This document shows, one piece after another, positions 1 through 64,000 of a stretch of 64,000 nt of DNA. The notes below the pieces were generated by a model that was not told the DNA's origin, ran no database searches, and saw nothing but the letters and a program-made list of their open reading frames with translations. Every line of letters starts with the position of its first letter. The stretch's first letter is position 1. A program made the position numbers and the translations under genes. The stretch lies in NCBI RefSeq assembly GCF_007751715.1, contig NZ_CP036292.1, forward strand, positions 6,641,339 to 6,705,338. Direction: 5' to 3'. Source of the DNA: Rosistilla oblonga. GTDB lineage: Bacteria > Planctomycetota > Planctomycetia > Pirellulales > Pirellulaceae.

Positions 1-3000
1 ATGTCGAAGGAGTCCGCCCCGACGTGATCCCTGCGGGGGACCAAGTGGTTCTGAACGCATCGGCCGCGGCGGAGTTGCAAGTCGACGTCGGCGATCTGGT
101 GACGGTTCGACTGCCTGTGGAACAGGCGGTGCCGGCGGACAGTCCGCTGGGACGCCGCGAGAGTGAAAGCGAAGGCTTGCCGCGATTGGAAGTCGTCTCG
201 ATCGTTCCCGATCGCGGGCTGGGACGCTTCAGCCTGCAGCCCAGCCAACAGCAACCGCTGGCGGCGTTCCTGCCGTTGGAATTGGTGCAAGATTCGTTGG
301 ATCGCGAGGGAGAAGCAAACGTGGTCTTCATCGATGCCGCCGGGACGCAGGCGTTGCAACTGGAGTCGGCTCGCGCGCAAGCCGACCAGATCGCCGCGGC
401 GATGGCGTTGGAACTGAGCGACTATGGATTGAAGATCGAAGAGATTCGGCAGATCTTCACCGACGCCGAGGGCAACGAAAAAGAGGTCTTCGATTATTAC
501 AGCCTGACCAGCGACCGATTGCTGCTGCCGACCGCGATCGCCGAAAGTGTCCGCGAGGAGTTGCCGGGAGCGACCGAGCCGGTGATGACTTACCTGGCCA
601 ACGCGATTGACCGGATCGACGATGCCGACCAGACCGCCGCATCGGTTCCCTATTCGATCATCACGGCGATCGATTCGAGCGACGCGATGCCGCTGGAATT
701 TGGCGACTACGATCCCAACGATCTCAGTTTGCCGGTGCCCGTCGTGATCAACGACTGGACCGCGGAACAACTGAAGGCCGCGGTGGGAGACAAGATTCGG
801 ATCTTCTACTTCGACCCCGAGACCTCGTCGGGCAAAGAGGTCGAGCAATCGTTCGACGCGGTCGTCAGCGGGATCGTGCCGATCACCGAGCCGCAGACGA
901 AATACCGCCGGGGACGGCCACCGAAGTTCGACGAAGCCCCCACGGTCTATAACGATCCCGGGCTGACACCGACCGTGCCGGGAGTGACCGATCAAGATTC
1001 GATCGACGATTGGGACCTGCCGTTCAAACTGGAACGGCCGCGATCGAAGGAGGACGATCTGTACTGGGACTACTATCGCTTGACCCCCAAGGCCTTCATT
1101 CCGCTCACCGCCGGGCAGCGATTGTTTGGCAGCCGGTTCGGCGATCTGACCAGTCTGAAGATTCGCAAGTCGGCGGTTGCCGACGTCGATGCGTTGCAAA
1201 CTCTGGTCACCGAAGTCGCCGACAAGGATCGCAACCAGATCGGTTTCGCCGTGATGCCGACGCGGGCGCTGCAGTTGGCGGCGTCCAAGGGAACGACGCC
1301 ATTCGACGCACTGTTCGTATCGCTCAGCTTCTTCGTGATCGTCGCGGCGTTGATGTTGGTCGCGCTGCTGTTTCGGTTGGGGATGGAACAACGGGCCAGC
1401 GAATACGGAACGCTGATGGCCGTTGGGCTGTCGGGCCGCCTGGTCGCCGGAATGGCGCTGCGCGAAGGAATCCTCGTCTCATTGATCGGTTCGGTGCTGG
1501 GGGTTGTCGGCGGGATCGGTTACGCGTGGCTGGTACTGTACGCGCTGCGGAACTGGTGGGTCGGGGCGGTGACCGTTCCGTTTCTGCGATTCCATTGGTC
1601 GCCGGTCAGCCTGATCGTTGGGATCGTGGCGGGGACGGCGATGGCGGCGGTCACGATTTGGTGGACCAGCCGACGGCTGCGCTCCAGCAAGGTATCAAGC
1701 TTGGTCGGCGGACATATCGACGAACTGCGGACCGAAAGCGGCCAGCGGCGGCGAAGTTGGGCGGGCCCCGTGGCGATCGGATGTTTTGTCGTGGCGATTC
1801 TGACCAGCCTCAGCGCCGTCTGGCTGGGCGGACAAGCTCAAGCCGGCGCCTTCGTCGGTGGCGGGATGTTGCTGTTGGCAGCGATCGTGCTGGCGGTTTT
1901 CCATCGATTGACAAACACCAAGCCGCGACATGTGGTAAACCACAGCTACAGCCTGTTCCGGATGGCGATGCAAAGCGCTCGACGCAATCCGTTGCGCAGC
2001 ACGCTGTCGATCGGCCTGTTGGCGGTCGCTTGTTTCTTGATCGTATCGATGAGTGCGTTTCAGTTGTCGCCGACCGACGAAGGGGTCGGCGGGTTCGATC
2101 TGATCGGACAGACTGCGATGCCGTTGTATCGCGATCTCAGCGACCCGACGATCCGAGCGGATCAGATGGGGCGCGATGCCGAAGCGATCTCCGACGCCAA
2201 GATCTTTGGTTTCCGGTTGAAGCCGGGACAGGATGCCAGTTGCAACAATCTATACCAAGCATCGCAGCCTCAAGTGTTGGGGGTGCCTGACAACTTTACA
2301 AGTCGCTTCAGCGACCCCAAAGTGATGCCAAGATTCGGATTGGTGGGAACCGACAGCGACAATCCTTGGGAGCTACTGGAAACGAAAGCCAGCGGCACCG
2401 CGGAGGATCCAATCCCGATGATTCTGGACCAAAATACAGCGATGTGGGCGCTGCAGATGTATGGCGGTGTGGGGGAGGTGAAATCGTTCGAATACGTCGT
2501 CGGAAAGCCGCAATATTTTCAAGTTGTCGGCCTGATCACCGGCTCGGTTTTGCAGGGCTCGCTAATGATCGGCGAAGCGAATTTTGAGGACGCGTTTCCG
2601 GAGATCTCAGGGTATCAATATTACCTGATGAAGGCCGAGGGAATCGACGCCGATCGGCTGGCTGAAATCTTGGAAAACCGGCTGAGCGATTCGGGGATGG
2701 ACGTCGTTCGCAGCCGCGATGTGTTGGCTCGCCTGTTGGCTGTGCAGAACACGTATCTTCGCACTTTCCAAGGGCTCGGCGCATTGGGACTGTTGCTGGG
2801 AACGTTCGGTTTAGCAACGGTGCAGTTGCGCAGCGTGCTGGAACGGCGTGGGGAACTGGCCGTGATGCGGGCGACAGGCTTCAGCCGGCAGCGACTGGCC
2901 GGGATGGTCGTCTTGGAGAACAGCGCGCTGTTGATCGCCGGGATTGGATGCGGTCTGTTGGCCAGTTTCGCAGCGGTGATTCCGTACATGCTGATCGGGC

Positions 3001-3134
3001 AGGCGAAGCTAGGAATTGTGGAGCCGATCGCGATGCTGGGGATCGTATTTGCAGTCGGCCTACTGGCCGCTTCGATTGCTGTCAGACAAGTGCTACGGAT
3101 GCCGTTGTTGGAGTCGTTACGTGGCGCTTCGTAA
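1..3134 (+). CDS. FtsX-like ABC transporter permease, 5' truncated by window edge
   Basis: Large inner-membrane permease of the MacB/LolC/FtsX type, which works with an ABC ATPase in lipoprotein or macromolecule extrusion. The frame is open from base 3 upstream of the first possible GTG (base 24), so the true start and the first membrane helix are outside the window. About 1040 residues are visible. A long periplasmic region (roughly residues 1-420) is followed by a helix cluster (about 425-640, with ALMLVALLFRLGMEQR typical of FtsX). A second periplasmic loop follows, then a C-terminal FtsX block (about 920-1036) with the typical ERRGELAVMRATGFSRQ element. Nine hydrophobic segments are visible, and ten would be usual. 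The two FtsX blocks make it a fused double-length permease. The ATPase partner is presumably upstream. Substrate unknown. Confidence 0.85.
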   Translation, partial: VEGVRPDVIPAGDQVVLNASAAAELQVDVGDLVTVRLPVEQAVPADSPLGRRESESEGLPRLEVVSIVPDRGLGRFSLQPSQQQPLAAFLPLELVQDSLDREGEANVVFIDAAGTQALQLESARAQADQIAAAMALELSDYGLKIEEIRQIFTDAEGNEKEVFDYYSLTSDRLLLPTAIAESVREELPGATEPVMTYLANAIDRIDDADQTAASVPYSIITAIDSSDAMPLEFGDYDPNDLSLPVPVVINDWTAEQLKAAVGDKIRIFYFDPETSSGKEVEQSFDAVVSGIVPITEPQTKYRRGRPPKFDEAPTVYNDPGLTPTVPGVTDQDSIDDWDLPFKLERPRSKEDDLYWDYYRLTPKAFIPLTAGQRLFGSRFGDLTSLKIRKSAVADVDALQTLVTEVADKDRNQIGFAVMPTRALQLAASKGTTPFDALFVSLSFFVIVAALMLVALLFRLGMEQRASEYGTLMAVGLSGRLVAGMALREGILVSLIGSVLGVVGGIGYAWLVLYALRNWWVGAVTVPFLRFHWSPVSLIVGIVAGTAMAAVTIWWTSRRLRSSKVSSLVGGHIDELRTESGQRRRSWAGPVAIGCFVVAILTSLSAVWLGGQAQAGAFVGGGMLLLAAIVLAVFHRLTNTKPRHVVNHSYSLFRMAMQSARRNPLRSTLSIGLLAVACFLIVSMSAFQLSPTDEGVGGFDLIGQTAMPLYRDLSDPTIRADQMGRDAEAISDAKIFGFRLKPGQDASCNNLYQASQPQVLGVPDNFTSRFSDPKVMPRFGLVGTDSDNPWELLETKASGTAEDPIPMILDQNTAMWALQMYGGVGEVKSFEYVVGKPQYFQVVGLITGSVLQGSLMIGEANFEDAFPEISGYQYYLMKAEGIDADRLAEILENRLSDSGMDVVRSRDVLARLLAVQNTYLRTFQGLGALGLLLGTFGLATVQLRSVLERRGELAVMRATGFSRQRLAGMVVLENSALLIAGIGCGLLASFAAVIPYMLIGQAKLGIVEPIAMLGIVFAVGLLAASIAVRQVLRMPLLESLRGAS

Positions 3135-3406
3135 GCCAGCTCAGGCCTGCTACGATTGCCCCTTCTAAACCGCGATCGATGCCACTCCCCAGCAACACAG
3201 CTCCAGGGGGGGCTTGCCAGCCCTACTACAATGGCTACGACGATCACCACAAACAATGGCGGTTCGATTTGCTTACTGCAGAGCGCGCGATAATCAGCGC
3301 TTCGGCATTAAGCAAACCTGAAATTTCTGCAACACTAGACGCAGTGCTTGGGCCGAAGAAAAGTTTTATAGTTCGCCCCCCGCTAAGTCGCCTCCCGCAA
3401 GGCCCC

Positions 3407-4033
3407 ATGGTGCAACAAGAATCAAGCTCCACAAGACCGATCGTCGATTGCCTGTGCATGCCGCTCGAGCTCGCAGACCGGCTGCGAATAGAACTACAGC
3501 ATCAGAACTGGGAAATGGTCAGCCACCAATCGCCCGAGACGTTGCTGTCGCAGCCATCGGAACAGCGGTACGGATGCGCGGTGATCTACAACTGGTCCGA
3601 CGGTCGCGAATCGCTGGAATTGATCCATCGTCTGCGGGCATTAAAAGTTCCCACTCAGATCGTGTTGGTCGTCGTCGAAGCTGTCGCGACGATCATCGCT
3701 CGCGCAGCTCACGGCGGAGCGACCGATGTGCTGCAAGCCAATCAACCCGCGGCGGAGCTGCGAGATGCGATCGCCAACGCGATTGAAATCGATCGCGTCG
3801 AACGGCCGCGAGCGATCGAATCGCTGCAGCAGCGGGAGCGATTGGAATCGCTGTCCGAAGGCGAACGCGATGTGTTGCGATTGGTGCTGGAAGGCCTGCC
3901 GAACAAAGTCATCGCCGCCCGTTTGGACGTCAGCCAACGGACTGTCGAAGCCCGCCGCCACAAGCTGTTCTTAAAGACCGGCACGACATCGATCGCCGAA
4001 CTAGTGCGGATGGTCGTCCAGCTGGGCGGCTGA
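3407..4033 (+). CDS. LuxR/FixJ-type regulator with degenerate receiver domain
   Basis: DNA-binding response-regulator homologue of 208 residues. The C-terminal LuxR helix-turn-helix is clear (about 140-205): LSEGERDVLRLVLEGLPNKV, then SQRTVEARRHKLFLKTGT. The N-terminal part follows the FixJ/NarL receiver pattern. Aligned by eye to FixJ, the phospho-acceptor Asp is Tyr (GCAVIY), the conserved Thr/Ser is Val and the conserved Lys is Ala (DVLQANQ). Phosphorylation is therefore unlikely, and it may act as an atypical or constitutive regulator. I chose the ATG at 3407 because upstream sequence in frame has no receiver character. No kinase gene is adjacent. It converges with the HAD gene, with only 6 bases between the two stop codons. 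Confidence 0.8.
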   Translation: MVQQESSSTRPIVDCLCMPLELADRLRIELQHQNWEMVSHQSPETLLSQPSEQRYGCAVIYNWSDGRESLELIHRLRALKVPTQIVLVVVEAVATIIARAAHGGATDVLQANQPAAELRDAIANAIEIDRVERPRAIESLQQRERLESLSEGERDVLRLVLEGLPNKVIAARLDVSQRTVEARRHKLFLKTGTTSIAELVRMVVQLGG

Positions 4034-4039
4034 TCCGGG

Positions 4040-4729
4040 CTAGGACTGCAGCAGCTCGAACAACCGCCGATCGGCTAAAGAATCGATGCTCAAGAAGGCT
4101 TGATCGTAGCGATGCCCCGCAGTGTGTTCACCCGGAACGGCGACGGCACACGCCCCGGACCGAGCCGCCGAGATGCAGCCATTTTCACTATCCTCCAAGA
4201 CCAGCATATTTTCCGGCTGGATCTGAAAGCGGTCGGCCGCAGCGAGATACATCTCCGGATGCGGCTTGCCCTGCGAGACGTCGTCGCCGGTCAGCAGGAA
4301 CTGCAACCGCGGGATCAGGTCGAACGACGAAAGCATCTGCTGGGCGAAGCGGCGCTTGCTACTGGTCGCCACGGCAAATGGGATCGACTGCGTCTCTAAA
4401 TGATCCAGCAGTTCGAACAGCCCCGGCAGCGCGACCAATCCATCGGCTAACAGAGCGGCGTACAGGTCGTCGCTCTCCTGCATCAGATCGGCTGGCAGGT
4501 CGGTCAACTGGAACTCGGCGATCAGCACACCGATCGCTTCGGGAGCGGGACGGCCCATCATTTTCTGCTGGATTTGCATGTTGAATTCAAATCCACGACG
4601 GCCCAGCAGTTCGGTACCGACTTGGTAGTACAATGGTTCGGTATCAAACATCAGCCCATCCATATCCAACGCGACAGCTTGGATCGGATGCGGCCAACTG
4701 GAACCGGCAGAAGTGGATCGATTTGACAT
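4040..4729 (-). CDS. HAD-superfamily hydrolase, beta-phosphoglucomutase-like
   Basis: Cytoplasmic HAD phosphatase or phosphomutase of 229 residues. Motif I is LDMDGLMFDTEPL (nucleophile Asp and acid/base Asp), followed by a helical cap typical of the beta-PGM subfamily. Motif II is VATSSKRR, motif III is the Lys of GKPHPEMY, and motif IV is VLEDSENG. Length is normal for the family. The exact substrate cannot be read from sequence; sugar phosphates are usual. The ATG at 4729 is preferred over an upstream in-frame TTG at 4747. The gene is divergent from the DUF3754 gene, and their ATG codons overlap in one CATG. Confidence 0.85.
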   Translation of the reverse strand: MSNRSTSAGSSWPHPIQAVALDMDGLMFDTEPLYYQVGTELLGRRGFEFNMQIQQKMMGRPAPEAIGVLIAEFQLTDLPADLMQESDDLYAALLADGLVALPGLFELLDHLETQSIPFAVATSSKRRFAQQMLSSFDLIPRLQFLLTGDDVSQGKPHPEMYLAAADRFQIQPENMLVLEDSENGCISAARSGACAVAVPGEHTAGHRYDQAFLSIDSLADRRLFELLQS

Positions 4730-6029
4730 GTCTTTGGGGTCTCGCAAAGGAGTTCGTTTAGCTCAGGAATCTCTATCGGGTGAATATATTGCCGAGGATG
4801 CGCCGCATTGGAAAGCCGAACCGTTCATCCCGATCACTGCCGCGGAACTCAAAAGCGTGCTGCTGGCACATCCGCGTGCGGCGGCTCAAGCCGATCATCT
4901 GCATCGCGTTTTCGAATCGCTGACATCGATCCTGAACCACGATTACCGCAATCTACACCAGCAGCTCGAAACGCACTATTCGGTTCTCGATCCCGATCGC
5001 GATCTGAAACTGTTGACCGAACCGACCGACGACCAGTGTGACGCATCGCTGCGGCACATGCGAGGTTACTTGCACGATCTCTTGCGAGCCGCCAACTTCA
5101 CGCAACTGGATCAGCAACAAATCCGCGGGGCGATCCAAACCTCCAGCGACTGGGGCGTGCGGTTGCAGATCAATTTCGACATCTTCGAATCGATCGACGT
5201 CTATGCGCGAGGCGACATCGTCGGGATGCGGACGCGGCGGCTGTGGAAATCGTATTGGAAGATGTCCGAAATGGAGGTGCCGATCTACCAGCGGTTGGTC
5301 GCGGTTTTCAAACTCAAACCCGACGCCAAACTGGTCGGCGCCCATGCCGGTGGCCAATACCATCGCGATCGCTTGCATCTGTCGATGTTCAAGAACATCC
5401 CTCAAGCCGATGTCGACATGCTGCTGCCCGGTTCGAGCATCCGATTCAGCTGGTTGGATCGCACCAAGATCTTCGCGCCAACGTTGGGCGGGATCGGAGT
5501 CACGGTGTTTAAGATCCTCCGCGGTGCGGTGGTGATCGCGGCGACCGGATTGGCGGCGGTGATGGGAGTGGCGGTGCTGGCGATTGGCATCATCGGATAC
5601 GCCGTCCGCAGCATCGTCTCCTACTTTCACACCAAAGACAAATACCTGTTGAACATGACTCGCAGCCTCTATTACCAGAAGCTCGACAGCAACGCCGGGG
5701 TCATCTATCGCCTGCTGCAGGAAGCTCGCCAACAGGATCTGCTGGAATCGATCGTCGTCTATTTCATCCTCGCGACCAGCGACGAACCGATGTCCGAAGC
5801 GGCGATGTGCAAACGGGTCGAACTACTGTTAAAGGATCTATTGGCGATCGAGATCCGCTTCGATCCCTATTCGGCGATGAAGCGATTGCACCGACTGGGG
5901 ATCGTTCTCGATGGCGGTGGCGACACGGTCAGCGTGCTGAGCCCGGAGACCTCGGTCCGCCAGCTGGACCATTACTGGGACAACCTGATGAGCATCGATC
6001 GCGCCACGCCCAGCGAATCGGGGCAATAG
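4728..6029 (+). CDS. DUF3754 (TMEM143-like) membrane protein
   Basis: Protein of about 433 residues resembling the DUF3754/TMEM143 family, whose biochemical role is unknown. Recognisable family segments are YQRLVAVFKLK followed by LSMFKNIPQADVDMLLPGSS in the middle. A hydrophobic hairpin follows (about residues 255-300 of the protein), giving a two-pass membrane anchor. The C-terminal 120 residues look soluble and helical. The start is uncertain: the ATG at 4728 is used, and an in-frame GTG at 4713 is possible. Its first bases overlap the divergent HAD gene's start, so the two promoters must lie inside each other's coding regions or upstream sequence. The only neighbour clue is the divergent phosphatase. 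Confidence 0.75.
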   Translation: MSLGSRKGVRLAQESLSGEYIAEDAPHWKAEPFIPITAAELKSVLLAHPRAAAQADHLHRVFESLTSILNHDYRNLHQQLETHYSVLDPDRDLKLLTEPTDDQCDASLRHMRGYLHDLLRAANFTQLDQQQIRGAIQTSSDWGVRLQINFDIFESIDVYARGDIVGMRTRRLWKSYWKMSEMEVPIYQRLVAVFKLKPDAKLVGAHAGGQYHRDRLHLSMFKNIPQADVDMLLPGSSIRFSWLDRTKIFAPTLGGIGVTVFKILRGAVVIAATGLAAVMGVAVLAIGIIGYAVRSIVSYFHTKDKYLLNMTRSLYYQKLDSNAGVIYRLLQEARQQDLLESIVVYFILATSDEPMSEAAMCKRVELLLKDLLAIEIRFDPYSAMKRLHRLGIVLDGGGDTVSVLSPETSVRQLDHYWDNLMSIDRATPSESGQ

Positions 6030-6296
6030 CCGCGGCGGTGCTAGCAAACCGGTCCTCGATTTCGCCGCCGCGTTACAGTTTGCCTAGTCAAATGCCAGCA
6101 AATTGAAGCCGTGCGGGTGTGGAGACATGTGCTGCCGGGGCACCGCTGTGGCGGTTCCGCTTGGCCACTTTTTCGTGGTCGGTCGCAGAGCGTATGCCGA
6201 TGGGATGGACAAGCAACGGACCGATGTTGGCGGAACCGGTTGTTGTCAAACCGCCCGAAGTGCGATTTTCATTTGCGATGATCGATTGGCCGACAC

Positions 6297-7202
6297 ATGA
6301 TGTTGGCCCAACCCGACGAGACTTTTCGCGTGCCATCCAGTCCCAACTTAACGCATCCGAAACCATGGCAATTGGGCCGTCGTTTTGCGCTGACGACGGA
6401 GATGGTCGGCAAACGATTTATCGAAGTGCTGAAGGTCGTCGTGAACCTGTTGGCGCTTGTTTGGGCGGTGGCGTTTATCGCCGCAAGCCCGCGGTCGTGG
6501 ACGCCATTGACGCGGATGGTCTTTGCTCGCCAGTTGCTGTTCACTGCGGTCGACGGGCTGTTGGTTGCGATTCGCATCTCCGCGGCGGTCGGCGTGTTGG
6601 TGATCGTACAATCCGCGATGTGGTTGGACGCGGTGGGGGCAACAACCGACGGCATCTCGCCGGTGTTGTGGAAGGCGGTGATCCATGAGATCGCGCCACT
6701 GATCGCCAGCCTGGTTGTGGTCGGTCGCAGCGGAATCGCGATCTCGACCGAACTGGCGACGATGCTGGTCAGCGGCGAATTGGAAGTGCTTGAATCGCAG
6801 GGCGTCGATCCGATGACAACCATGATCATGCCGCGCGTGTTAAGCATGACGCTGAGTGTTTTCTGCTTGGCAATCGTGGTCGCGACGACGATGCTGGTGA
6901 TGGGTTATATGGTCGGTTGGTTGATGGGAGTGATCCACACTCCATGGTCGATGTTTCTGGAGTCGTTGCTGCGTGAATCGAATCTCCTGGACTTTGCATT
7001 TTTTGTCCCCAAAACAATTATCGCAGGTGCTTTTGCCGGCGCCATTTGCTGTGCCGATGGGCTGACCGTTCGCGGCACGATGTCCGATGTATCGCGAGTC
7101 GCCAGCCGCAGCGGGATCCATGCGATGACGGCGGTGTTTGGCATCTCTGCGATCTTGTCGATACTAATTTACAACCGCATCTTGGTCTTCCAAATCCTCT
7201 AG
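6297..7202 (+). CDS. MCE-system permease, MlaE family
   Basis: Inner-membrane permease (301 residues) of the MlaE/YrbE family, which with an ATPase and an MCE-domain protein moves lipids between membranes. Family features are the VLWKAVIHEIAPLIASLVVVGRS-like block (residues about 120-145), the ISTELATM segment with acidic residue, and five or six hydrophobic helices ending in SILIYNRILVF. Two ATGs are adjacent (6297 and 6300). It is the first gene of a tight operon: the next gene starts 4 bases after its stop, followed by the MlaD-like protein and a lipoprotein. This order (permease, ATPase, MCE protein, lipoprotein) matches known Mla-like loci. Confidence 0.88.
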   Translation: MMLAQPDETFRVPSSPNLTHPKPWQLGRRFALTTEMVGKRFIEVLKVVVNLLALVWAVAFIAASPRSWTPLTRMVFARQLLFTAVDGLLVAIRISAAVGVLVIVQSAMWLDAVGATTDGISPVLWKAVIHEIAPLIASLVVVGRSGIAISTELATMLVSGELEVLESQGVDPMTTMIMPRVLSMTLSVFCLAIVVATTMLVMGYMVGWLMGVIHTPWSMFLESLLRESNLLDFAFFVPKTIIAGAFAGAICCADGLTVRGTMSDVSRVASRSGIHAMTAVFGISAILSILIYNRILVFQIL

Positions 7203-7205
7203 CTT

Positions 7206-7943
7206 GTGTCGATGAGCAGTCTCGAAAAAAACGATCCCGCTCCGGCGGAAGCTGATCCTCGCCGCGAGATCTTGGTCTTGGAGGATCTTTCGTTTCGCGA
7301 TCTGACACGCCAATCGGTGACGCTCCGCGACGCCAATTTAAAAATTTTTGAAAACGACCTCGTCACCTTAACCTTACCGCCATCGATGGAATCGCGAGCT
7401 TTCACGTCGATGCTGTTAGGCCTGCGGATGCCACAACAGGGCCGCGTATTGTTTGATGGAAACGAATGGACCGGCGAAGATTATGCGTTACACGATCGAA
7501 TGCGAAGCCAAATCGGACGTGTCTTCGACGGAAAGGCGTGGGTTGAGAACATGAACATCTATGAAAACGTCGTCTTGCCGCACCAGCACCACAACCACCG
7601 AACGGTCAAAGAACTCGATCGCGAGATCCAATATTGGTCGCGACGCTTTGAGATCGAATCGATGAAGGACCAACGTCCCGCCTTTGTCGGCAAGACGTTC
7701 CTACGAATCTGCGAATGGATCCGCGCACTGATCGGATCGCCGCGTCTGTTGTTGTTGGAACATCCGATGCGTTCGGTTCCCAGGGCGAGGTTCCCAGCTC
7801 TGTTGCAAGCTGTCGTATCGGCGACCGAAGCTGGCGCCGCTGCGCTGTGGATCGCGCCGAGCAGCGATCTGCAACGCGACAAATTCCCAACATCGGCACG
7901 CCACTATCAAATCCACGATTTCCATCTGACCCCGGTAGGATAA
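7206..7943 (+). CDS. Degenerate ABC ATPase-like subunit of the MCE operon
   Basis: Occupies the MlaF (ATP-binding subunit) position and keeps the ABC fold outline: an N-terminal strand region, a GLRMPQQGRVLFDGNEW segment as in genuine ATPases, a Q-loop-like area, and a Walker-B-like LLLLEHP. The catalytic parts are missing. The P-loop GxxGxGKS/T is replaced by LPPSMESRAFTS with no Lys, the LSGGQ signature is replaced by FVGKTFLRICEW, and the Walker B Asp-Glu is Glu-His. The frame is intact over 245 residues with normal spacing, so this is not a decaying pseudogene by appearance. It may be a non-hydrolysing structural subunit. Start is GTG 7206; ATG 7212 is an alternative. Confidence 0.75.
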   Translation: MSMSSLEKNDPAPAEADPRREILVLEDLSFRDLTRQSVTLRDANLKIFENDLVTLTLPPSMESRAFTSMLLGLRMPQQGRVLFDGNEWTGEDYALHDRMRSQIGRVFDGKAWVENMNIYENVVLPHQHHNHRTVKELDREIQYWSRRFEIESMKDQRPAFVGKTFLRICEWIRALIGSPRLLLLEHPMRSVPRARFPALLQAVVSATEAGAAALWIAPSSDLQRDKFPTSARHYQIHDFHLTPVG

Positions 7944-7953
7944 GGACAACACC

Positions 7954-9063
7954 ATGAACGATCCCTATCGGTTGCGCTACACGAACCAAGTGGTTGGCAC
8001 CTTTCTATTGGTGATCCTGCTATTTTCGTTAGTCGTGTCGTTTTTGATGATTCGAACCAAAGACTACTTCGCAGAGAAAGATCACTTCTGGATCGACGTG
8101 CCACAACACGCGGTCGATGGATTGCAAAAGGGATCCGAAGTGGTGATCTTGGGCGAACGCGCCGGCGAGGTCGAAGGCATCCGGTACATCGACCAGACCA
8201 GCAACGTGCGAGTTAGCCTGGCGATTCGCCGCGAGTACAGCAAAAGGGTGTTCACATCGTCGACCGTCGCACTCGAACGACGCTACGGTGGTGTCGGTGC
8301 GCCGCTATTGGTAATCCGCCGCGGCATGCCAGCCGATGGTGTGCTGAAACAGTTGCCGCCGGACAGCGAGATCGTCAACTTCGAAGGCGAAGAAGATCGT
8401 ATGGATCAATTGACAAGAGAAGTCCAATCGGTGAGCGATTCGATCAAACAGATTGAATTAAAAATGGTTCCGACGATGGACACGATCGGCAAAGCGGCGA
8501 AGACCATCGATACGGGAACCGAGGAGGACGCGCGGCCGGCGTTCCGTAGCATAGGTGAAGCGTCAGCGGCCTTCCAAAAGACCAACGAAAAATTGCGTCC
8601 CGAAGCGTCGCAAACAATGCTGGAAATTCGGCAAGCGACACAAAATTTGGATCAACGGATCACGCAACTCACCGAGAAGATCGAACTGCTGGTCGAGGCC
8701 GACATGCGGGATACGCTGCGAGGCGTCCGCGACACCAGCGACGATGTAAGCGATGCCGCCGGAAGCGTAAAAACGACGGCCACCGACGTCAACGCTGACG
8801 TCGCAAATACGCTGGTCGAAATCCGCGAAGCGGCTGACGAAATGACCCGCTTGGCCAACGAAGCTCGCGATGTGGTCCGCGTTGTTCGCAAGGAGAGCGA
8901 AGAACTGCCCGGGACAGTCGAACAGTTTAATGCGACGGTCGGCAATGCGGATGACATGGTGGGCGAGATTCGCAGCCATTGGCTGCTCCGCCGCTACACC
9001 GATCAATCGCCAACCACTCGGCAGCTCTCGCCGTCGGGAATTCGAGCGGGAGGTGCACCGTGA
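7954..9063 (+). CDS. MlaD-family MCE-domain protein
   Basis: Periplasmic, membrane-anchored lipid-binding component of an Mla-like system (369 residues). A single N-terminal helix (about 16-32, VGTFLLVILLFSLVVSFLMI) is followed by the MCE domain (about 45-135), with LQKGSEVVILGERAGEVEGI matching the family pattern in which a hydrophobic tunnel is built from MCE rings. The remaining 220 residues are predominantly helical with heptad-like repeats, as in longer MCE proteins that build needle-like extensions. It starts 10 bases after the ATPase-like gene. Its TGA overlaps the GTG of the following lipoprotein gene, indicating translational coupling. Confidence 0.87.
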   Translation: MNDPYRLRYTNQVVGTFLLVILLFSLVVSFLMIRTKDYFAEKDHFWIDVPQHAVDGLQKGSEVVILGERAGEVEGIRYIDQTSNVRVSLAIRREYSKRVFTSSTVALERRYGGVGAPLLVIRRGMPADGVLKQLPPDSEIVNFEGEEDRMDQLTREVQSVSDSIKQIELKMVPTMDTIGKAAKTIDTGTEEDARPAFRSIGEASAAFQKTNEKLRPEASQTMLEIRQATQNLDQRITQLTEKIELLVEADMRDTLRGVRDTSDDVSDAAGSVKTTATDVNADVANTLVEIREAADEMTRLANEARDVVRVVRKESEELPGTVEQFNATVGNADDMVGEIRSHWLLRRYTDQSPTTRQLSPSGIRAGGAP

Positions 9064-10343
9064 TTGCAGCGCAACCGCAAACATCCAGACGGCCTAACGC
9101 CGCCGTCGTCGGAATCCTGATCTGTGGACTCGGTTTCCTGATCGGATGCCGCAGTGGCGGTGCGCCGCAGCGGAAGATCGATCCTCAATTGAAGAACCAT
9201 GCCGAAGCGGCGACCGAAGCTTTTGCCGAGGGGCAGTTGGAAGATGCGGTCAAACAGTACCGCAAAGTGATCCGCCGCGCCTGGGCGATGGACGATCCGC
9301 TAGAATCGGGCAACAACGCGTACAACATGGCCGCGGCGATGACCAGCATGTCGCGTGTGGCGGAAGCTCGCGATTGGTTGGTCGATGCCCGCGTGGAACT
9401 GTACCGAGCGGGCAAACCCGATGGCAACACCTGGCTGTTGGAGGCCAAGCTCGCGCAAAACCAATGCCGGTTCGACGAAGCCGCTCGCTTGATCCAACGC
9501 GCCTCCTGTTCCGAACCTCCCTGCGAAGGCGATTCGGGCGATTGCTTGTGTGGACCACACGATCCGTGCGAAGGAAGCTGTGCTGCAAAAATCCCTTGCG
9601 TCGGCGAGAAGCTGGAACAGCGGAAACAACTGGCCGATTGCCAGCAGACGTTTCAAATCCAGATCCACCTAGCCCAAGCTCGCTGGTACGCCGAACAATA
9701 CGACCTGCCCAATGCGCGATGCCATTATCAGACCGCCTGCGAACTGGCTGCGGAGATCTGCGACTTTGAACTGCAGGCGGAACTGCAAAGCGTTGCGGCG
9801 ATGATCCATCTGGCCTGCGGGCAATTCTTGCAAGCGGGTTGGCATCTCGATCTCGAGGCGAAAAACCTACGACTGGCTGGCAATTATCGCGAGATCCCGC
9901 GAGCCTTGGAATTGGCATCGGCCGCTTATGCGCAAGCCGCTCGGCCAGCGTTGGCCGCCGATCGATTGTGCCGTGTCGCTCGGATCTGGTACGGCCGTGG
10001 AAACATCAACCGATCGTGGAAGTATGTAAAAGACGCAATCCCGATGGCGGAGATGTCCGGCTCGGCAAGCACCCAGATCCGACTGGCTCTGCTCGTACAT
10101 GAATTGCGGCAGGAGATCGATGACAAATCAGACAACGACGCTGCACCCCGCAGCGATTTGGATCCCACGCCCGAACTGGCAGCACACGATTCGTCACAGG
10201 CAACCGATTCCGCCGACGCGGCGGTCCACCCCGCCGATCCAATTCAGGAAGCGGAATTGCTGATGCTGGAAGGTCCCAAAAAACAAGCCTCCGCGGTGAT
10301 CGAGCGGCTGGCCAACCAACGCCTACTTCACAGCGACATCTAG
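9060..10343 (+). CDS. Lipoprotein with tetratricopeptide-like repeats, MCE operon
   Basis: Predicted lipoprotein of 427 residues. A hydrophobic signal (VVGILICGLGFLIGC) ends in a lipobox LIGC. The rest is helical with TPR-like pairs, for example EAFAEGQLEDAVKQYRKVIR and later alanine-rich repeats, plus a Cys-rich insert (about residues 145-185, several CxxC-like pairs) that could bind metal or form disulfides. The GTG at 9060 is chosen because it overlaps the upstream TGA and has GGGAGGTG just before it. Its place as last gene of the MCE operon suggests a periplasmic or outer-membrane accessory protein, by analogy with MlaC/VacJ partners, though it is not homologous to them by eye. Confidence 0.8.
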   Translation: MIAAQPQTSRRPNAAVVGILICGLGFLIGCRSGGAPQRKIDPQLKNHAEAATEAFAEGQLEDAVKQYRKVIRRAWAMDDPLESGNNAYNMAAAMTSMSRVAEARDWLVDARVELYRAGKPDGNTWLLEAKLAQNQCRFDEAARLIQRASCSEPPCEGDSGDCLCGPHDPCEGSCAAKIPCVGEKLEQRKQLADCQQTFQIQIHLAQARWYAEQYDLPNARCHYQTACELAAEICDFELQAELQSVAAMIHLACGQFLQAGWHLDLEAKNLRLAGNYREIPRALELASAAYAQAARPALAADRLCRVARIWYGRGNINRSWKYVKDAIPMAEMSGSASTQIRLALLVHELRQEIDDKSDNDAAPRSDLDPTPELAAHDSSQATDSADAAVHPADPIQEAELLMLEGPKKQASAVIERLANQRLLHSDI

Positions 10344-10602
10344 AACGGGATCAAGCCGCCAAGCGTTGCAGGATCGCAGCCTGTAACTGCTCGTAAAATT
10401 CCGGCTCCCGCAACCGACTCCGCTCCGTTTCGGGCAACCGCCGCATCGCCTCACCCCTGGCTACCAACGGCGGCAGCTTAATGGTCCAATATCCCGGCCG
10501 CGACTTGGCGCATAGCGATCGGCAGTCGTTTCGGTTTTCGCGAGCTCGCCCCCATCGCGCGGCGACAATCCCGCGTATCGGACCTTCGTCTGTAGGTCGG
10601 CG
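10344..10602. other. Gene-poor left border of the cassette array
   Basis: Between the lipoprotein gene and the first attC. A minus-strand frame (10351-10641) is open but its 5' half lies in the attC repeat. Only its last 40 codons look protein-like, so it could be a 3' remnant of a gene. This is where an integrase and attI would be expected, given the cassette orientation. I see no tyrosine-recombinase motif. A short stretch near 10574 (TATCGGACC) is complementary to the R'' of the first attC and could be the 5' end of a deleted cassette. Confidence 0.4.
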
Positions 10603-10741
10603 GTCCGACAACATGGTGTTTACGCTAGGCCTTCGGCACACCTTCCTTGGTTGGTCACGCGAGCCGGCATTGGTACAATTTCTCGTAGTTCAGGCATCAC
10701 TCGCTTCGTCCGGGGCGGTGTCGCCGCCCCTTCCGTAAGGT
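10603..10741 (+). repeat. attC site A
   Basis: Begins GTCCGACAAC (R'') and ends GTAAGGT (R', 10735-10741), about 139 bp. It shares the block CTAGGCCTTCGGCACACCTT with sites B, E and (across the IS) F. It precedes the membrane-protein cassette, whose GTG start is inside the R' core. Confidence 0.75.
10651..10679 (+). promoter_or_regulatory. Promoter-like signal in attC A
   Basis: TTGGTC at 10651, 17-base spacer, TACAAT at 10674. It lies about 60 bases upstream of the membrane-protein start at 10740. Confidence 0.45.
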
Positions 10742-11393
10742 GTCAGAGATCAAAACACTGTTGAGACCGTTCATTTCCTTGCTGCTTATTTGCGTTGGCG
10801 TTGGACTGGCCCACAATACATGGGGCCTCGCGTCCAAGCTCATCCTCTGGGCAACGCGGAATCCGGCCACTATTGCCTTCACTACGTTCGCCCGCGAACG
10901 CTTTCCTGAGAACCTATTCCGTTTTGAGCAGGACTGCTTGGCCCACCTTCCGCTCGCGCCATATTTTTTCGTCGCCGGGGTGATCGCCGGAATCTCACTG
11001 GTAATGCGATTCAACGTCTTGGGTATATTCGTCACGCTGTCCTACGCAACTTGGTTTAGCGCACAGATCTTTCAGATGGCATCCGCATTTGATCTTCACT
11101 GGTCCGACTTTCTTCCGCATCTCGTCTGGAGTCTGGCTCTCACGCCAATCTATTTATTTGCGGCGCTGTTAGGGCGTGCTGCCCGCATTCGCGTTCGGCC
11201 GCACTGGAGAATTCGCGACTTTTTAATTTCGACTGCGATCCTTGCGGCCTTGATGGCATCCATCGTCGCACGTATCGAACTCGCGATTTCCGTCGCAGTT
11301 TTGGCGTTTGCTTGCTTCGTCACTTGGGTTACCTGGACAGCCTTTCCGTCTGAACCTGAATCTAATCCGTTAACGCAGCCTACTGGCACCTAA
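10740..11393 (+). CDS. Cassette gene: unknown multi-pass membrane protein
   Basis: Unrecognised integral membrane protein of 217 residues with about five hydrophobic segments: FISLLLICVGVGLAHN near the N-terminus, a long FFVAGVIAGISLVMRF segment, LVWSLALTPIYLFAALL, FLISTAILAALMASIVA and AISVAVLAFACFVTWV. No family motif seen. The GTG start overlaps the R' core of attC A, and the TAA stop lies inside the R'' core (ACCTAAC) of attC B, so the gene fills the cassette exactly. The cassette's 5' end (TAAGGTG) is complementary, with one mismatch, to its own R'' (CACCTAAC). The likely promoter is the TTGGTC/TACAAT pair in attC A. Confidence 0.65.
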   Translation: MSEIKTLLRPFISLLLICVGVGLAHNTWGLASKLILWATRNPATIAFTTFARERFPENLFRFEQDCLAHLPLAPYFFVAGVIAGISLVMRFNVLGIFVTLSYATWFSAQIFQMASAFDLHWSDFLPHLVWSLALTPIYLFAALLGRAARIRVRPHWRIRDFLISTAILAALMASIVARIELAISVAVLAFACFVTWVTWTAFPSEPESNPLTQPTGT

Positions 11394-11524
11394 CATGGTG
11401 TTTGCGTTAGGCCTTCGGCACACCTTCTTTGGTTGGTCACGTGGGCTGGCATTGGTACAATTTCTGGTAGTTCAGGCATCTCTCGCTTCGCTTAGGGCGG
11501 TGGCGTAAAACCCTTCCGTTGTCG
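11388..11524 (+). repeat. attC site B
   Basis: R'' ACCTAAC at 11388-11394, R' GTTGTCG at 11518-11524, 137 bp. Near-identical to sites A and E in the centre. The 3' side carries GCGTAAAA, complementary to the TTTTACGC L''-type box found in sister sites. Confidence 0.85.
11433..11461 (+). promoter_or_regulatory. Promoter-like signal in attC B
   Basis: TTGGTC at 11433, 17-base spacer, TACAAT at 11456. The next ATG is at 11530. Confidence 0.45.
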
Positions 11525-11636
11525 GACAAATGCAGAAGACACTCGATCGCGTAGCAAAACACCTCGCCGATGCAGGCATCGCTCTAAACGTCGAGCTTAA
11601 TCCACCCGCCACCACTGGTGACGTCGATACGGCCCA

Positions 11637-13078
11637 GAGTAATTGTCAATTGTTGTGTTTTGAGAAATTGAATTAGGCCGCGATCTCATCCTGCATGATT
11701 CCGTCTATGAAGGAACGCACTTCGATGACGGGAGTGATCTTCTCGTGGCAGTTCAGGCGTCTCCATTTCTTGGATGCTGATTGGGCGAGCTTGAACATCA
11801 TCGCCAAGCTTGCTCGCCGGGTTCCACTTCCTTTGGTCTTTCGATGGCGAAGCCGGATCGTCGCGAACGTGGACTCGATCGGGTTGGTCGTTCGGAGGTG
11901 ACTCCAGTGCTCCGCCGGGAAGTCGTAGAATGCCAGCAGCACGTCACGGTCCTTCTTTAAGCACGCGCATGCAGGAGCGTATTTCGCACGGTATTTTTCA
12001 AGGAAGTGATCGAACGCTTTGTTCGCGTCGTCCTCGTTTCCGCTTGCCAGATTTCGTGCAGGTCACCCTTCGTTTTGGGCTGAACGCTTCTGGGCATCTC
12101 GTTCAAAACGTTGGCCGTCTTATGGACCCAGCAGCGCTGTTCGCGGGTCTCGGGAAACACTTTCCGAATCGCCGCCCAGAAGCCTAACGCACCGTCACCG
12201 ATGGCGATCTTCGGAGCCATCTTCAGGCCTCGTTGCTTGAGATCGATGAGCAGTTCACTCCAGCTTTGTTCGCTTTCACGGTAGCCATCGAGGACGGCGA
12301 TCAGTTCCTTTTTCCCATCGGGCGTTGCTCCCATTAGCACCAGCAAGCACTGCTTTTTGTTGGCATCGTCTTCCAGGCGGACCTTCGCGTGAATGCCATC
12401 AGCCCAGACGTAAACGTATTGCTTGTCGGATAAATCACGCTTGCTCCAATCGTCGTACTCGCTACACCACTGTTCCTTTAGCCGACAGACGACGTTGGGA
12501 CCCAGCCCTGCGGCACGCGCACCCACAAGCGACTGAAGGGCTTCCGCGAAATCACCGGTCGAGATCCCTTTGAGGTACAGCCAAGGAATCAATTCTTCGA
12601 TGGCCTTGGTCTTTCGCAGGTAGCTTGGCAACACGCTGGGCGAAAACGTGCCCCGTCGGTTGCGATCGGGGGCACTGTCACGAACTCGCCCCTGGGTGAT
12701 GGGAATGGAACCCGCACCGGTGAGGATGTCCCGCTCCGGCAGGCTGCCGTTCTTGACGACGAGTCGTCTGCGTCGCTCGTCGGTTCGACTGGAATGCATG
12801 CCGATGAACGCTTCGACTTCAGCGTCGATCGCAGATTGCAGCATTCGCCTGGCTCCTTCGCGGACAATTTCGTCGAGTGGACTTCGCTGGTCGAACTGAG
12901 CCCGAAACGAAACCACTTAGGGATCGATCTGGTTGTCCACTGGCCCGTCGGTTCGATCTGTTTTAGTCTGATTCATGGCGTATTCCTTTGCCCACATCGG
13001 GCCGTTGGAGGGTGATAGTTCCAACAGGATGCGCCACCTTTTTCATTCACTCAAGAACACAACTTTCGACAATACCTC
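11637..13078 (-). mobile_element. IS256-family insertion sequence (1442 bp)
   Basis: Imperfect terminal inverted repeats: the left end starts GAGTAATTGTCAATTGTTGT and the right end (reverse complement) starts GAGGTATTGTCGAAAGTTGT. Both continue with similar sequence for about 25-40 bp. The element is flanked by the 9-bp target duplication TACGGCCCA (11628-11636 and 13079-13087), the size usual for IS256-type elements. It encodes one mutator-type transposase on the minus strand, which appears inactivated. Confidence 0.87.
11673..12976 (-). pseudogene. IS256-family transposase, nonsense and frameshift
   Basis: Mutator-type DDE transposase. Recognisable parts include an N-terminal AIDAEVEAFIG block, VYVWADGIHAKVRLEDDANK (first catalytic Asp), KIAIGDGALGFWAAIRKVFP (second Asp), QRCWVHKTANVLN, and near the C-terminus HWSHLRTTNPIESTFATIRL (catalytic Glu). 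From the ATG at 12976 the reading is MNQTKTDRTDGPVDNQIDP and then a TAA (12917-12919) before VVSFRAQ. Translation could restart at GTG 12916. A frameshift near 12045 separates the main part from the C-terminal part (...EDDANKAFDHFLEKYR... continues in another frame). The glutamate-bearing end is therefore lost from the main product. No second copy is in the window to supply transposase. Confidence 0.85.
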
Positions 13079-13627
13079 TACGGCCCAATCGCGGATCGGG
13101 CTTGCTCTCCCACCCGCGTACGTTGATTTCGTCACGCAATTCGCCAATGGTTTGTCTCTCTCATGGACAACCGATGACGGCCCTTTCGGTTCGTTTGAGC
13201 TTGAGCCTGTTGCTAACTCTGTTGGTGGCGTTTTGGAGATGCGTGATTGGCGATTCTACGATGATGACGCGGCTCGCGATTACGGCTTCCCATATACAGA
13301 CGATCCCGACTTGGCACTTGTCACCAACAAGTTAATGCACAACTGGATTCCGCTCCACGCCGAAGGCAACGGCGACAACTTGTCACTCGATCTGAATCCC
13401 GAGGGCTTCGGCAACGTCGTGTTCGACCATCACAGTTGGCTCGACGGCGGTACCGGTGCCAACGGCTTCCTAATGGCAAGCGATTTCACGAGCTTCTTTG
13501 AGGCGTGGGCAACGGTTTGCTTCGCGCAACCGAAGAGCCTTTGGTGGAAATCCGTAATAACCGATGACGGTGTTGATTGGGCGTCTGACCAATTTGACGA
13601 TCGTTTCCGATTGACGCCGTAAGTGTC

Positions 13628-13764
13628 CGACAACATGTTTTTTACGTTAGGCCTTCGGCACACCTTCTTTGGTTGGGCACGCGGGACTGGTGTTAGTACA
13701 ATCTTTCGCAATTCAAACTCCACCGCTTCGTTAACGGCGGTGCGGCAGACACGTTCCACTGGGC
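13628..13764 (+). repeat. attC site C
   Basis: Begins CGACAAC (13628-13634, preceded by GTC), ends ACTGGGC (13758-13764, a variant of GTTGGGC), 137 bp. The left half matches sites A/B/E; the right half diverges. Confidence 0.75.
13673..13702 (+). promoter_or_regulatory. Promoter-like signal in attC C
   Basis: TTGGGC at 13673, 18-base spacer, TACAAT at 13697. The next gene starts at 13781. Confidence 0.35.
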
Positions 13765-13780
13765 ACCCGAAATCTCATCG

Positions 13781-14110
13781 ATGCTTACAGTTTCTGAAAA
13801 AGTCGCGTGGATGATGGATACTCTGCGCGTTCTTTCGTCCCTCTCGGAACTTCCGGATGACGAGGTTGATTACCAAGTCTACGAGAATCTCGATGCAGAT
13901 GTCCGCGCCGCATTGTGCGTGGACAATCTCCGCGAAATCGCACAGGCAGAACTACTTTCTCCGAAGGTTGTCGCTGAGATCGAATTCATTCGCGACGCAA
14001 CAGTTTTATTGATCGACCGTCGTATTCCTGGCGCTGACTTGACCGAACACGATGAATGGCGGCACGTGATTTCGCGGGCCAAAACCGCTTTGGATTCAAT
14101 CTCAAAGTAG
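13781..14110 (+). CDS. Cassette gene: unknown 109-residue protein
   Basis: Small soluble acidic protein, mostly helical by composition, with no motif I recognise (MLTVSEKVAWMMDTLRVLSS at the start; ends RAKTALDSISK). It starts 17 bases after the R' core of attC C and ends 17 bases before the R'' core of attC D. No signal peptide or membrane helix. It is credible as a gene because it fills the cassette, is co-oriented with its neighbours and lies downstream of a promoter-like signal. Confidence 0.6.
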   Translation: MLTVSEKVAWMMDTLRVLSSLSELPDDEVDYQVYENLDADVRAALCVDNLREIAQAELLSPKVVAEIEFIRDATVLLIDRRIPGADLTEHDEWRHVISRAKTALDSISK

Positions 14111-14126
14111 TTAATGCCTGAGCGCC

Positions 14127-14275
14127 GCCCAACAATGTGCGGCCGATGAGTTGCGTCATCCATGCCGCATACGCCTTCCGGCTTCATTCCACGCGGGTTC
14201 TCACTGTATAATCTTCTGGATGGCCAACGTCTTTCGCATCGCCCGGGGCGGCGTCGGTCACACACCCCGTCAGGC
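14127..14275 (+). repeat. attC site D (divergent)
   Basis: GCCCAAC at 14127-14133, GTCAGGC at 14269-14275, 149 bp. Little identity to the A/B/E family, but it keeps the cores and a TATAAT at 14207. Confidence 0.6.
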
Positions 14276-14291
14276 AACCTACCGAAACCTA

Positions 14292-14720
14292 ATGTCCGAG
14301 CTTCCACGAGATCGCATCATTGGTTCACGCTTGATCGAGATTGGCCACTCTGCGTTTAGCGAGCCCGAGTTTGTCCAGCAAGGCATCGGCCCTGCGACGT
14401 TTCGTTCGCACTACTTGCGACTCGACACCGGTATCGTTCTCGACCTATTTGTAGCCGAGTTGACGATTTCAGATGTGGACACTTTCCCGATGCCCGGCGA
14501 AACATCTGGACTTCGTCCGTCCGCCGTGCTTGGGCGCCGCATCTCTGCAATCTGGTCTGATGACACGTCTTCGCCGCTAGTGGCATTCGACGACGGCACG
14601 TATCTCCGCGATGCCAACGACGGTTTCTACGGTAACCCGCTCCACGCCGGTCATATCGCTGACGATTACACTCCGCAGGAACGCGCCGAGTTTATCGACT
14701 ATTGGGCACTGGAATCGTAG
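14292..14720 (+). CDS. Cassette gene: unknown 142-residue protein
   Basis: Unrecognised soluble protein (starts MSELPRDRIIGSRLIEIGHS). It appears beta-rich with short strands (VLDLFVAELTISD, ISAIWSDD). The end, TYLRDANDGFYGNPLHAGHI, then PQERAEFIDYW, looks like a compact domain. The ATG at 14292 follows the R' core of attC D. An upstream extension in frame would run through the attC and is rejected. The cassette's 5' end (GTCAGGCAACC) is complementary to its own R'' (GGTCGCCTAAC) at 9 of 11 positions, which supports the cassette limits. Function unknown. Confidence 0.6.
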   Translation: MSELPRDRIIGSRLIEIGHSAFSEPEFVQQGIGPATFRSHYLRLDTGIVLDLFVAELTISDVDTFPMPGETSGLRPSAVLGRRISAIWSDDTSSPLVAFDDGTYLRDANDGFYGNPLHAGHIADDYTPQERAEFIDYWALES

Positions 14721-14730
14721 TCCACCGGTC

Positions 14731-14866
14731 GCCTAACATAGTTTTACGCTAGGCCTTCGGCACACCTTCTTTGGTTGGTCACAGGGGCTGGCATTGGTAC
14801 AATTCCTGGTAGTTCCGACATCGCTCGCTTCGTTCAGAGAGGTGTCGCAACCCACTTCCGTTGTCT
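14731..14866 (+). repeat. attC site E
   Basis: GCCTAAC at 14731-14737 matches RYYYAAC exactly. GTTGTCT at 14860-14866. 136 bp, near-identical centre to A and B. Confidence 0.85.
14775..14803 (+). promoter_or_regulatory. Promoter-like signal in attC E
   Basis: TTGGTC at 14775, 17-base spacer, TACAAT at 14798. The next gene starts at 14885. Confidence 0.45.
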
Positions 14867-14884
14867 GACCTACCGGAATTGCTG

Positions 14885-15283
14885 ATGACCGACCTTGACG
14901 GCGACGCAATCATCGCAAAGTACTGCAACGCACTTGGCGGGCGTGCCCGCTACGACGCCGACCTGTCGGCGACCGTGCTTGCCGATCTCTCCTGCGCGAT
15001 CGTGATGGTCAACGCATTTTGGTCTGGCCCGTCCATGCAAACGCTCGTCCGTATCGCAAATGTGATCGCGGACGTAGATGTTGACTGCCGCATCGAACTG
15101 ATTGTCTGTGATACTGACCATATTCCTGACTTGTCGCTTGAACCATGGGGTCTCAACACACTCGGTGGCTACGGCGAGATCGCGTGGGTTCACAATGGCC
15201 AGATCGTTGCACGTCGTGACCCAGGTCGCGACCCGGATTTGACCACGACCACTTGCAGCCTTCTCGCTAGCTGCGAGGCGTAA
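14885..15283 (+). CDS. Cassette gene: thioredoxin-fold-like protein without the CxxC
   Basis: 132 residues. The central part, CAIVMVNAFWSGPSMQTLVR, followed by IELIVCDTD and later GEIAWVHNGQIVARRD, has the strand-helix order of a thioredoxin fold (beta strand, FW..GP, helix, strand, then a turn before the C-terminal strand pair). Where thioredoxins have WCGPC this protein has WSGPS, so disulfide chemistry is not expected. That reading is by eye only. Start ATG 14885; a TTG inside the attC core (14861) would add 8 residues. Its downstream attC is split by an IS5-type element. Confidence 0.5.
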   Translation: MTDLDGDAIIAKYCNALGGRARYDADLSATVLADLSCAIVMVNAFWSGPSMQTLVRIANVIADVDVDCRIELIVCDTDHIPDLSLEPWGLNTLGGYGEIAWVHNGQIVARRDPGRDPDLTTTTCSLLASCEA

Positions 15284-15322
15284 ACTCGCTTTACCGGTCG
15301 TACAACATGTTTTTTACGCTAG

Positions 15323-16240
15323 GCACTGTTTAACAAACTGATCTGGTCAAACAGAAACGCATTCGGCAACCTCCCGGAGTACCTACCAAAGTGCTCCAAG
15401 GAGGAAGCCAAATGCCACGCCATCGTCTCACAGATCGGGAGTTCAATGCAATCCGTCATCTGCTGCCCAAGCAGCGCCCCGGTAAGCCGGGACGACGGTG
15501 GAGCAACCATCGCACGGTAATAGATGGGATACTCTGGATCACGAAGACTGGAAGCCCCTGGCGAGATCTACCTGAGCAACTGGGGAAATGGCAAACGGTC
15601 TACGCCAGATTTCGACGATGGACCAAGGAAGGGCTCTGGGCCAGAATTTATCAAACACTACTGAAGCGACTGGACGCACTGGAGAAGATTGACCGGTCGC
15701 TTTGGTGCGTTGACGGTAGCGTCATTCGGGCTCACCGCAGCGCTTCGGGTATGATTCCGCAGAGCGAAAAGAACGATGAATTAGTGGCTCTGGGACGTTC
15801 TCGAGGCGGATACTCGACGAAAATTCATGTGCTATGCGATGGCGAGGGAACGTTGCTCGGAATCACGGCGACTGGCGGTCAACGCCACGAGTCGACGGAA
15901 CTTGAGAATCTCATCGCAAGCTGTGAACTAAGTCTTCATCGCTACGACAGTCGTCCTGAAGTGATCGCAGGAGACAAGGGATACAGCAGTAACGCGATTC
16001 GCCAGTTCATCCGCGACCGCCAGATCAAACCGGTCATCGGATCGAAGGCTAACGAATCACGGGATGCGAATTTTGATCGCGAAGCTTACCGCCGCCGCAA
16101 TATCATCGAACGACTGATCGGCTGGCTAAAAGAATCTCGCCGAGTGGCGACGCGATACGATAAACTTGCCTGTTCGTACCTTGCTTTCGTTCAACTCGCC
16201 GCCATGCGGCGAGTGCTCAAACTGCTTTAATAAACAGTGC
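15323..16240 (+). mobile_element. IS5-family insertion sequence (918 bp) in attC F
   Basis: Perfect 10-bp terminal inverted repeats GCACTGTTTA/TAAACAGTGC with looser extension. The flanking CTAG duplication (15319-15322 and 16241-16244) fits the YTAR target of IS5-type elements. It holds one complete transposase gene. Confidence 0.88.
15412..16230 (+). CDS. IS5-family transposase
   Basis: DDE transposase of 272 residues. N-terminal DUF4096-like region with LTDREFNAIRHLLP and GSPWRDLPEQLGKWQTVYAR. First Asp in WCVDGSVIRAHR, second in VIAGDKGYSSNAIRQFI, and Glu in NIIERLIGWLKESRRVATRY. The ATG at 15412 is chosen over an in-frame GTG at 15391 because AAGGAGG lies 8 bases before it. The reading frame is intact and the inverted repeats are perfect, so the element may be active. 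It cuts attC F, probably affecting mobility of the upstream cassette. Confidence 0.9.
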   Translation: MPRHRLTDREFNAIRHLLPKQRPGKPGRRWSNHRTVIDGILWITKTGSPWRDLPEQLGKWQTVYARFRRWTKEGLWARIYQTLLKRLDALEKIDRSLWCVDGSVIRAHRSASGMIPQSEKNDELVALGRSRGGYSTKIHVLCDGEGTLLGITATGGQRHESTELENLIASCELSLHRYDSRPEVIAGDKGYSSNAIRQFIRDRQIKPVIGSKANESRDANFDREAYRRRNIIERLIGWLKESRRVATRYDKLACSYLAFVQLAAMRRVLKLL

Positions 16241-16343
16241 CTAGGCCTTCGTTTGTAGTCCGAGCGGCGTGGGCGTATCATTAGCTGGTCGTGATTCACA
16301 CTCCACCGCTTCGCCGAGATCCGTGTCGCAACACCCTACCGTT

Positions 16344-16649
16344 ATGCGACTTAGCCGCAACCCAATGGACAATGCTGCCTACTCTAAGTTGCTTGCCCCG
16401 ATCACCGAGGAGCATCGCGCGATGCCTTACTCGTTTTGGCTGCCATTCCTGTCTGGCGAACCGATCGTCCGCGAGATTGTCGCGCCGGACGGCACCCCTT
16501 GTTGCGTTGAAATCAATGCATTCTGGGACGACAAGCCGAATGGTGACATCCGCGTGATCCTGTCGATCGACGATGGTGGGCGCGACGCGCTGATGCCGTA
16601 TGGCCACGACTTCATCCTTTCGCCCGATGGCAGCTTTGTTGGCGAGTAA
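16344..16649 (+). CDS. Cassette gene: unknown protein of about 100 residues
   Basis: Small soluble protein. The conserved-looking core is YSFWLPFLSGEPIVREIVAP, then CCVEINAFWDDKPNGDIRV and a C-terminal HDFILSPDGSFVGE. No family recognised. The ATG at 16344 lies within the R' core of attC F (GTTATGC). A second ATG at 16365 would shorten it by 7 residues and is equally possible. The cassette's 5' end (GTTATGCGACT) is complementary to its own R'' (AGTCGCACAAC) at 9 of 11 positions, so the cassette limits are well supported. Confidence 0.55.
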   Translation: MRLSRNPMDNAAYSKLLAPITEEHRAMPYSFWLPFLSGEPIVREIVAPDGTPCCVEINAFWDDKPNGDIRVILSIDDGGRDALMPYGHDFILSPDGSFVGE

Positions 16650-16655
16650 TCAGTC

Positions 16656-16779
16656 GCACAACACCTTTCCTGCGCAAAGTCGCGACCGTTGTGATTGGAG
16701 CGTATTTCGGTGCGCAATCGTCAACCGCGTCGGTCACGTCCCCGCTGCTGCAGCCCCGCGATCACCGTCGCCGTTTGGC
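16656..16779 (+). repeat. attC site G (divergent)
   Basis: GCACAAC at 16656-16662, GTTTGGC at 16773-16779, about 124 bp. Cores are one base off consensus each. No TACAAT element. Confidence 0.5.
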
Positions 16780-16816
16780 AACACTCGCAAGCCTTGATAA
16801 GATCACCCGCAGTTCA

Positions 16817-17812
16817 ATGTCACCCTCTTCGATGATGATCGGCGACGTAAAGTCCTTCCTTTGGACGTCTCCAACAATCCCCCCAATCCAGAGATCGCAA
16901 TGGAAATTCGTGTTCACTAAATTTGGTAACGACGATCGAAGCAACTTGATCGGATCAATCTGGATGGTCATCTCCATGGCCGCATTTGCTGTCGAGGACA
17001 CGCTTGTCAAAGCCGCCGCAGCGGTGCTTCCGGTCGGCCAAATACTGATTATCTTCGGCTTCGGCGGAGCGTTGTTGTTTGCATGTATCGCCAAGCTAAA
17101 CAGAGACCAACTGTTCACTTCGGATGCATTCTCTCCAGCGATGCGTTTCCGGATGCTGTTCGAGACTGCTGGGCGCCTGTTTTACGTGCTCGCGATTTCA
17201 CTGACTCCCCTGTCGGCGACTACGGTGATCCTGCAAGCAACTCCGCTAGTTGTGATTCTGGGAGCCGCGATCGTCTTTAACGAGAAGGTGGGGGTCCGCA
17301 GATGGATCGCTGTTTTCGTGGGTTTGATCGGCGTTGTGATCGTGGTTGGTCCCGGCAGCGATAGCTTTTCGATGCTCTCCGTTTTGGCGGTCATCGGGCT
17401 GCTTGGCTTTGCAGGGCGGGACTTGGCCAGCCGAGCTGCACCGATCACGGTAAGCACAGCGATTCTCGGACTGTACGGTTTCCTATCAGTCCTGGTCGCC
17501 GGCGTTCTGATCTCCGCATGGAGGCGGGCTAGCTTCGTCTGGCCCAATCTCGACGCCTCCCTCTACTTGGCTGGTTCGGTTCTGGTAGGAGTGGCCGCCT
17601 ACGCCTCGTTAATGAAAGCGATGCGAACCGGCGAGGTCTCCGCGGTAACTCCGTTTAGATACACGCGTCTGCTCTTCGGAGTCGGCCTTGGCGTCTTGCT
17701 ATTTGGCGAACGATTGAGTGTTCAAATGCTGATTGGATCGGGACTGGTTATCGTGTCGGGCTTGTGCATCTTATGGAAGAAGAAACCTGCGGTAGCGGCA
17801 AGTCAGTGCTAA
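16817..17812 (+). CDS. Cassette gene: EamA/DMT-family exporter
   Basis: Ten-helix drug/metabolite transporter family protein, 331 residues. Two EamA repeats: the first from about residue 42 (NLIGSIWMVISMAAFAVEDT, with LPVGQILIIFGFGG after it), the second from about 190, ending MLIGSGLVIVSGLCILWKK. PLSATTVILQATPLVVILGA and GEVSAVTPFRYTRLLFGVGL are family-typical. Probably exports a small metabolite; substrate unknown. ATG 16817 is the most plausible start, since longer versions run into attC G. At nearly 1 kb it is the longest intact cassette gene here. It has an approximately 36-residue hydrophilic N-terminal extension. Confidence 0.8.
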   Translation: MSPSSMMIGDVKSFLWTSPTIPPIQRSQWKFVFTKFGNDDRSNLIGSIWMVISMAAFAVEDTLVKAAAAVLPVGQILIIFGFGGALLFACIAKLNRDQLFTSDAFSPAMRFRMLFETAGRLFYVLAISLTPLSATTVILQATPLVVILGAAIVFNEKVGVRRWIAVFVGLIGVVIVVGPGSDSFSMLSVLAVIGLLGFAGRDLASRAAPITVSTAILGLYGFLSVLVAGVLISAWRRASFVWPNLDASLYLAGSVLVGVAAYASLMKAMRTGEVSAVTPFRYTRLLFGVGLGVLLFGERLSVQMLIGSGLVIVSGLCILWKKKPAVAASQC

Positions 17813-17901
17813 TCGCCGAGCATTCCATCTAAGATGTTCGCTTCAGCGATTGGCTCGTTCTGCTCTCAGTCGTCGCACACAAACTCTAAATTCGACGAGG
17901 C

Positions 17902-18002
17902 GTCCAACATGTTTTTCTACGCATGTTCGCGGCTGTCGTCTTCTGCGAGCCTGTCCGCTGGCAACGGTCAATCGCTTCGGTCGCGCTCCATCCGCGTCAG
18001 AC
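17902..18002 (+). repeat. Possible attC site H1
   Basis: GTCCAAC at 17902-17908, then ATGTTTTTCTACGC resembling the left half of sites A/C. The right end (GTCAGAC, 17996-18002) is uncertain. Confidence 0.35.
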
Positions 18003-18121
18003 CTGCGATCGCCAGGGCTATTCACTCTTCCAAACAGGAGCGTCTTTGGAAATGGTAACCCGACGCGTAAGCGAGAAATTCACCCGGCGTCTTGTTTACG
18101 TGTTGGGTTATCAAGATGGCC
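18003..18121. other. Cassette-sized stretch without a gene
   Basis: Between H1 and H2 I see no open frame with a plausible start. It contains a palindromic REP-like repeat (18054-18112). It may be an empty or decayed cassette, or an extension of one long attC region. Confidence 0.35.
18054..18112. repeat. Palindromic REP-like repeat, copy 1
   Basis: Arms GGTAACCCGACGCGTAAGCG and, inverted, GATAACCCAACACGTAAAC. A second copy with closely similar arms is at 41758-41816. Confidence 0.65.
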
Positions 18122-18252
18122 CCCCAACAGTCATTTGCCCTGCTGCGATCGTTTCGCTGTTTGGCAACCCACGCAGGGATTGGTAGAATCTATCGCAATT
18201 CAATGCCGGTCTCGTCGGTTGCGAACGGCGACGCAAAAACCTTCCGTTGGGC
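18122..18252 (+). repeat. attC site H2
   Basis: CCCCAAC at 18122-18128, GTTGGGC (consensus) at 18246-18252, 131 bp. The 3' side GCGACGCAAAAACCTTCC matches the right half of B and E. Confidence 0.55.
18161..18189 (+). promoter_or_regulatory. Promoter-like signal in attC H2
   Basis: TTGGCA at 18161 (5 of 6 to the -35 consensus), 17-base spacer, TAGAAT at 18184. It lies upstream of the toxin-antitoxin pair starting at 18278. Confidence 0.5.
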
Positions 18253-18277
18253 GGAACCGCTCGAAAGGCTATCCGAT

Positions 18278-18475
18278 ATGTCACTTCAAGAACTCGAAAA
18301 CACGATCGCAAAGTTGCCTCCAGATGAACTCGCGAAATTTCGCGAATGGTTTCTAGACTTTGATTCCGCACAGTTTGACAAACGCATCGAAACTGACGCA
18401 CGCGACGGGCGTTTGGATTCGCTTGCTGACGCGGCCCTTCGTGACCACACGACTGGCAAATCAACGCCGCTGTGA
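18278..18475 (+). CDS. Cassette gene: putative antitoxin of a type II pair
   Basis: 65-residue acidic protein (MSLQELENTIAKLPPDELAK, then a short linker and a C-terminal helix). Size, charge and gene order suit a small antitoxin, though I cannot name the family. Its TGA overlaps the GTG of the toxin gene (GTGA), giving translational coupling. It starts 26 bases after the R' core GTTGGGC. Longer versions of the frame run through the attC and are rejected. Confidence 0.65.
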   Translation: MSLQELENTIAKLPPDELAKFREWFLDFDSAQFDKRIETDARDGRLDSLADAALRDHTTGKSTPL

Positions 18476-18729
18476 CTCATTCTGCAAGCCCATCATTTTG
18501 GGAGTGCTACAAGCGGCTTCCAGCCCCCATCCGAACGCTGGCCGACAAGAACTTTGCTCTCTTCAAGGCTGACCCGAATCATCCGTCCATTCATTTCAAG
18601 AAGGTCGGCCGTTACCGCTCTGCTCGTGTTGGGCGAGACTTCCGTGCGCTCGCCGTCGAGGCCGACGACGGTCTTCTTTGGTTTTGGATCGGCAATCACG
18701 CCGAGTACGATCGCTTGATTAGCGCGTAG
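18472..18729 (+). CDS. Cassette gene: RelE/ParE-fold toxin
   Basis: 85-residue basic protein of the RelE/HigB-like fold: PSFWECYKRLPAPIRTLADK (helical hairpin), then HPSIHFKKVGRYRSARVGRD and a C-terminal LWFWIGNHAEYDRLI strand-helix. These positions match small mRNA interferase-like toxins with an H-x-x-Y-D-R-L end. It starts with GTG overlapping the antitoxin stop. The cassette's 5' end (GTTGGGCGGAAC) is complementary to its R'' at 10 of 12 positions. Expected to cleave mRNA on the ribosome when free of antitoxin, and by family knowledge to stabilise the array against deletion. Confidence 0.75.
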   Translation: MTHSASPSFWECYKRLPAPIRTLADKNFALFKADPNHPSIHFKKVGRYRSARVGRDFRALAVEADDGLLWFWIGNHAEYDRLISA

Positions 18730-18759
18730 GTGCCGTCCAACATGTTTTTCGACGCTAGG

Positions 18760-18820
18760 CTAGGGCTATTCAGTGTTTCAATTTGAAGTATCAGCCGCCA
18801 CAAACACTTATTAGCCCTGG
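18760..18820. repeat. 61-bp palindromic element inside attC I
   Basis: Arms AGGGCTATTCAGTGTTT (18762-18778) and AAACACTTATTAGCCCT (18802-18818) pair at 15 of 17 positions. The loop contains ATCAGCCGCCAC, also found at about 47296. Probably a REP/MITE-like insertion. Confidence 0.6.
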
Positions 18821-18838
18821 CGTGTCCACCTTCGCTCT

Positions 18839-18867
18839 TTGGCAACGGACGATGACGCTGGTACAAT
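18839..18867 (+). promoter_or_regulatory. Promoter-like signal in attC I
   Basis: TTGGCA at 18839, 17-base spacer, TACAAT at 18862: 5 of 6 in each box. It lies upstream of the second toxin-antitoxin pair (18938). Confidence 0.5.
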
Positions 18868-18937
18868 TCCACTTACACAGCGTCAACCGCTTCGTTCACG
18901 GCGGTGCCGCGAACACCTCCCGTTAGGCGACCTAGCC

Positions 18938-19180
18938 ATGTCCCAATACCAAGACATTCTCGCAAACGCGACGCAATTGCCGATTAACGACCGCCTTCGA
19001 CTGATCGACGACTTAGCCTCGTCGGTTCCCGACGACCATCCACCGCGGCTTTCACCCGAGTGGCTCGCAGAGATCGACCGTCGTAGCAATGAGATTGACT
19101 CTGGCACTGCCGAAACCGAGAACTGGTCAACGATTCGCGCTCGATTGTTCGGCAAACACGGTGTCGGTGATGCAGGTTGA
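18938..19180 (+). CDS. Cassette gene: addiction-module antitoxin (PF09720-like)
   Basis: 80-residue protein with the pattern of the Unstab_antitox/TIGR02574 family: helical N-terminus (LPINDRLRLIDDLASSV) and then LSPEWLAEIDRRSNEIDSGT and a W.TIRARLF end. Such proteins neutralise RelE/ParE toxins encoded immediately downstream. The ATG is 10 bases after the R' core GTTAGGC. Its last 11 bases overlap the toxin gene. The promoter-like signal in attC I is well placed for it. Confidence 0.82.
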   Translation: MSQYQDILANATQLPINDRLRLIDDLASSVPDDHPPRLSPEWLAEIDRRSNEIDSGTAETENWSTIRARLFGKHGVGDAG

Positions 19181-19457
19181 TTTCCACCCTGCTGCGACAA
19201 TTGAACTTTCCGAGTCCGCCGAATGGTACGCCGAACGAAGTTCGAGAGCTGCACGCAATTTCCTGGTCGCTGTTGACATAGCTATTACGTCAATCATGGA
19301 CGCCCCCAAACGGTTCATCAACATCGACGATCGGCACCAATCCTGCAGTGTCATCAAGTTTCCGTTTCAAATAGTTTTTCGGGTCGACGACGATCGTATC
19401 GTCATCATTGCCGTTGCCCACGCAAAACGCCGCCCTGGATATTGGCGTGACCGATAG
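19170..19457 (+). CDS. Cassette gene: RelE/ParE-family toxin
   Basis: 95-residue RelE/ParE toxin. FHPAATIELSESAEWYAERS is the family's N-terminal helix region, IDDRHQSCSVIKFPFQIVFR forms the central strands, and IVIIAVAHAKRRPGYWRDR is the typical C-terminal end. Start ATG 19170, overlapping the antitoxin by 11 bases. Gyrase or ribosome is the usual target in this superfamily and cannot be decided here. It is the second toxin-antitoxin pair in the array, unrelated by eye to the first. Confidence 0.85.
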   Translation: MQVDFHPAATIELSESAEWYAERSSRAARNFLVAVDIAITSIMDAPKRFINIDDRHQSCSVIKFPFQIVFRVDDDRIVIIAVAHAKRRPGYWRDR

Positions 19458-19468
19458 CGTTCCGATCC

Positions 19469-19591
19469 GCCCAACAGAGCTTTTACGCAAGGTCGCGTCT
19501 AGCATCGCAGAAGAGTTTTTTGGTGGGCAATGTCGATCGCTTCGGTCACGCTCCCAATGCCACAAACCCGCGACCGCCTTCGCTGTTTTGC
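19469..19591 (+). repeat. attC site J (divergent)
   Basis: GCCCAAC at 19469-19475 (consensus), GTTTTGC at 19585-19591, 123 bp. It has internal complementary stretches (GGTCGCG/CGCGACC) and no TACAAT element. Confidence 0.5.
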
Positions 19592-19665
19592 GCCGGCCTT
19601 TTGTGGCAGCAGATCCTTTCACTGTCCAATGCCATTCTCTTCGTATTGTGCAACCAGACCATCCC

Positions 19666-20007
19666 GTGAAATCGCCACTCGACAACCCTGTTCTCATCGC
19701 CACGATCACTCTGTTACCATCCGCTGAGTCCGGCAATGCAAATCCCGTGTTTTCTGGGTGGCGCCCACTTCTTCGTTACGCTGGTGACGCCCCCGACATC
19801 TATCATGGCACTGAAATTAGGTTTGATGCCGTATCGAAAATCGCCCCCGAGGAATCGGCACGTTGCATTGTGCGGTTGCTTCACCCCGAACATCACGGCG
19901 ATAGTGCTCAGCCTGACCAACGCTTCGTATTGATGGACGGGCTTTCAGTTCGAGCCACCGGGATCGTCACAGACGTCTACGGATTCGAGGATCGTTCCCC
20001 AGCGTAA
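19666..20007 (+). CDS. Cassette gene: EF-Tu C-terminal-domain-like protein
   Basis: 113 residues. NPVLIATITLLPSAESGNAN, then PVFSGWRPLLRY, VSKIAPEESARCIVRLLHPE and GLSVRATGIVTDVYG follow the order of a translation-factor C-terminal beta-barrel (EF-Tu domain 3: vaTvtLL..SGR..P...Gyrp, PGe.a.v...L..p, g..vg.G.v). No GTPase domain is present, so it is a stand-alone barrel of unknown role. The start is uncertain: GTG 19666 fits the domain edge, while longer frames run into attC J. Stand-alone proteins of this type occur in many bacteria, so the assignment rests on motif order only. Confidence 0.55.
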   Translation: MKSPLDNPVLIATITLLPSAESGNANPVFSGWRPLLRYAGDAPDIYHGTEIRFDAVSKIAPEESARCIVRLLHPEHHGDSAQPDQRFVLMDGLSVRATGIVTDVYGFEDRSPA

Positions 20008-20011
20008 TATC

Positions 20012-20157
20012 GCACAACGTGTAATTTCTGTTAGTCGCTGCTTGATCACTTTTGCTGTTTAGCAACGCGGCCTAGCATTGGTACAATTCCACAAACCGAA
20101 AGCCACTCGCCGTCGTCCGATTCGTCCGTTACGACGCCGCACACCTCTTCCTTGAAT
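20012..20157 (+). repeat. attC site K
   Basis: GCACAAC at 20012-20018, CTTGAAT at 20151-20157 (one base off GTTRRRY), 146 bp. It keeps GGTACAATTCC at 20090, but with no -35-like box at 17 bases. Confidence 0.55.
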
Positions 20158-20165
20158 CGACACCG

Positions 20166-20621
20166 GTGAGACCTGAATTCTCTGACCTCGCGATCCAATG
20201 CTGGCGACACGACGGGCGGCGGCTCGGCCACTCGAAGCTTTGCATCTGCATGCAGGCCGAACGCTCCGCGATCGCCTCTCTCATCAACGCCGTCGACGAA
20301 CTCGCAACGGTCGGCCCCGAAAACCAACGGAAGCTCACGACATTGGGCTCCGCTCGACCACAACCTTGCACTTCGATCCGACTGTTTTACCGCAACGCAA
20401 CGCCCGAATCCTCCGAACTCTACGTTGGCTGCGACGGTGACTGCCTGACGGTCGAATTCACCGAACACGGCCTGAAACCGCTCGCCGATGCGTTGCAGAC
20501 TTGGGCGGAGGGTGGAGAGGACTTCTGCATCTATCCCCGTGGCGAACGAATCAAGCCCGCCGCTCGCGATTCCGAATCGGGTGAAATTTGGTTCTGGACA
20601 CCACAAACCGATCCTACTTAG
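20166..20621 (+). CDS. Cassette gene: unknown 151-residue protein
   Basis: Unrecognised soluble protein starting with GTG, 8 bases after the R' core of attC K. It contains KLCICMQAERSAIASLINAV, SSELYVGCDGDCLTVEFTEH, a Trp-rich ALQTWAEGGEDFCIYPRG and a C-terminal SGEIWFWTPQ. Strand/helix alternation suggests a small alpha/beta domain. It is the last gene with a clear attC on its left. Its right side lacks a full attC: only CACATAAC and TTTGGGC, about 10 bases apart near 20681-20705, which might be a collapsed site. Confidence 0.55.
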   Translation: MRPEFSDLAIQCWRHDGRRLGHSKLCICMQAERSAIASLINAVDELATVGPENQRKLTTLGSARPQPCTSIRLFYRNATPESSELYVGCDGDCLTVEFTEHGLKPLADALQTWAEGGEDFCIYPRGERIKPAARDSESGEIWFWTPQTDPT

Positions 20622-20709
20622 CGTCATCGTCGTGGCTGGGCTTGCTCTGACTGCCGTGATCCGTTTTCTATAGCCTACCGGCCACATAACCTACTTTGGG
20701 CCAAACCAA

Positions 20710-21129
20710 ATGCATCCATTGCTTCAGCAGATCCACGACGAAATCTACTCATGGACTTACGAATCGCCTGCGGGGTTAATGCAATCCGCGGCGAGTCTGC
20801 TGCGACCTGTCCTCGATTCCGCAGGCCCTCGCAACGATCTTGCTGATTTCTCAACGCTCTATCGTCTGCTGGATGGATTTGCCGACCAAACCCTCGATCA
20901 CATCTTCCATACGCTGCACCAATGGAACGCTGCCGCCGGTTCCGACGAACTAAACGATCCGGAATCCGATGACGACATGTTGAGCTTTCAAGTTGGCGTT
21001 GTCTGGGTGATGTCCCGCAGTCTAATGCTCTTCTTCAACCCCGAAGAAAAGTTGGAGACGTTCGCTGAGTGGCAGGAGTTCACTTTTGGAAACATCCAAA
21101 AAATGCTCGGCATGTACCTCCGTTCGTGA
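20710..21129 (+). CDS. Unknown 139-residue protein at the right end of the array
   Basis: Soluble, helical, acidic protein (MHPLLQQIHDEIYSWTYESP; later LDGFADQTLDHIFHTLHQWN and EEKLETFAEWQEFTFGNIQK). No family recognised. Co-oriented with the cassettes and probably the last of them, although no complete attC flanks it. Downstream (21130-21313) a GCACAAC near 21180 and a GTACAATG near 21258 look like attC fragments next to the pectate lyase gene. Confidence 0.55.
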   Translation: MHPLLQQIHDEIYSWTYESPAGLMQSAASLLRPVLDSAGPRNDLADFSTLYRLLDGFADQTLDHIFHTLHQWNAAAGSDELNDPESDDDMLSFQVGVVWVMSRSLMLFFNPEEKLETFAEWQEFTFGNIQKMLGMYLRS

Positions 21130-21313
21130 GACAACCAACGCAGAACGTCCACAAGTTCGCGTCGCGCCGAAATACTGCCGCACAACAACGCAAACACAAA
21201 GATCTTGGTCTCCCTACAGGAACGCTGGCGTTCCAAGTGCAGAGGGCTGTCGTGCTTGTACAATGATTGCGTCCTCTCGGCTTGGTATTTCATTCGCGAC
21301 CGACTTGAGTTTA

Positions 21314-22849
21314 ATGATGAAGTTGCAATCGACACTCGTTCTCGCTGCGGTATTGCTCACATGCTTTCTCGGCAAATCAACAAACGCAGATTGCGGGGCG
21401 ATAAGTTCGGAAGAGACGCCCCCGATCGCCACTCAAAAATCGGTCGTCGATCAAGACCAGCAACCCCAAGCAACCGAACAGAGTGCCGCCGGCAACGAGG
21501 GCCTCTCAGAGTCCGGCAAAGCTCCCGAGTGTGCCGTCTTTGACAAGCTGAAAGCTTTTCCCAACGCGGAGGGCTTTGGTGCGGAGACCGCTGGCGGTCG
21601 TGGCGGAAGGGTGATCGTGGTCGATAACCTCAACGATTCCGGCCCCGGCTCACTTCGCGAAGCGGTCGAATCGAACGGGCCACGCTTCGTCGTCTTTTCA
21701 GTTGCCGGAACGATTGAACTGGAGACATCGTTGCGGATTTCGAATCCACAGATCACGATCGCCGGGCATTCGGCACCGGGCGGAGGCATCGCACTGAAGA
21801 ACAGCAGTTCCAATGCAGGCCCATCCATTGTTGTGAAGGCCAGCGATGTGATCATTCGTTATCTGCGTGTTCGCCCCGGCTTGGCGGCACCAAGCACATC
21901 GGTCGACGCGATCTCTATCTTAGGTGGTAAAAACATTGTCATCGCAAACAACTCGTTCAGCTGGGCAGTCGACGAAAATGTGAATCTTTGGTTCGACGCC
22001 ACCGATGTCACCATCCAGCACAACATCATCTCGGAAGGGATTTGGGACGGGAACCACACCCAACGCGGCCTGCACAGCAAAGGCCTGCTGAGCGGTCAAA
22101 AGAACGTGCGTGTCTCGGTGCACCACAACCTCTTCGCTCACAACGATGACCGCAATCCGCTACTGACAGGACTTGGGAAAAACGAAGTCGTCAACAACAT
22201 CATCTACAACTACTATCAAGCGGGGATAATTTTTTCGATCGGCCGCGGGTTTAAAGCAAACATGATCGGCAACGTTTTCCTCCCCGGCAAACAGCATCGC
22301 GCACACCGCTACCCGATCGTCGTTGGCGGCCAGTTGGTCGACAACGCAATCTACGTGAAAGACAACTTGAGCCCACGTCGCTCCAAGGGAACCGAAGACG
22401 ACTGGTTGAATGTCGGGTTCAACGGAATCATCGGCGACGAAGAGTACAACGGTAGCTTGCTCGACCAAGCGGTTCGGTCGAAGACTCCCTTCCCAATGAG
22501 CACTTTGCCGGTGATTCCCGAACCGGCAGCAACGCTGGTCGAACGCTTGCTGCCGACCGTTGGCGCGACACTCCCGAAACGCGATGCCGTCGACATTCGA
22601 ATCGTCGACGACGTCCGAAAGGGAACGGGAGTGATGATCAATGATCCAGCGGAAGTTGGCGGCTGGCCTACGCTTGAACCGGGAACGGTTGCCGATCGAG
22701 ATCGCGACGGGATGCCCGATGCATGGGAGCTGCAGCACGGCCTAAATCCCAACGACCCCGCCGACGCGATGCAGGACATGAATGGCGATGGTTATGTGAA
22801 CCTGGAACAATACCTCGAGTGTTTGCCGCTGCAGAAGCCGTCTCCATAA
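21314..22849 (+). CDS. Secreted pectate-lyase-like polysaccharide lyase
   Basis: Exported right-handed beta-helix protein, 511 residues. Signal peptide MMKLQSTLVLAAVLLTCFLG. The catalytic module starts at FPNAEGFGAETAGGRGGRVI, a hallmark of planctomycete and Bacteroidetes pectate lyase family 1 members. It continues GPGSLREAVESNGPRFVVFS, ITIAGHSAPGGGI and the helix turns VIIRYLRVRPG, VDAISILGGKNIVIANNSFS and HHNLFAHNDDRNPLL (Arg of the active region). The C-terminus carries EF-hand-like DRDRDGMPDAWELQHGLNPN and DMNGDGYVNLEQYL, calcium-binding repeats common on these enzymes. Predicted to cleave pectin-like uronate polymers. The ATG at 21314 gives the signal peptide; a longer frame upstream is rejected. 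Confidence 0.85.
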   Translation: MMKLQSTLVLAAVLLTCFLGKSTNADCGAISSEETPPIATQKSVVDQDQQPQATEQSAAGNEGLSESGKAPECAVFDKLKAFPNAEGFGAETAGGRGGRVIVVDNLNDSGPGSLREAVESNGPRFVVFSVAGTIELETSLRISNPQITIAGHSAPGGGIALKNSSSNAGPSIVVKASDVIIRYLRVRPGLAAPSTSVDAISILGGKNIVIANNSFSWAVDENVNLWFDATDVTIQHNIISEGIWDGNHTQRGLHSKGLLSGQKNVRVSVHHNLFAHNDDRNPLLTGLGKNEVVNNIIYNYYQAGIIFSIGRGFKANMIGNVFLPGKQHRAHRYPIVVGGQLVDNAIYVKDNLSPRRSKGTEDDWLNVGFNGIIGDEEYNGSLLDQAVRSKTPFPMSTLPVIPEPAATLVERLLPTVGATLPKRDAVDIRIVDDVRKGTGVMINDPAEVGGWPTLEPGTVADRDRDGMPDAWELQHGLNPNDPADAMQDMNGDGYVNLEQYLECLPLQKPSP

Positions 22850-22907
22850 ACCAGTTCGACAGAAGAGGCTGCTCGCCTGCAAGTCTCGCCGCAGTATCGG
22901 CAACCGC

Positions 22908-24389
22908 TTACTGCACCCGATAGTTCAGCGTGTAATAGGCTTCGGGATGCAGCAGCGGGTTGCCGGCGGCACTACGCACGCCGTCGCTGTGCAGTTCGTG
23001 CACGTGCCCCTCCTGCAAACCATCGATCTTCAGATGGACCGTCTTGCCATCGTCAGCCACGGTCGCCGAGACGATCTTTGGCGTCGTGTGGTCGACTTCT
23101 GGACTGCCGTAAGAACTTTGGTAGATGTAGGTGTAGGATTCCATTTTATAAGAGTCGACGTTGCCCGCGGTTTCGGGATCGACAGCTTCGGTGAACTGCA
23201 GATCGAAGCCGTCTTTAGCCGCTCGCATCTCCAAGATTTCAAACGGCATCTTGCCGGTCCAGTTCAGTCGCTGCAGCGAGCCCGGATCGCGGCCGGCCGA
23301 TCCCCAGCCGCGATTGGTGCCGCCGACAAACATCGATCCGTCGGAGGTGATCTCGGTGGCGACGTTCCCCGAACCAAAGCCCTTGCGAAACGGAAAGCAG
23401 ACGCCTTGGTAATGCCCCTGAACCTTCTCCAGATAGACTCGCATCACCGTGCTGGCCGATTGGTCGCTGACAAACATCTGCCCGGCAAACGGACCAAACT
23501 TGCCGCCGCTGGTATCACAGGTCACGCCGCTCGCCGATTTGCCCATCTTGTTGTATGGGAACATCACCACCGGCACTTCGAACTCGGGAATCTTCCGCGC
23601 CTGATCCAACGAGCGCGTGTTGCTCTCGGGTTCTTGCGGCCGTTTCCCCAGCACCTCTTCCGCCTGTTCATACCACTCGAATCCGCCGGGATGGCCGACG
23701 AACTTTCCAGGAATCAATTGCTTTAAATGACACGTTCCGTTCCAAGGGCCTTGGTTGTCGGTGTAGAAGATATCGCCAGCGAGGTTGCTCCCCATCCCGC
23801 CGGGCGATCGGATCCCGCTGGTCGTCGGAACCGTCTTGCCGTCGGGCGTCACGCGAACGCACCAGCCCCGGTAGAGAGCCTTGCTACTGAACGAACCGGT
23901 CAGGCACAGCGTCACCCAGATATCGCCATTGGCATCGAACTTGGATCCAAACGCATACTCGTGGTAATCGCCGGTGATGCCCCAGCCATCGGCGACGACT
24001 TCAAATTCGTCGGCTCGGCCATCGCCATCGGTATCGCGCAATCGGCTGACATCGGGACGCTGAGTCACATACAGCCAACCCTCTTTTTCGGTCAGCCCCA
24101 ACGGTTCGTGCAGCCCATGGGCGAAGCGATGGAAGTTCTTTGCGGGGACTTCATCGGCCAACGGATCATCGATCATCCAGATCTCGCCGCGACGGGTTGC
24201 CGCGGCCAGTCGGCCGTCGGACATCAACTGAACCGCTCCCACCTCCAACAGCTCCCCTTCGGGAATCTGCAGATCGGTCAGCTTATAAAAGTCCTCTTCG
24301 GTTGGCGGCTGAGCCACCGCGGTGGCGGTAACGCACAGTCCGATCAACAGGCCGGAAAAGAGAGTCGTCGCGATTGGGAATCGATTCAT
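22908..24389 (-). CDS. Secreted beta-propeller dehydrogenase-like protein
   Basis: Exported protein of 493 residues (signal [20 protein letters not shown]...VAQ). Resembles the glucose/sorbosone dehydrogenase-type six-bladed propellers abundant in planctomycetes: [40 protein letters not shown], the calcium-type [39 protein letters not shown] and [12 protein letters not shown]. The C-terminal 100 residues form a separate Ig/FnIII-like module ([20 protein letters not shown]). The reaction is unproven; quinone-dependent sugar oxidation is known for the superfamily. It lies 75 bases downstream of the multihaem protein gene on the same strand and may be co-transcribed with it, a plausible electron-donor/acceptor pairing. 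ATG 24389 preferred to GTG 24398. Confidence 0.75.
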
Positions 24390-24464
24390 AAGAGCCACCG
24401 CTGTGCAGCAGGAAAGTTATCGTTTTGAAATAAAGTTGTTGGCGTCGGAATCGGCGAACACTTG

Positions 24465-27400
24465 TCACCAACGGATCTGTTCTTCGATCGTCGCTGTACC
24501 GTTTTCCAGCGAAACCGGCATCCGCAACTCTTGCCCATCGCCCACCGAGATCATCTGCGTGGGACCGTCGATGCGGATCGAATAGTTGCCGTCGATGCGA
24601 TACCAGCCATCGTCGGCCGCTTCGATTTTCTTGCCGGCTGCCAAACGAAGCGTCAGTCCCGCGGTGTCGGCGGGGCCGGTCAGTTGCAACTGGCGGCGTA
24701 ACGAGACAGATCCGGAATCATCGACCTGGGGCAGGGGCGTGTCTTCGACAGTCACCTCGCCGGCGCGATAGCGGAATGTCGGTCGACCGCTGGGATCCAA
24801 GCGATACCCCAGGAATCGATATCCCTGCGCTCGTAGATCTTCCGTCGGCCAAGGAGCATCGATCGCGTCGAGTCGGGCCAGCGGAGCGACTTTCTCCAGC
24901 GACCGGATTGCGTCTCCCAACGGCTCCTGATTCCCTGGACCACGTCCGACCCAGTGCTTGCTGGCGTCGATGAAGGCTCCCTTCCAAGCCAACGCCAGCG
25001 ACATCGTGCCGGCGTCCCAGGCGATGTGAACGCGTTGAGGATATCCGACGGCGATCCCGCGCGGCGTCAGCCCTTCGATAAAGTTGCGATAGATGATCGG
25101 CCGCTGTTCGGGAACCAATTCGATCAGTTCCTTCTCGACGCCGATCGGCGGGCGGGCTTTTGCACCGTCGGCCAGATAGGTCCACAAGGCACCGATCTGG
25201 GCGCTCGGATGGCCGTCATAAAGATCGGGCACCACCGACTTGCCGTCGGGGAAACTGGCAGGCATCCGCGTTCCAGGGCGATAGGTTTGCGGCGACATCA
25301 GATAACGATGGAACCAATCCTCTCGCAACCGCGAGGTCATCCGTTGCATGTCGATTGCGCCGATTCCCGGAGCTCCCTGGCCACCAAATGTGTGACACTT
25401 AACACAGGAGAGTCCTTTGTTGCCGGCCAGCATGCGGCCGGCCGAAAGCTGTTCATCCCGCGGCTGATCGATCGCCGCGATATCGGCTTCTTTTTTCAGA
25501 TCCAACGCCACCAGTGCGTCGACGAAACCGGGCATGTTGTGCGTTCCAAAGCCTGGCATGTTGGCCAGCATGTAGGGCCGCTCGTCCGCTCCCTTGTTCA
25601 GGATCTGCGTGATGTAGTCGGACTTCAATTTGTCCCCCACGCCGGTCAGCGGCGGCGGCAGACGCCCCTCGTCTCCCATCTCCTGCATCGTCGTCTTAAA
25701 GACTGCATCGCGAGTCGCTTCGGGACCACCGATTTTGTCGCGGCTGTGACAGGCGTAACAGTTCATCGTGGCCATCGTCTGATGGACCAATCCCGCAGCG
25801 TCGACCTTCGGCGGCCCCGTCCGCAGTTCATCGATCGCGCGGCCGATCGCTTGTCGCTGAGCGACGTTCAGATCAAAGTTGGGCAGGCCGGCCGCAGGCG
25901 ATTCGGCCAAGCAACCGACAGACGTATCGAGCGTCTTCATCGCCGGACCGACCAGCGATTTTGTCGCGTCGGCCGGCAGTGACTTCATTTGATGACAAGC
26001 CGCACAGCCGACGCTTGTGAACAGCGCGCGGCCCTGATCGACCAACGCGGGATCGGGTTGGAAGGTCGACTTGAACAGCGGTTCGGCCATCTGCCCCGAC
26101 GGATCGAGCGACAGGATCGAATCGATCATCGTTCGATTTAACCCGCCCCCTTCAATCTCCAGCGACAGCGATTCCTCGCCAGCGAATTCAAAATATTCGA
26201 CTCGCAGTTCGTGAACGCCTTGCTCCAGCAAGACCTCTGCGGTTCGCGTGCCGTGCGGATGGATGCCGTCGTAGACCACGACCTGCTTGCCGTCGACAAG
26301 CACACGACTGCCATCGTCCGATCCCAGGTGGAACTTGTATTTCGCTCGCTTCGGAGCGATGAAGTAGCTGTCAAATCGAGCGGCAAAGCGATCCTTGCGG
26401 CCGCTAGCTTGGATGTCCAGGCCAAACGTTTCGACTTCTTTTTCCGGCGTCAACGTTTCGAAATCGGGGAGCGTCTTCCAGCTCCCTTCGTAAAAGGTCG
26501 CCTTGGTGTTTACCGCCGCTTCTCCCAAGATCACATCTCGCAACAGATAGGTCGCCAGATCTTCCGCCTCTCCATCTTGGAAGCCGAAGCTGGGCATCCG
26601 ACCGCTGGGCCGCGTCGCATGTGGATGTTTCAAGAAACCGACCAAAGAGTCGAATGTGTACTTCTGGTCCAGTTTGCCCAACGGGATCGTTGTTGCATCG
26701 GAGACGACCGTGCCGTCTTGCGGTGCGTGGCAGGCGGTGCAGCCGATCATGTGGAACAGTTCTTTGCCACGGCGAGCGGCGACGGGATCTCCCACGCGAT
26801 CGACGACGATGCCGGTCGAACCGAGGTAACTGGCGAGCGCTCGAACCGTTGCGTCGCGCTGCTGTGGATCGAGTCCCGCCAGTAGATCGGGCATCGTCGT
26901 TCCCGGCTTCTCCCCGTGCGGGTCGCCGATGAACGCGAGCAGATGGTCGGGGCGAATCCGGCTGCCGACACTGTCGAGGATCGGAGCCTGTTTGGCGGCG
27001 ACGGTGGGCTTGGATTGTGCATGGCATGTGGCACAGCCGAGTTCGCTGATCAGCAAGTGCCCGCCCAACGCAGTCGCCGCGTCGCCGGTCGCAGCAAAGC
27101 GTTCGAAGCCGGGGATGCGGGGACGGCGAGCTTCTTTGTCGGCATCGCGAGGCTGAACCCAGATGTTGCGGAAGCGAACCGGATTGCCGTGGTTCTGCAG
27201 GTACAGCGGTCCCGGTTGGGGCCCTTCGTCGTTGGGAGCCGCTCGCGTCTTGTGCGGCAGGTCCACGTTCTGTTGCACGATCACGCCGTTTAATCGCACG
27301 GTCAGCTTGGCATCAGCCGTCTTCTTGCCATCATCATCGTAGCGAGCGGCGGTGAAGTCGGCGTCATAGGTCTGCCATGCGAGTGGCGGGAAGCACATGT

Positions 27401-28037
27401 TCAGATCGGGATCGCGGATCGTGTAGATTCCGCCGGTCTCGTTCATCGCGCCGGCGAGTCCAAAGGAATCGAGGATCTGCGTTTCGTAACGGCCTTGATA
27501 ATAGACGCCGCTGTTGCCGCGAGCTTGCCCGCGGGCGGCGGGCATAAAGGGCGTGCGGAATTCCAGATGCAAACGAAAATCGTCGAAACGATCTTTGCTG
27601 GTTACTCCTTCGATCAACAGCCCATCATCGGTCATCCGACCCGATTGCCAATGAGCGTCCAGCGTTTCGGTGGTGCCATCGAACATCACGATCGCGCCGG
27701 GCGGAGGCTGTTGCCCCAACGTGGGACTCTTGCGATCGACGCGTTGCATTTGATTGGCGTCGACCAGATCGAGAACCCCATCGGCGTCCAGGGGAACGCG
27801 TTGTGGTGGCGTCTTGTCCCAACCGTCGCCGGGCAGACCGGCCCCATAGATGACCGCTTCGAATTCTCCATCCCCGAGCGCAATCACCTGCATCGCTCGC
27901 TTGGGCCCTACATATTCGCCTTGGATTGCAAAGTCGGGATCTTCGGCGGCCGCTTCGGGGGTGGCGTAGGTCGTCGGCTGAGACCAAGCGACCGAACAGA
28001 TCAAAGCGGTCAACAGGCTGCAGAGTGCAATTCGCAT
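24465..28037 (-). CDS. Giant secreted DUF1080 + PA14 + multihaem cytochrome c protein
   Basis: 1190 residues with signal peptide MRIALCSLLTALICSVAWS. Order: about 110-320, DUF1080 (3-keto-disaccharide hydrolase-like, LamG fold: IVMFDGTTETLDAHW, GNSGVYYQGRYETQILDSFG). About 330-540, two cytochrome c modules with CATCH and CTACH. About 550-650, PA14 carbohydrate-binding module (FHLGSDDGSRVLVDG). Then further haem motifs CAACH, CYACH and CVKCH, five in all, each with downstream Met candidates (GTTMPDLLAG, GTRMPASFPDG). The C-terminus is a beta-rich domain. Such architecture combines sugar binding or hydrolysis with electron transfer, on the outer face or in the periplasm. The role is inferred, linked to carbohydrate oxidation. 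ATG 28037 is chosen for the signal peptide. Confidence 0.8.
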   Translation of the reverse strand: MRIALCSLLTALICSVAWSQPTTYATPEAAAEDPDFAIQGEYVGPKRAMQVIALGDGEFEAVIYGAGLPGDGWDKTPPQRVPLDADGVLDLVDANQMQRVDRKSPTLGQQPPPGAIVMFDGTTETLDAHWQSGRMTDDGLLIEGVTSKDRFDDFRLHLEFRTPFMPAARGQARGNSGVYYQGRYETQILDSFGLAGAMNETGGIYTIRDPDLNMCFPPLAWQTYDADFTAARYDDDGKKTADAKLTVRLNGVIVQQNVDLPHKTRAAPNDEGPQPGPLYLQNHGNPVRFRNIWVQPRDADKEARRPRIPGFERFAATGDAATALGGHLLISELGCATCHAQSKPTVAAKQAPILDSVGSRIRPDHLLAFIGDPHGEKPGTTMPDLLAGLDPQQRDATVRALASYLGSTGIVVDRVGDPVAARRGKELFHMIGCTACHAPQDGTVVSDATTIPLGKLDQKYTFDSLVGFLKHPHATRPSGRMPSFGFQDGEAEDLATYLLRDVILGEAAVNTKATFYEGSWKTLPDFETLTPEKEVETFGLDIQASGRKDRFAARFDSYFIAPKRAKYKFHLGSDDGSRVLVDGKQVVVYDGIHPHGTRTAEVLLEQGVHELRVEYFEFAGEESLSLEIEGGGLNRTMIDSILSLDPSGQMAEPLFKSTFQPDPALVDQGRALFTSVGCAACHQMKSLPADATKSLVGPAMKTLDTSVGCLAESPAAGLPNFDLNVAQRQAIGRAIDELRTGPPKVDAAGLVHQTMATMNCYACHSRDKIGGPEATRDAVFKTTMQEMGDEGRLPPPLTGVGDKLKSDYITQILNKGADERPYMLANMPGFGTHNMPGFVDALVALDLKKEADIAAIDQPRDEQLSAGRMLAGNKGLSCVKCHTFGGQGAPGIGAIDMQRMTSRLREDWFHRYLMSPQTYRPGTRMPASFPDGKSVVPDLYDGHPSAQIGALWTYLADGAKARPPIGVEKELIELVPEQRPIIYRNFIEGLTPRGIAVGYPQRVHIAWDAGTMSLALAWKGAFIDASKHWVGRGPGNQEPLGDAIRSLEKVAPLARLDAIDAPWPTEDLRAQGYRFLGYRLDPSGRPTFRYRAGEVTVEDTPLPQVDDSGSVSLRRQLQLTGPADTAGLTLRLAAGKKIEAADDGWYRIDGNYSIRIDGPTQMISVGDGQELRMPVSLENGTATIEEQIRW

Positions 28038-28406
28038 GGCATCAAAATCATCGGGAAGAGGAAAGAGCAGACCTTTGCAGCCCAAGTATAGTTGGGCACA
28101 TCGGCGGCGTGTGTTTAGCACAACCACTTTGCATCCCGGCTGATCAAAAAACGCCCTCGATCGAGGCCTGCTTACTCGCCGCCCAACACGCGCCGCGCAA
28201 AGGACTCACAATCCCTGAGCACACTGCGCGGAAGCGAATCATGCCGCGATCCAGACGTTACGCTCTACCAGTCAGCCAGCCCGAAGTCTTGAGAGCCAAA
28301 AACTGGCGAAACCTGGCACCATCATTCGGGTTCAACTGGTTCGGCAGGCGAGTGCTCGCGGCGCTTGGCTTGTGCAACAGAGGCAAACTCACATAGGATT
28401 CGATCG
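28038..28406. other. Intergenic, divergent promoters expected
   Basis: 369 bases between two divergent secreted-protein genes. No gene, hairpin or repeat stood out; both promoters must lie here. Confidence 0.5.
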
Positions 28407-29516
28407 ATGCAACGATCCCACTGGCTGGCGTTGACCGCCGCACTCAACATCACCCTTGCGACCGTCGGTTGGGGGCAATCCGAGACTCCAGCGCCACTCG
28501 CCCCGCGGTCGGCACTCTTCGAACGCGTGCAACGTGACGATCGCAACCGCGACGGCAAAGTAACTCGCGAAGAGTTCCAAGGCCCGCCGCGGCTGTTCGA
28601 CCGACTGGATCGCGATGGAGACGGCGAACTCACGAGCAAAGATTTTGTGATGCCAACGCGAAGAGACCGCCCCGCGATGAAGACACCCGACGACGTGCAG
28701 ATCCGCCGCGACGTGACCTTTGGCCAAGGTGGCGGTCGCGATCTGAAGATGCACCTAGTGCTACCCAAACAACCCGCCGATAAACCGCTGCCATGTTACG
28801 TGTGGATCCATGGCGGCGGGTGGATGAGTGGCAGCAAAGACGGCGGCGTGCATCAATTGCCCTCGATCGTCCGCGACGGATTTGTCGGTGCGACGATCGA
28901 ATATCGGTTGTCGGGCGAGGCGATCTTTCCTGCCCAGATCGAAGATTGCAAATGTGCGATCCGCTACCTGCGGGCTCATGCGAAGGAGTACAACATCGAC
29001 GTCGATCGCATCGCCGTTGGCGGCAGCTCGGCCGGTGGTCACTTGGCTGCGATGCTCGGCACGTCGGCTGGCGTCGCGGAACTCGAAGGCAACGGCGGCT
29101 GGGCCGACCAGCGAAGCGACGTGCAAGCGGTTGTCGACCTCTACGGCCCGACCGACTTGATTCAGTTCGTCCAGACGCCTGGCTACGAATCGCACGCTCG
29201 ACCAAGCTCTCCCGAAACGCGGCTGCTGGGAGGCGAGGTGCTCAAGAATCTCGATGCGGCGAAAAAAGCGAACCCGATCACTTACGTCGGGGCCAACGAC
29301 CCTCCGTTTCTAATCTTGCACGGCAGCAACGACCGAACCGTTCCGCCGAATCAGAGCGAAGCAATTTACAAAGCGTTGCAAGCCGCTGGTGTCGAAAGCC
29401 AGTTGCATCTGATCGAAGGGGCAGGGCACGGCGGCCCGGAGTTTGGCAAGCCGGAGATCCGCGCGATGCAGCGCGAGTTCCTGTTGCGGACCGTCGGCGA
29501 TAAAGCGACTCCGTAA
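28407..29516 (+). CDS. Secreted EF-hand plus alpha/beta-hydrolase esterase
   Basis: 369 residues, signal peptide MQRSHWLALTAALNITLATVGWG. EF-hand pair at about 43-78 (DRNRDGKVTREEF, DRDGDGELTSKDF). Then a BD-FAE/carboxylesterase-type hydrolase: oxyanion HGGG (WIHGGGWMSGSKDG), nucleophile in GGSSAGGHLAAML, Asp in HGSNDRTVPP and His in GAGHGGPEF. Likely an exported esterase or deacetylase acting on decorated plant or algal polysaccharides, consistent with neighbouring lyase and sulfatase genes. Substrate not determinable. Confidence 0.87.
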   Translation: MQRSHWLALTAALNITLATVGWGQSETPAPLAPRSALFERVQRDDRNRDGKVTREEFQGPPRLFDRLDRDGDGELTSKDFVMPTRRDRPAMKTPDDVQIRRDVTFGQGGGRDLKMHLVLPKQPADKPLPCYVWIHGGGWMSGSKDGGVHQLPSIVRDGFVGATIEYRLSGEAIFPAQIEDCKCAIRYLRAHAKEYNIDVDRIAVGGSSAGGHLAAMLGTSAGVAELEGNGGWADQRSDVQAVVDLYGPTDLIQFVQTPGYESHARPSSPETRLLGGEVLKNLDAAKKANPITYVGANDPPFLILHGSNDRTVPPNQSEAIYKALQAAGVESQLHLIEGAGHGGPEFGKPEIRAMQREFLLRTVGDKATP

Positions 29517-29554
29517 ACCGTAGTTTTGCGCGGAGCAAGCCGATCGCCGCGGCT

Positions 29555-30358
29555 TCAGTCGGTGCGATGCTCGACTTGCATCGGATCGCCCGCATAGATC
29601 GCGCGGCCGCCGTCGACGTTCAAACAGGTGCCGGTGACGAAGTCGTTTTCGATAAGGAACTCGACGGCATGCGCGACATGTTCGGCGGTGCCTACACGTT
29701 TCAGGAGCGTCGAGTCGCGGTTGGCCGCTTCGACTTCGTCCGACACCTCGCTCCCCAACAGGACCGGGCCCGGAAGGATCGCGTTGACGCGGACAAATCG
29801 ATTCCGCTGGGCCAGCTCGAGAGCTAAGCTGCGAGTCATCGCGGGGATAGCCCCTTTGCTGGGGAAGTAGGCGGCGTAGTCGACGTAGGGGCGGACCACC
29901 GCCCAATCACCGATGTTGACGATCGCACCGCCGCGACTTTGGCGGACCATCCGCAGCCCAGCGGCCTGCGCGGCGATAAACGTCCCCAGCGTGTTCACCT
30001 CCAGATTCTTGCGGACATCGTCGGCGGTGACATCCTCCAACCGCTTCGGGCTCCAGATCGCCGCGCTGTTGACCAGCACATCGATCCGCGCGAACCGGTC
30101 ATCGATCTCCTGGAACATCCGCGCGACATCGTCCGCGTCGTCCATCGCTCCCTGCACGATCAGGACCTCCGTCCCCTCGGCGGTCATCTCCGCAGCGGTC
30201 TTCCGGGCGTGATCGATGCTGGTGTTGCAGTGCAAGACGATGGAAAAGCCACGCCGAGCCAGCCGCCAGGCGATCGCATTGCCCACCCGCGGCGAACCGC
30301 TGCCGGTCACAAGTGCCACCGGTCGTTGGACATCGAATAGTTCTTGGATCGATTTCAT
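29555..30358 (-). CDS. SDR oxidoreductase, pteridine-reductase-like
   Basis: 267-residue Rossmann-fold SDR. The cofactor motif is TGSGSPRVG (TGxxxRxG-like, as in pteridine reductases) and the NADPH-preferring HCNTS follows strand 2. Normal SDRs have a catalytic Ser in the IVNISS position. Here it is IVNIGDWAVVRP, with Asp as in PTR1/FolM enzymes, followed by YAAYFPSKGAI (Tyr-x-x-x-Lys). This pattern suggests an NADPH-dependent reductase of pterin-like substrates. A generic SDR remains possible. ATG 30358 removes an implausible 21-residue extension. Confidence 0.75.
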   Translation of the reverse strand: MKSIQELFDVQRPVALVTGSGSPRVGNAIAWRLARRGFSIVLHCNTSIDHARKTAAEMTAEGTEVLIVQGAMDDADDVARMFQEIDDRFARIDVLVNSAAIWSPKRLEDVTADDVRKNLEVNTLGTFIAAQAAGLRMVRQSRGGAIVNIGDWAVVRPYVDYAAYFPSKGAIPAMTRSLALELAQRNRFVRVNAILPGPVLLGSEVSDEVEAANRDSTLLKRVGTAEHVAHAVEFLIENDFVTGTCLNVDGGRAIYAGDPMQVEHRTD

Positions 30359-30462
30359 CGCATTGCTCCCCGAGTCGACAAACTTACGTTCCCGTTGTAG
30401 ACAACGGATCGCAATTGGCAACCCGCGGCAGATCGTGGCGACGCGGGACAGCCCCGGATCTT

Positions 30463-32295
30463 CTACAGATACTTCGCCAACGCTCCACCGCGCGCGGCGA
30501 TCGCATCGACTCGCTTGACGATCTCGGGATCTTCGATCAACGGCGGCGCGTGGTGCGGTTTGACGCGTGCGTCGATCACCAGCGATCCCTCGCAGCCCCA
30601 GTGCTTGTCGGCGACAAACGCTCCGATTCCATAGCTATCCGCCGCGGGATTGCTGCGAGTGAACGTCGTCCAGACAAAATTGTTGATCGTTCGCGCGCTG
30701 AAGTCGCTATCGTCGGCAACGATCACCAACGGGAAGCGATTGATCGGCGAGTGGACGTCCATGCGATCGGTCAACAGCGCATCCAACCGCGGCCCCGACG
30801 CCGACGCGGCCGGACCTTGGATGATCAGGATTCCTGGAGCCGCAACTTTCGGCTGGCCAAACCCTTCGGGCAGATGCAGGTCGCCCTCGATCGATGTCGG
30901 CAGCTGGCGAACGACGGGGCCAACCGCTGCGATCACAACTTTCGATCCGCGATTGAGTCCCGATCCAGAGTAGTCCAACGTGTCGATGGTCGTTTGTGTT
31001 TGGAAGTGCAGATCGCGACGCCAATCGACTCGCTGCAACATATGCTGCAAAAAGCCCGAGACGTCGTGGATGTCGAGTTCCGTGTTGTCGTAGTGGTTTG
31101 CGATCCAGAGGTATTTAGCAAGCGACAGCTGACCGTTACCGAGAACAGCGTTGGCCTGCGTCAGCAATTCCTGCGGCTCGCTCGCTCCACTCATCGGCAT
31201 GTACCGCTCGCTACCGATCGCCAGCAGCAGCGGATGGACGCCCGAAGCATCGACCGCGTGAACCGCCTTGATCCCCGGCAAGACCGTCGGGATCACGGGG
31301 CCGGTCAGATCGTGGATCAGTTCGCCGAAGGTCGTATCCTCTTGCGGAGGCCGGCCGACGACGGTCAGCGGCCAGACGGCGTCGTTGCGATGATAGACAC
31401 GCTCCACATTAAGGACCGGGAAATCGTGCCGCAAGCTGTAATAGCCCAGGTGATCGCCAAACGGACCCTCCGGCTTTTGACGCGTCGGATCGATCGTGCC
31501 GACGATGGCAAAGTCGGCGTCGGCGTAGATCGGCGCATGCCCCGGGCCGGTGACCATCGGAATCCGGTGCCCCGCCAAAGCGCCGGCAAAGGTTAGTTCG
31601 GACAGCCCCTCGGGCAACGGCATCACGGCGGAAAGGGTCATCGAAGGAGCACCACCCACGGTGACGACGACGCGAAACGGGCGACCGTTCTCCAGCGCTG
31701 CGCGATGATGGACTCCGATCCCACGATGGATCTGGTAGTGCATCCCGACTTCGGTCTGAGGATCGTAATCGTTCCCCGACAACTGAACCCGGTACATCCC
31801 CAGGTTTGTCTCTTGCAGGCTGGCCCCTTCGGCCGGTTGGCTGAGCACCTGTGGCAGCGTGACAAACGCACCGCCATCATCGGGCCACGATTTCAGCTGC
31901 GGCAGTTCGGGCAGAGCGATCGAATTCTGCATCACCGCACCGCTTCGGCAACGGCGCGGCAACATCGTCAGTGCGGCCAACGGGACGCTGGGGTAACGCC
32001 AAAACTGCTTCGCCGCCAACGAGGGATCGATCTTCAATTCGATCAATTTGCGAACGCGGTCGATCGTGTGGCGAAACAGATAACGAGCCTGGTCCAGCGA
32101 TCCGAACAGGTTGCTGACCATCGGAAACCGGCAACCGGTCACGCTGGTAAACAGTACCGCCGGCCCGCCGCTGAGGTAGACGCGACGCTGGATCTCCGCC
32201 AGTTCGAGGTTGGCGTCGACCGGATGCTCGTAACGGATCAAACGCCCGCCAGCGGCGAGGTCGTCGACTGCTTGTCGGGTGCTGCGATGTTTCAT
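30463..32295 (-). CDS. UbiD-family decarboxylase
   Basis: 610 residues, the usual length for prenylated-FMN-dependent decarboxylases of the UbiD family. Landmarks are the N-terminal VDANLELAEIQRRVYLSGGP, the central NLGMYRVQLSGNDYDPQTEV (family Arg/Glu region), MHYQIHRGIGVHH, and PEGPFGDHLGYYSLRHDFPV (catalytic Glu/Asp region). It removes carboxyl groups from aromatic or unsaturated acids, such as 4-hydroxybenzoate derivatives in quinone synthesis. No UbiX gene is nearby, so the cofactor must be made elsewhere. Exact substrate unknown. Confidence 0.88.
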   Translation of the reverse strand: MKHRSTRQAVDDLAAGGRLIRYEHPVDANLELAEIQRRVYLSGGPAVLFTSVTGCRFPMVSNLFGSLDQARYLFRHTIDRVRKLIELKIDPSLAAKQFWRYPSVPLAALTMLPRRCRSGAVMQNSIALPELPQLKSWPDDGGAFVTLPQVLSQPAEGASLQETNLGMYRVQLSGNDYDPQTEVGMHYQIHRGIGVHHRAALENGRPFRVVVTVGGAPSMTLSAVMPLPEGLSELTFAGALAGHRIPMVTGPGHAPIYADADFAIVGTIDPTRQKPEGPFGDHLGYYSLRHDFPVLNVERVYHRNDAVWPLTVVGRPPQEDTTFGELIHDLTGPVIPTVLPGIKAVHAVDASGVHPLLLAIGSERYMPMSGASEPQELLTQANAVLGNGQLSLAKYLWIANHYDNTELDIHDVSGFLQHMLQRVDWRRDLHFQTQTTIDTLDYSGSGLNRGSKVVIAAVGPVVRQLPTSIEGDLHLPEGFGQPKVAAPGILIIQGPAASASGPRLDALLTDRMDVHSPINRFPLVIVADDSDFSARTINNFVWTTFTRSNPAADSYGIGAFVADKHWGCEGSLVIDARVKPHHAPPLIEDPEIVKRVDAIAARGGALAKYL

Positions 32296-32387
32296 TTGCC
32301 TGGAGGGGGAAGGCTGGAGAGAGGGGCAGGCGAGGTTCCAGAGCGTGCCCCGGGACTGGATTCCGCGCAGAGAGCGCGTTGAAAAAA

Positions 32388-32807
32388 CTAAACCGCGTGC
32401 CGGGTCAATCGTTCACGGATCGGAGCGGGTATTTCGATCGAGGCGAGTTGATGGCGGGCGTCGATTCGGCAGCAGACGGCGACGATTTCGCCAACAGCAA
32501 CGACGCGATCGGCGATCCGAAACTCATGCCGATAGCGAACGCTTTTGCTGCCCAGATGAACGACAGCGACCGAGATATCGATGATGTCTTCGAACCGCAC
32601 CGCTCCCTTGTAATCGCAGGTCGCCGAGACGCGCGGCCAACCGATCGTCGTTTCGCCATCGGGCTGCATCACGCTCAACCCAACGGAACGCAGCATCTCG
32701 TGCTCGGCCTGTTCCATGTAGGTAAAAAAGGCCGAGAAGTGCATGATGCCGGCGGCGTCGGTGTCGCGAAACTCGATGCGGCGTCGGGTCTGGTAGGGGC
32801 TGCTCAT
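32388..32807 (-). CDS. Hot-dog-fold acyl-CoA thioesterase (YbgC-like)
   Basis: 139 residues with the 4HBT/YbgC pattern: IEFRDTDAAGIMHFSAFFTY, in which the Asp is the catalytic residue and HFSAFFTYMEQAEHEML forms the long helix, then YKGAVRFEDIIDISVAVVHL. Hydrolyses acyl-CoA, often short chain or aromatic. Located 92 bases downstream of the UbiD-like gene start and on the same strand, with rpsR upstream. Length and motifs are normal. Confidence 0.87.
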   Translation of the reverse strand: MSSPYQTRRRIEFRDTDAAGIMHFSAFFTYMEQAEHEMLRSVGLSVMQPDGETTIGWPRVSATCDYKGAVRFEDIIDISVAVVHLGSKSVRYRHEFRIADRVVAVGEIVAVCCRIDARHQLASIEIPAPIRERLTRHAV

Positions 32808-32857
32808 CGTCGATCCTGCCGGTGGGTCGGTTCACGGTTGCGGGTGGTCGGCGCACG

Positions 32858-32890
32858 AAAAAAGAGCCGTATCGAATGCATACGACTCTT
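32858..32890 (-). terminator. Rho-independent terminator after rpsR
   Basis: Read on the minus strand: stem AAGAGTCGTAT/ATACGGCTCTT (10 of 11 paired), 7-base loop, then a run of Ts. It lies about 40 bases downstream of the S18 stop codon. Confidence 0.85.
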
Positions 32891-32931
32891 CGTTGTCTTG
32901 TCTTTCGCGGGGGCGCCCGATGATCGGGAGC

Positions 32932-33210
32932 TTATTCGCCTACGAATGGCAACAGGGCCATGAAGCGAGCGCGTTTGACAGCTTGCGTTACAGCGTGTTG
33001 GCTGGTCGCCGAACATCCGCTCTTGCGGCGTCCAACAATCTTTCCGTGACGATTGACCAACCGACGCAGAAGTTCCACATCCTTGTAATCGACGTACATC
33101 GGACGTGGCCGAGTGCCATCGACGAACAGTGGATCTTGCTTCTTCTGACGGGAGCGGACACGCGATCGCTTGCGTGCTCGGCTCCGGGTACTCATTGGTC
33201 GTGCAGCCAT
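32932..33210 (-). CDS. rpsR: 30S ribosomal protein S18
   Basis: Ribosomal small-subunit protein of 92 residues. Hallmarks are [32 protein letters not shown] and the C-terminal [13 protein letters not shown]. The basic N-terminus ([18 protein letters not shown]) is rRNA-binding. ATG 33210 (MAARPMS) is used; ATG 33195 is an alternative. It stands alone here, not next to rpsF, ssb or rplI as in many bacteria, and has its own terminator downstream. Confidence 0.93.
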
Positions 33211-33482
33211 GGAAAATGTTAAATTTTGTTGGATTGTGGAGATTTGAAATTCGGACTGCCGCGCGCAGCAAACCACATACAGACGGACGATTATGACAAG
33301 CTGTGTGAATTCTGCAAGTGCAAATCACGTCGGCATGCGGCTCTAATATAGCCACATCACCCCCAAATCGCGCGGGGCAGCGGTGGTTTCCCCCGCCAAT
33401 CGTCCTGTGACGGCGCAAACCGACAACTATAATTGTCGTCTCCCCCACCCCCAAACCTTACAACTCCCCTGAAAAAACAGCC

Positions 33483-35075
33483 ATGAAGCGAGTTTTGACC
33501 CCACTGGCCTGCGCCGTCCTGCTCGCCTGCCAAGTCGCCTCGGCCGCCGATCGCCCCAACATCATGGTCTTGATCAGCGATGATGTTTCCTGGCCCCACG
33601 CGTCGGCTTATGGATCCAAAATGGTCTCCACGCCAGCGTTTGACGCGATCGCCAAGCAGGGCGTGCTGTTCAACAACGCGATCTGCCCCAGCCCCGGTTG
33701 CAGTCCCTCGCGAGCCGCGTTTTTGACAGGCCGCCAGACCTGGATGATCGAACACGCGGGAACCCATGCCAGTTACTTCAGCCCCGAATACGAGACGTTT
33801 CCGATCCGATTAGCCGACGCCGGCTACTTCGTCGGCCACACCGGAAAAGGCTGGGCGCCGGGCGACTGGAAAACGCTCGGCGGCAAGCGCGATCCGTGTG
33901 GCCCCAAATTTCAAGCCAAGCCGGCCAAGGGTGAATCGCGTTACGCCGCCGGTTTTCGCAGCTTTCTCGAACAGCGACCCGATGGCCAACCGTTCTGTTT
34001 CTGGTTCGGCAGCACCGACGCTCACCGACCTTACAAGTTCGGTTCGGGCCTCGCGAAAGGGATGAAGTTGGAAGAAGCGGAGGTGCCCGGATACCTGCCC
34101 GATTCCCCAGAGATCCGCAGCGATCTGCTCGACTACGCGTTTGAAGCCGAACGCTTCGACGACGATTGCGCGACGATGATGCAGATGATCCGCGACGCGG
34201 GGGAATTTGAGAACACGATCTTCATCGTCACCAGCGACAACGGCATGCCGTTTCCACGCGCCAAAGCCAACTGTTACGAGCACGGCATCCATGTTCCGCT
34301 GGCGATCTCATGGCCGGGGCATTTCCCGGCGGGGCGGACCAGCGACGACCTCGTGGGATTCGTCGACATCGCCGCGACGATCTACGAAGCGAGTGGCGTC
34401 GTGCCGCCACCGGCCAAGCCGCTCTCGGGCAAAAGCATGCTAGCGATGCTGCAGTCCCAAAAATCGGGGATCATCGAACCGCAGCGGACCGAGGTCTTCA
34501 GCGCTCGCGAGCGCCATTCCTCGTCGCGTTTCAATTCGCTCGGCTACCCACAGCGAGCGATCCGCACGCATCAGTACCTCTATATCCGCAACTTCCGCCC
34601 CGAGCGGCTGCCGGCCGGACCGGCTCAGAAATATGACAGCGTCACCTACGATGCCGCCGGCAAACCTGTCGATGCCCAACTGGGGGACGCCCATGGCGGA
34701 TATCACGACATCGATGCCTGTCCCTCTTTGGACTTTTTGATCGAAAAACGGGACGATCCGAAGTTTGGAAAGTTCCTGGGTCTGTCGGTCGACCTGCGAC
34801 CGAGGGAGGAGCTGTTCGACATCCAGAGGGATCCCGATTGCTTGCACAACCTAGCGACCGACCCCGAGTTCGAGAGCGTCCGCAAGGATCTTCACAAACG
34901 TCTGACGCAGCATCTCGAAACGACTGGCGACGCGCGACAGATCGACGGCGGCGATATCTGGGAAATGTATCCCCGCGTCAGCCCGCTGCGTTGGTTCCCC
35001 GAGCCGCAGTGGGCCAAGGAGCATCTGGACCGCGTGCCGATCCAAGGCTGGGTGGAAGAACGCCGCCCGCGCTGA
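33483..35075 (+). CDS. Secreted type I sulfatase
   Basis: 530-residue arylsulfatase-superfamily protein with signal MKRVLTPLACAVLLACQVASA. The N-terminal metal motif is RPNIMVLISDDVSW. The formylglycine motif is CSPSRAAFLTGR (Cys type, matured by the formylglycine-generating enzyme). Further conserved parts are GYFVGHTGKGWAPG (Lys), TDAHRPYKF (His) and IVTSDNGMPFPRAKANCYEH (Asp-Asn and Lys). The C-terminal sub-domain ends near WFPEPQW. Predicted to remove sulfate from sulfated polysaccharides, a trait enriched in marine planctomycetes. Preceded by its own upstream region; no operon partner is adjacent. Confidence 0.93.
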   Translation: MKRVLTPLACAVLLACQVASAADRPNIMVLISDDVSWPHASAYGSKMVSTPAFDAIAKQGVLFNNAICPSPGCSPSRAAFLTGRQTWMIEHAGTHASYFSPEYETFPIRLADAGYFVGHTGKGWAPGDWKTLGGKRDPCGPKFQAKPAKGESRYAAGFRSFLEQRPDGQPFCFWFGSTDAHRPYKFGSGLAKGMKLEEAEVPGYLPDSPEIRSDLLDYAFEAERFDDDCATMMQMIRDAGEFENTIFIVTSDNGMPFPRAKANCYEHGIHVPLAISWPGHFPAGRTSDDLVGFVDIAATIYEASGVVPPPAKPLSGKSMLAMLQSQKSGIIEPQRTEVFSARERHSSSRFNSLGYPQRAIRTHQYLYIRNFRPERLPAGPAQKYDSVTYDAAGKPVDAQLGDAHGGYHDIDACPSLDFLIEKRDDPKFGKFLGLSVDLRPREELFDIQRDPDCLHNLATDPEFESVRKDLHKRLTQHLETTGDARQIDGGDIWEMYPRVSPLRWFPEPQWAKEHLDRVPIQGWVEERRPR

Positions 35076-35244
35076 TCCCCGCAGGGGGGGGCAGGCAGAG
35101 GTAACACGGCGTCTTCTCGTTTAACCGCAATACCGTTCAACGAAGGCGCGTCGGACCGTCGCAAGAATTAGCGGCGGGATGTAGTGGACGAGGTTACGAG
35201 ACCCAGCGATTTGGTCTGATGCATGCAGAAGGACTCGTAGCCTC

Positions 35245-36787
35245 CTGTCGATTACCCACAAGTCATTGGTCTGGTCCGAAGGCTTGCCAGCAGAGGGCGA
35301 AGTCGAGCATTCGCCGCGTGCCTCGCCAGATCACTTCGGCTCCCGGCGGACCGTCGCCTTCGCGGTGATTGTAGCCGCCAAGGGTCGCAAGGACCGGGAT
35401 GAATTGTGACAGCTCAGGAGCTTGCTTTGGGGGAGCCGTCTTTTCCACCACTTTCCAGACCGACTTCCATTCCGCTTCGCTGAAGACGACATCACAGGGA
35501 AGCTCTGGACACTCGCGGCCTAAGAAGGTCACAAACATGATCCGCCATGCGATCACTTTGTAAAACATCAACGCGCGGATCAGTCGGTCTCTCGCTTCGA
35601 GTTGAATCTCTTCGACCCGGCAGCCAGTTTTGAAAACTCGAAAGAATACTTCGATTGGCCAACGAGCCACATACAAATCCACAATCCGCAGCGTCTGGGC
35701 AATCGTGTCGACCGGCAGAGAACTCAGTAACAGCCAGTCGACTTCGGTTCCGTCGCCTGGGCCATCGATCTCGCGCACCCAAACGACACTGATCTCGACC
35801 GGCGGCATCGAAGACTGCTTGTTGTGTGGCGCACGAAGAGTCATCCGCTTCGCTCGAATTTCTAACTTCGCAGTGCGTGCTTCACGGCCGGGGTGTTGTT
35901 TGTTTCCTGATCCTTTGGTTCGCTTGGGCGTTTGGGGAAGCTGGACTTCGCGGTAAGCGACCGGCTGGGCGGATGCGATTTCGGCACGCATTTTCCTATA
36001 AGCCGCAGGCCCGCCATCGGGGTCTTTCTCCGGCAACGAGCGTTTTCGCTGCGAGCGAATGACGAACTGAGCCGGTGTTTCATGCTGATCGGCTTCGACG
36101 AAAATGTCGTAGATGTCTCCTTCGCGATCGGCCAGCGAAACGATCTGAGTTTCAGGACATTTCCCGGCGATCTCGCAGGCCTTGCGATAACCATCGAGCC
36201 ATCGTTGCCCTTCGCCGGTGTGTAGGGGTTGGCCTTCTCGCTTCTTGCTGGTGCCGAGCGTTTCTTTGTCGCGATCGTAGAACTTAACACCGACCACCCC
36301 GAGACAAAGTTTCTCTGGAGTGAAGGCGATGTGGGAATGATCGTAAAGTCCACGGCGGCCTAAGCGATCGAGATTACGGACGCCTTCGGGCGGATGCGCG
36401 GTGTAGTCCAGTTCGGTGGTATCTTGTGCGATACAAACGGTGTCTTGGGCTTTGATTCGTTGGAGTGTCTTTTCAGCGTGAGCCCCGAGAATGGCTTCGG
36501 GATCGACGTTGGGGTTATCGAATAGACGGTAGGCGGCTTTGGTTTCGTCCCAGCCACTGCAAGCTTCGTTGATACTGGCCGAAGGGTTGGCCGCCAGCGA
36601 GGCGAGCAACGCTTCGGCTCGATCGTTGAGACGTTTGTCTCCAAGTTGAATATCTTGAAATTCGTATGCGATACTGGTCGGTTGCATGCTTTCACCTTAA
36701 GATTTCATTGTGCAAAATGAAATACTACAAGCGCAAATACCGTGCCAAAACGAGCTGTTTTTGCGACGACTTGTGGGTAATCAGCAG
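35245..36787 (-). mobile_element. IS4-family insertion sequence (1543 bp)
   Basis: Terminal inverted repeats CTGTCGATTACCCACAAGTC (left) and CTGCTGATTACCCACAAGTC (right, reverse complement), 18 of 20 identical. Target duplication CTCGTAGCCTC, 11 bp (35234-35244 and 36788-36798). It holds one intact transposase gene. Confidence 0.9.
35263..36687 (-). CDS. IS4-family transposase (Tn5/IS50-like)
   Basis: 474 residues, intact. N-terminal DNA-binding region ends in NPSASINEACSGWDETKAAY (Tn5-type). Catalytic DDE: first Asp in VCIAQDTTELDYT, second in IVSLADREGDIYDIF, and the YREK-type signature as Y...R...E in YVARWPIEVFFRVFKTGC (Glu). Length matches Tn5-like enzymes. The 5' end of the gene lies 100 bases inside the right terminal repeat. 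With intact ends and target duplication, the element may be mobile. Confidence 0.92.
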   Translation of the reverse strand: MQPTSIAYEFQDIQLGDKRLNDRAEALLASLAANPSASINEACSGWDETKAAYRLFDNPNVDPEAILGAHAEKTLQRIKAQDTVCIAQDTTELDYTAHPPEGVRNLDRLGRRGLYDHSHIAFTPEKLCLGVVGVKFYDRDKETLGTSKKREGQPLHTGEGQRWLDGYRKACEIAGKCPETQIVSLADREGDIYDIFVEADQHETPAQFVIRSQRKRSLPEKDPDGGPAAYRKMRAEIASAQPVAYREVQLPQTPKRTKGSGNKQHPGREARTAKLEIRAKRMTLRAPHNKQSSMPPVEISVVWVREIDGPGDGTEVDWLLLSSLPVDTIAQTLRIVDLYVARWPIEVFFRVFKTGCRVEEIQLEARDRLIRALMFYKVIAWRIMFVTFLGRECPELPCDVVFSEAEWKSVWKVVEKTAPPKQAPELSQFIPVLATLGGYNHREGDGPPGAEVIWRGTRRMLDFALCWQAFGPDQ

Positions 36788-36994
36788 CTCGTAGCCTCGT
36801 CCACTACGCTTCGTTGAACGGCATTGCGTTTAACCGCGTGGGCAACGCCCCGCGCGTCGATTGGCCAGGTGCGAGGTGGCCTGTTTTTTGGGGGCCTGTT
36901 TTTTTGGGGCCCCTCAAACGGTCAGAAAAGCCGCAGAGGCGGCGATCGCATAAAGCCTGCGGCGCAAGCCGCCGGACAACAAGACACAACAAGA

Positions 36995-37047
36995 CAAAGC
37001 CCCGGCAGGGGCGACAGCATTCCGACCTGTCGCCCCTACCGTGGCTT
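36995..37047. repeat. Strong hairpin-forming palindrome
   Basis: AAAGCC...AGGGGCGACAG with its inverted partner CTGTCGCCCCT...GGCTTT. The inner stem is 11 perfect pairs around a 9-base loop. Just upstream, at about 36938-36975, is an inverted copy of the 79-bp repeat core (GCCGCAGG...CGATCGCATAAAGCCTGCGG). Confidence 0.65.
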
Positions 37048-37072
37048 TGGGTCTTAGGCGACAACCACAATA

Positions 37073-38100
37073 CCTGCGGCTCGCGCCGCAGGCTTTATGC
37101 GGCCGCCGCAACTGCGGCTTCGTGCATGCATTCACTCCACGGCTCTCGTTTCCTGCGGCTCGCGCCGCAGGCTTTATGCGGCCGCCGCTTCCGCGGCTTC
37201 GTGCATGCATTCACTCCACGGCTTTCGTTTCCTGAGGCTCGCGCCGCAGGCTTTATGCGGCCGCCGCTACTGCGGCTTCGTGCGTGCATTCACTCCTCGG
37301 CTCGCGTTTTCTGCGGCTCGCGCCGCAGGCTTTATGCGGCCGCCGCTTCCGCGGCTTCGTGCATGCATTCACTCCACGGCTTTCGTTTCCTGAGGCTCGC
37401 GCCGCAGGCTTTATGCGGCCGCCGCATCCGCGGCTTCGTGCATGCATTCACTTCACGGCTTTCGGTTCCTGAGGCTCGCGCCACAGGCTTTATGCGATCG
37501 CCACTACCGCGGCTTCGTGCATGCATTCACTTCACGGCTCGCGTTGTCCTGCGGCTCGTGCCACAGGCTTTATGCGGCCGCCGCATCCGCGGCTTCGTGC
37601 ACGCATTCACTCCACGGCTCGCGTTTCCTGTGGCTCGCGCCCTGTCAGTTATACGCAAGTCGCAGAGAACGGCGAAAGCAAGGGGCGAAAGGGACAGGCA
37701 CATTCCTGGCACGCCTGGCGCGGGCCGAAGGTCCAGCAATTTGCATAGCCCAGCCTGCAGGGCTGGGTATCAGCCGACGGCGCCCGGTTTCATTTCACAA
37801 CAGGCGAAGGGGCAACGTCCCGGGGTGGGGGGGGACAATCGACCGGGCCTACAGCCCAACCATGTCAATCATGTCAATCATCGCCGCTAGAACCCAGGCC
37901 GATGGCCTGGGCTATGCAAACGGTCGAGCCTGCGGCCCTGACTCGGATGAATACGATGTGGAACGGTCTGCGACGAACGAAAGACTTCCCACTGGCCTGG
38001 CAAGCGTTCGGTCGCGATAACTCACCATGACTTACGTATAACTGACAGGGCTCGCGCCGCAGGCTTTATGCGATCGCCGCATCCGCGGCTAAGCCCCGTT
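37073..38100 (+). repeat. 79-bp tandem repeat array, seven full units plus a split eighth
   Basis: Units start at 37073, 37152, 37231, 37310, 37389, 37468, 37548 and 37627 (period 79, once 80). Each begins with a hairpin such as CCTGCGGC-TCGC-GCCGCAGG, followed by CTTTATGCGGCCGCCGC, TGCGGCTTCGTGCATGCATT and CACTCCACGGCT. The eighth unit is interrupted at 37641-38049 and resumes with GCTCGCGCCGCAGG at 38050. Long open frames in all three forward frames are a side effect of a period that is not a multiple of three, and I do not call genes here. Confidence 0.9.
37641..38049. mobile_element. 409-bp MITE-like element inside the tandem repeat
   Basis: Terminal inverted repeats CCTGTCAGTTATACGCAAGT and (reverse complement of the right end) CCTGTCAGTTATACGTAAGT. 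An 8-bp target duplication GCTCGCGC lies on both sides (37633-37640, 38050-38057). No transposase gene inside. The interior contains a separate inverted pair GCATAGCCCAG (about 37743) and CTGGGCTATGC (about 37907). The parent family was not identified. Confidence 0.75.
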
Positions 38101-38171
38101 CGCGCGGTCGGCTGAAGCCTTTACTCCAGCGCGGCACGCGGGGGAATGCGGCGAAATGCAACGCGACCTGC

Positions 38172-39602
38172 TCAGTACCCGAAGCCGGCTCGCAATACGA
38201 AGGTATCGTTGTTGTCGATATCGTCGGGTGAGTAGCGGTAGTCGAGCTCGCGGTCGAAGACAAAACCGGCTTCGAAAAATCCGATCCGGCGGCCCGATTT
38301 AATCAGGTCGCTGCGGCCCCATTCGAGCCCTATCATCACGCGGATGTCGTTAATGTCGATCGAATCCTCGGCGCCGTCGGCTCGAGTCACGGTCCAGCTG
38401 CCGCCGCCATATTCGGCTGACAGGTACCACCAAATATCCTGCGTCCCCACGGTCGTCAGATAATGCGACAGCTTGGGAAGCGGAAAGAAGATATCCCAGC
38501 GGGAATGAGGCGTCGGCTGCCAGAGGAAACCGCCGGCTGGGATAATTTTGACCTCGTTTCGATCGATGTAATAAACCCCCAGCTTGAGCGTCGTTGCGGG
38601 CGTGATCCTCAGCTTCGCCAGCGCCTGGCCCATGATCCGAAAACTTTTGTCGTTAAACGTTTCGAAATCGGTGAATACCCCGGTGCGAAGCCCTAGCTCG
38701 GTTCCAAACATCAAGTTCGGATCGCTCTGCCAGCCGACGTCGATAAACGCACTGTAAGCCTTCGACGGCAGATCGGCACCGGTGGAACTATTGGGTCCCT
38801 GCCATTGGTGCAGCGAAAACGAAGGCAAAATGTACAGAGGTTGAAAGCTGCCCAGAAAATTCGGCCAGTTGAGGGCGAGCGAAAAATCGCTGTCCAGAAT
38901 ATCCAACGATTCGGGAGAGTTATTGCCGCTGACCCAGGCTTGCCGAAACCGCGGGCCCTGCAGGAACTGAAACGATCCTTGCCCCGCGTCGAACATCGAT
39001 CCCGATGGATTCCAGCCCTGCATGTTGGGGGCGGGAACATTCCAATTCAGCCCGCCTGGAAACAGTACCGGCGGAGCGGTGCCAGGATAAACCGACGACG
39101 GATAGGCTCCTCCCGCCTGGCCCAGCGGAGCGCTTGCTCCCTGAGTTGGGTAAGGGGATGGATAGGGCGACGGAGCGGGGGCGGCCCCGTAAGGCGAAGC
39201 CGGTTGAGCTCCGTAGGGCGTTGGCGTCGTTGGGTACCCGATCGGACCGGCGGTTGGCGCGGGGTTGTACGCGCCGCCAAAAAATCCCGACATCGGGTTG
39301 TTGTTCGGTTGAGCTTGATAGGGATCGAACTGAGGCGGCCCCAGCGAAGCGGCTGGCGGTGCGATCGGTTGCGTATTGGGGGGCAGCGTCGGCGCGACGG
39401 TTTGCGGATACGGCGGACTCTGCAACGCGTTGGCGGAGGTCGAGGGAACCGGAACAAGATTTGTGCTGGGAACGCCAGCCGAACCACCAAAGTTGGGGTT
39501 GGTGCGCAGCAGACTATCTTGGGCGAATCCCCAATTTATTGACAGAATCGCTAAAATCGCGACTCCCAACATCCGATAAGTTCCGATACGGGACAATCCC
39601 AT
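38172..39602 (-). CDS. Outer-membrane beta-barrel protein with Pro-rich N-terminus
   Basis: 476 residues from ATG 39602 (signal MGLSRIGTYRMLGVAILAIL). Residues about 30-190 are low-complexity Pro/Ala/Tyr/Gln (PSPYPSPYPTQG, GYPTTPTPYGAQPA). The rest alternates amphipathic strands (FSLALNWPNFLGSF, LRTGVFTDFETFND, DIRVMIGLEWG) and ends in FVLRAGFGY, the aromatic C-terminus typical of outer-membrane barrels. Function unknown; similar secreted proteins are common in Pirellulaceae. It follows the uracil-DNA glycosylase gene on the same strand with an 81-base gap. Confidence 0.7.
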   Translation of the reverse strand: MGLSRIGTYRMLGVAILAILSINWGFAQDSLLRTNPNFGGSAGVPSTNLVPVPSTSANALQSPPYPQTVAPTLPPNTQPIAPPAASLGPPQFDPYQAQPNNNPMSGFFGGAYNPAPTAGPIGYPTTPTPYGAQPASPYGAAPAPSPYPSPYPTQGASAPLGQAGGAYPSSVYPGTAPPVLFPGGLNWNVPAPNMQGWNPSGSMFDAGQGSFQFLQGPRFRQAWVSGNNSPESLDILDSDFSLALNWPNFLGSFQPLYILPSFSLHQWQGPNSSTGADLPSKAYSAFIDVGWQSDPNLMFGTELGLRTGVFTDFETFNDKSFRIMGQALAKLRITPATTLKLGVYYIDRNEVKIIPAGGFLWQPTPHSRWDIFFPLPKLSHYLTTVGTQDIWWYLSAEYGGGSWTVTRADGAEDSIDINDIRVMIGLEWGRSDLIKSGRRIGFFEAGFVFDRELDYRYSPDDIDNNDTFVLRAGFGY

Positions 39603-39683
39603 CTCCCTCGCTTCACGATCGCGCAACACATGCTGCAGCCATCGCGGGTGGTAACTTTCGGGAGGACTGCCCGTCAAGGGCAA

Positions 39684-40706
39684 TCAGGCGGGCAGCGTCC
39701 CCATCGCGCGCATCATCATCTGCATGTCCTGCCAGACCGCCCCCTTCATCTTTGCATTGCGAAGCAAATACGATGGGTGGTAGGTGACGACGACCTTGCT
39801 GCCGTGGTAGTTGTGAAAACGGCCTCGCATCCTGCCGATCGAGGGAGCCGATTGAAGCAGCGATTGAGCGGCAAACAGCCCCAAACAGACGATATATTCG
39901 GGCTGAATAATCTCCAGCTGGGCCTCGAAGAAGGGGCGGCAATTTTTCAGCTCGTCCGGCAACGGATTGCGATTCCCCGGCGGCCGGCATTTGAGCGTGT
40001 TCATAATATAGACTTCATCGCGCGATAATTTTGTCGCTTCGATGATCTTCGTCAGCAGTTGCCCCGCTCGGCCGACAAACGGAATCCCCTCGCGATCCTC
40101 GTCCGCTCCCGGCGCTTCGCCAAAGAAAACGACGCGGGCCTGAGCGTGCCCGGCTCCAAAGACCGTCTGCTTCCGCGTGCAAGCCAATTCGTGGCACAGC
40201 GTGCACTGTGCGACCTGCTGCCCCCAATGGTCCAGCGACGCCTGGCGATCGGCGATCGGCAGCGAGGCGGTCCGATAAATCGTCGGCCCCGGTGCAGCGG
40301 CAGCTGGTTGCGGTCGCGCCGCAGGAGCCGGTGTCTGAGGGGCCGCAGTGGGAGGTGTCGCCGCAGGCTGCGGAGGCGCAGCCGCGGGCGGGGCGGCAGC
40401 CGGTAGAGCGGCAACTGGCGCAGCTGGGGCCGCCGCAGGCGGTGCTGCCGCGGGAGTTGCTGCCGCAGCGGGTTGGGCAAGCCCCTCGGGGGTGGCACTC
40501 GCTGCGGCGGAAGGCTCGGCGGCGACGGGTGCTGGCTGCGCAACGCTAGCCCACAGCGTGGTGGTCCATTGTTCGGCGCGCCCCGGATCGGCGGCGGGCA
40601 GATACTCCACCCCCACCCGCTGCAAATGCGTCAGCAGCTGCCCGACACCCACGCGAATCTCGTGGGGATCGGGGAGGTTCAAGTTTGCAGAGGGGACTTC
40701 GTTCAT
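39684..40706 (-). CDS. Type-4 uracil-DNA glycosylase with long Ala/Pro linker
   Basis: 340 residues. Catalytic half (about 150-340): four cysteines for a 4Fe-4S cluster in [21 protein letters not shown] and NCRPFF, motif [21 protein letters not shown] and motif [14 protein letters not shown]. Removes uracil from DNA. The N-terminal 60 residues plus a segment of about 90 residues that is nearly only Ala and Pro (about 50-140) are unusual for the family, which normally starts at the cluster domain. The ATG overlaps the TGA of the preceding pyrD gene (ATGA), so translation is coupled. Confidence 0.9.
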
Positions 40707-41629
40707 TCGTCGACTCGTCGCGTGCTATCGAGCGTTCCCACGATCTCACCAACCGTGGCGGCTCCCAATTCCTGCAGGGCGGCTGGCAATTCGTCGATCA
40801 ACCTCGTCGAGACCTGCGGATCGTAATAATTCGCAGTGCCGATCTGGACCGCAGTCGCTCCGGTCACCAAAAACTCCATCACATCATCGATCGTGGCGAT
40901 CCCACCGATGCCGATGATCGGGACGTCGGTCACCGAGCGGACCTGTTGCACGCAGCGGAGCGCGACCGGTTTGATCGCCGGACCGCTCAGCCCCCCCATC
41001 ACGTTCCCCAGCATCGGACGGCGGCGACGCCAATCGACAGCCATTCCCAGCACGGTGTTGATCAAACAAACGCCATCAGCTCCGCCCTCTGCCGCGGCGC
41101 AAGCCACATCGGCGATCCGCGTCACGTTTGGGGTCAACTTGGCCAAGATCGGCACATCGCAGCCGGCTCGCGTCGCGGCGACCAAGCGATGGCAGGCGTC
41201 CGGATCGGTCCCAAAATCGACGCCGCCAGAAACGTTGGGGCACGAAACGTTTAACTCCACCGCCGCGATCTGCCCGGTCTGGCCGACGCGATGCGCCAGT
41301 TGGACAAACTCCTCTTCGGTCCGGCCTGCGATACTGACGATGATCGACGTCCCGATCGAAGCCAGGTAGGGGAGATGATGCTCCATAAAAGCATCGATCC
41401 CATCGTTGTCCAAACCGATCGAATTCAGCAGACCGGCGGAGGTTTCGACGGTCCGCCAGGGTGCGTTTCCGACCCGCGGCTGGGCGGTAATCGTTTTTGG
41501 CAGAATGCCTCCCAACCGCGAGCAATCGACGAGACGAGCCATCTCGCGGGCGTATCCAAACGTTCCCGAGGCGACCATGATCGGATTGGATAGGGCCAAT
41601 CGGCCTATCTGAACGGAAAGATCAGTCAA
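40703..41629 (-). CDS. pyrD: Dihydroorotate dehydrogenase, class 1
   Basis: FMN enzyme of pyrimidine synthesis, about 308 residues. Class 1 features: [33 protein letters not shown] (catalytic Cys region), [54 protein letters not shown] and [20 protein letters not shown]. No electron-transfer subunit PyrK is adjacent, so class 1A or 1B cannot be decided. The start is probably TTG 41629 ([15 protein letters not shown]); no ATG fits. It overlaps the uracil-DNA glycosylase start, linking pyrimidine supply and uracil repair genes in one transcript. Confidence 0.9.
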
Positions 41630-42395
41630 TGCAGTGAGGTCCCATATTCGAAGGTTGGATTTCAGCAGGGCAAAGCATAACACATTGCCCCCGGGATCGT
41701 CGCGGAGGGCAGTCGGTAGGCCAGGGCAAATCACGGCTAGGACTGGGGGAATACTGGGGAACCCGACGCATAAGCGAGGAATTCACACGGCACCTCGCTT
41801 ACGCGTCGGGCTACCCAATTCCTGAGACGCTGCCGTTTGAAACAGCGGTTCACCCTGGACTGGCAGGCTGGAAACCGGCGGAGATCGGGCGATTTTTGGG
41901 GGTGTACCCCGCAGCAGCGATGCGAAGCTTGCAGAGCGCCCAATCGGCGGCTCCGCGGAGCGCATTTCGCTTGCAATTTTGCTTCGCCTGACGACAGTGG
42001 TACGGAATTCGATTTCCGCAGCGCCACGGCCTGCAATTTAGCAAACCGAGGGCGCTGAGCAAATCGAAGGGATCGCGGCGAAATTCACCAGGTTTTGTCC
42101 GCACGAACCGATTGGGCGGCTTGAGGACTAGCAGGGGTTCGCTAGCATCAAGGGTGCTCCTCGATCGGCCGATGAAGGGGTTGTGCATGATCGAACGAAC
42201 GCATGCCGGTCGGCTTTTGCCCCGCGAAAGTGCGTTCGTCCGATGCGACGATCGCAACGCGAAAACCAAACATCGTTGAAATACCCGCGGATATCCGCTG
42301 TGCGAAACACTGAAGAACTCTTTGTTTGACCGAAGGTGTCGATCGCGGCACCTATCCTTCGCAAGATCACTCCAACCGAAACGACAGGCGTTTTC
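41630..42395. other. Gene-poor interval between pyrD and rpe
   Basis: Holds the palindromic repeat at 41758-41816. Open frames here are on the strand opposite rpe or overlap its coding region and look like shadows. Both divergent promoters should be inside. Confidence 0.5.
41758..41816. repeat. Palindromic REP-like repeat, copy 2
   Basis: Arms GAACCCGACGCATAAGCGAG and, inverted, GGTAGCCCGACGCGTAAGCG. Same family as the copy at 18054-18112. Confidence 0.7.
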
Positions 42396-43094
42396 ATGAC
42401 CAACCCACGTGTAAAGCAGCTCTTCGAGGCCGCTCCGGCGATCCTGCCGTCGCTGCTGCAATGCGATTTTGGCAACCTGGAACGCGAGGTCCGGCGGCTC
42501 GAAGACGACGGTTGCCAAGGACTGCACCTGGATGTCATGGATGGCGTCTTTGTCCCCAATATCTCCTACGGAATGCCGATCGTCGACGCCATTCGCAAGT
42601 TGACCGATCTGCCGCTGGATGTCCATTTGATGATCCAGGATCCAGGGAAATATGCACAAGCGTTCAGTGACGCCGGTGCCGACCTACTGACATTCCATGT
42701 CGAAGCGGTTGACGAAATCGCGCCGGTGATAGACAACGTGCGTTCCTTGAACATGGGGACTGGTCTGGTTTTGAATCCGGGAACCGCGATCGACGCGGTC
42801 ACCCCCTTTCTCGATCAGATCGACGTAGTCCTGGTGATGAGCGTGGACGCCGGTTTTGGCGGACAAGCTTTTAACCCCGTTGCAATCGACAAACTGAAAG
42901 CGTTGCGAGCCATCAAGCCGGACCTGATCCTCGAGATCGACGGTGGCGTGAATCTCGAAACGATTGGCAGCTGTCGCGAGGCCGGAGCGGATCTGTTTGT
43001 AGTTGGTTCGGCGATCTTTCGCAGTTCGGATTACGCGGCCGCGTTGGACCGCCTGAGAGCGGAAGTGCAACGCCATGATCCTCACTCGAGTTAG
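42396..43094 (+). CDS. rpe: Ribulose-phosphate 3-epimerase
   Basis: TIM-barrel epimerase of 232 residues interconverting ribulose 5-phosphate and xylulose 5-phosphate. Motifs: ILPSLLQCDFGNLEREVRRL, LHLDVMDGVFVPNISYG (His, Asp), DVHLMIQDPGKY (His), VLVMSVDAGFGGQAF (metal/phosphate loop), LEIDGGVNLETI and VVGSAIFRS. Ser in ILPSLL and Asp in MDG are catalytic in the family. ATG 42396 is chosen; a frame extension upstream is unlikely. The next gene begins 9 bases after its stop, so the two are probably one operon. Confidence 0.93.
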   Translation: MTNPRVKQLFEAAPAILPSLLQCDFGNLEREVRRLEDDGCQGLHLDVMDGVFVPNISYGMPIVDAIRKLTDLPLDVHLMIQDPGKYAQAFSDAGADLLTFHVEAVDEIAPVIDNVRSLNMGTGLVLNPGTAIDAVTPFLDQIDVVLVMSVDAGFGGQAFNPVAIDKLKALRAIKPDLILEIDGGVNLETIGSCREAGADLFVVGSAIFRSSDYAAALDRLRAEVQRHDPHSS

Positions 43095-43103
43095 CAGGAT
43101 AGT

Positions 43104-43691
43104 ATGTTAAGCATTCTACTGGTTCGTCCTGGTGCTACCGATTTCGACGATCAACGTCGAATCAAAGGTTCGTTGGATATGCCATTAAGCGAGTGTGGAC
43201 GCCAGCAGGTGCGGCGCACCGCGCAGGACGTTGCGACGTTCCAACTGCAGGCGGTCTATTCGGCGCCCTGTGAATCGGCACTAACCACGTCGGCAGAATT
43301 GATTGCTGGACGCGATATCCGCGTTAAAGCGATCCCTAATTTCCGTAACATCGACCACGGTCTATGGCACGGAAAATTGGTCGACGACGTCCGTCGACAA
43401 CAGCCGCGACTGTACCGCCAGGGGGAGGAATATCCGAACCTGATCTGCCCTCCCGAGGGCGAGACGGTCGAAGAGGCCAAACAACGCGTCTTCAAGGCGC
43501 TGCGTAAAGTCATCAAGAAGCATCGCGATGGCGCGATCGCACTTGTGATCCCCGATCCACTAGCGAGCGTCGTCCACTGCATCCTCAGTGGCGAAGGCCC
43601 CAAGAGTTTGTGGTTGTCGGAAGTCGACACCGGCAACTGGGAACTGATCGAACTGGAGAGTCTAGAGCTTCGCGAACCCGCGTTGGTCTAA
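43104..43691 (+). CDS. Histidine-phosphatase-superfamily homologue lacking both catalytic His
   Basis: 195 residues with the phosphoglycerate-mutase-like fold: N-terminal LLVRPGATDFDDQRRIKGSL, MPLSECGRQQVRRTAQDV, YSAPCESALTTSAELIA, IDHGLWHGKLVDDV and a C-terminal IALVIPDPLASVVHCIL. The RHG motif is RPG (His to Pro), and the second His position (normally SHG) is PDP. Glu of the usual WEG is His. A phosphohistidine mechanism is therefore impossible, and this looks like a pseudoenzyme. It is the second gene of a likely operon with rpe. Confidence 0.85.
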   Translation: MLSILLVRPGATDFDDQRRIKGSLDMPLSECGRQQVRRTAQDVATFQLQAVYSAPCESALTTSAELIAGRDIRVKAIPNFRNIDHGLWHGKLVDDVRRQQPRLYRQGEEYPNLICPPEGETVEEAKQRVFKALRKVIKKHRDGAIALVIPDPLASVVHCILSGEGPKSLWLSEVDTGNWELIELESLELREPALV

Positions 43692-43725
43692 GCTTCGCCC
43701 GGCCCAATCCAACTGGCAGCCCGTC

Positions 43726-46700
43726 TCACGCGCTGCCGTTGGTTTTGCACTGGATCCATTTCTCGACCTGCTCGGTCATCGAGCGGGTTCGTTGGACGAG
43801 GTCGTCCAGATGCGCAACCGCTTCTTCGGTCTTCCCCTCCCGCGCCAATCGCTCGATCTCGGCGGAGAGTTCGACAACGTCCTCGAACTGAACAACCCGC
43901 GCGGATCCTTTTAGAGTGTGAGCGCCGCGGGTCAAGACGCGTTGATCTCCGTTCGCCGCCGACGTCTGCAGCGTGCGAATCAACTCGGGCGCTTCGACGA
44001 CCAAGGCCTTCGCGATCACCAGCGCATCCTGCTCGCTATATTCGCTGCACAAGTGCTCCAACCCCGCGTGCGACGCATCGGCTTCGATCACCGTATCGAC
44101 TTGTGCTGCCGACTGCTCGCGGCCACCCACCGCCGACACATCATCGGAATGGACCGCCACCGATGATGGCATCGCAGGCTGCGTGTGGCTCCAGATCCGC
44201 GAATCGCTGGTATCTCCCTTGCCGCCGTTGGTCCCCAGCACCCGCGTCACCTCCAACACCAAACTCTCCTGCGTCACCGGCTTGGAGATATAGCCATCCA
44301 TGCCGGCGTCGAAACAACGCTGGCGATCCCCTTTCATCGCCGCAGCCGTCATTGCGATGATCGGAAGATGGCGTTTGCTGCCCGCCTCGGTTGCCCGAAT
44401 CGCAACCGTCGCTTTGATCCCGTCCATCACTGGCATCTGGACATCCATCAAGACCACGTCGTAAGCCTGCTGCGTCACCTGCTGGACCGCTTCGCCGCCA
44501 TGAGTCGCGACGTCGACGTCGCACTTCAAACGCCGCAGCAGTCCCAACGCGACCTGGCGATTGACCAGGCTGTCCTCGACCAACAGTACCCGCAAGCGTT
44601 TTCCCGCAGCCGTCGTCAGCTTCACCTGCGTCGAATCATCGACCGGTTGCGGCGCGATCCCCAGCAACCGATGCAACAACAGTTCCCGCAGCCGGCGATG
44701 CCCGACCGGTTTACTGAGATGATCGATCCCCTCCTGCGCCCACCAATCGATTTGCGTCGGCGTATACGCGCCGTGCATCATCACCACCGGAAGTTTCGCA
44801 CATCCGGGCTGCTGGCGAATTTTGGTCACACACTGGCGAGCCGGCATGTCTTCCAGCGTGTTATCCAACAGAACGATCGACACCGCGTGGTCCGCCAACA
44901 TTCCGATCGCTTGCTGGCCATCGTGAGCGCGACGCGTCGACAGCCCCCACGATTCCAGCATCTCGCAAACCGCCGCCAGGCTGCGCGGATGGTCGTCGAC
45001 CACCAGCACACAAAAGTCTGTATCCTGCAACGGATCGGCGACGCTCGGCTGCTGCAGATATCGCATCGGCATCGTGACGCGAAACCGCGATCCCTGCCCG
45101 ACTTGGCTCTTCAGTTCGATCTTTCCATCCATCGCCTCGACCAACTGCGACGAGATCGACAGCCCCAACCCGGTCCCACCAAACTCACGCGTCGTCGAAC
45201 TGTCGGCCTGACGGAACGCTTCGAAGATATGTTCCTGATTGGTCGCCGCGATCCCCACGCCCGTGTCGTTGACATCGATCCGCAGCTCCACCTTGGCAAA
45301 CTCGATCTCTCGCGCGGTGATCTCGATAAAGACATGCCCGCGATTGGTGAACTTGATCGCATTGCCGATCAGATTGAACAGAATCTGACGCAGCCGCCCC
45401 GGATCGCTAACCATCCGCACGGGAACATCCGGAGCGATCCGGCAGATCAATTCCAGATCCTTATCGAACCCACGCGCCGCCAGCGTGGCGACGGTGGAAT
45501 CGACGCATTCGCGGAAATCGAAAGGGACTTTTTCAAGCGACAGCATCCCCGCTTCGATCTTCGAAAAATCGAGGATGTCGTTCAGCAGTTGCAGCAACCA
45601 CTGCGCACACTGCTGCATCGCCATCAACTGACTCTGCTGTTCCGCGTTCAGGTCGCCCGATTCCAACAGCTGTGCCATCCCCAGGATGCCATTCATCGGC
45701 GTGCGAATCTCGTGGCTCATATTCGCCAAGAACTGGCTCTTCGATCGGTTCGCCTTTTCCGCCAGATCGCGGGCGTCGACCAACTGCAACTGGACCTCCT
45801 TCCGCGTGTCGATCTCCTTTTGCAGCTCGCCGGTCCGCAGCAGCACCCGATCCTCCAGATCGTGTTCGGTCCTCGTCACCGCATCGGCCAGCTTGTTGAA
45901 CGCATCGCCCAACGCCGCGATTTCGTCGTCCGAATCGACCTCCGCTCGCAGCTCGCGATGCCCCGATGCAAACTGGCTGACGACTCGCGTCAACCGATCC
46001 AACGGAGCGGTGAAGCGACGCGCCAACCACTGAGTCGCCGTCCAGACCACGACCAACAGGATCGCTTGCCAGACAAACATCAACTTGGCCAACCGGTAGA
46101 CCGGCGCATAGGCTTCGGCGACGTTGATCTTGACGACCATCCCCCAGTCGCGAACGCCAGGCTGCAGATTGATCGGCTGGAACGTCGCCAGCACCAGGTC
46201 GTCGGCTAGCTGCGTTTGAACCGCTTCGACACTCGACTGGCCATCGATCGCTCGCTTCATCACCGTCGCCTGAGCGATCGTCGCGGGGCGAGGGACCGCG
46301 GAGGGAAAGAAGTACTTCAGCTGGTCGCCGTGGAGCGACGCGACCATGATATCTCCCGTGACTCCCAGACCGTTGTGGTCGCGAATCAATTGCCGCAGCG
46401 CCGTCATCTCGCTAACGACAAACAACACGCCGACGACGCGATCCGACGCGTTGGTCACCGGAGCGGTCAGATGGGAGAGCAGCGTCTGGTCACGCTCCAC
46501 CGGAGCCGCGACAAACGGCCCCTCCAGACCATGCAGGAAGCTTTCGCTCTTGGAAAAATCCTTGCCCAGCTGACCGGGATCGGTGCTGGCGATCACCTTG
46601 CCTCCGGTATCGGTCAGCCAAGCATCGACGATATCGGCAAACTGCTCTTTCGATTCGGCCAGCAACTCTTCGACCGCCACCGCATGTTTGGCGGGATCGC

Positions 46701-46980
46701 GAGGTCGATTCAGCGTCTCCGCCTTCAATCGATAACGATCGGCGTAATGCTGAATGCGAACCCGCTGTTGAGCGACGTAGTCCGAGAAGATGTGATGCCG
46801 CGTCGAAGCGACGATTCGCAAACGCTCGTGCACCTGCTGGCGGACGATCTCGCGGCTCAAGAAGAACCCGACCAGCGACATCACCAGCGTCACACCAACA
46901 AGAAGAACCGTCACAAACAGACAGACCTTGCGAGCGATCGAACCGGGACGCTGCTTCGATGCGGTTGCAAGCTTGGTCAT
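43726..46980 (-). CDS. Hybrid sensor histidine kinase with two receivers and Hpt (BarA type)
   Basis: 1084 residues. N-terminal TM helix (about 20-42), periplasmic sensor region (about 45-300, double-Cache-like), second TM (about 305-325) and HAMP. HisKA (about 425-490) with NMSHEIRTPMNGILGMAQLL as phospho-acceptor. HATPase: NLIGNAIKFTN, DTGVGIA, GGTGLGLSIS. First receiver (VLLDNTLEDMP) and second receiver (VVLMDVQMPVMDGIKATVAI). C-terminal Hpt with GAHTLKGSARVVQ. Phosphorelay within one protein; output partner unknown, with no cognate regulator adjacent. Full-length and intact motifs throughout. Confidence 0.93.
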   Translation of the reverse strand: MTKLATASKQRPGSIARKVCLFVTVLLVGVTLVMSLVGFFLSREIVRQQVHERLRIVASTRHHIFSDYVAQQRVRIQHYADRYRLKAETLNRPRDPAKHAVAVEELLAESKEQFADIVDAWLTDTGGKVIASTDPGQLGKDFSKSESFLHGLEGPFVAAPVERDQTLLSHLTAPVTNASDRVVGVLFVVSEMTALRQLIRDHNGLGVTGDIMVASLHGDQLKYFFPSAVPRPATIAQATVMKRAIDGQSSVEAVQTQLADDLVLATFQPINLQPGVRDWGMVVKINVAEAYAPVYRLAKLMFVWQAILLVVVWTATQWLARRFTAPLDRLTRVVSQFASGHRELRAEVDSDDEIAALGDAFNKLADAVTRTEHDLEDRVLLRTGELQKEIDTRKEVQLQLVDARDLAEKANRSKSQFLANMSHEIRTPMNGILGMAQLLESGDLNAEQQSQLMAMQQCAQWLLQLLNDILDFSKIEAGMLSLEKVPFDFRECVDSTVATLAARGFDKDLELICRIAPDVPVRMVSDPGRLRQILFNLIGNAIKFTNRGHVFIEITAREIEFAKVELRIDVNDTGVGIAATNQEHIFEAFRQADSSTTREFGGTGLGLSISSQLVEAMDGKIELKSQVGQGSRFRVTMPMRYLQQPSVADPLQDTDFCVLVVDDHPRSLAAVCEMLESWGLSTRRAHDGQQAIGMLADHAVSIVLLDNTLEDMPARQCVTKIRQQPGCAKLPVVMMHGAYTPTQIDWWAQEGIDHLSKPVGHRRLRELLLHRLLGIAPQPVDDSTQVKLTTAAGKRLRVLLVEDSLVNRQVALGLLRRLKCDVDVATHGGEAVQQVTQQAYDVVLMDVQMPVMDGIKATVAIRATEAGSKRHLPIIAMTAAAMKGDRQRCFDAGMDGYISKPVTQESLVLEVTRVLGTNGGKGDTSDSRIWSHTQPAMPSSVAVHSDDVSAVGGREQSAAQVDTVIEADASHAGLEHLCSEYSEQDALVIAKALVVEAPELIRTLQTSAANGDQRVLTRGAHTLKGSARVVQFEDVVELSAEIERLAREGKTEEAVAHLDDLVQRTRSMTEQVEKWIQCKTNGSA

Positions 46981-47577
46981 GTAACTTTTTCTAGCCCACT
47001 CGGTGAATTGCCTTCCTGAGCACCTGGCATTGCCACCACCCCAGGTCCTCGACCACGCTTCAGCCCACGACTCGCCGACTCACAACCGCCAACCAAAGCC
47101 TTCGCACCAGGTGCGGAAGAGGCGACAAGGTGGTCGACGAAATGCGAGTTGCCCACGACAGAGCTGGCATAAACGCGTGGTAACAAGAGGTACCGATTCC
47201 GGAACCCATCTGGCCTGATTCTAACAGTTGGGAAGTCGGGCCGTCTAGCAAACGTATACAGCGCTCCCGCCCGCCAAGTGTTTGTGCTGAAGCAAATCAG
47301 CCGCCACGCGTTAGCGTCCGCTTCCCTTGGACAACGCCGCGCGAGCGTCTGCCGGCGGATACTTCAATGGAAACAAGGCTTTGCCCGAGACAGCTCCCCC
47401 GGTGGAGCGGCGTTTCTGGAATGCGGTCGCCAGCGGCCACCCCGGTCGCGCGATCGCGACACGTTTTGGACCGCTGCCTAGGGCCCTCGATTCGCCGCAA
47501 TCCCTTGGAATATCACATGCCACAACGCAACCGCTCGCGTTATACTGTTCTCATTCAACGACCTCAGGAACCCCACC
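46981..47577. other. Intergenic with a small repeat
   Basis: 597 bases with no convincing gene. It contains a stretch ATCAGCCGCCACGCGTTAGC around 47296, which shares its first 12 bases with the loop of the palindrome in attC I. Expected to hold promoters for the kinase gene and the SGNH-like gene. Confidence 0.5.
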
Positions 47578-48462
47578 ATGCGACTCAAGCTTACCTGCCT
47601 CTTTCTTGCCCTTACTATCTGCTGCGGTTTCGCCGACAATTCGACTGCGGATGAGAACGCAAGCCTTCAGCCCGAAGATCGAATCGCACTGATCGGCGGG
47701 ACCTGGGTCGAACGGATGCAGCAAAACGGCTACTTTGAAACCGCGTTGCAAACCCTGGCACCTCAGAAAAAGCTGGTCGTCCGCAATCTTGGCTGGTCGG
47801 GTGACAACGCCCGCGCCGAAGCTCGTGCAGTCTTTGGCAGCCCCCAGGAGGGCTACGCTCGTCTGCAGCGAGACCTCGCCGCCGCCAATCCAACGGTCGT
47901 CGTCGTCGGCTACGGATTTGCTGAAGCGATCAATGGCATGGAAGCTGCCGAACGCTTCCCCGCCGACCTGGCTCGGCTGCTGGACGACCAAGCCGCCGCG
48001 GGCGTGCGAGTCGTGTTGCTGCAACCGTTTCACATGCCCGGCGTGCTGACCCCCGATTACGACGCCGCCGATCAAAGCGTTCGCCAAACGATCGCCCAGG
48101 CGGCTCAAGAGCGCAAGCTGCCGCTGATCGATCTGGCCCCCTGGGTCTCCGACGCCGACTTCGACAACGGCCTGCATCTGACCGAACAGGGCTATCAACA
48201 GCTGGGCGATCGGCTCGCTCGCGAACTGCTGCACCAAGCCGCAGCCCCCGCGATCGACTACACCGCGGCCAAAACGAAGGCTCTCCGCGACAAAGTGATC
48301 GAAAAGAACCAGCTGTTCTTCCATCGCTACCGTCCGCAAAACGAGACCTATCTGTTCCTGTTCCGCAAACACGAACAAGGGAACAACGCCGTCGATATCC
48401 CTCGTTTCGATCCATTGATCGAAGCCCTCGACGGCGAGATCCAACAAGCCGCCGGGGAATAG
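47578..48462 (+). CDS. Secreted SGNH-hydrolase-like protein
   Basis: 294 residues, signal peptide MRLKLTCLFLALTICCGFA. Follows the SGNH/GDSL fold: the first block is IALIGGTWVERMQ where GDS(L) is usual, so the nucleophilic Ser is replaced (GGT). VVRNLGWSGDNARAE gives the second-block Gly, and block V is DNGLHLTEQGYQQLGDRL (Asp and His present). A Thr could serve as nucleophile, or the protein may bind rather than hydrolyse. The C-terminal 60 residues (KNQLFFHRYRPQNETYLFLF) are a planctomycete-typical extension. Role unclear. Confidence 0.7.
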   Translation: MRLKLTCLFLALTICCGFADNSTADENASLQPEDRIALIGGTWVERMQQNGYFETALQTLAPQKKLVVRNLGWSGDNARAEARAVFGSPQEGYARLQRDLAAANPTVVVVGYGFAEAINGMEAAERFPADLARLLDDQAAAGVRVVLLQPFHMPGVLTPDYDAADQSVRQTIAQAAQERKLPLIDLAPWVSDADFDNGLHLTEQGYQQLGDRLARELLHQAAAPAIDYTAAKTKALRDKVIEKNQLFFHRYRPQNETYLFLFRKHEQGNNAVDIPRFDPLIEALDGEIQQAAGE

Positions 48463-48577
48463 CCGCTTGCTGGCGGTTGCTCCTCGCGCCACGCCTCCCC
48501 GCGCCGCGACCGATCGGCCTACAATGAATCGTCCGCACGGGGCGGATCCCACCAACGCATTCTTGAAGGACTGAAAT

Positions 48578-51500
48578 ATGCACCTCCCTCGCTACGCTAC
48601 CGGTCTGCTTGCGGCCAGCCTGCTGCTGTCGCCAGCAACCCTGTCGATCGCCGATGATCCCCACGTCGCTAAATCCAAACCGGCCGACGGCAAACCAGCT
48701 GCCACGGCTGACGTCGCCTCGCCACATCACGCTGCGGCGACGGCGGACCAGGAAAAACTGGATCCCAAGGAAGCGGCCGCTAAAGAGGCAGAGTGGTTGA
48801 CCGGCACGCGGCAACTGACCTTCAGCGGCCGTCGTTCGGGCGAGGGCTATTACAGCGCCGACGGCTCGCAAATGGTCTTTCAGAGCGAACGCGAACCGGG
48901 AAATCCGTTCTACCAAATCTATCTCTTAGACCTCGAGACGGGCGATCTCGATCGCGTCTCTCCCGGCACGGGCAAGACGACTTGCGCCTGGATCCATCCC
49001 GACGGGAAGCGCGTCCTGTTTTCATCGACTCAAAACGACCCCGCTGCCAAGACGAAACAAGACGAAGAGATCGCGATCCGCGAATCGGGGAAACAGCGAC
49101 GCTACAGCTGGGATTACGATCCGCAATACGAGCTGATGGCGTGGAATCGCGAAACCGAAGAATACACACAATTGACCGACGCCGAGGGCTACGACGCCGA
49201 AGCCAGTTATTCGCCCGACGGCAAACAGATCGTCTTCGCCTCCAACCGCATCGCGTACGAGAGGGAACTGACGCCGAAAGAGGCCAAGCTGTTTAAGCTG
49301 GATCCGGCTGCGATGATGGACCTCTACATCGCCAATGCCGACGGATCGAACGTGCGTCGCTTAACCGACACTTTAGGATACGATGGCGGCCCGTTCTTCT
49401 CGCCCGATGGCAAGCGGATCTGTTTCCGGCGGTTCTCCGAAAACGGAGCCACTGCCGAAGTCATGACGATCGGGATCGATGGATCCGACCCGCAACAGCT
49501 GACCAACATGAAAGCGATGAGCTGGGCCCCGTACTACCATCCTTCGGGCGACTACCTGATCTTCACGACCAACCTGCATGGGTTTGGAAATTTCGAGCTC
49601 TACCTGATCGATGCGGCTGGTAAATCCGAACCGGTTCGCGTCACCTACACCGACGGATTTGATGGCCTGCCCGTCTTCTCGCCCGACGGCAAACAGCTCT
49701 CCTGGTCGACCAATCGCACCGCCAGCGGCAACACGCAGATCTACACCGCCGCCTGGAACGACGCGCGAGCTCGCAAGCTGCTGGGGCTCGACGCATCGCA
49801 GACCGTCGACACGCAAGATGCCGAGGAACTTGGCCGCCAAGCCGCCAGCCAATCGCACGCCGACTTCAAACCGTCGGACATCATGCGGCACGTCGATTAC
49901 CTGTGCCGCCGCGAACTGGGCGGCCGTTTGACCGGCACGCCGGGCGAAAAAGCGGCCACCGCGTACGTCGCTGCCTATCTGGAAAACCTGGGCGTCAAGC
50001 CAGCGGGAGCCGACGGCAGCTTCTTCCAAAACTTTGAATTCACCGCCGGCGTCGAACTGGGCGAAGGCAATTCGCTGACCGTAGGTGACGAGTCGTTTAA
50101 AGTCGGAACCGATTGGCAACCACTGGCGTTTTCGAAAACCGGCGAATTCGAACCGGCCAACATCGTCTTCGCCGGTTACGGCGTCGTCGCTCCCGGTTCG
50201 GAGGAGCATCCCGTTCAGGACGCTTACGTCCACCTGGATGTCGAAGACAAATGGGTGATGGTCTTCCGCCATCTGCCCGCCGACATCTCCGCCGAAAAGC
50301 GACAGCACTGGTCGGCCTACAGCAGCCTGCGATTCAAGGCGATGGTCGCTCGCGATCGCGGCGCCCGCGGCTTGATCGTCGTCAGCGGCCCGACCAGCAA
50401 GGTCCGCGAACAATTGGTGCCGTTGCGTTTCGATGGCTCGCTGTCGGGAACCAGCCTGGGCGTGATCAGCATCACCGATGCGATGGCGGCGAAGATCGTC
50501 AAAGCTGCCGGCGAGGAGCTGGCGGAACTTCAAAAGGAACTCGATTCGGGTGAGCCCGCGATGGGATTCGATCTCGGCGAAGCGAAGTTGACAGCCAAGA
50601 TCGACGTTCAAAAGCAACAGCGAGTCGGCCGCAACGTGATCGGTCGCTTGCAAGTTGGCGACGCGCCCAGCGACCAAGCGATCTTGATCGGTGCCCACAT
50701 CGATCACCTGGGAACCGGCGCCTCGGGAAACAGCCTCGCTCGCGACGATGAACGCAACGGAGTTCATGTCGGTGCCGACGACAATGCCAGCGGCGTCGCG
50801 GCGATGTTGGAAGTCGCTCAATATCTGACCGATCTACAACGTCGAGGCAAGCTGCCCGCCAAGCGAGACATCTTGTTAGCCGCGTGGTCGGGTGAAGAGC
50901 TGGGACTGCTGGGTTCCGACGCCTTCGCCGACAAGTTCTACGATCTCTATCCGCAAGTCCCCGCCCCCGAAGGTCATCCGCCGCTCTCCTTGTATCCCGC
51001 GTTGTCTGCCTGCCTGAACATGGACATGGTCGGCCGCCTGCGTGAGAAACTGGTCCTGCAAGGGATCGGTTCCTCGCCCGTGTGGAACGGCGAAATCGAG
51101 CGTCGCAACGCTCCGGTCGGTCTCGCGTTGACCTTGCAATCGGATACCTACCTGCCAACCGATGCGAGCACCTTCTATATGCGTGGCGTTCCGATCCTGT
51201 CGGCGTTCACCGGGTCGCACAGCGAATATCACACGCCGCGCGATACGCCCGACACCTTGAATTACGAAGGGGCAGCGCAAACGGCGCGGCTGATGGGGCT
51301 GATCGCTCGTTCGCTGGCGACCGCCGACGACGCTCCCGAATACACCAAGCACACCGCGCCGCAACAACAGGTCCGGGCGCAGATGCGTGCCTATTTGGGA
51401 ACGATCCCCGATTACGCCGCCGGCGATGTCAAAGGGGTGATGCTGAGTGGCGCTTCGGAGAATGGACCGGCAGCCAAAGCGGGAGTCCGCGGCGGCGACC

Positions 51501-51652
51501 TGATCATCGAACTGGCCGGACGTAAAATCGAGAACATCTACGATTACACGTACGCCATCGAAGCGCTCAAGATCGGCGAAGAGGTGCCGATTACGGTGCG
51601 ACGCGGCGACAAAGAGGTGAAGCTGAAAGTGACTCCCGGATCGCGCGATTGA
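48578..51652 (+). CDS. Secreted TolB-like propeller + M28 aminopeptidase + PDZ protein
   Basis: 1024 residues with signal MHLPRYATGLLAASLLLSPA. About 70-390: PD40/TolB-like propeller repeats (YYSADGSQMVFQSERE, YDAEASYSPDGKQIVFASNR, GGPFFSPDGKRICFRRF). About 430-640: PA-like domain with YGVVAPGSEEHPVQDAYVHL. About 690-900: M28 peptidase with HIDHLGTG, GADDNASGVAAML (Asp), WSGEELGLLGS (Glu), NMDMVGRL and GSHSEYHTPRDTPD (His, metal ligands). About 930-1024: PDZ-like end (GVRGGDLIIELAGRKIENIY). Predicted zinc aminopeptidase acting on secreted or surface peptides. The fusion with a propeller is known in planctomycetes. Confidence 0.88.
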   Translation: MHLPRYATGLLAASLLLSPATLSIADDPHVAKSKPADGKPAATADVASPHHAAATADQEKLDPKEAAAKEAEWLTGTRQLTFSGRRSGEGYYSADGSQMVFQSEREPGNPFYQIYLLDLETGDLDRVSPGTGKTTCAWIHPDGKRVLFSSTQNDPAAKTKQDEEIAIRESGKQRRYSWDYDPQYELMAWNRETEEYTQLTDAEGYDAEASYSPDGKQIVFASNRIAYERELTPKEAKLFKLDPAAMMDLYIANADGSNVRRLTDTLGYDGGPFFSPDGKRICFRRFSENGATAEVMTIGIDGSDPQQLTNMKAMSWAPYYHPSGDYLIFTTNLHGFGNFELYLIDAAGKSEPVRVTYTDGFDGLPVFSPDGKQLSWSTNRTASGNTQIYTAAWNDARARKLLGLDASQTVDTQDAEELGRQAASQSHADFKPSDIMRHVDYLCRRELGGRLTGTPGEKAATAYVAAYLENLGVKPAGADGSFFQNFEFTAGVELGEGNSLTVGDESFKVGTDWQPLAFSKTGEFEPANIVFAGYGVVAPGSEEHPVQDAYVHLDVEDKWVMVFRHLPADISAEKRQHWSAYSSLRFKAMVARDRGARGLIVVSGPTSKVREQLVPLRFDGSLSGTSLGVISITDAMAAKIVKAAGEELAELQKELDSGEPAMGFDLGEAKLTAKIDVQKQQRVGRNVIGRLQVGDAPSDQAILIGAHIDHLGTGASGNSLARDDERNGVHVGADDNASGVAAMLEVAQYLTDLQRRGKLPAKRDILLAAWSGEELGLLGSDAFADKFYDLYPQVPAPEGHPPLSLYPALSACLNMDMVGRLREKLVLQGIGSSPVWNGEIERRNAPVGLALTLQSDTYLPTDASTFYMRGVPILSAFTGSHSEYHTPRDTPDTLNYEGAAQTARLMGLIARSLATADDAPEYTKHTAPQQQVRAQMRAYLGTIPDYAAGDVKGVMLSGASENGPAAKAGVRGGDLIIELAGRKIENIYDYTYAIEALKIGEEVPITVRRGDKEVKLKVTPGSRD

Positions 51653-51723
51653 TCTGCGTCGCCGACAGTTTCCCGCCGCTGAACGCTCACGGGGCGTCAG
51701 CGGCGGATCGAGCGCGGTGGAGA

Positions 51724-52449
51724 CTACGATTCGAGGATATCGAGTCGCTGCTTCAACTGAGCGACCTCTTCGGACAGCCGAGCGATCTCGTCGCGCATCG
51801 ATTGCAATTCGTCGTTCGCCGGAGCGACGGCAGCCGCAGCAGGAGCTGGCGTCGCGGGTTGCGAGGCGACAGCAACCGGCTGGGGCGACGGCGAACTACT
51901 GTCTCCGGTGATCTTCTTTCTCAGGTGGGCCAGATCGGCGTCGGGGTAGAGGTTGTGAGTGAACAACTGACCGCGGCCTGGCGGCGTGAGCGCGACGATT
52001 AAGTTCTTGTCTAGCAACATCTGCAGAACCGGTTGCAGCGCCGCGAGATCTTGAAACGGTTCCATCCGCGAGGCTCGCGTCCGCAATTCGCCGGCGGTCT
52101 GTTCGCCGCGGAGCAGCAATTCGGTCAGGACCGCGATCTCGGGTCCTTTGACATCGAACCAGTCGTAGGCCGTGTGGCGATATTTTGGGACGCGGCCGCT
52201 CCCTTGGACTTCGACCGCGACACCAACGCTTCGCAAACGATCCAACGACAGATCGACATCGTCGTCGTTCAGCTGCATCTGCGGTGCGCGATTGCTCTTC
52301 TGATTGCAGCCGGCGGTCAACGAGGCGAGCGTGATCGGATAGTTATCGGGAGTCGTCTTCGCCTTTTCGATCAACACGCCCAAAACACGGCGTTCGGTCG
52401 TCCCCAGCGGCTTCCATTTCGGAGCGGCCGATTCTTGATCCACGTCCAT
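51724..52449 (-). CDS. YceH-family (UPF0502) protein
   Basis: 241 residues. The conserved domain fills residues 10-180: LGTTERRVLGVLIEKAKTTP, DNYPITLASLTAGCNQKSNR, a winged-helix-like VDLSLDRLRSVGVAV, and LTELLLRGEQTAGELRTRAS with FTHNLYPDADL at its end. The family is described as a tandem winged-helix fold of unknown role. The C-terminus adds an Ala/Pro linker and a coiled coil (LQSMRDEIARLSEEVAQLKQ). Start ATG 52449. Confidence 0.9.
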   Translation of the reverse strand: MDVDQESAAPKWKPLGTTERRVLGVLIEKAKTTPDNYPITLASLTAGCNQKSNRAPQMQLNDDDVDLSLDRLRSVGVAVEVQGSGRVPKYRHTAYDWFDVKGPEIAVLTELLLRGEQTAGELRTRASRMEPFQDLAALQPVLQMLLDKNLIVALTPPGRGQLFTHNLYPDADLAHLRKKITGDSSSPSPQPVAVASQPATPAPAAAAVAPANDELQSMRDEIARLSEEVAQLKQRLDILES

Positions 52450-52806
52450 TCTGCAGTTCTCATCGTTTTATAAGGGTGGTTCGTCTAGCCGATGCACAGC
52501 CGCCAGAGTATGTCGCCGAGGAAGATCACGGCAAGCCCGGATCAAACCAGAAAACCGTTCACGACGCGGCAAACGTTACGACTGCTAAAACCCGCACGCA
52601 GCGCATCATTGAATCATTTCACGGAATGATCAAGGGCGAAATTCCACCCGCGGCGCCCCCACTTCCAGATGAATGCTAGGCTTCACCCGACCGACTCAGC
52701 AAACGCGTCGGAAATTATCAGATCCCACTCGCCCGCCGGGGCCGCTGAAGCGGCAGCCTCGACACGGCGTTCAGCGCTTCGAAGCTAAACTTTACAAGGT
52801 CACCGC
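52450..52806. other. Intergenic, no convincing gene
   Basis: 357 bases. A 67-codon frame at 52476-52679 has no recognisable features and looks accidental. Should contain the promoter of the TadE/VWA cluster. Confidence 0.45.
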
Positions 52807-53316
52807 ATGTCCAAATCAACACGTCGGAAGTCGAATTTCGTCGATCCCGAAACACAGCTCTCGCTGCTCAAGCGAATCACCCTTCACTGGTGCTCCTTCA
52901 TCGCCGCCAACAGCGTGGCATTGGTCATCTGGTTGATGCTGTTCGAACAGGAACCGGGAGCATCGTGGGGCGAGACGGGCAATCTGTTCATGCAGCGCTA
53001 CGCACCGTTCCTGATCATTTCGGCGGCGATGTTGCCGATCTTCCTGCGCGACACGATGCGATTGAGCAACCGATTCGCCGGACCGATTCAACGCCTGCGA
53101 AGAGCGATGGAGGCGGTCGCCGAAGGATCGCACGTCAAACCGATCAGCTTCCGCAAAGGGGACTTTTTGCAAGACCTCGCGAGCGATTTCAACCTCGTGT
53201 TGGCGCGATACCAAAAATCTCAGAGCGATTCCGCGACACGTGTTGTGAAATCGGAGCAGAACGAAACGCAGGTTTCGGCAGCTGAAATCGAATCCGAATC
53301 ACCCGTAAGTGTTTAA
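52807..53316 (+). CDS. Two-helix membrane protein with HAMP-like linker
   Basis: 169 residues. Two hydrophobic segments (about 32-48, FIAANSVALVIWLMLF, and about 70-88, PFLIISAAMLPIFL) are followed by a HAMP-like helix pair (LSNRFAGPIQRLRRAMEAVA, GDFLQDLASDFNLVLARYQK) and a polar tail. It has no kinase or methyl-accepting domain. First gene of a four-gene run on the same strand (gaps of 2-41 bases) with TadE-like and VWA proteins. Possibly a membrane partner of that secretion/pilus cluster; function unknown. Confidence 0.75.
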   Translation: MSKSTRRKSNFVDPETQLSLLKRITLHWCSFIAANSVALVIWLMLFEQEPGASWGETGNLFMQRYAPFLIISAAMLPIFLRDTMRLSNRFAGPIQRLRRAMEAVAEGSHVKPISFRKGDFLQDLASDFNLVLARYQKSQSDSATRVVKSEQNETQVSAAEIESESPVSV

Positions 53317-53331
53317 CAAGGCACCCCTACG

Positions 53332-53748
53332 ATGATCCAACAGTCCCCCATTCAACGACCTCGCGCGAAGTCGCGTCGCGGCACCGCGATCGTCGAATTT
53401 GCCGTCTGCCTGCCGCTGCTTGCGCTGCTGGTCTTCGGCACGATCGAAGCCGCCAGCCGGATCTTCCTGAAGCAAACGCTCAGCATCTCGGCTTATGAAG
53501 CGGCTCGGCAAGCGATCCGTGTCGGATCGACCACCGAAAATTCAAAAGCCAGTGGCGATTCGATCCTGACGGCTCGCAAGGTCAAGGGATCCCAGATCGT
53601 CTTTTCGCCAGCCGACATCACCAACGCCAGTCGCGGCGAATTGATCTCCGTCTCGGTCTCCGCGCCGACCCGAGACAACAGCCAGGTACTCGGCAAGTTC
53701 ATCGCCGACAAAACGATCACAGCAACCGTCGTGATGGTGAAAGAGTGA
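53332..53748 (+). CDS. TadE-like minor pseudopilin
   Basis: 138 residues. The type-II-like N-terminus SRRGTAIVEFAVCLPLLALL (Glu five residues after the cleavage-like Gly-Thr, then a helix to about residue 45) fits TadE, a minor pseudopilin of Tad pili processed by a prepilin peptidase. The rest is a small soluble domain with many short strands. It starts 15 bases after the preceding gene. Confidence 0.87.
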   Translation: MIQQSPIQRPRAKSRRGTAIVEFAVCLPLLALLVFGTIEAASRIFLKQTLSISAYEAARQAIRVGSTTENSKASGDSILTARKVKGSQIVFSPADITNASRGELISVSVSAPTRDNSQVLGKFIADKTITATVVMVKE

Positions 53749-53789
53749 GCCGCCTTGGCCGCGCTCTCCACACTGCAAGGATTAATCGC

Positions 53790-54842
53790 ATGACTCAACA
53801 GACAACTCAATCGGCTCGCCGACGCCAGACACCAGCCCAGCGGCGACGCGGTGCGATGATGATATTTGTCGCGGTGCTAATGATCGCTTTTCTAGCGACG
53901 GTTGTATTTTCGATCGACCTCGCTCACATGCATCTGACGCGTACGCAATTGCGTTCGGCGACCGATGCCGCAGCCAAAGCCGCCGCTCAAGAGCTGTCGG
54001 CGACTCAAGACCGCGGCGCAGCGCGGCGTCAAGCGAAAGCGATCGCCGGGCAAAACCTGGTTGCCGGCAAACCGCTGCTGCTGAACAACGCCGACATCAA
54101 ATTCGGACGGTCCATCGCCGATCCGCAAAGCGGCAAGTTCGTGTTCGATACCGCGGGCACTCCGATCAACAGCATTCAGATCCACGGCGACCGCTCCAAA
54201 GGCTCCGCCTCGGGAAGCGTCAAGCTGCTGTTTGGTGGGATCTTCGGCGTCGAAGATTTCCAACCCGAACAGGAAGCGACGGCAACATTCCTGGAACGCG
54301 ATGTCGTGCTGGTCGTCGACCGCAGCGGTTCGATGTTTGGCCAGAAAGCAAACGACCTTAAAAACGCGATCAACATCTTCGTCAACACGCTCTCGGGAAC
54401 TCCGGTCGACGAAGTCGTCGGACTCGCCTCCTACTCCAACACCGCCACCGCCGACGTGGCGTTGACGACGTCGCTTGGACAGATCACCACCGCGATGAAT
54501 TCGATGCGGTTCTCTGGAACAACAAGCATTTCGGCGGGGATGAGCGCCGGTGGTGCAATCCTCAGCGGAGGCCGCAACACCGATTTCGTCGAACGAACGA
54601 TGATCGTGATGACCGACGGCATCCACAACGCCGGCCGCGATCCGCAGATCGACGCGCAGATCCTCGCCAACCAAGGTGTCTTTATCCATACGATCACGTT
54701 TGGTGCGGGAGCTGACATCGCGCGGATGAAGCGGATCGCAACAACCGGCCGCGGCAAACACTTCCACGCCGCCAACGGTGCCCAATTAATCGAGATCTAT
54801 CGCGAAATCGCGCTCACCCTCAGCACCTTGATCACGAAATAG
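53790..54842 (+). CDS. TadG-like protein with von Willebrand A domain
   Basis: 350 residues. TadG-type start (RRGAMMIFVAVLMIAFLATV, then SIDLAHMHLTRTQLRSATDA, the usual TadG/pilus-assembly helix). VWA domain about 165-345: MIDAS motif VDRSGSMFGQ (DxSxS), SFSGTTSISAGM-type Thr region and IVMTDGIHNAG (Asp). Predicted surface adhesion or metal-dependent binding, as in Tad clusters. The start is ATG 53790; an upstream start is possible but would overlap TadE further. Sits between two TadE genes. Confidence 0.88.
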   Translation: MTQQTTQSARRRQTPAQRRRGAMMIFVAVLMIAFLATVVFSIDLAHMHLTRTQLRSATDAAAKAAAQELSATQDRGAARRQAKAIAGQNLVAGKPLLLNNADIKFGRSIADPQSGKFVFDTAGTPINSIQIHGDRSKGSASGSVKLLFGGIFGVEDFQPEQEATATFLERDVVLVVDRSGSMFGQKANDLKNAINIFVNTLSGTPVDEVVGLASYSNTATADVALTTSLGQITTAMNSMRFSGTTSISAGMSAGGAILSGGRNTDFVERTMIVMTDGIHNAGRDPQIDAQILANQGVFIHTITFGAGADIARMKRIATTGRGKHFHAANGAQLIEIYREIALTLSTLITK

Positions 54843-54844
54843 CC

Positions 54845-55279
54845 ATGAACAACAACCAACCCCACCGACGCCAACCGATCGTTTTCCGCAGCCCACGCTC
54901 GCGGCGCGGTGCGGTAGCGGTTGAATTCGCATTGACCGCGGGGATCGCGATCGCGTTCTTCTTCGCATCGTTCGAATTCTGCCGCGTCGCGATGATTCGG
55001 CACACGGTCGACAACGCGGTCTACGAAGCCGCGCGAACCGGGATCGTTCCCGGCGCGACCAGCAACGAAGTCCGAACCAAAGCCAACGAGATCCTGGCGA
55101 CGATCGGAATCACCAACGCGAACGTCAAGGTAACGCCGGCCAACATCAGCAGCGCCGCGACGAACCTGACCGTCGACATCACCGTGCCGATCGAAAAGAA
55201 CGCGTTTGGCGCGTCGCTGTTTTTCAAGGGCAAAAGCGTCCAACGCGCTCTGACGATGGCCCGCGAAACCGCTCAATAA
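54845..55279 (+). CDS. Second TadE-like minor pseudopilin
   Basis: 144 residues, N-terminal SRRGAVAVEFALTAGIAIAF with the Glu typical of pseudopilins, helix to about residue 50 and a soluble domain (TVDITVPIEKNAFGASLFFK). It begins 2 bases after the stop of the VWA gene, the tightest link in the cluster. Different enough from the first TadE to be a separate subunit. No TadA ATPase, TadB/C platform or prepilin peptidase gene lies in the window, so the machinery must be elsewhere. Confidence 0.87.
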   Translation: MNNNQPHRRQPIVFRSPRSRRGAVAVEFALTAGIAIAFFFASFEFCRVAMIRHTVDNAVYEAARTGIVPGATSNEVRTKANEILATIGITNANVKVTPANISSAATNLTVDITVPIEKNAFGASLFFKGKSVQRALTMARETAQ

Positions 55280-55690
55280 CCGGATTTCGGAAGCGGCTCT
55301 CCGGCTGCCTTCTCTCTCAAACCGCCGCCACGGCGAGTGATCGGTTCGCCGTTCAACTTGCCCTCTCTCTCGGCGCGGTCGCTCGCTGCGAATCGACAGC
55401 ATCCTCTCCCGCCAGCAAGCGAATCCGACTCAACGACCTATCGGTCCCGGAGTTCGCTGCGCGCTGCGCCGACCGCCCGACTAATCGGAACAACCGGAAA
55501 TCTTTGCCCAACGGGCCGCATGATGCATTTTTGCAACGTATGTTTCACTTAGGCAACATAACGGGCTGGCCGCTTTGCAATTCCACGCACCGCAGAACGA
55601 CTCACCGTGCGAAGCGTTTGCGGTCGCAGCCGACGTTCCTCGCGTTGCTCCTCGGCTCCCCAAAATCAATCCGTCGCTCGCTTCGTGTTC
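55280..55690. other. Intergenic, nothing recognisable
   Basis: 411 bases between the TadE gene and the next small secreted protein. No gene, terminator or repeat identified. Confidence 0.4.
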
Positions 55691-56218
55691 ATGATCCAAT
55701 TCAACGTCTCCCAATCGCTTCGGCTGTTCGCGTTGCTGTTGGCAACCGTCTGCCATCACCTGCCAGCCCACGGCGAAGACGCAACGGCCGCTGGAGAGCT
55801 GGGCACAAGCGTCTTGAATCAAGAGTCCTCGGTCGATGATCGGGAAGTCTATATCGTGACCAGCAAGCTTCGCGGCACCTTCCCCAAGGTCGGGGCGATC
55901 CTGCACGCTTCGATCGCGATCTGCCCCCAAGGCGTCTCGCCAGTGGTCTACGAAAATGGCGTTCCGGTCAGCAATTGTTACGAGTGCAAACTCTACGGCA
56001 CCCAAGTTTTCGAGCGTGGGTTCCAACTGGAGCGGAAGCGAATTGGCGTCACCGCCACCAAAGTCTGCGGCATCTCCGCCGAAACCGCCGAACGACGGAT
56101 GCGGAATCACCACGCGTTGAACATCCCAATCCTGAACGATTGCCGACATCACGTGATCCAGGCGTTGGGAATTCACAACCGCCACGGTCATCTGAAACGG
56201 CCGATCTCGCTGAAATAA
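55691..56218 (+). CDS. Small secreted protein of unknown function
   Basis: 175 residues with signal peptide (MIQFNVSQSLRLFALLLATV...HG). The mature part has four or five cysteines (ICPQGV, NCYECKLYG, KVCGIS, NDCRHH), which may form disulfides, and ends in basic residues. No family recognised. Upstream in-frame sequence is rejected because the signal peptide starts at the ATG at 55691. Confidence 0.55.
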   Translation: MIQFNVSQSLRLFALLLATVCHHLPAHGEDATAAGELGTSVLNQESSVDDREVYIVTSKLRGTFPKVGAILHASIAICPQGVSPVVYENGVPVSNCYECKLYGTQVFERGFQLERKRIGVTATKVCGISAETAERRMRNHHALNIPILNDCRHHVIQALGIHNRHGHLKRPISLK

Positions 56219-56266
56219 AACCGCGCGTCGATCGCCCGACGGCAGACGACGCGATCGCGCAAAAGA

Positions 56267-56719
56267 TCAGCTGAACGCGGCTCGCATCTTCCCAGCCAGT
56301 CCCCAGAACTGGTCCATGCTGGGCAGGGGATTTGCGCGATACTTGCCCGCCGACAACTCGACCTCTTGATCGACGTGGTTCGAGACGATCTCTTCGACCT
56401 TCGCTTGCGACAACTCGCTTTTTTCGATCTCCACCGCCAACAGCTCATCGGTCCGCTGCGATTCGATCTGGCTGTAATTGTAGCTGGGCAGGAAGATCGT
56501 TCCGTTATAGAAGTCGACAGCAAAGGCGACGATACCGGGGACGACAAACAACAGCAGCCCGACGCCATCCAGCGCGACCACCTTCCAATCGATCGGTCCG
56601 CCGCGCGGCTGTCCGACACGTTCGGGGAAGAAGATCGTTCCGCAACCGGGCAGAGTTGTCGCCGCGAGCGATAGAGAGGCTTTGATCAGAAACCGACGTC
56701 GATAGTCTGTGATTGGCAT
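56267..56719 (-). CDS. Putative lipoprotein or membrane protein of unknown function
   Basis: 150 residues. A twin-arginine-like YRRRF precedes a hydrophobic segment and a possible lipobox (ATTLPGC), then a second hydrophobic helix (VALDGVGLLLFVVPGIVAFA). The remainder is polar (SQIESQRTDELLAVEIEK). Could be a lipoprotein with a membrane hairpin. No family recognised. It converges with the preceding secreted-protein gene. Confidence 0.6.
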   Translation of the reverse strand: MPITDYRRRFLIKASLSLAATTLPGCGTIFFPERVGQPRGGPIDWKVVALDGVGLLLFVVPGIVAFAVDFYNGTIFLPSYNYSQIESQRTDELLAVEIEKSELSQAKVEEIVSNHVDQEVELSAGKYRANPLPSMDQFWGLAGKMRAAFS

Positions 56720-57075
56720 CGCGGGCGAAGCTCCCAGGTAACTGGAGGGGAATGAATTCGTAGACGGCGTCGTCGCGGATCGGTGACGTTGCCGCGACGA
56801 GACCTCGAATAACCAAAGGAGTGTTCACAGGTCCAGGTCAAAATATAGGTAAAGTCGATTTGCCGACTCCACTTTCCGATGCCGCCAGATGCAGCGGTTG
56901 TGCGGGCCGCGCCAACGATTCGCAAGTTCCCGCCTCGATTTCGACGAACTACTAGCGATGGGCCACAGGCCCAAAAAGAAAAGAAACGAAAAGATATCTT
57001 CACCATGGATCGGTGAGGACAAACGTTGGGCAGGGACGCCGATCTCGCGATCGCTATGTGTTGGAGCACCCTGCC
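56720..57075. other. Intergenic, divergent promoters expected
   Basis: 356 bases, AT-richer than its surroundings near 56850-57000 (AAAAAGAAAAGAAACGAAAAG). No gene assigned. Confidence 0.4.
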
Positions 57076-57852
57076 ATGATTCAACGTCCTCCGATCTTGT
57101 TGCTGTTAGCCGGAGGTCTGGTTGGTGGGCCCTACGTCGCCACCGAAACCGAACTCGGCCAATCGTTGCAAGCCAAACTGACTCAGGTCACCGCTAGCGG
57201 AGGCGATGCGCAAACCGCCGGTTGGACCTCGCCATCGGCCGACGGCTTGGATTCGCACTACAGCACCGAAGCCCTCTGGGCGCGGGGCGACAAACACCCA
57301 CATCGCGATCTCGATTGGTTGAGCCACCCCAGCCAAGCGCTCGCCGGCGGCCCGTTCCAAGACTTCCGCGACGTCTTGCGTTTTGATGCCACGCCCGCTT
57401 GGGTGACGGCTCAATTTTCGCGAGTCACGACCGTCCTGGCCGATCGCCAACTCGAAGGGCTCCGCGTCCCCGTCGTCACCGGCGCCAAACCGGACGACCT
57501 GGCGGGCACGATCACCTACTACTTCACCCCCCAGCATCGGCTGCAACGGATCAGCTTCAACGGCTTCACCGGCGATCCGACGCGGCTGGTTTCGCTGATG
57601 TTGGCCCATTACCACCTCTCCCCCGATCACTCGCTCGGCTCCGGTGGTTATTCGTACGGCTGGAATGGCACCCCGTCGAGCCTGATGAAGATCACGCCCA
57701 CTCCGGTGATCTATTCCGAGAGCCCCAACTCGCGATTTACTGTCTTTTTGGAACTGAACCAGCCGAATGGGCCTTACGGACTCAGCCACGCTGCGACCGA
57801 CATTCTCTCCGTATCGCGGACCAGCCAGACGCCGCAACGAACTTCTTATTAG
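57076..57852 (+). CDS. Uncharacterised secreted planctomycete protein
   Basis: 258 residues. N-terminal hydrophobic stretch (IQRPPILLLLAGGLVGGPYV) serves as signal or anchor. The mature domain has a repeated pattern: FDATPAWVTAQFSRVTTVLA, LRVPVVTGAKPDDLAGTITY, HRLQRISFNGFTGDPTRLVS and MLAHYHLSPDHSLG. It resembles a conserved planctomycete family of unknown role. The last 25 residues are a polar tail. The start at ATG 57076 is chosen for the hydrophobic segment. Confidence 0.6.
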   Translation: MIQRPPILLLLAGGLVGGPYVATETELGQSLQAKLTQVTASGGDAQTAGWTSPSADGLDSHYSTEALWARGDKHPHRDLDWLSHPSQALAGGPFQDFRDVLRFDATPAWVTAQFSRVTTVLADRQLEGLRVPVVTGAKPDDLAGTITYYFTPQHRLQRISFNGFTGDPTRLVSLMLAHYHLSPDHSLGSGGYSYGWNGTPSSLMKITPTPVIYSESPNSRFTVFLELNQPNGPYGLSHAATDILSVSRTSQTPQRTSY

Positions 57853-58150
57853 AATGTAGATGGCCGGGTCACCGGCTCGGCGAGGCAGGCAAAGAGCCGC
57901 CGCTGAGCCCCCTCGATTGGCGAATCGCTCCCAATCGCCCCCTCCACAGCGCTAGCGAATCGAGGCAACGAGCCCTCGCGTCGCGAATAAGCGCTCTAAT
58001 CGGTAGTGGGGGGGCTAGGTGATTTGGCGACCTTTACAGGGTAAATCTGGTATTCTTGGAATTGTTGAATAAGATGACAGCAGTTCACACCCCTCATTAA
58101 CTTCCGGCACGCATGCTCTCGTCCCAGGCCGGAGCGTATGGAGTTTCGAA

Positions 58151-59635
58151 ATGGCAGCTCGCGACGATTCCGTAATTCGCGGCAGTTTGATTACCTGCAT
58201 TATCGTTTTGGTCCTGTCGCTGGTCGGCAATTTCTTCATGTGGCAATGGGGCGATGCGGCTACGCAAGAGAAGACCAAAGCCAATGCATCGTTGCAAAAT
58301 GCGCAGAACCAAGTCCGAACCCAGGACAGCAAGATCCAGGTGATGGAGCGGATGTTGGGAGTCGGCCAGATGACCGATGCCGAATTCGCCCAGATGCTGA
58401 CAAGCGCTGGCGGCGACGAAAAGATGAACTTGATCGAACAGCAGTTCGCCCAAGACATGTCGTTGATGAACGAGGATGGCAAGAAGAACTACCACGAATT
58501 GCCATCGTTCCTGATGCGGACGATTCGCGACAAGTCGGCGCTGCTGGCTGCGGCGGAACAGCAGATCGCTCGACTGGGCAAAGAGAAAGATGCGATCCTC
58601 GAACGCGAAACCGCTCGTGCCGACAAGGCGGAAAAAGACAAAGAGGAGTTGAACACTCAGCTGCAAAAGACGATGGCCGATCTGGCCAAAGCCCGCGAGG
58701 ACCACAACCTCAAGCAGCAACAGATGCAGGACTTGTTGACCAAGTCGCAGCAACAGATCACCGCGATCACCACCTCCGCAGCTCGCGAAAAGACCCAGTT
58801 GGTCAAACAGTCGACGCAGTTGCAGACCACGATCGACGATCAAAAGAACACGATCGAAACGCTGCGTAACGATGAATTCGAAACACCTCAAGGACGCGTC
58901 GTCCACGTGATGCCAGGCGGCAACGTGGTCTTCGTCAACCTCGGCAGTGCCGACGGGTTGGTCACCGGCGTGACCTTTGGTGTGATCGATCAAGACGACG
59001 TTCGTGTAACCAACGTCGAACCGAAAGCGAACCTAGAAGTCACCGCGATTCTCGGTTCCCATCTGGCCCAGGCACGCGTGGTCCACAATCCAGATCTTCG
59101 CAATCCCGTCCTCGAAAACGACAAGATCTATACGCCCTTCTGGGCTCCAGGTCGCCGCGTCGAAATCGCGTTGGCGGGGCTGATGGATCTCGACGGCGAT
59201 GGTGCCGATGATTCGGACCGCATCAAGGCGATGATCAAATCGGCCGGAGCGATCGTGAGTGCTCAAGTCGATGCTCGCGGCGTCGAAACCGGCGAACTGA
59301 CCTTCGACACTCGCTTCCTTGTACTGGGAACCGATCCGGAGTTCAGCGATGGCGATCCCGACGCTCAAGCCGGCAACGCGACCGCTCTGGCAGCTGTCGG
59401 CAAGCTGAAGGCACGTGCCAAACAGCTCGGCATCACAACGATCTCGCTGAACAAGCTGCTCGGTTATCTCCGCAGCCTGGATCAAGATCTCGTGATCCCG
59501 CTGGGAACCGCTTCGCGAGCCGAAGACTTCCCACCGCTGAACACGGGATCTCATGGGAAACGCAGCCCCGGCACCGTCTCGTCCCTGTTCGATCGCAACG
59601 CTCCGAATCGCGAAAATTCGGGCGAAGACAAGTAG
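58151..59635 (+). CDS. Membrane-anchored coiled-coil protein
   Basis: 494 residues. One TM helix (about 11-33, SLITCIIVLVLSLVGNFFMW), then a long coiled coil (about 40-240) rich in Gln, Lys and Asp with heptads (KDKEELNTQLQKTMADLAKA). A globular C-terminal half follows with GRVVHVMPGGNVVFVNLGSA, a barrel-like motif, and a later region LTFDTRFLVLGTDPEFSDGD. Such proteins occur as conserved hypotheticals in Pirellulaceae. It may tether or space a periplasmic domain; no function can be assigned. Confidence 0.65.
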   Translation: MAARDDSVIRGSLITCIIVLVLSLVGNFFMWQWGDAATQEKTKANASLQNAQNQVRTQDSKIQVMERMLGVGQMTDAEFAQMLTSAGGDEKMNLIEQQFAQDMSLMNEDGKKNYHELPSFLMRTIRDKSALLAAAEQQIARLGKEKDAILERETARADKAEKDKEELNTQLQKTMADLAKAREDHNLKQQQMQDLLTKSQQQITAITTSAAREKTQLVKQSTQLQTTIDDQKNTIETLRNDEFETPQGRVVHVMPGGNVVFVNLGSADGLVTGVTFGVIDQDDVRVTNVEPKANLEVTAILGSHLAQARVVHNPDLRNPVLENDKIYTPFWAPGRRVEIALAGLMDLDGDGADDSDRIKAMIKSAGAIVSAQVDARGVETGELTFDTRFLVLGTDPEFSDGDPDAQAGNATALAAVGKLKARAKQLGITTISLNKLLGYLRSLDQDLVIPLGTASRAEDFPPLNTGSHGKRSPGTVSSLFDRNAPNRENSGEDK

Positions 59636-59651
59636 CCATCGCGTCGGCTTT

Positions 59652-59704
59652 CGCCGGCAGGGCACCACTCGCCGGCAGGGCACCACTCGCCGGCAGGGTA
59701 ACGC
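59652..59704. repeat. Short tandem repeat, three 18-bp units
   Basis: CGCCGGCAGGGCACCACT repeated at 59652 and 59670, with a third, diverged copy at 59688. Lies between the coiled-coil gene and the sugar transporter operon, a likely recombination-prone or regulatory spacer. Confidence 0.6.
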
Positions 59705-59746
59705 CCGCCGGACGGATCCTCTGCATCGCGACCGCTTCGGTCGCGA

Positions 59747-60745
59747 TCACTCCGCCTGTTGAGCCAGTTCGGCTTGCAGGCGTGCTCGCCGCGCGGCGGC
59801 GAAGCGTTTGACATATTCGTCGGCGATCACTCCGCCGAGAATCACGATCCCAATCACCGCAAATTCGATGTTGGTGGGGATCGCATCGATCAACGTGATC
59901 GAATTCTTCAGCACCTGCATCACCGCGGCTCCGATCACAACACCGATGATCGTCCCCTCGCCGCCACGCAAGCTGCAGCCGCCCAAGACCGCCGCGGCGA
60001 TCGCGTAGAGTTCGTAGAAGTTGCCAAAGTCGACTGGCTGGGCGCTGCCGACATCAAGCACAAACAGCATCCCCCCCAGCCCGCTCAACAGCGCACAGAT
60101 CATGTAAGCCAGGATTATCATCCGATCGGTGTTGATCCCGCTGTACCGAGCCGCAGTTTCATTGCGGCCCAAAGCCAGCATGTAGCGTCCGTAAATCGTG
60201 TAGTTCAAAAACAGGATCGCCAACGCGGCCACAACGGCCAGAATCAGACAGGGATAAGGGATTCCAAAGTCGGTCCCGGGCAACGGCATCTGACCTTGAG
60301 CCAGAGCTCGCAGCGATTGGTATCCGCTCTTGAATCCCTGCGTCTGATCTTGCACGATCCCGCGCGTGATTCCGCGATAGACCAACAGCCCGCACAGCGT
60401 GACCACAAATGGTTGCAAGCGGACCTTGGTGATCAGCAGGCCATGGCTGAGTCCGACCGCCAGCGAAATCCCCAACGAGACCAGTAAGGCCAGCGGCACC
60501 GAGAACTCTTGCTGGACTAACATCCAGGGCAAAAGACAACCGATCATGCAGACGACCGATCCGATCGATAGATCGATCCCACCGGTGATGATCACAAACG
60601 CCGCCCCCACCGAAATGATCCCAAACAGCGCGCTGCGGCGGATCAAATTCTCGATGTTAAACTGCGTCAAAAAGCGATCGCTCATCAGCGCCGTGACGAC
60701 GCAGATGAAGACCAACAGACCCAAGATGCCAAGTATTTTTTTCAT
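59747..60745 (-). CDS. Ribose-type sugar ABC transporter permease
   Basis: 332 residues of the RbsC/branched-chain permease family. Features: AAFVIITGGIDLSIGSVVCM, LVYRGITRGIVQDQTQG, GRYMLALGRNETAARYSGIN, AAAVLGGCSLRGGEGTIIGV (permease-ATPase coupling helix region) and LIDAIPTNIEFAVIGIVILG. Typical 8-10 helices plus a short basic cytoplasmic tail. Last gene of a three-gene operon (binding protein, ATPase, permease) and separated from the ATPase by only 17 bases. Confidence 0.92.
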   Translation of the reverse strand: MKKILGILGLLVFICVVTALMSDRFLTQFNIENLIRRSALFGIISVGAAFVIITGGIDLSIGSVVCMIGCLLPWMLVQQEFSVPLALLVSLGISLAVGLSHGLLITKVRLQPFVVTLCGLLVYRGITRGIVQDQTQGFKSGYQSLRALAQGQMPLPGTDFGIPYPCLILAVVAALAILFLNYTIYGRYMLALGRNETAARYSGINTDRMIILAYMICALLSGLGGMLFVLDVGSAQPVDFGNFYELYAIAAAVLGGCSLRGGEGTIIGVVIGAAVMQVLKNSITLIDAIPTNIEFAVIGIVILGGVIADEYVKRFAAARRARLQAELAQQAE

Positions 60746-60762
60746 GTTATCGAATCGTTCGT

Positions 60763-62292
60763 TCAGGTCGACGCGGCGGCGACGGGGTTCCCGGTCGCCA
60801 ATTGCATCACCGCTTCTTCGGACAATTGATCGCGTCGCAATTCACCGCTGATCTTGCCTTCGTGCATCACGATCGTCCGATCGCTCATGCTTAACACTTC
60901 TTCCATTTCGCTGGAAACAAACAGCACCGCCACGCCGCTGGCCGCCAGTTCTTCCATCAACCGATAGATCTCTTGCTTGGCACCGATGTCGACGCCGCGC
61001 GTCGGTTCGTCCAACAACAGCACCTTGGGATGCATCGACAACCATTTGCCGATCACCACCTTCTGCTGATTGCCGCCGGACAGAAATTGAGTCGGCAGCA
61101 TATCGGAGCTCGATTTGATCTTCATCTCCGCGATCATCCGATCCGAATCGGCGCGTTCCTTTTGGCGATTCAAGAAGCCGCCCAGGTGCCGATGCCGCTC
61201 CAACCCGGGCAGCCCCACATTCATCCGGATCCCCATCTCCAGGATCAAGCCCTGCTGCTTGCGATCCTCGGGAACCATCGCGATTCCCGCATCGATCGCG
61301 TCGCGGCAGTGCCTCAACCGCAGAGGCTTCCCCGCCACCAAAACCTCTCCCGAGACAGCTCGCTGAGTTCCGAAGATCGTCGACATCAACTCGGTTCGGC
61401 CGGCTCCCACCAGTCCCGCGACGCCGACGATCTCGCCGGCGTGAACCTTGAAATCCAAAGCGTGAGCGGGCCACGTCGATGTCCGCAGCTGTTTCACTTC
61501 CAGCATCACATCGCCCCGCGGATGCTCCGCTCGTGCGTAATACTTCGAGATGTCGCGTCCTACCATCCGTTGGACCATCGCGTCGTGGCTGATCTGATCC
61601 TTGCTCAAATGTCCCGCGTTTTCTCCATCGCGGAGGACGGTGACCGTGTCGGCAAGTTCGATGATCTCGCCCAATCGATGCGAGATATAGAGGATCGTGA
61701 CGCCCTGTTCGCGCAGCCGCCGGATGACGCGGAACAACGCTTCGGTCTCGTGCTGCGACAGGCTGCTGGTCGGTTCGTCCATGATCAACAACCGCGCATC
61801 GACCGACAACGCCTTGGCGATCTCGACCATCTGCTGCATCCCGATCGTCAGATCGCCAGCGATCGTCCCCGGATCGATATCCAGTCCGACCATCTGCAAG
61901 TACTGCCGCGATGCTTCGCGGATCTTGCCGAAATCGATCATCCCAAACCGCCGCGGTTCGCGACCTAAAAACAGATTCGCCCCGACGTCCAGATTGTCCG
62001 AGAGGTTTAACTCTTGATGGATCAGGGCGATCCCCAGCTCCAACGCCCGCTGCACCGAATCGATTCGAACCGGTTTGCCGTCCAGCAGAATCTGCCCCGA
62101 ATCGGGCAACTGCACGCCGGCCAAGATCTTCATCAGCGTGCTCTTGCCAGCACCGTTTTCGCCGATCACGGCATGCACTTGCCCCCGCGTCGCCGACAGC
62201 GAAACGCCGCTGAGCGCAGCGACTCCCGCAAAACGTTTTGTTACGTCACGAACCTCTAACAGTGGGACTGCCGCCGGGGAATGGGATGTCAT
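60763..62292 (-). CDS. Ribose-type sugar ABC transporter, double ATPase
   Basis: 509 residues with two ABC domains fused, as in RbsA/MglA. First domain: Walker A GENGAGKSTLMK, signature region (degenerate, DLTIGMQQM), Walker B LLIMDEPTSSLS. Second domain: GLVGAGRTELMSTIFG (degenerate Walker A, usual for the second domain), LSGGNQQKVVIGKWL and LLLDEPTRGVD. Provides ATP hydrolysis for uptake of a pentose or hexose. Substrate unknown. It follows the binding protein by 68 bases. Confidence 0.93.
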   Translation of the reverse strand: MTSHSPAAVPLLEVRDVTKRFAGVAALSGVSLSATRGQVHAVIGENGAGKSTLMKILAGVQLPDSGQILLDGKPVRIDSVQRALELGIALIHQELNLSDNLDVGANLFLGREPRRFGMIDFGKIREASRQYLQMVGLDIDPGTIAGDLTIGMQQMVEIAKALSVDARLLIMDEPTSSLSQHETEALFRVIRRLREQGVTILYISHRLGEIIELADTVTVLRDGENAGHLSKDQISHDAMVQRMVGRDISKYYARAEHPRGDVMLEVKQLRTSTWPAHALDFKVHAGEIVGVAGLVGAGRTELMSTIFGTQRAVSGEVLVAGKPLRLRHCRDAIDAGIAMVPEDRKQQGLILEMGIRMNVGLPGLERHRHLGGFLNRQKERADSDRMIAEMKIKSSSDMLPTQFLSGGNQQKVVIGKWLSMHPKVLLLDEPTRGVDIGAKQEIYRLMEELAASGVAVLFVSSEMEEVLSMSDRTIVMHEGKISGELRRDQLSEEAVMQLATGNPVAAAST

Positions 62293-62360
62293 GCAAACGA
62301 ACTTGGCTTACGGTAAAAACGGGCACCTCGGCATCGAGGCTCCCGACGCTCGGCTTGGAA

Positions 62361-63410
62361 TTACTCCGCTGTCTCACCCATGTTCTTCTTTAGCTCGGTC
62401 CAAAATTCGTCCAGGTTATCCTTGCGAATCTTGCGAGCCGGGATGTCGAGGAATCCGTCTTCGGGAATCCCCAGCGACTGGAGATTCTCGCCGCGAGCCA
62501 ACCCCGCCAAGACCTTGACCGATTGCCGTCCGTATTCGAACGGATTTTGCACGACGGTTCCGTAGACGTTGCCGTCTTGAATTCCCTGCAGCGTTTCTTG
62601 AGCTTCGTCGAATCCGATGACTTTGATTTTTCCAAGATGTCCGCTCTGCGTGAGCGCTTCGAGCATCAGCGGCGGGTTGTAAGCAAACAGCCCCACCATG
62701 CCAGCCAGATCGGGATGGCGGCTGATCGCGTCCTCGGCGTTCGCTTTCCCTTGAGCGCGATCGAATTGATCGGTGTAGGTGCCGACGATGTGCCAGTCTC
62801 CCTCTTTGATCTCGGCGTCGGGCGGGTCGAAACGGGTCGGATCTTCGCTGCGTCCCAAGACCGCGTCGATCACTCCCTGACGTCGGCGGCGCGCGTTGTC
62901 CTGTTCCAAGCGACCGATGAAGATCGCCAACTTGCCCCCCTCGGGCATCGCTTCGCGGACCAGTTCGCCGCACATCCGCCCCGCGATATAGTTGTCCACT
63001 CCGATGTAGCACAGCCGATCCGAATCGGGCGCGTCGCTGTCGTGCGTGATCACTTTGGCGTACTTCGCTGCCTTGTTGATCAACTCGGTTTGATTCTCTG
63101 GATCGATCGGACTGATCGCGATCCCATCGGTCCCCTTGGTCAAAAGATCTTCGATCATCCGCTTCTGCGCGGTGATCCCTTCAGCCGGCATCAGCACCTC
63201 GACGTCGGCATCAAAATCCTTCCCACCTTGCTTAACGCCCGCTTCGGCGATCACCCAAAACGAGGCGACGCCGTTGGTCACATATGCGACGCTGGGGCGT
63301 TGGCCGGAGTCGCCGCCACCGGCCGAATCGCTGGAACTTTTATTGCATCCGGTACCCAGTACCGAAACGCAGGCGAACAGGGAAAGCAGAAAAAAAGTTG
63401 GCTTCGACAT
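62361..63410 (-). CDS. Ribose-type periplasmic sugar-binding lipoprotein
   Basis: 349 residues, signal peptide with lipobox LGTGC, then a serine-rich linker and Peripla_BP-like domain: VAYVTNGVASFWVIAEAGVK, DADVEVLMPAEGITAQKRMI, LIVMG-like KVITHDSDAPDSDRLCYIGV, MPEGGKLAIFIGRLEQDNAR and LTQSGHLGKIKVIGFDEAQE. Solute receptor of the ABC uptake system. First gene of the operon. The ligand might be a sugar or polyol; the family is broad. Confidence 0.93.
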   Translation of the reverse strand: MSKPTFFLLSLFACVSVLGTGCNKSSSDSAGGGDSGQRPSVAYVTNGVASFWVIAEAGVKQGGKDFDADVEVLMPAEGITAQKRMIEDLLTKGTDGIAISPIDPENQTELINKAAKYAKVITHDSDAPDSDRLCYIGVDNYIAGRMCGELVREAMPEGGKLAIFIGRLEQDNARRRRQGVIDAVLGRSEDPTRFDPPDAEIKEGDWHIVGTYTDQFDRAQGKANAEDAISRHPDLAGMVGLFAYNPPLMLEALTQSGHLGKIKVIGFDEAQETLQGIQDGNVYGTVVQNPFEYGRQSVKVLAGLARGENLQSLGIPEDGFLDIPARKIRKDNLDEFWTELKKNMGETAE

Positions 63411-63607
63411 GGAGGTCCATTCAACGAGATCAAGTGCAAGGGGGCGGTCGGCAACAGCAAACGCCCGGTTGGGGAGAATCGATCGAATTGGAAAGTATCG
63501 TGTCCACTGTCAGGCTGGTCAACCTTTTCCCCAAACCAAGCTATATTGAAGGCTCGCCGCGATCGGATCGATTCCCATCACCCCAAAATTGAAAAGCGTC
63601 TGGCTCA

Positions 63608-64000
63608 ATGCCCCAGTTCCCCGAACCCTTGCAGATCAGTCCACGCATCTCGGTGATCCCGATCATCCATGGTAGCGGCGATTTTTCCTGGGAAGTTCGC
63701 CGCCGGATGCTGGAGCACGAATTCGATTGCGTCGCCATCCCGCTGCCTCATTCGTTTCAACAACGAGTCGAAGAGGGAGTGTTGCAGCTGCCCAAGCCCT
63801 CGATCGTGATCCAGCCGACGTCGCCGCGGTTTACGGAATCGGAGTGGTCCGAATCGCAGTCGGCCGACGACGATGAAGACGATTTCGACGACGAATCCCC
63901 GACCAGCTATGTGCCGATCGATCCCTGCCAGCCGGTGATCATGGCGATCCGGATCGCCATGGGGGAACATCTGCCGCGGCATTTCATCGATCTGGAGACC
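63608..64000 (+). CDS. Partial unknown protein, continues beyond window
   Basis: 131 codons are visible, no stop before the edge. Starts ATG (MPQFPEPLQISPRISVIPII), with IHGSGDFSWEVRRRMLEHEF and IPLPHSFQQRVEEGVLQLP in the first 60 residues. A strongly acidic stretch (SADDDEDDFDDES) lies near residue 90, followed by CQPVIMAIRIAMGEHLPRHF. Not recognised; the pattern suggests a soluble planctomycete protein. Divergent from the sugar transporter operon, with about 200 bases of shared upstream sequence. Confidence 0.6.
   Translation, partial: MPQFPEPLQISPRISVIPIIHGSGDFSWEVRRRMLEHEFDCVAIPLPHSFQQRVEEGVLQLPKPSIVIQPTSPRFTESEWSESQSADDDEDDFDDESPTSYVPIDPCQPVIMAIRIAMGEHLPRHFIDLET

Follow-up and report, generated by a model that had tools for sequence, protein, structure and literature searches.

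Among the described MCE systems, Mla (MlaFEDB, with MlaEFD as its core) brings together in a single operon an MlaE permease, an ABC-fold NBD and the MCE-domain protein MlaD. ABC transporters are defined by ATP use: each ATP site combines the Walker motifs of one subunit with its partner's signature, and known NBDs require the Walker A lysine, the signature, the H-loop histidine and the Q-loop glutamine. In TAP, TM287/288, CFTR and other transporters with a single degenerate site, an NBD that has lost catalytic motifs still plays a structural role, and one complete site remains. In the PqiABC system, PqiC is an outer-membrane lipoprotein. The inner-membrane proteins of the Pqi and Let systems are described as having no ATPase domain (PMC12436622), and the mycobacterial Mce1 and Mce4 systems, whose MlaE-like permease operons carry no working ATPase of their own, are reported to share one ATPase, MceG (PMC9947336).

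The window analysed here is a stretch of 64,000 nucleotides from the planctomycete Rosistilla oblonga (NZ_CP036292.1, positions 6,641,339 to 6,705,338). It carries four genes arranged head to tail on the + strand, with intergenic gaps of 3, 10 and -4 bp in gene order; they are therefore read as a single unit, in which the mlaF-like frame starts 3 bp past the end of mlaE (7202) and ends 10 bp ahead of the start of mlaD (7954):

6297..7202, + strand, mlaE-like permease, 301 aa; Pfam MlaE at 130.4 bits, above the cut-off
7206..7943, + strand, disarmed mlaF-like ABC subunit, 245 aa, GTG start
7954..9063, + strand, mlaD-like MCE-domain protein, 369 aa; Pfam MlaD at 29.2 bits, cut-off 25.1
9060..10343, + strand, predicted lipoprotein of a TPR-like family, 427 aa, lipobox LIGC; GTG start overlapping the mlaD stop

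The mlaD-like protein shows a hydrophobic N-terminal stretch (judged by eye), one MCE domain and a long C-terminal part with weak Pfam matches, below cut-off, to coiled-coil families. Upstream of the operon, at window positions 4713-6029 (+), lies a DUF3754 protein (Pfam); a protein similar by eye occupies the same position in one congener, and in genome G012 this position holds what we take to be an ATP synthase beta-like protein. Two consecutive frames at 11673-12916 (-) presumably represent a broken IS256-type transposase.

This locus resembles Mla in joining an MlaE permease, an ABC-fold NBD and an MCE-domain MlaD in one operon, and differs from it in that the NBD has neither any catalytic motif nor the canonical MlaF C-terminal columns, and in the added gene for a TPR-like lipoprotein. 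PqiABC and LetAB are likewise MCE systems, with an inner-membrane protein for which no ATPase domain is described (PMC12436622), but here an MlaE and a dead NBD stand in place of PqiA or LetA, there is one MCE-domain match and not several, and the lipoprotein family matches only TPR models in Pfam (E<=0.01). Mce1 and Mce4 are comparable in their permease operons without a working ATPase; unlike in them, the disarmed NBD gene stays in the operon and no second close MlaF was found in the genome. Contrary to the ABC transporters with one degenerate site, the only NBD of this operon has no complete site at all. A search of open-licence PubMed Central, covering the top matches for larger result sets, found no publication on an MCE operon in which the ABC subunit is disarmed, and the initial judgement that this MCE architecture is unusual holds.

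The sequence-only reading had proposed an ATPase subunit without its motifs in an otherwise intact MCE operon. Alignment to the canonical MlaF encoded in the same genome (C1:4184123-4185031; L001, L145), the reference for the motif comparison, confirms this at every site:

7374..7397, + strand, Walker A site: GESGCGKT replaced by LPPSMESR
7527..7529, + strand, Q-loop glutamine position: Gln replaced by Asp, the preceding IGRVF being retained across the family
7686..7700, + strand, ABC signature site: LSGGM replaced by VGKTF
7749..7766, + strand, Walker B and catalytic glutamate site: VLYDEP replaced by LLLEHP
7857..7859, + strand, H-loop histidine position: His replaced by Pro

Relative to the same reference, the D-loop is absent as well. 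The protein lies narrowly above the Pfam ABC_tran cut-off (26.3 bits vs 25), and a profile made from 32 members of the disarmed family aligns across nearly the whole NBD of solved ATPases, FtsE and LolD among them, as in the PDB match to FtsE 8tzk (E 2.7e-22, profile positions 16-235 of 244). At the level of sequence, the relationship to the NBD family is clear across the whole domain. Since 29 of these 32 members match ABC_tran at E<=0.01, profile-based annotation would likely call them ATP-binding proteins, and the case is easily overlooked. A single-sequence AlphaFold model of the window protein alone reached a mean pLDDT of 38.6, too poor for use.

The distribution of this subfamily was followed within the phylum of the window, to which genome sampling was restricted. 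Among 60 relatives, the window's genome included, clear matches above background were obtained in two congeners (95% and 77% identity), in one genome of the same family (37%) and in one of another family (35%), the MlaE-like permease having orthologues at 96%, 84%, 53% and 44%. All four homologues are disarmed, which answers in the affirmative whether the loss extends across the clade. Within the window's family, a member scoring at least 111 bits is present in 40 of 241 genomes (again counting the window's), and the match ranked below these, at 80.5 bits, is canonical (L164). In an order sample that overlaps this family, 24 of 396 genomes have a match at E<=1e-35, including two genomes of family f2. 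A phylum sample searched with MlaE, in which 285 of 392 genomes matched and 30 fetched loci were read, added three null operons in families f77, f84 and f35 (L066-L068), those with a lower-scoring MlaE possibly being missed; the subfamily is present in four families besides the window's. The phylum search with MlaE, the family and order searches and the partial-ATPase profile search scored 5 to 11 candidates per genome. Two weak matches, L003 at 23% identity and L004 over 45 residues, came from a scan of the genome contigs with the window protein. An explanation by a single odd genome is rejected, as members occur in other genomes and families, and the same loss in many independently sequenced genomes excludes a misread sequence in the window's genome.

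Forty-two full-length members, the null rows hereafter, were read: 38 of the 40 family loci, G037 and L066-L068. The other two family loci are contig-edge fragments (L157, L163) in which the readable signature, Walker B and H-loop are lost; these fragments and L076 stand outside the 42 rows, and G688 of the order sample was scored only. For comparison, 39 canonical rows were chosen for having the motifs, leaving aside L043 (cut by a contig end) and L084, and the motif alignment set does not include L025, L028, L034 and L146-L156, ABC matches not taken as members of MCE operons. A complete Walker A, signature, Walker B aspartate with catalytic glutamate, or H-loop histidine was found in none of the 42 null rows, and the H-loop histidine and Q-loop glutamine are missing from every one. 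The Walker A lysine column holds a lysine in one row (L119, genome G529), which nonetheless lacks GxxxxGK[ST]. The column of the Walker A threonine is Arg in 81% of null rows, those outside the window's family being mostly without it. Two outlying members besides L119, namely L162 (G631) and the fragment L163 (G632), have lost even the Glu found at the Walker B position in other members.

Catalysis by the mlaF-like subunit is, from these replacements, strongly predicted to be lost. The Glu that 98% of null rows carry in the column of the Walker B Asp might be taken to serve a non-canonical nucleotide site, but with the Walker A lysine missing in 41 of 42 rows and the signature, H-loop histidine and Q-loop glutamine missing in all 42, such a site appears very improbable.

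Substitution rates were then considered for the null operon and for intact genes. Within the genus, dN/dS amounts to 0.12-0.14 for the dead subunit, 0.07-0.11 for its mlaE and 0.10-0.19 for its mlaD, with 0.04-0.10 for intact mlaF and 0.02-0.04 for intact mlaE; in seven of ten other null pairs, those with unsaturated dS, the dead subunit gives 0.06-0.29. Judged by these ratios, purifying selection acts on the dead-subunit gene. In all computable pairs except L118/L124 (0.147 vs 0.151) this gene evolves faster than the mlaE beside it, identities for dead subunit and mlaE being 51% vs 82% in L108/L109 and 50% vs 80% in L108/L110. This faster pace and the patchy presence described above (40 of 241 and, in the overlapping sample, 24 of 396 genomes) could be the marks of a decaying pseudogene in an operon under loss; decay is nevertheless extremely unlikely, because none of the 40 family matches has an internal stop, dN/dS stays well below 1 and the replacements are shared across families. 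Nor does the locus correspond to the alternative raised at the outset, a relaxed copy among canonical homologues: here the homologues are themselves disarmed, and dN/dS is low.

The history of the loss was approached through MlaE trees, which use no ATPase sequence. Both were built on chosen rows (66 and 40) and rooted at the midpoint, and the direction of change assumes that a working ATPase is ancestral. In the 66-row tree, null operons occupy one branch of 30 rows (support 99/97), with L076 apart, and operons with intact motifs lie on the opposite side together with five MlaE genes without a nearby ATPase. The 40-row tree, from which L082, L084, L086, L088 and L091 are absent, agrees (null, 19 rows, 99/95; intact, 10 rows, 100/100). 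Both trees carry warnings on long end branches (L066, L067, L068, L119 and others), on long inner branches meeting between the canonical group and the rest, and on the odd composition of L078 and L079.

Ten MCE ATPases of the same phylum (L069-L075, L077-L079) are placed around the null clade without forming one clade. They are like the null members in this nearness on the MlaE tree, in having lost signature and H-loop histidine (10/10) and, for the L138 neighbourhood, in the lipoprotein; they differ in keeping the Walker A lysine and Walker B Asp (10/10), with the catalytic glutamate in 7/10 and a whole GxxxxGK[ST] in 7/10. Four further, more divergent ATPases without signature and H-loop (L082, L086, L088, L091) also keep the Walker A lysine. 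Such a placement is expected if signature and H-loop were lost first, and disarming apparently proceeded stepwise, the Walker A and B motifs going later. L076, within the partial group, lacks Walker A as well; one common loss for it and the null rows is not rejected (AU p 0.119), and a separate complete loss in L076 is only suggested. A profile of the 11 ATPases L069-L079 finds 12 places in 11 of 392 phylum genomes at 221 bits or more (next 174), 11 of the 12 being rows from which it was built, and the partial group looks small in this sample. Ten other MlaE genes (L080, L081, L083, L085, L087, L089, L090, L092, L093, L094) have a STAS-like frame, recognised by eye, just upstream, with no ABC ATPase detected within 1.5 kb on either side; the five of them placed in the 66-row tree form one branch.

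The window's genome also holds one adjacent mlaE-mlaF-mlaD set with intact MlaF motifs. The search for an orphan MlaF that the sequence-only reading had proposed was run on this genome and found no second close MlaF, the intact protein itself scoring 663 bits and the next one 134. A third MlaE, a 524-aa fusion behind an MlaF-like NBD (L222:5224-6795 (-), G000:C1 ~2174723-2176294), appears by eye to have intact Walker A, LSGGQ, Walker B and H-loop; no MCE gene was seen next to it, and a PF02470 search of the whole genome yields just two MlaD places. Of the 45 null genomes searched, 37 have a comparable third MlaE place, which in 35 cases sits in an open frame of at least 448 aa; the one of the window's genome was read. 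A second MlaE of canonical score (at least 217 bits) is present in 42 of the 45, as scored on MlaE, the ATPase beside each not always being read; the three genomes without it (G593, G624, G582) are 66-85% complete. Because of this co-occurrence, the dead system looks like an addition to an ordinary MCE system and not a replacement of it. In G012 and G485, which belong to one genus, canonical and null MlaE lie ~14 kb apart (G012:C1 5551050/5565480; G485:C1 266261/280720).

These other sets bear on whether this MlaE is powered from elsewhere, with either the second set's intact MlaF or some different ABC ATPase taking the dead subunit's place part-time in the manner of MceG with Mce1 and Mce4. 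Donors would be at hand, given the canonical-scoring MlaE in 42 of 45 null genomes, its proximity in G012 and G485, and, in the window's genome, the intact MlaF together with 48 further ABC matches at E<=1e-10. The MlaF-MlaE fusion would be a candidate as well. As each site needs the motifs of two subunits, however, no ATP site can come from two dead subunits, nor from a dead one and an intact MlaF, so that the complex would either be ATP-free or have exchanged its dead subunit for a functional one. A mixed dimer would thus gain nothing from a partner that supplies neither Walker motifs nor signature, whereas full replacement would leave the dead subunit jobless, yet it is conserved; moreover, the protein nearest to the intact MlaF is distant, at the 134 bits given above. 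We regard substitution as unlikely. An extra energising gene beside the operon was rejected as well: in a blastp comparison between ORFs of at least 90 aa, in which very divergent genes would be missed, gene families other than frames overlapping mlaE, mlaF and mlaD and the lipoprotein each occur in at most 4 of the 21 loci (14 of them null).

Retained columns were then explored for what the dead subunit still does. Columns at least 90% conserved in the 39 canonical rows were scored in the null rows on one MAFFT alignment, giving a mean retention of 0.06 for the eight Walker A columns, 0.01 for the five signature columns, 0.97 for the G-V-F trio of columns immediately preceding the Q position and 0.19 for the 11 columns that follow it. 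In ABC transporters the region around the Q-loop contacts the permease, and the docking side of the dead subunit is, on this column count, conserved in some places and altered in others. All null rows retain Asn117 and Arg170 (canonical numbering); in these rows two Trp columns and one Leu foreign to canonical MlaF, plus a His-His pair, are also fixed. On the permease, the region between TM2 and TM3, described as the coupling helix in E. coli (PMC7790496), is well conserved in null rows with a consensus of its own, in an alignment read by eye. The C-terminal columns conserved in the 39 canonical rows are absent from the 42 null rows; by analogy they would correspond to the C-terminal 'handshake' that E. 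coli MlaF is reported to require for function and assembly (PMC7367683).

Catalytic columns lost while the Trp, Leu and His-His positions became fixed, along with a conserved coupling-helix region in MlaE, would also suit a regulatory decoy, that is, a dead subunit that competes with an active NBD for MlaE and so turns transport off, or that senses a signal other than ATP. The blastp comparison of 21 neighbourhoods shows no rival NBD accompanying the operon, although a canonical NBD encoded elsewhere could compete, and we consider a decoy improbable.

The fourth gene further distinguishes the null operons. Of 14 null neighbourhoods, 12 have a gene for a homologous protein after mlaD, the lipobox being recognised by pattern or by eye; the two without it are L132, from the outlying G529, and L144, whose contig ends inside mlaD. 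Seven of the 12 had supplied sequences to the broader profile, but a family-only profile, built without them, finds L125, L126, L128, L129 and L133 and, in addition, L134-L136 from three other families (E 1.6e-24 to 6.7e-10). In the neighbourhoods of partial or L076 type (L137-L143), the broader profile detects L138 (the L070 locus, 8.3e-10) and L141 (the L076 locus, 3.2e-5), is not significant for L142 (0.13) and has no match in L137, L139, L140 and L143; the lipoprotein profile likewise has none in ~10 kb around the canonical sets of the window's genome and G012. TPR models, the only Pfam matches at E<=0.01, match at most 7 of the 12 members, and the window's own lipoprotein has no TPR match at that threshold. 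On this profile evidence, the TPR-like lipoprotein gene is part of the disarmed operon. The outer-membrane beta-barrel of long MlaD proteins is reported as absent in the PVC group (PMC10665443), and in a planctomycete host the predicted lipoprotein could provide an outer-membrane contact.

Altogether, we favour, with a probability of about 0.57, an ATP-independent lipid conduit derived from Mla, in which the dead NBD would act as a structural scaffold or gate. A dimer of the dead subunit would hold MlaE in a single fixed ATP-free state, open toward the MCE ring, and phospholipid would pass from MlaE through the MlaD ring with its long C-terminal part to the lipoprotein at the outer membrane. 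Flow would follow the phospholipid's own gradient without ATP, from inner to outer membrane as the likelier direction, ATP-driven transport being left to the separate canonical MCE system. At the former Mg-ATP site, a salt bridge might link the Arg of the Walker A Thr column to the Glu of the Walker B Asp column. Of the three options that the sequence-only reading had offered, lipid movement not driven by this subunit fits best, passive transport itself being what we infer beyond it; its option of a regulatory subunit is compatible with a scaffold or gate.

Published biochemistry speaks to this conduit from two sides. In vitro, lipid transfer from E. coli MlaD to MlaC is reported to be independent of ATP and prevented by ATP hydrolysis (PMC10212509), so that a passive outward conduit could plausibly arise by losing hydrolysis; that review also regards retrograde transport by the known Mla system as strongly supported by biochemistry (PMC10212509). 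An E. coli Walker A mutant of MlaF is described as present in the complex, inactive and unable to complement (PMC5016091), and Walker B mutants of MceG as destabilising Mce1 and Mce4 (PMC9947336); killing the ATPase of a known system thus does not by itself yield a working channel. The partly kept docking side, the evolution faster than mlaE, the missing handshake columns and the tree warnings also count against the conduit. In its fullest form, it would turn an Mla pump into an ATP-free lipid bridge by stepwise disarming (signature and H-loop, then Walker A and B), with the NBD as a clamp on MlaE, an Arg-Glu pair in place of Mg-ATP and the TPR-like lipoprotein as outer-membrane dock; to this whole sequence we give slightly less than even odds.

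As a conserved family in which the operon's only NBD is motif-less yet under selection, these proteins separate the structural role of an NBD from its role as motor. The partial ATPases, which lack signature and H-loop but retain the Walker A lysine and the Walker B Asp, are a naturally occurring series in which the contribution of each motif could be tested. The finding also bears on the outer-membrane question of whether outward phospholipid movement by MCE systems can proceed ATP-free.
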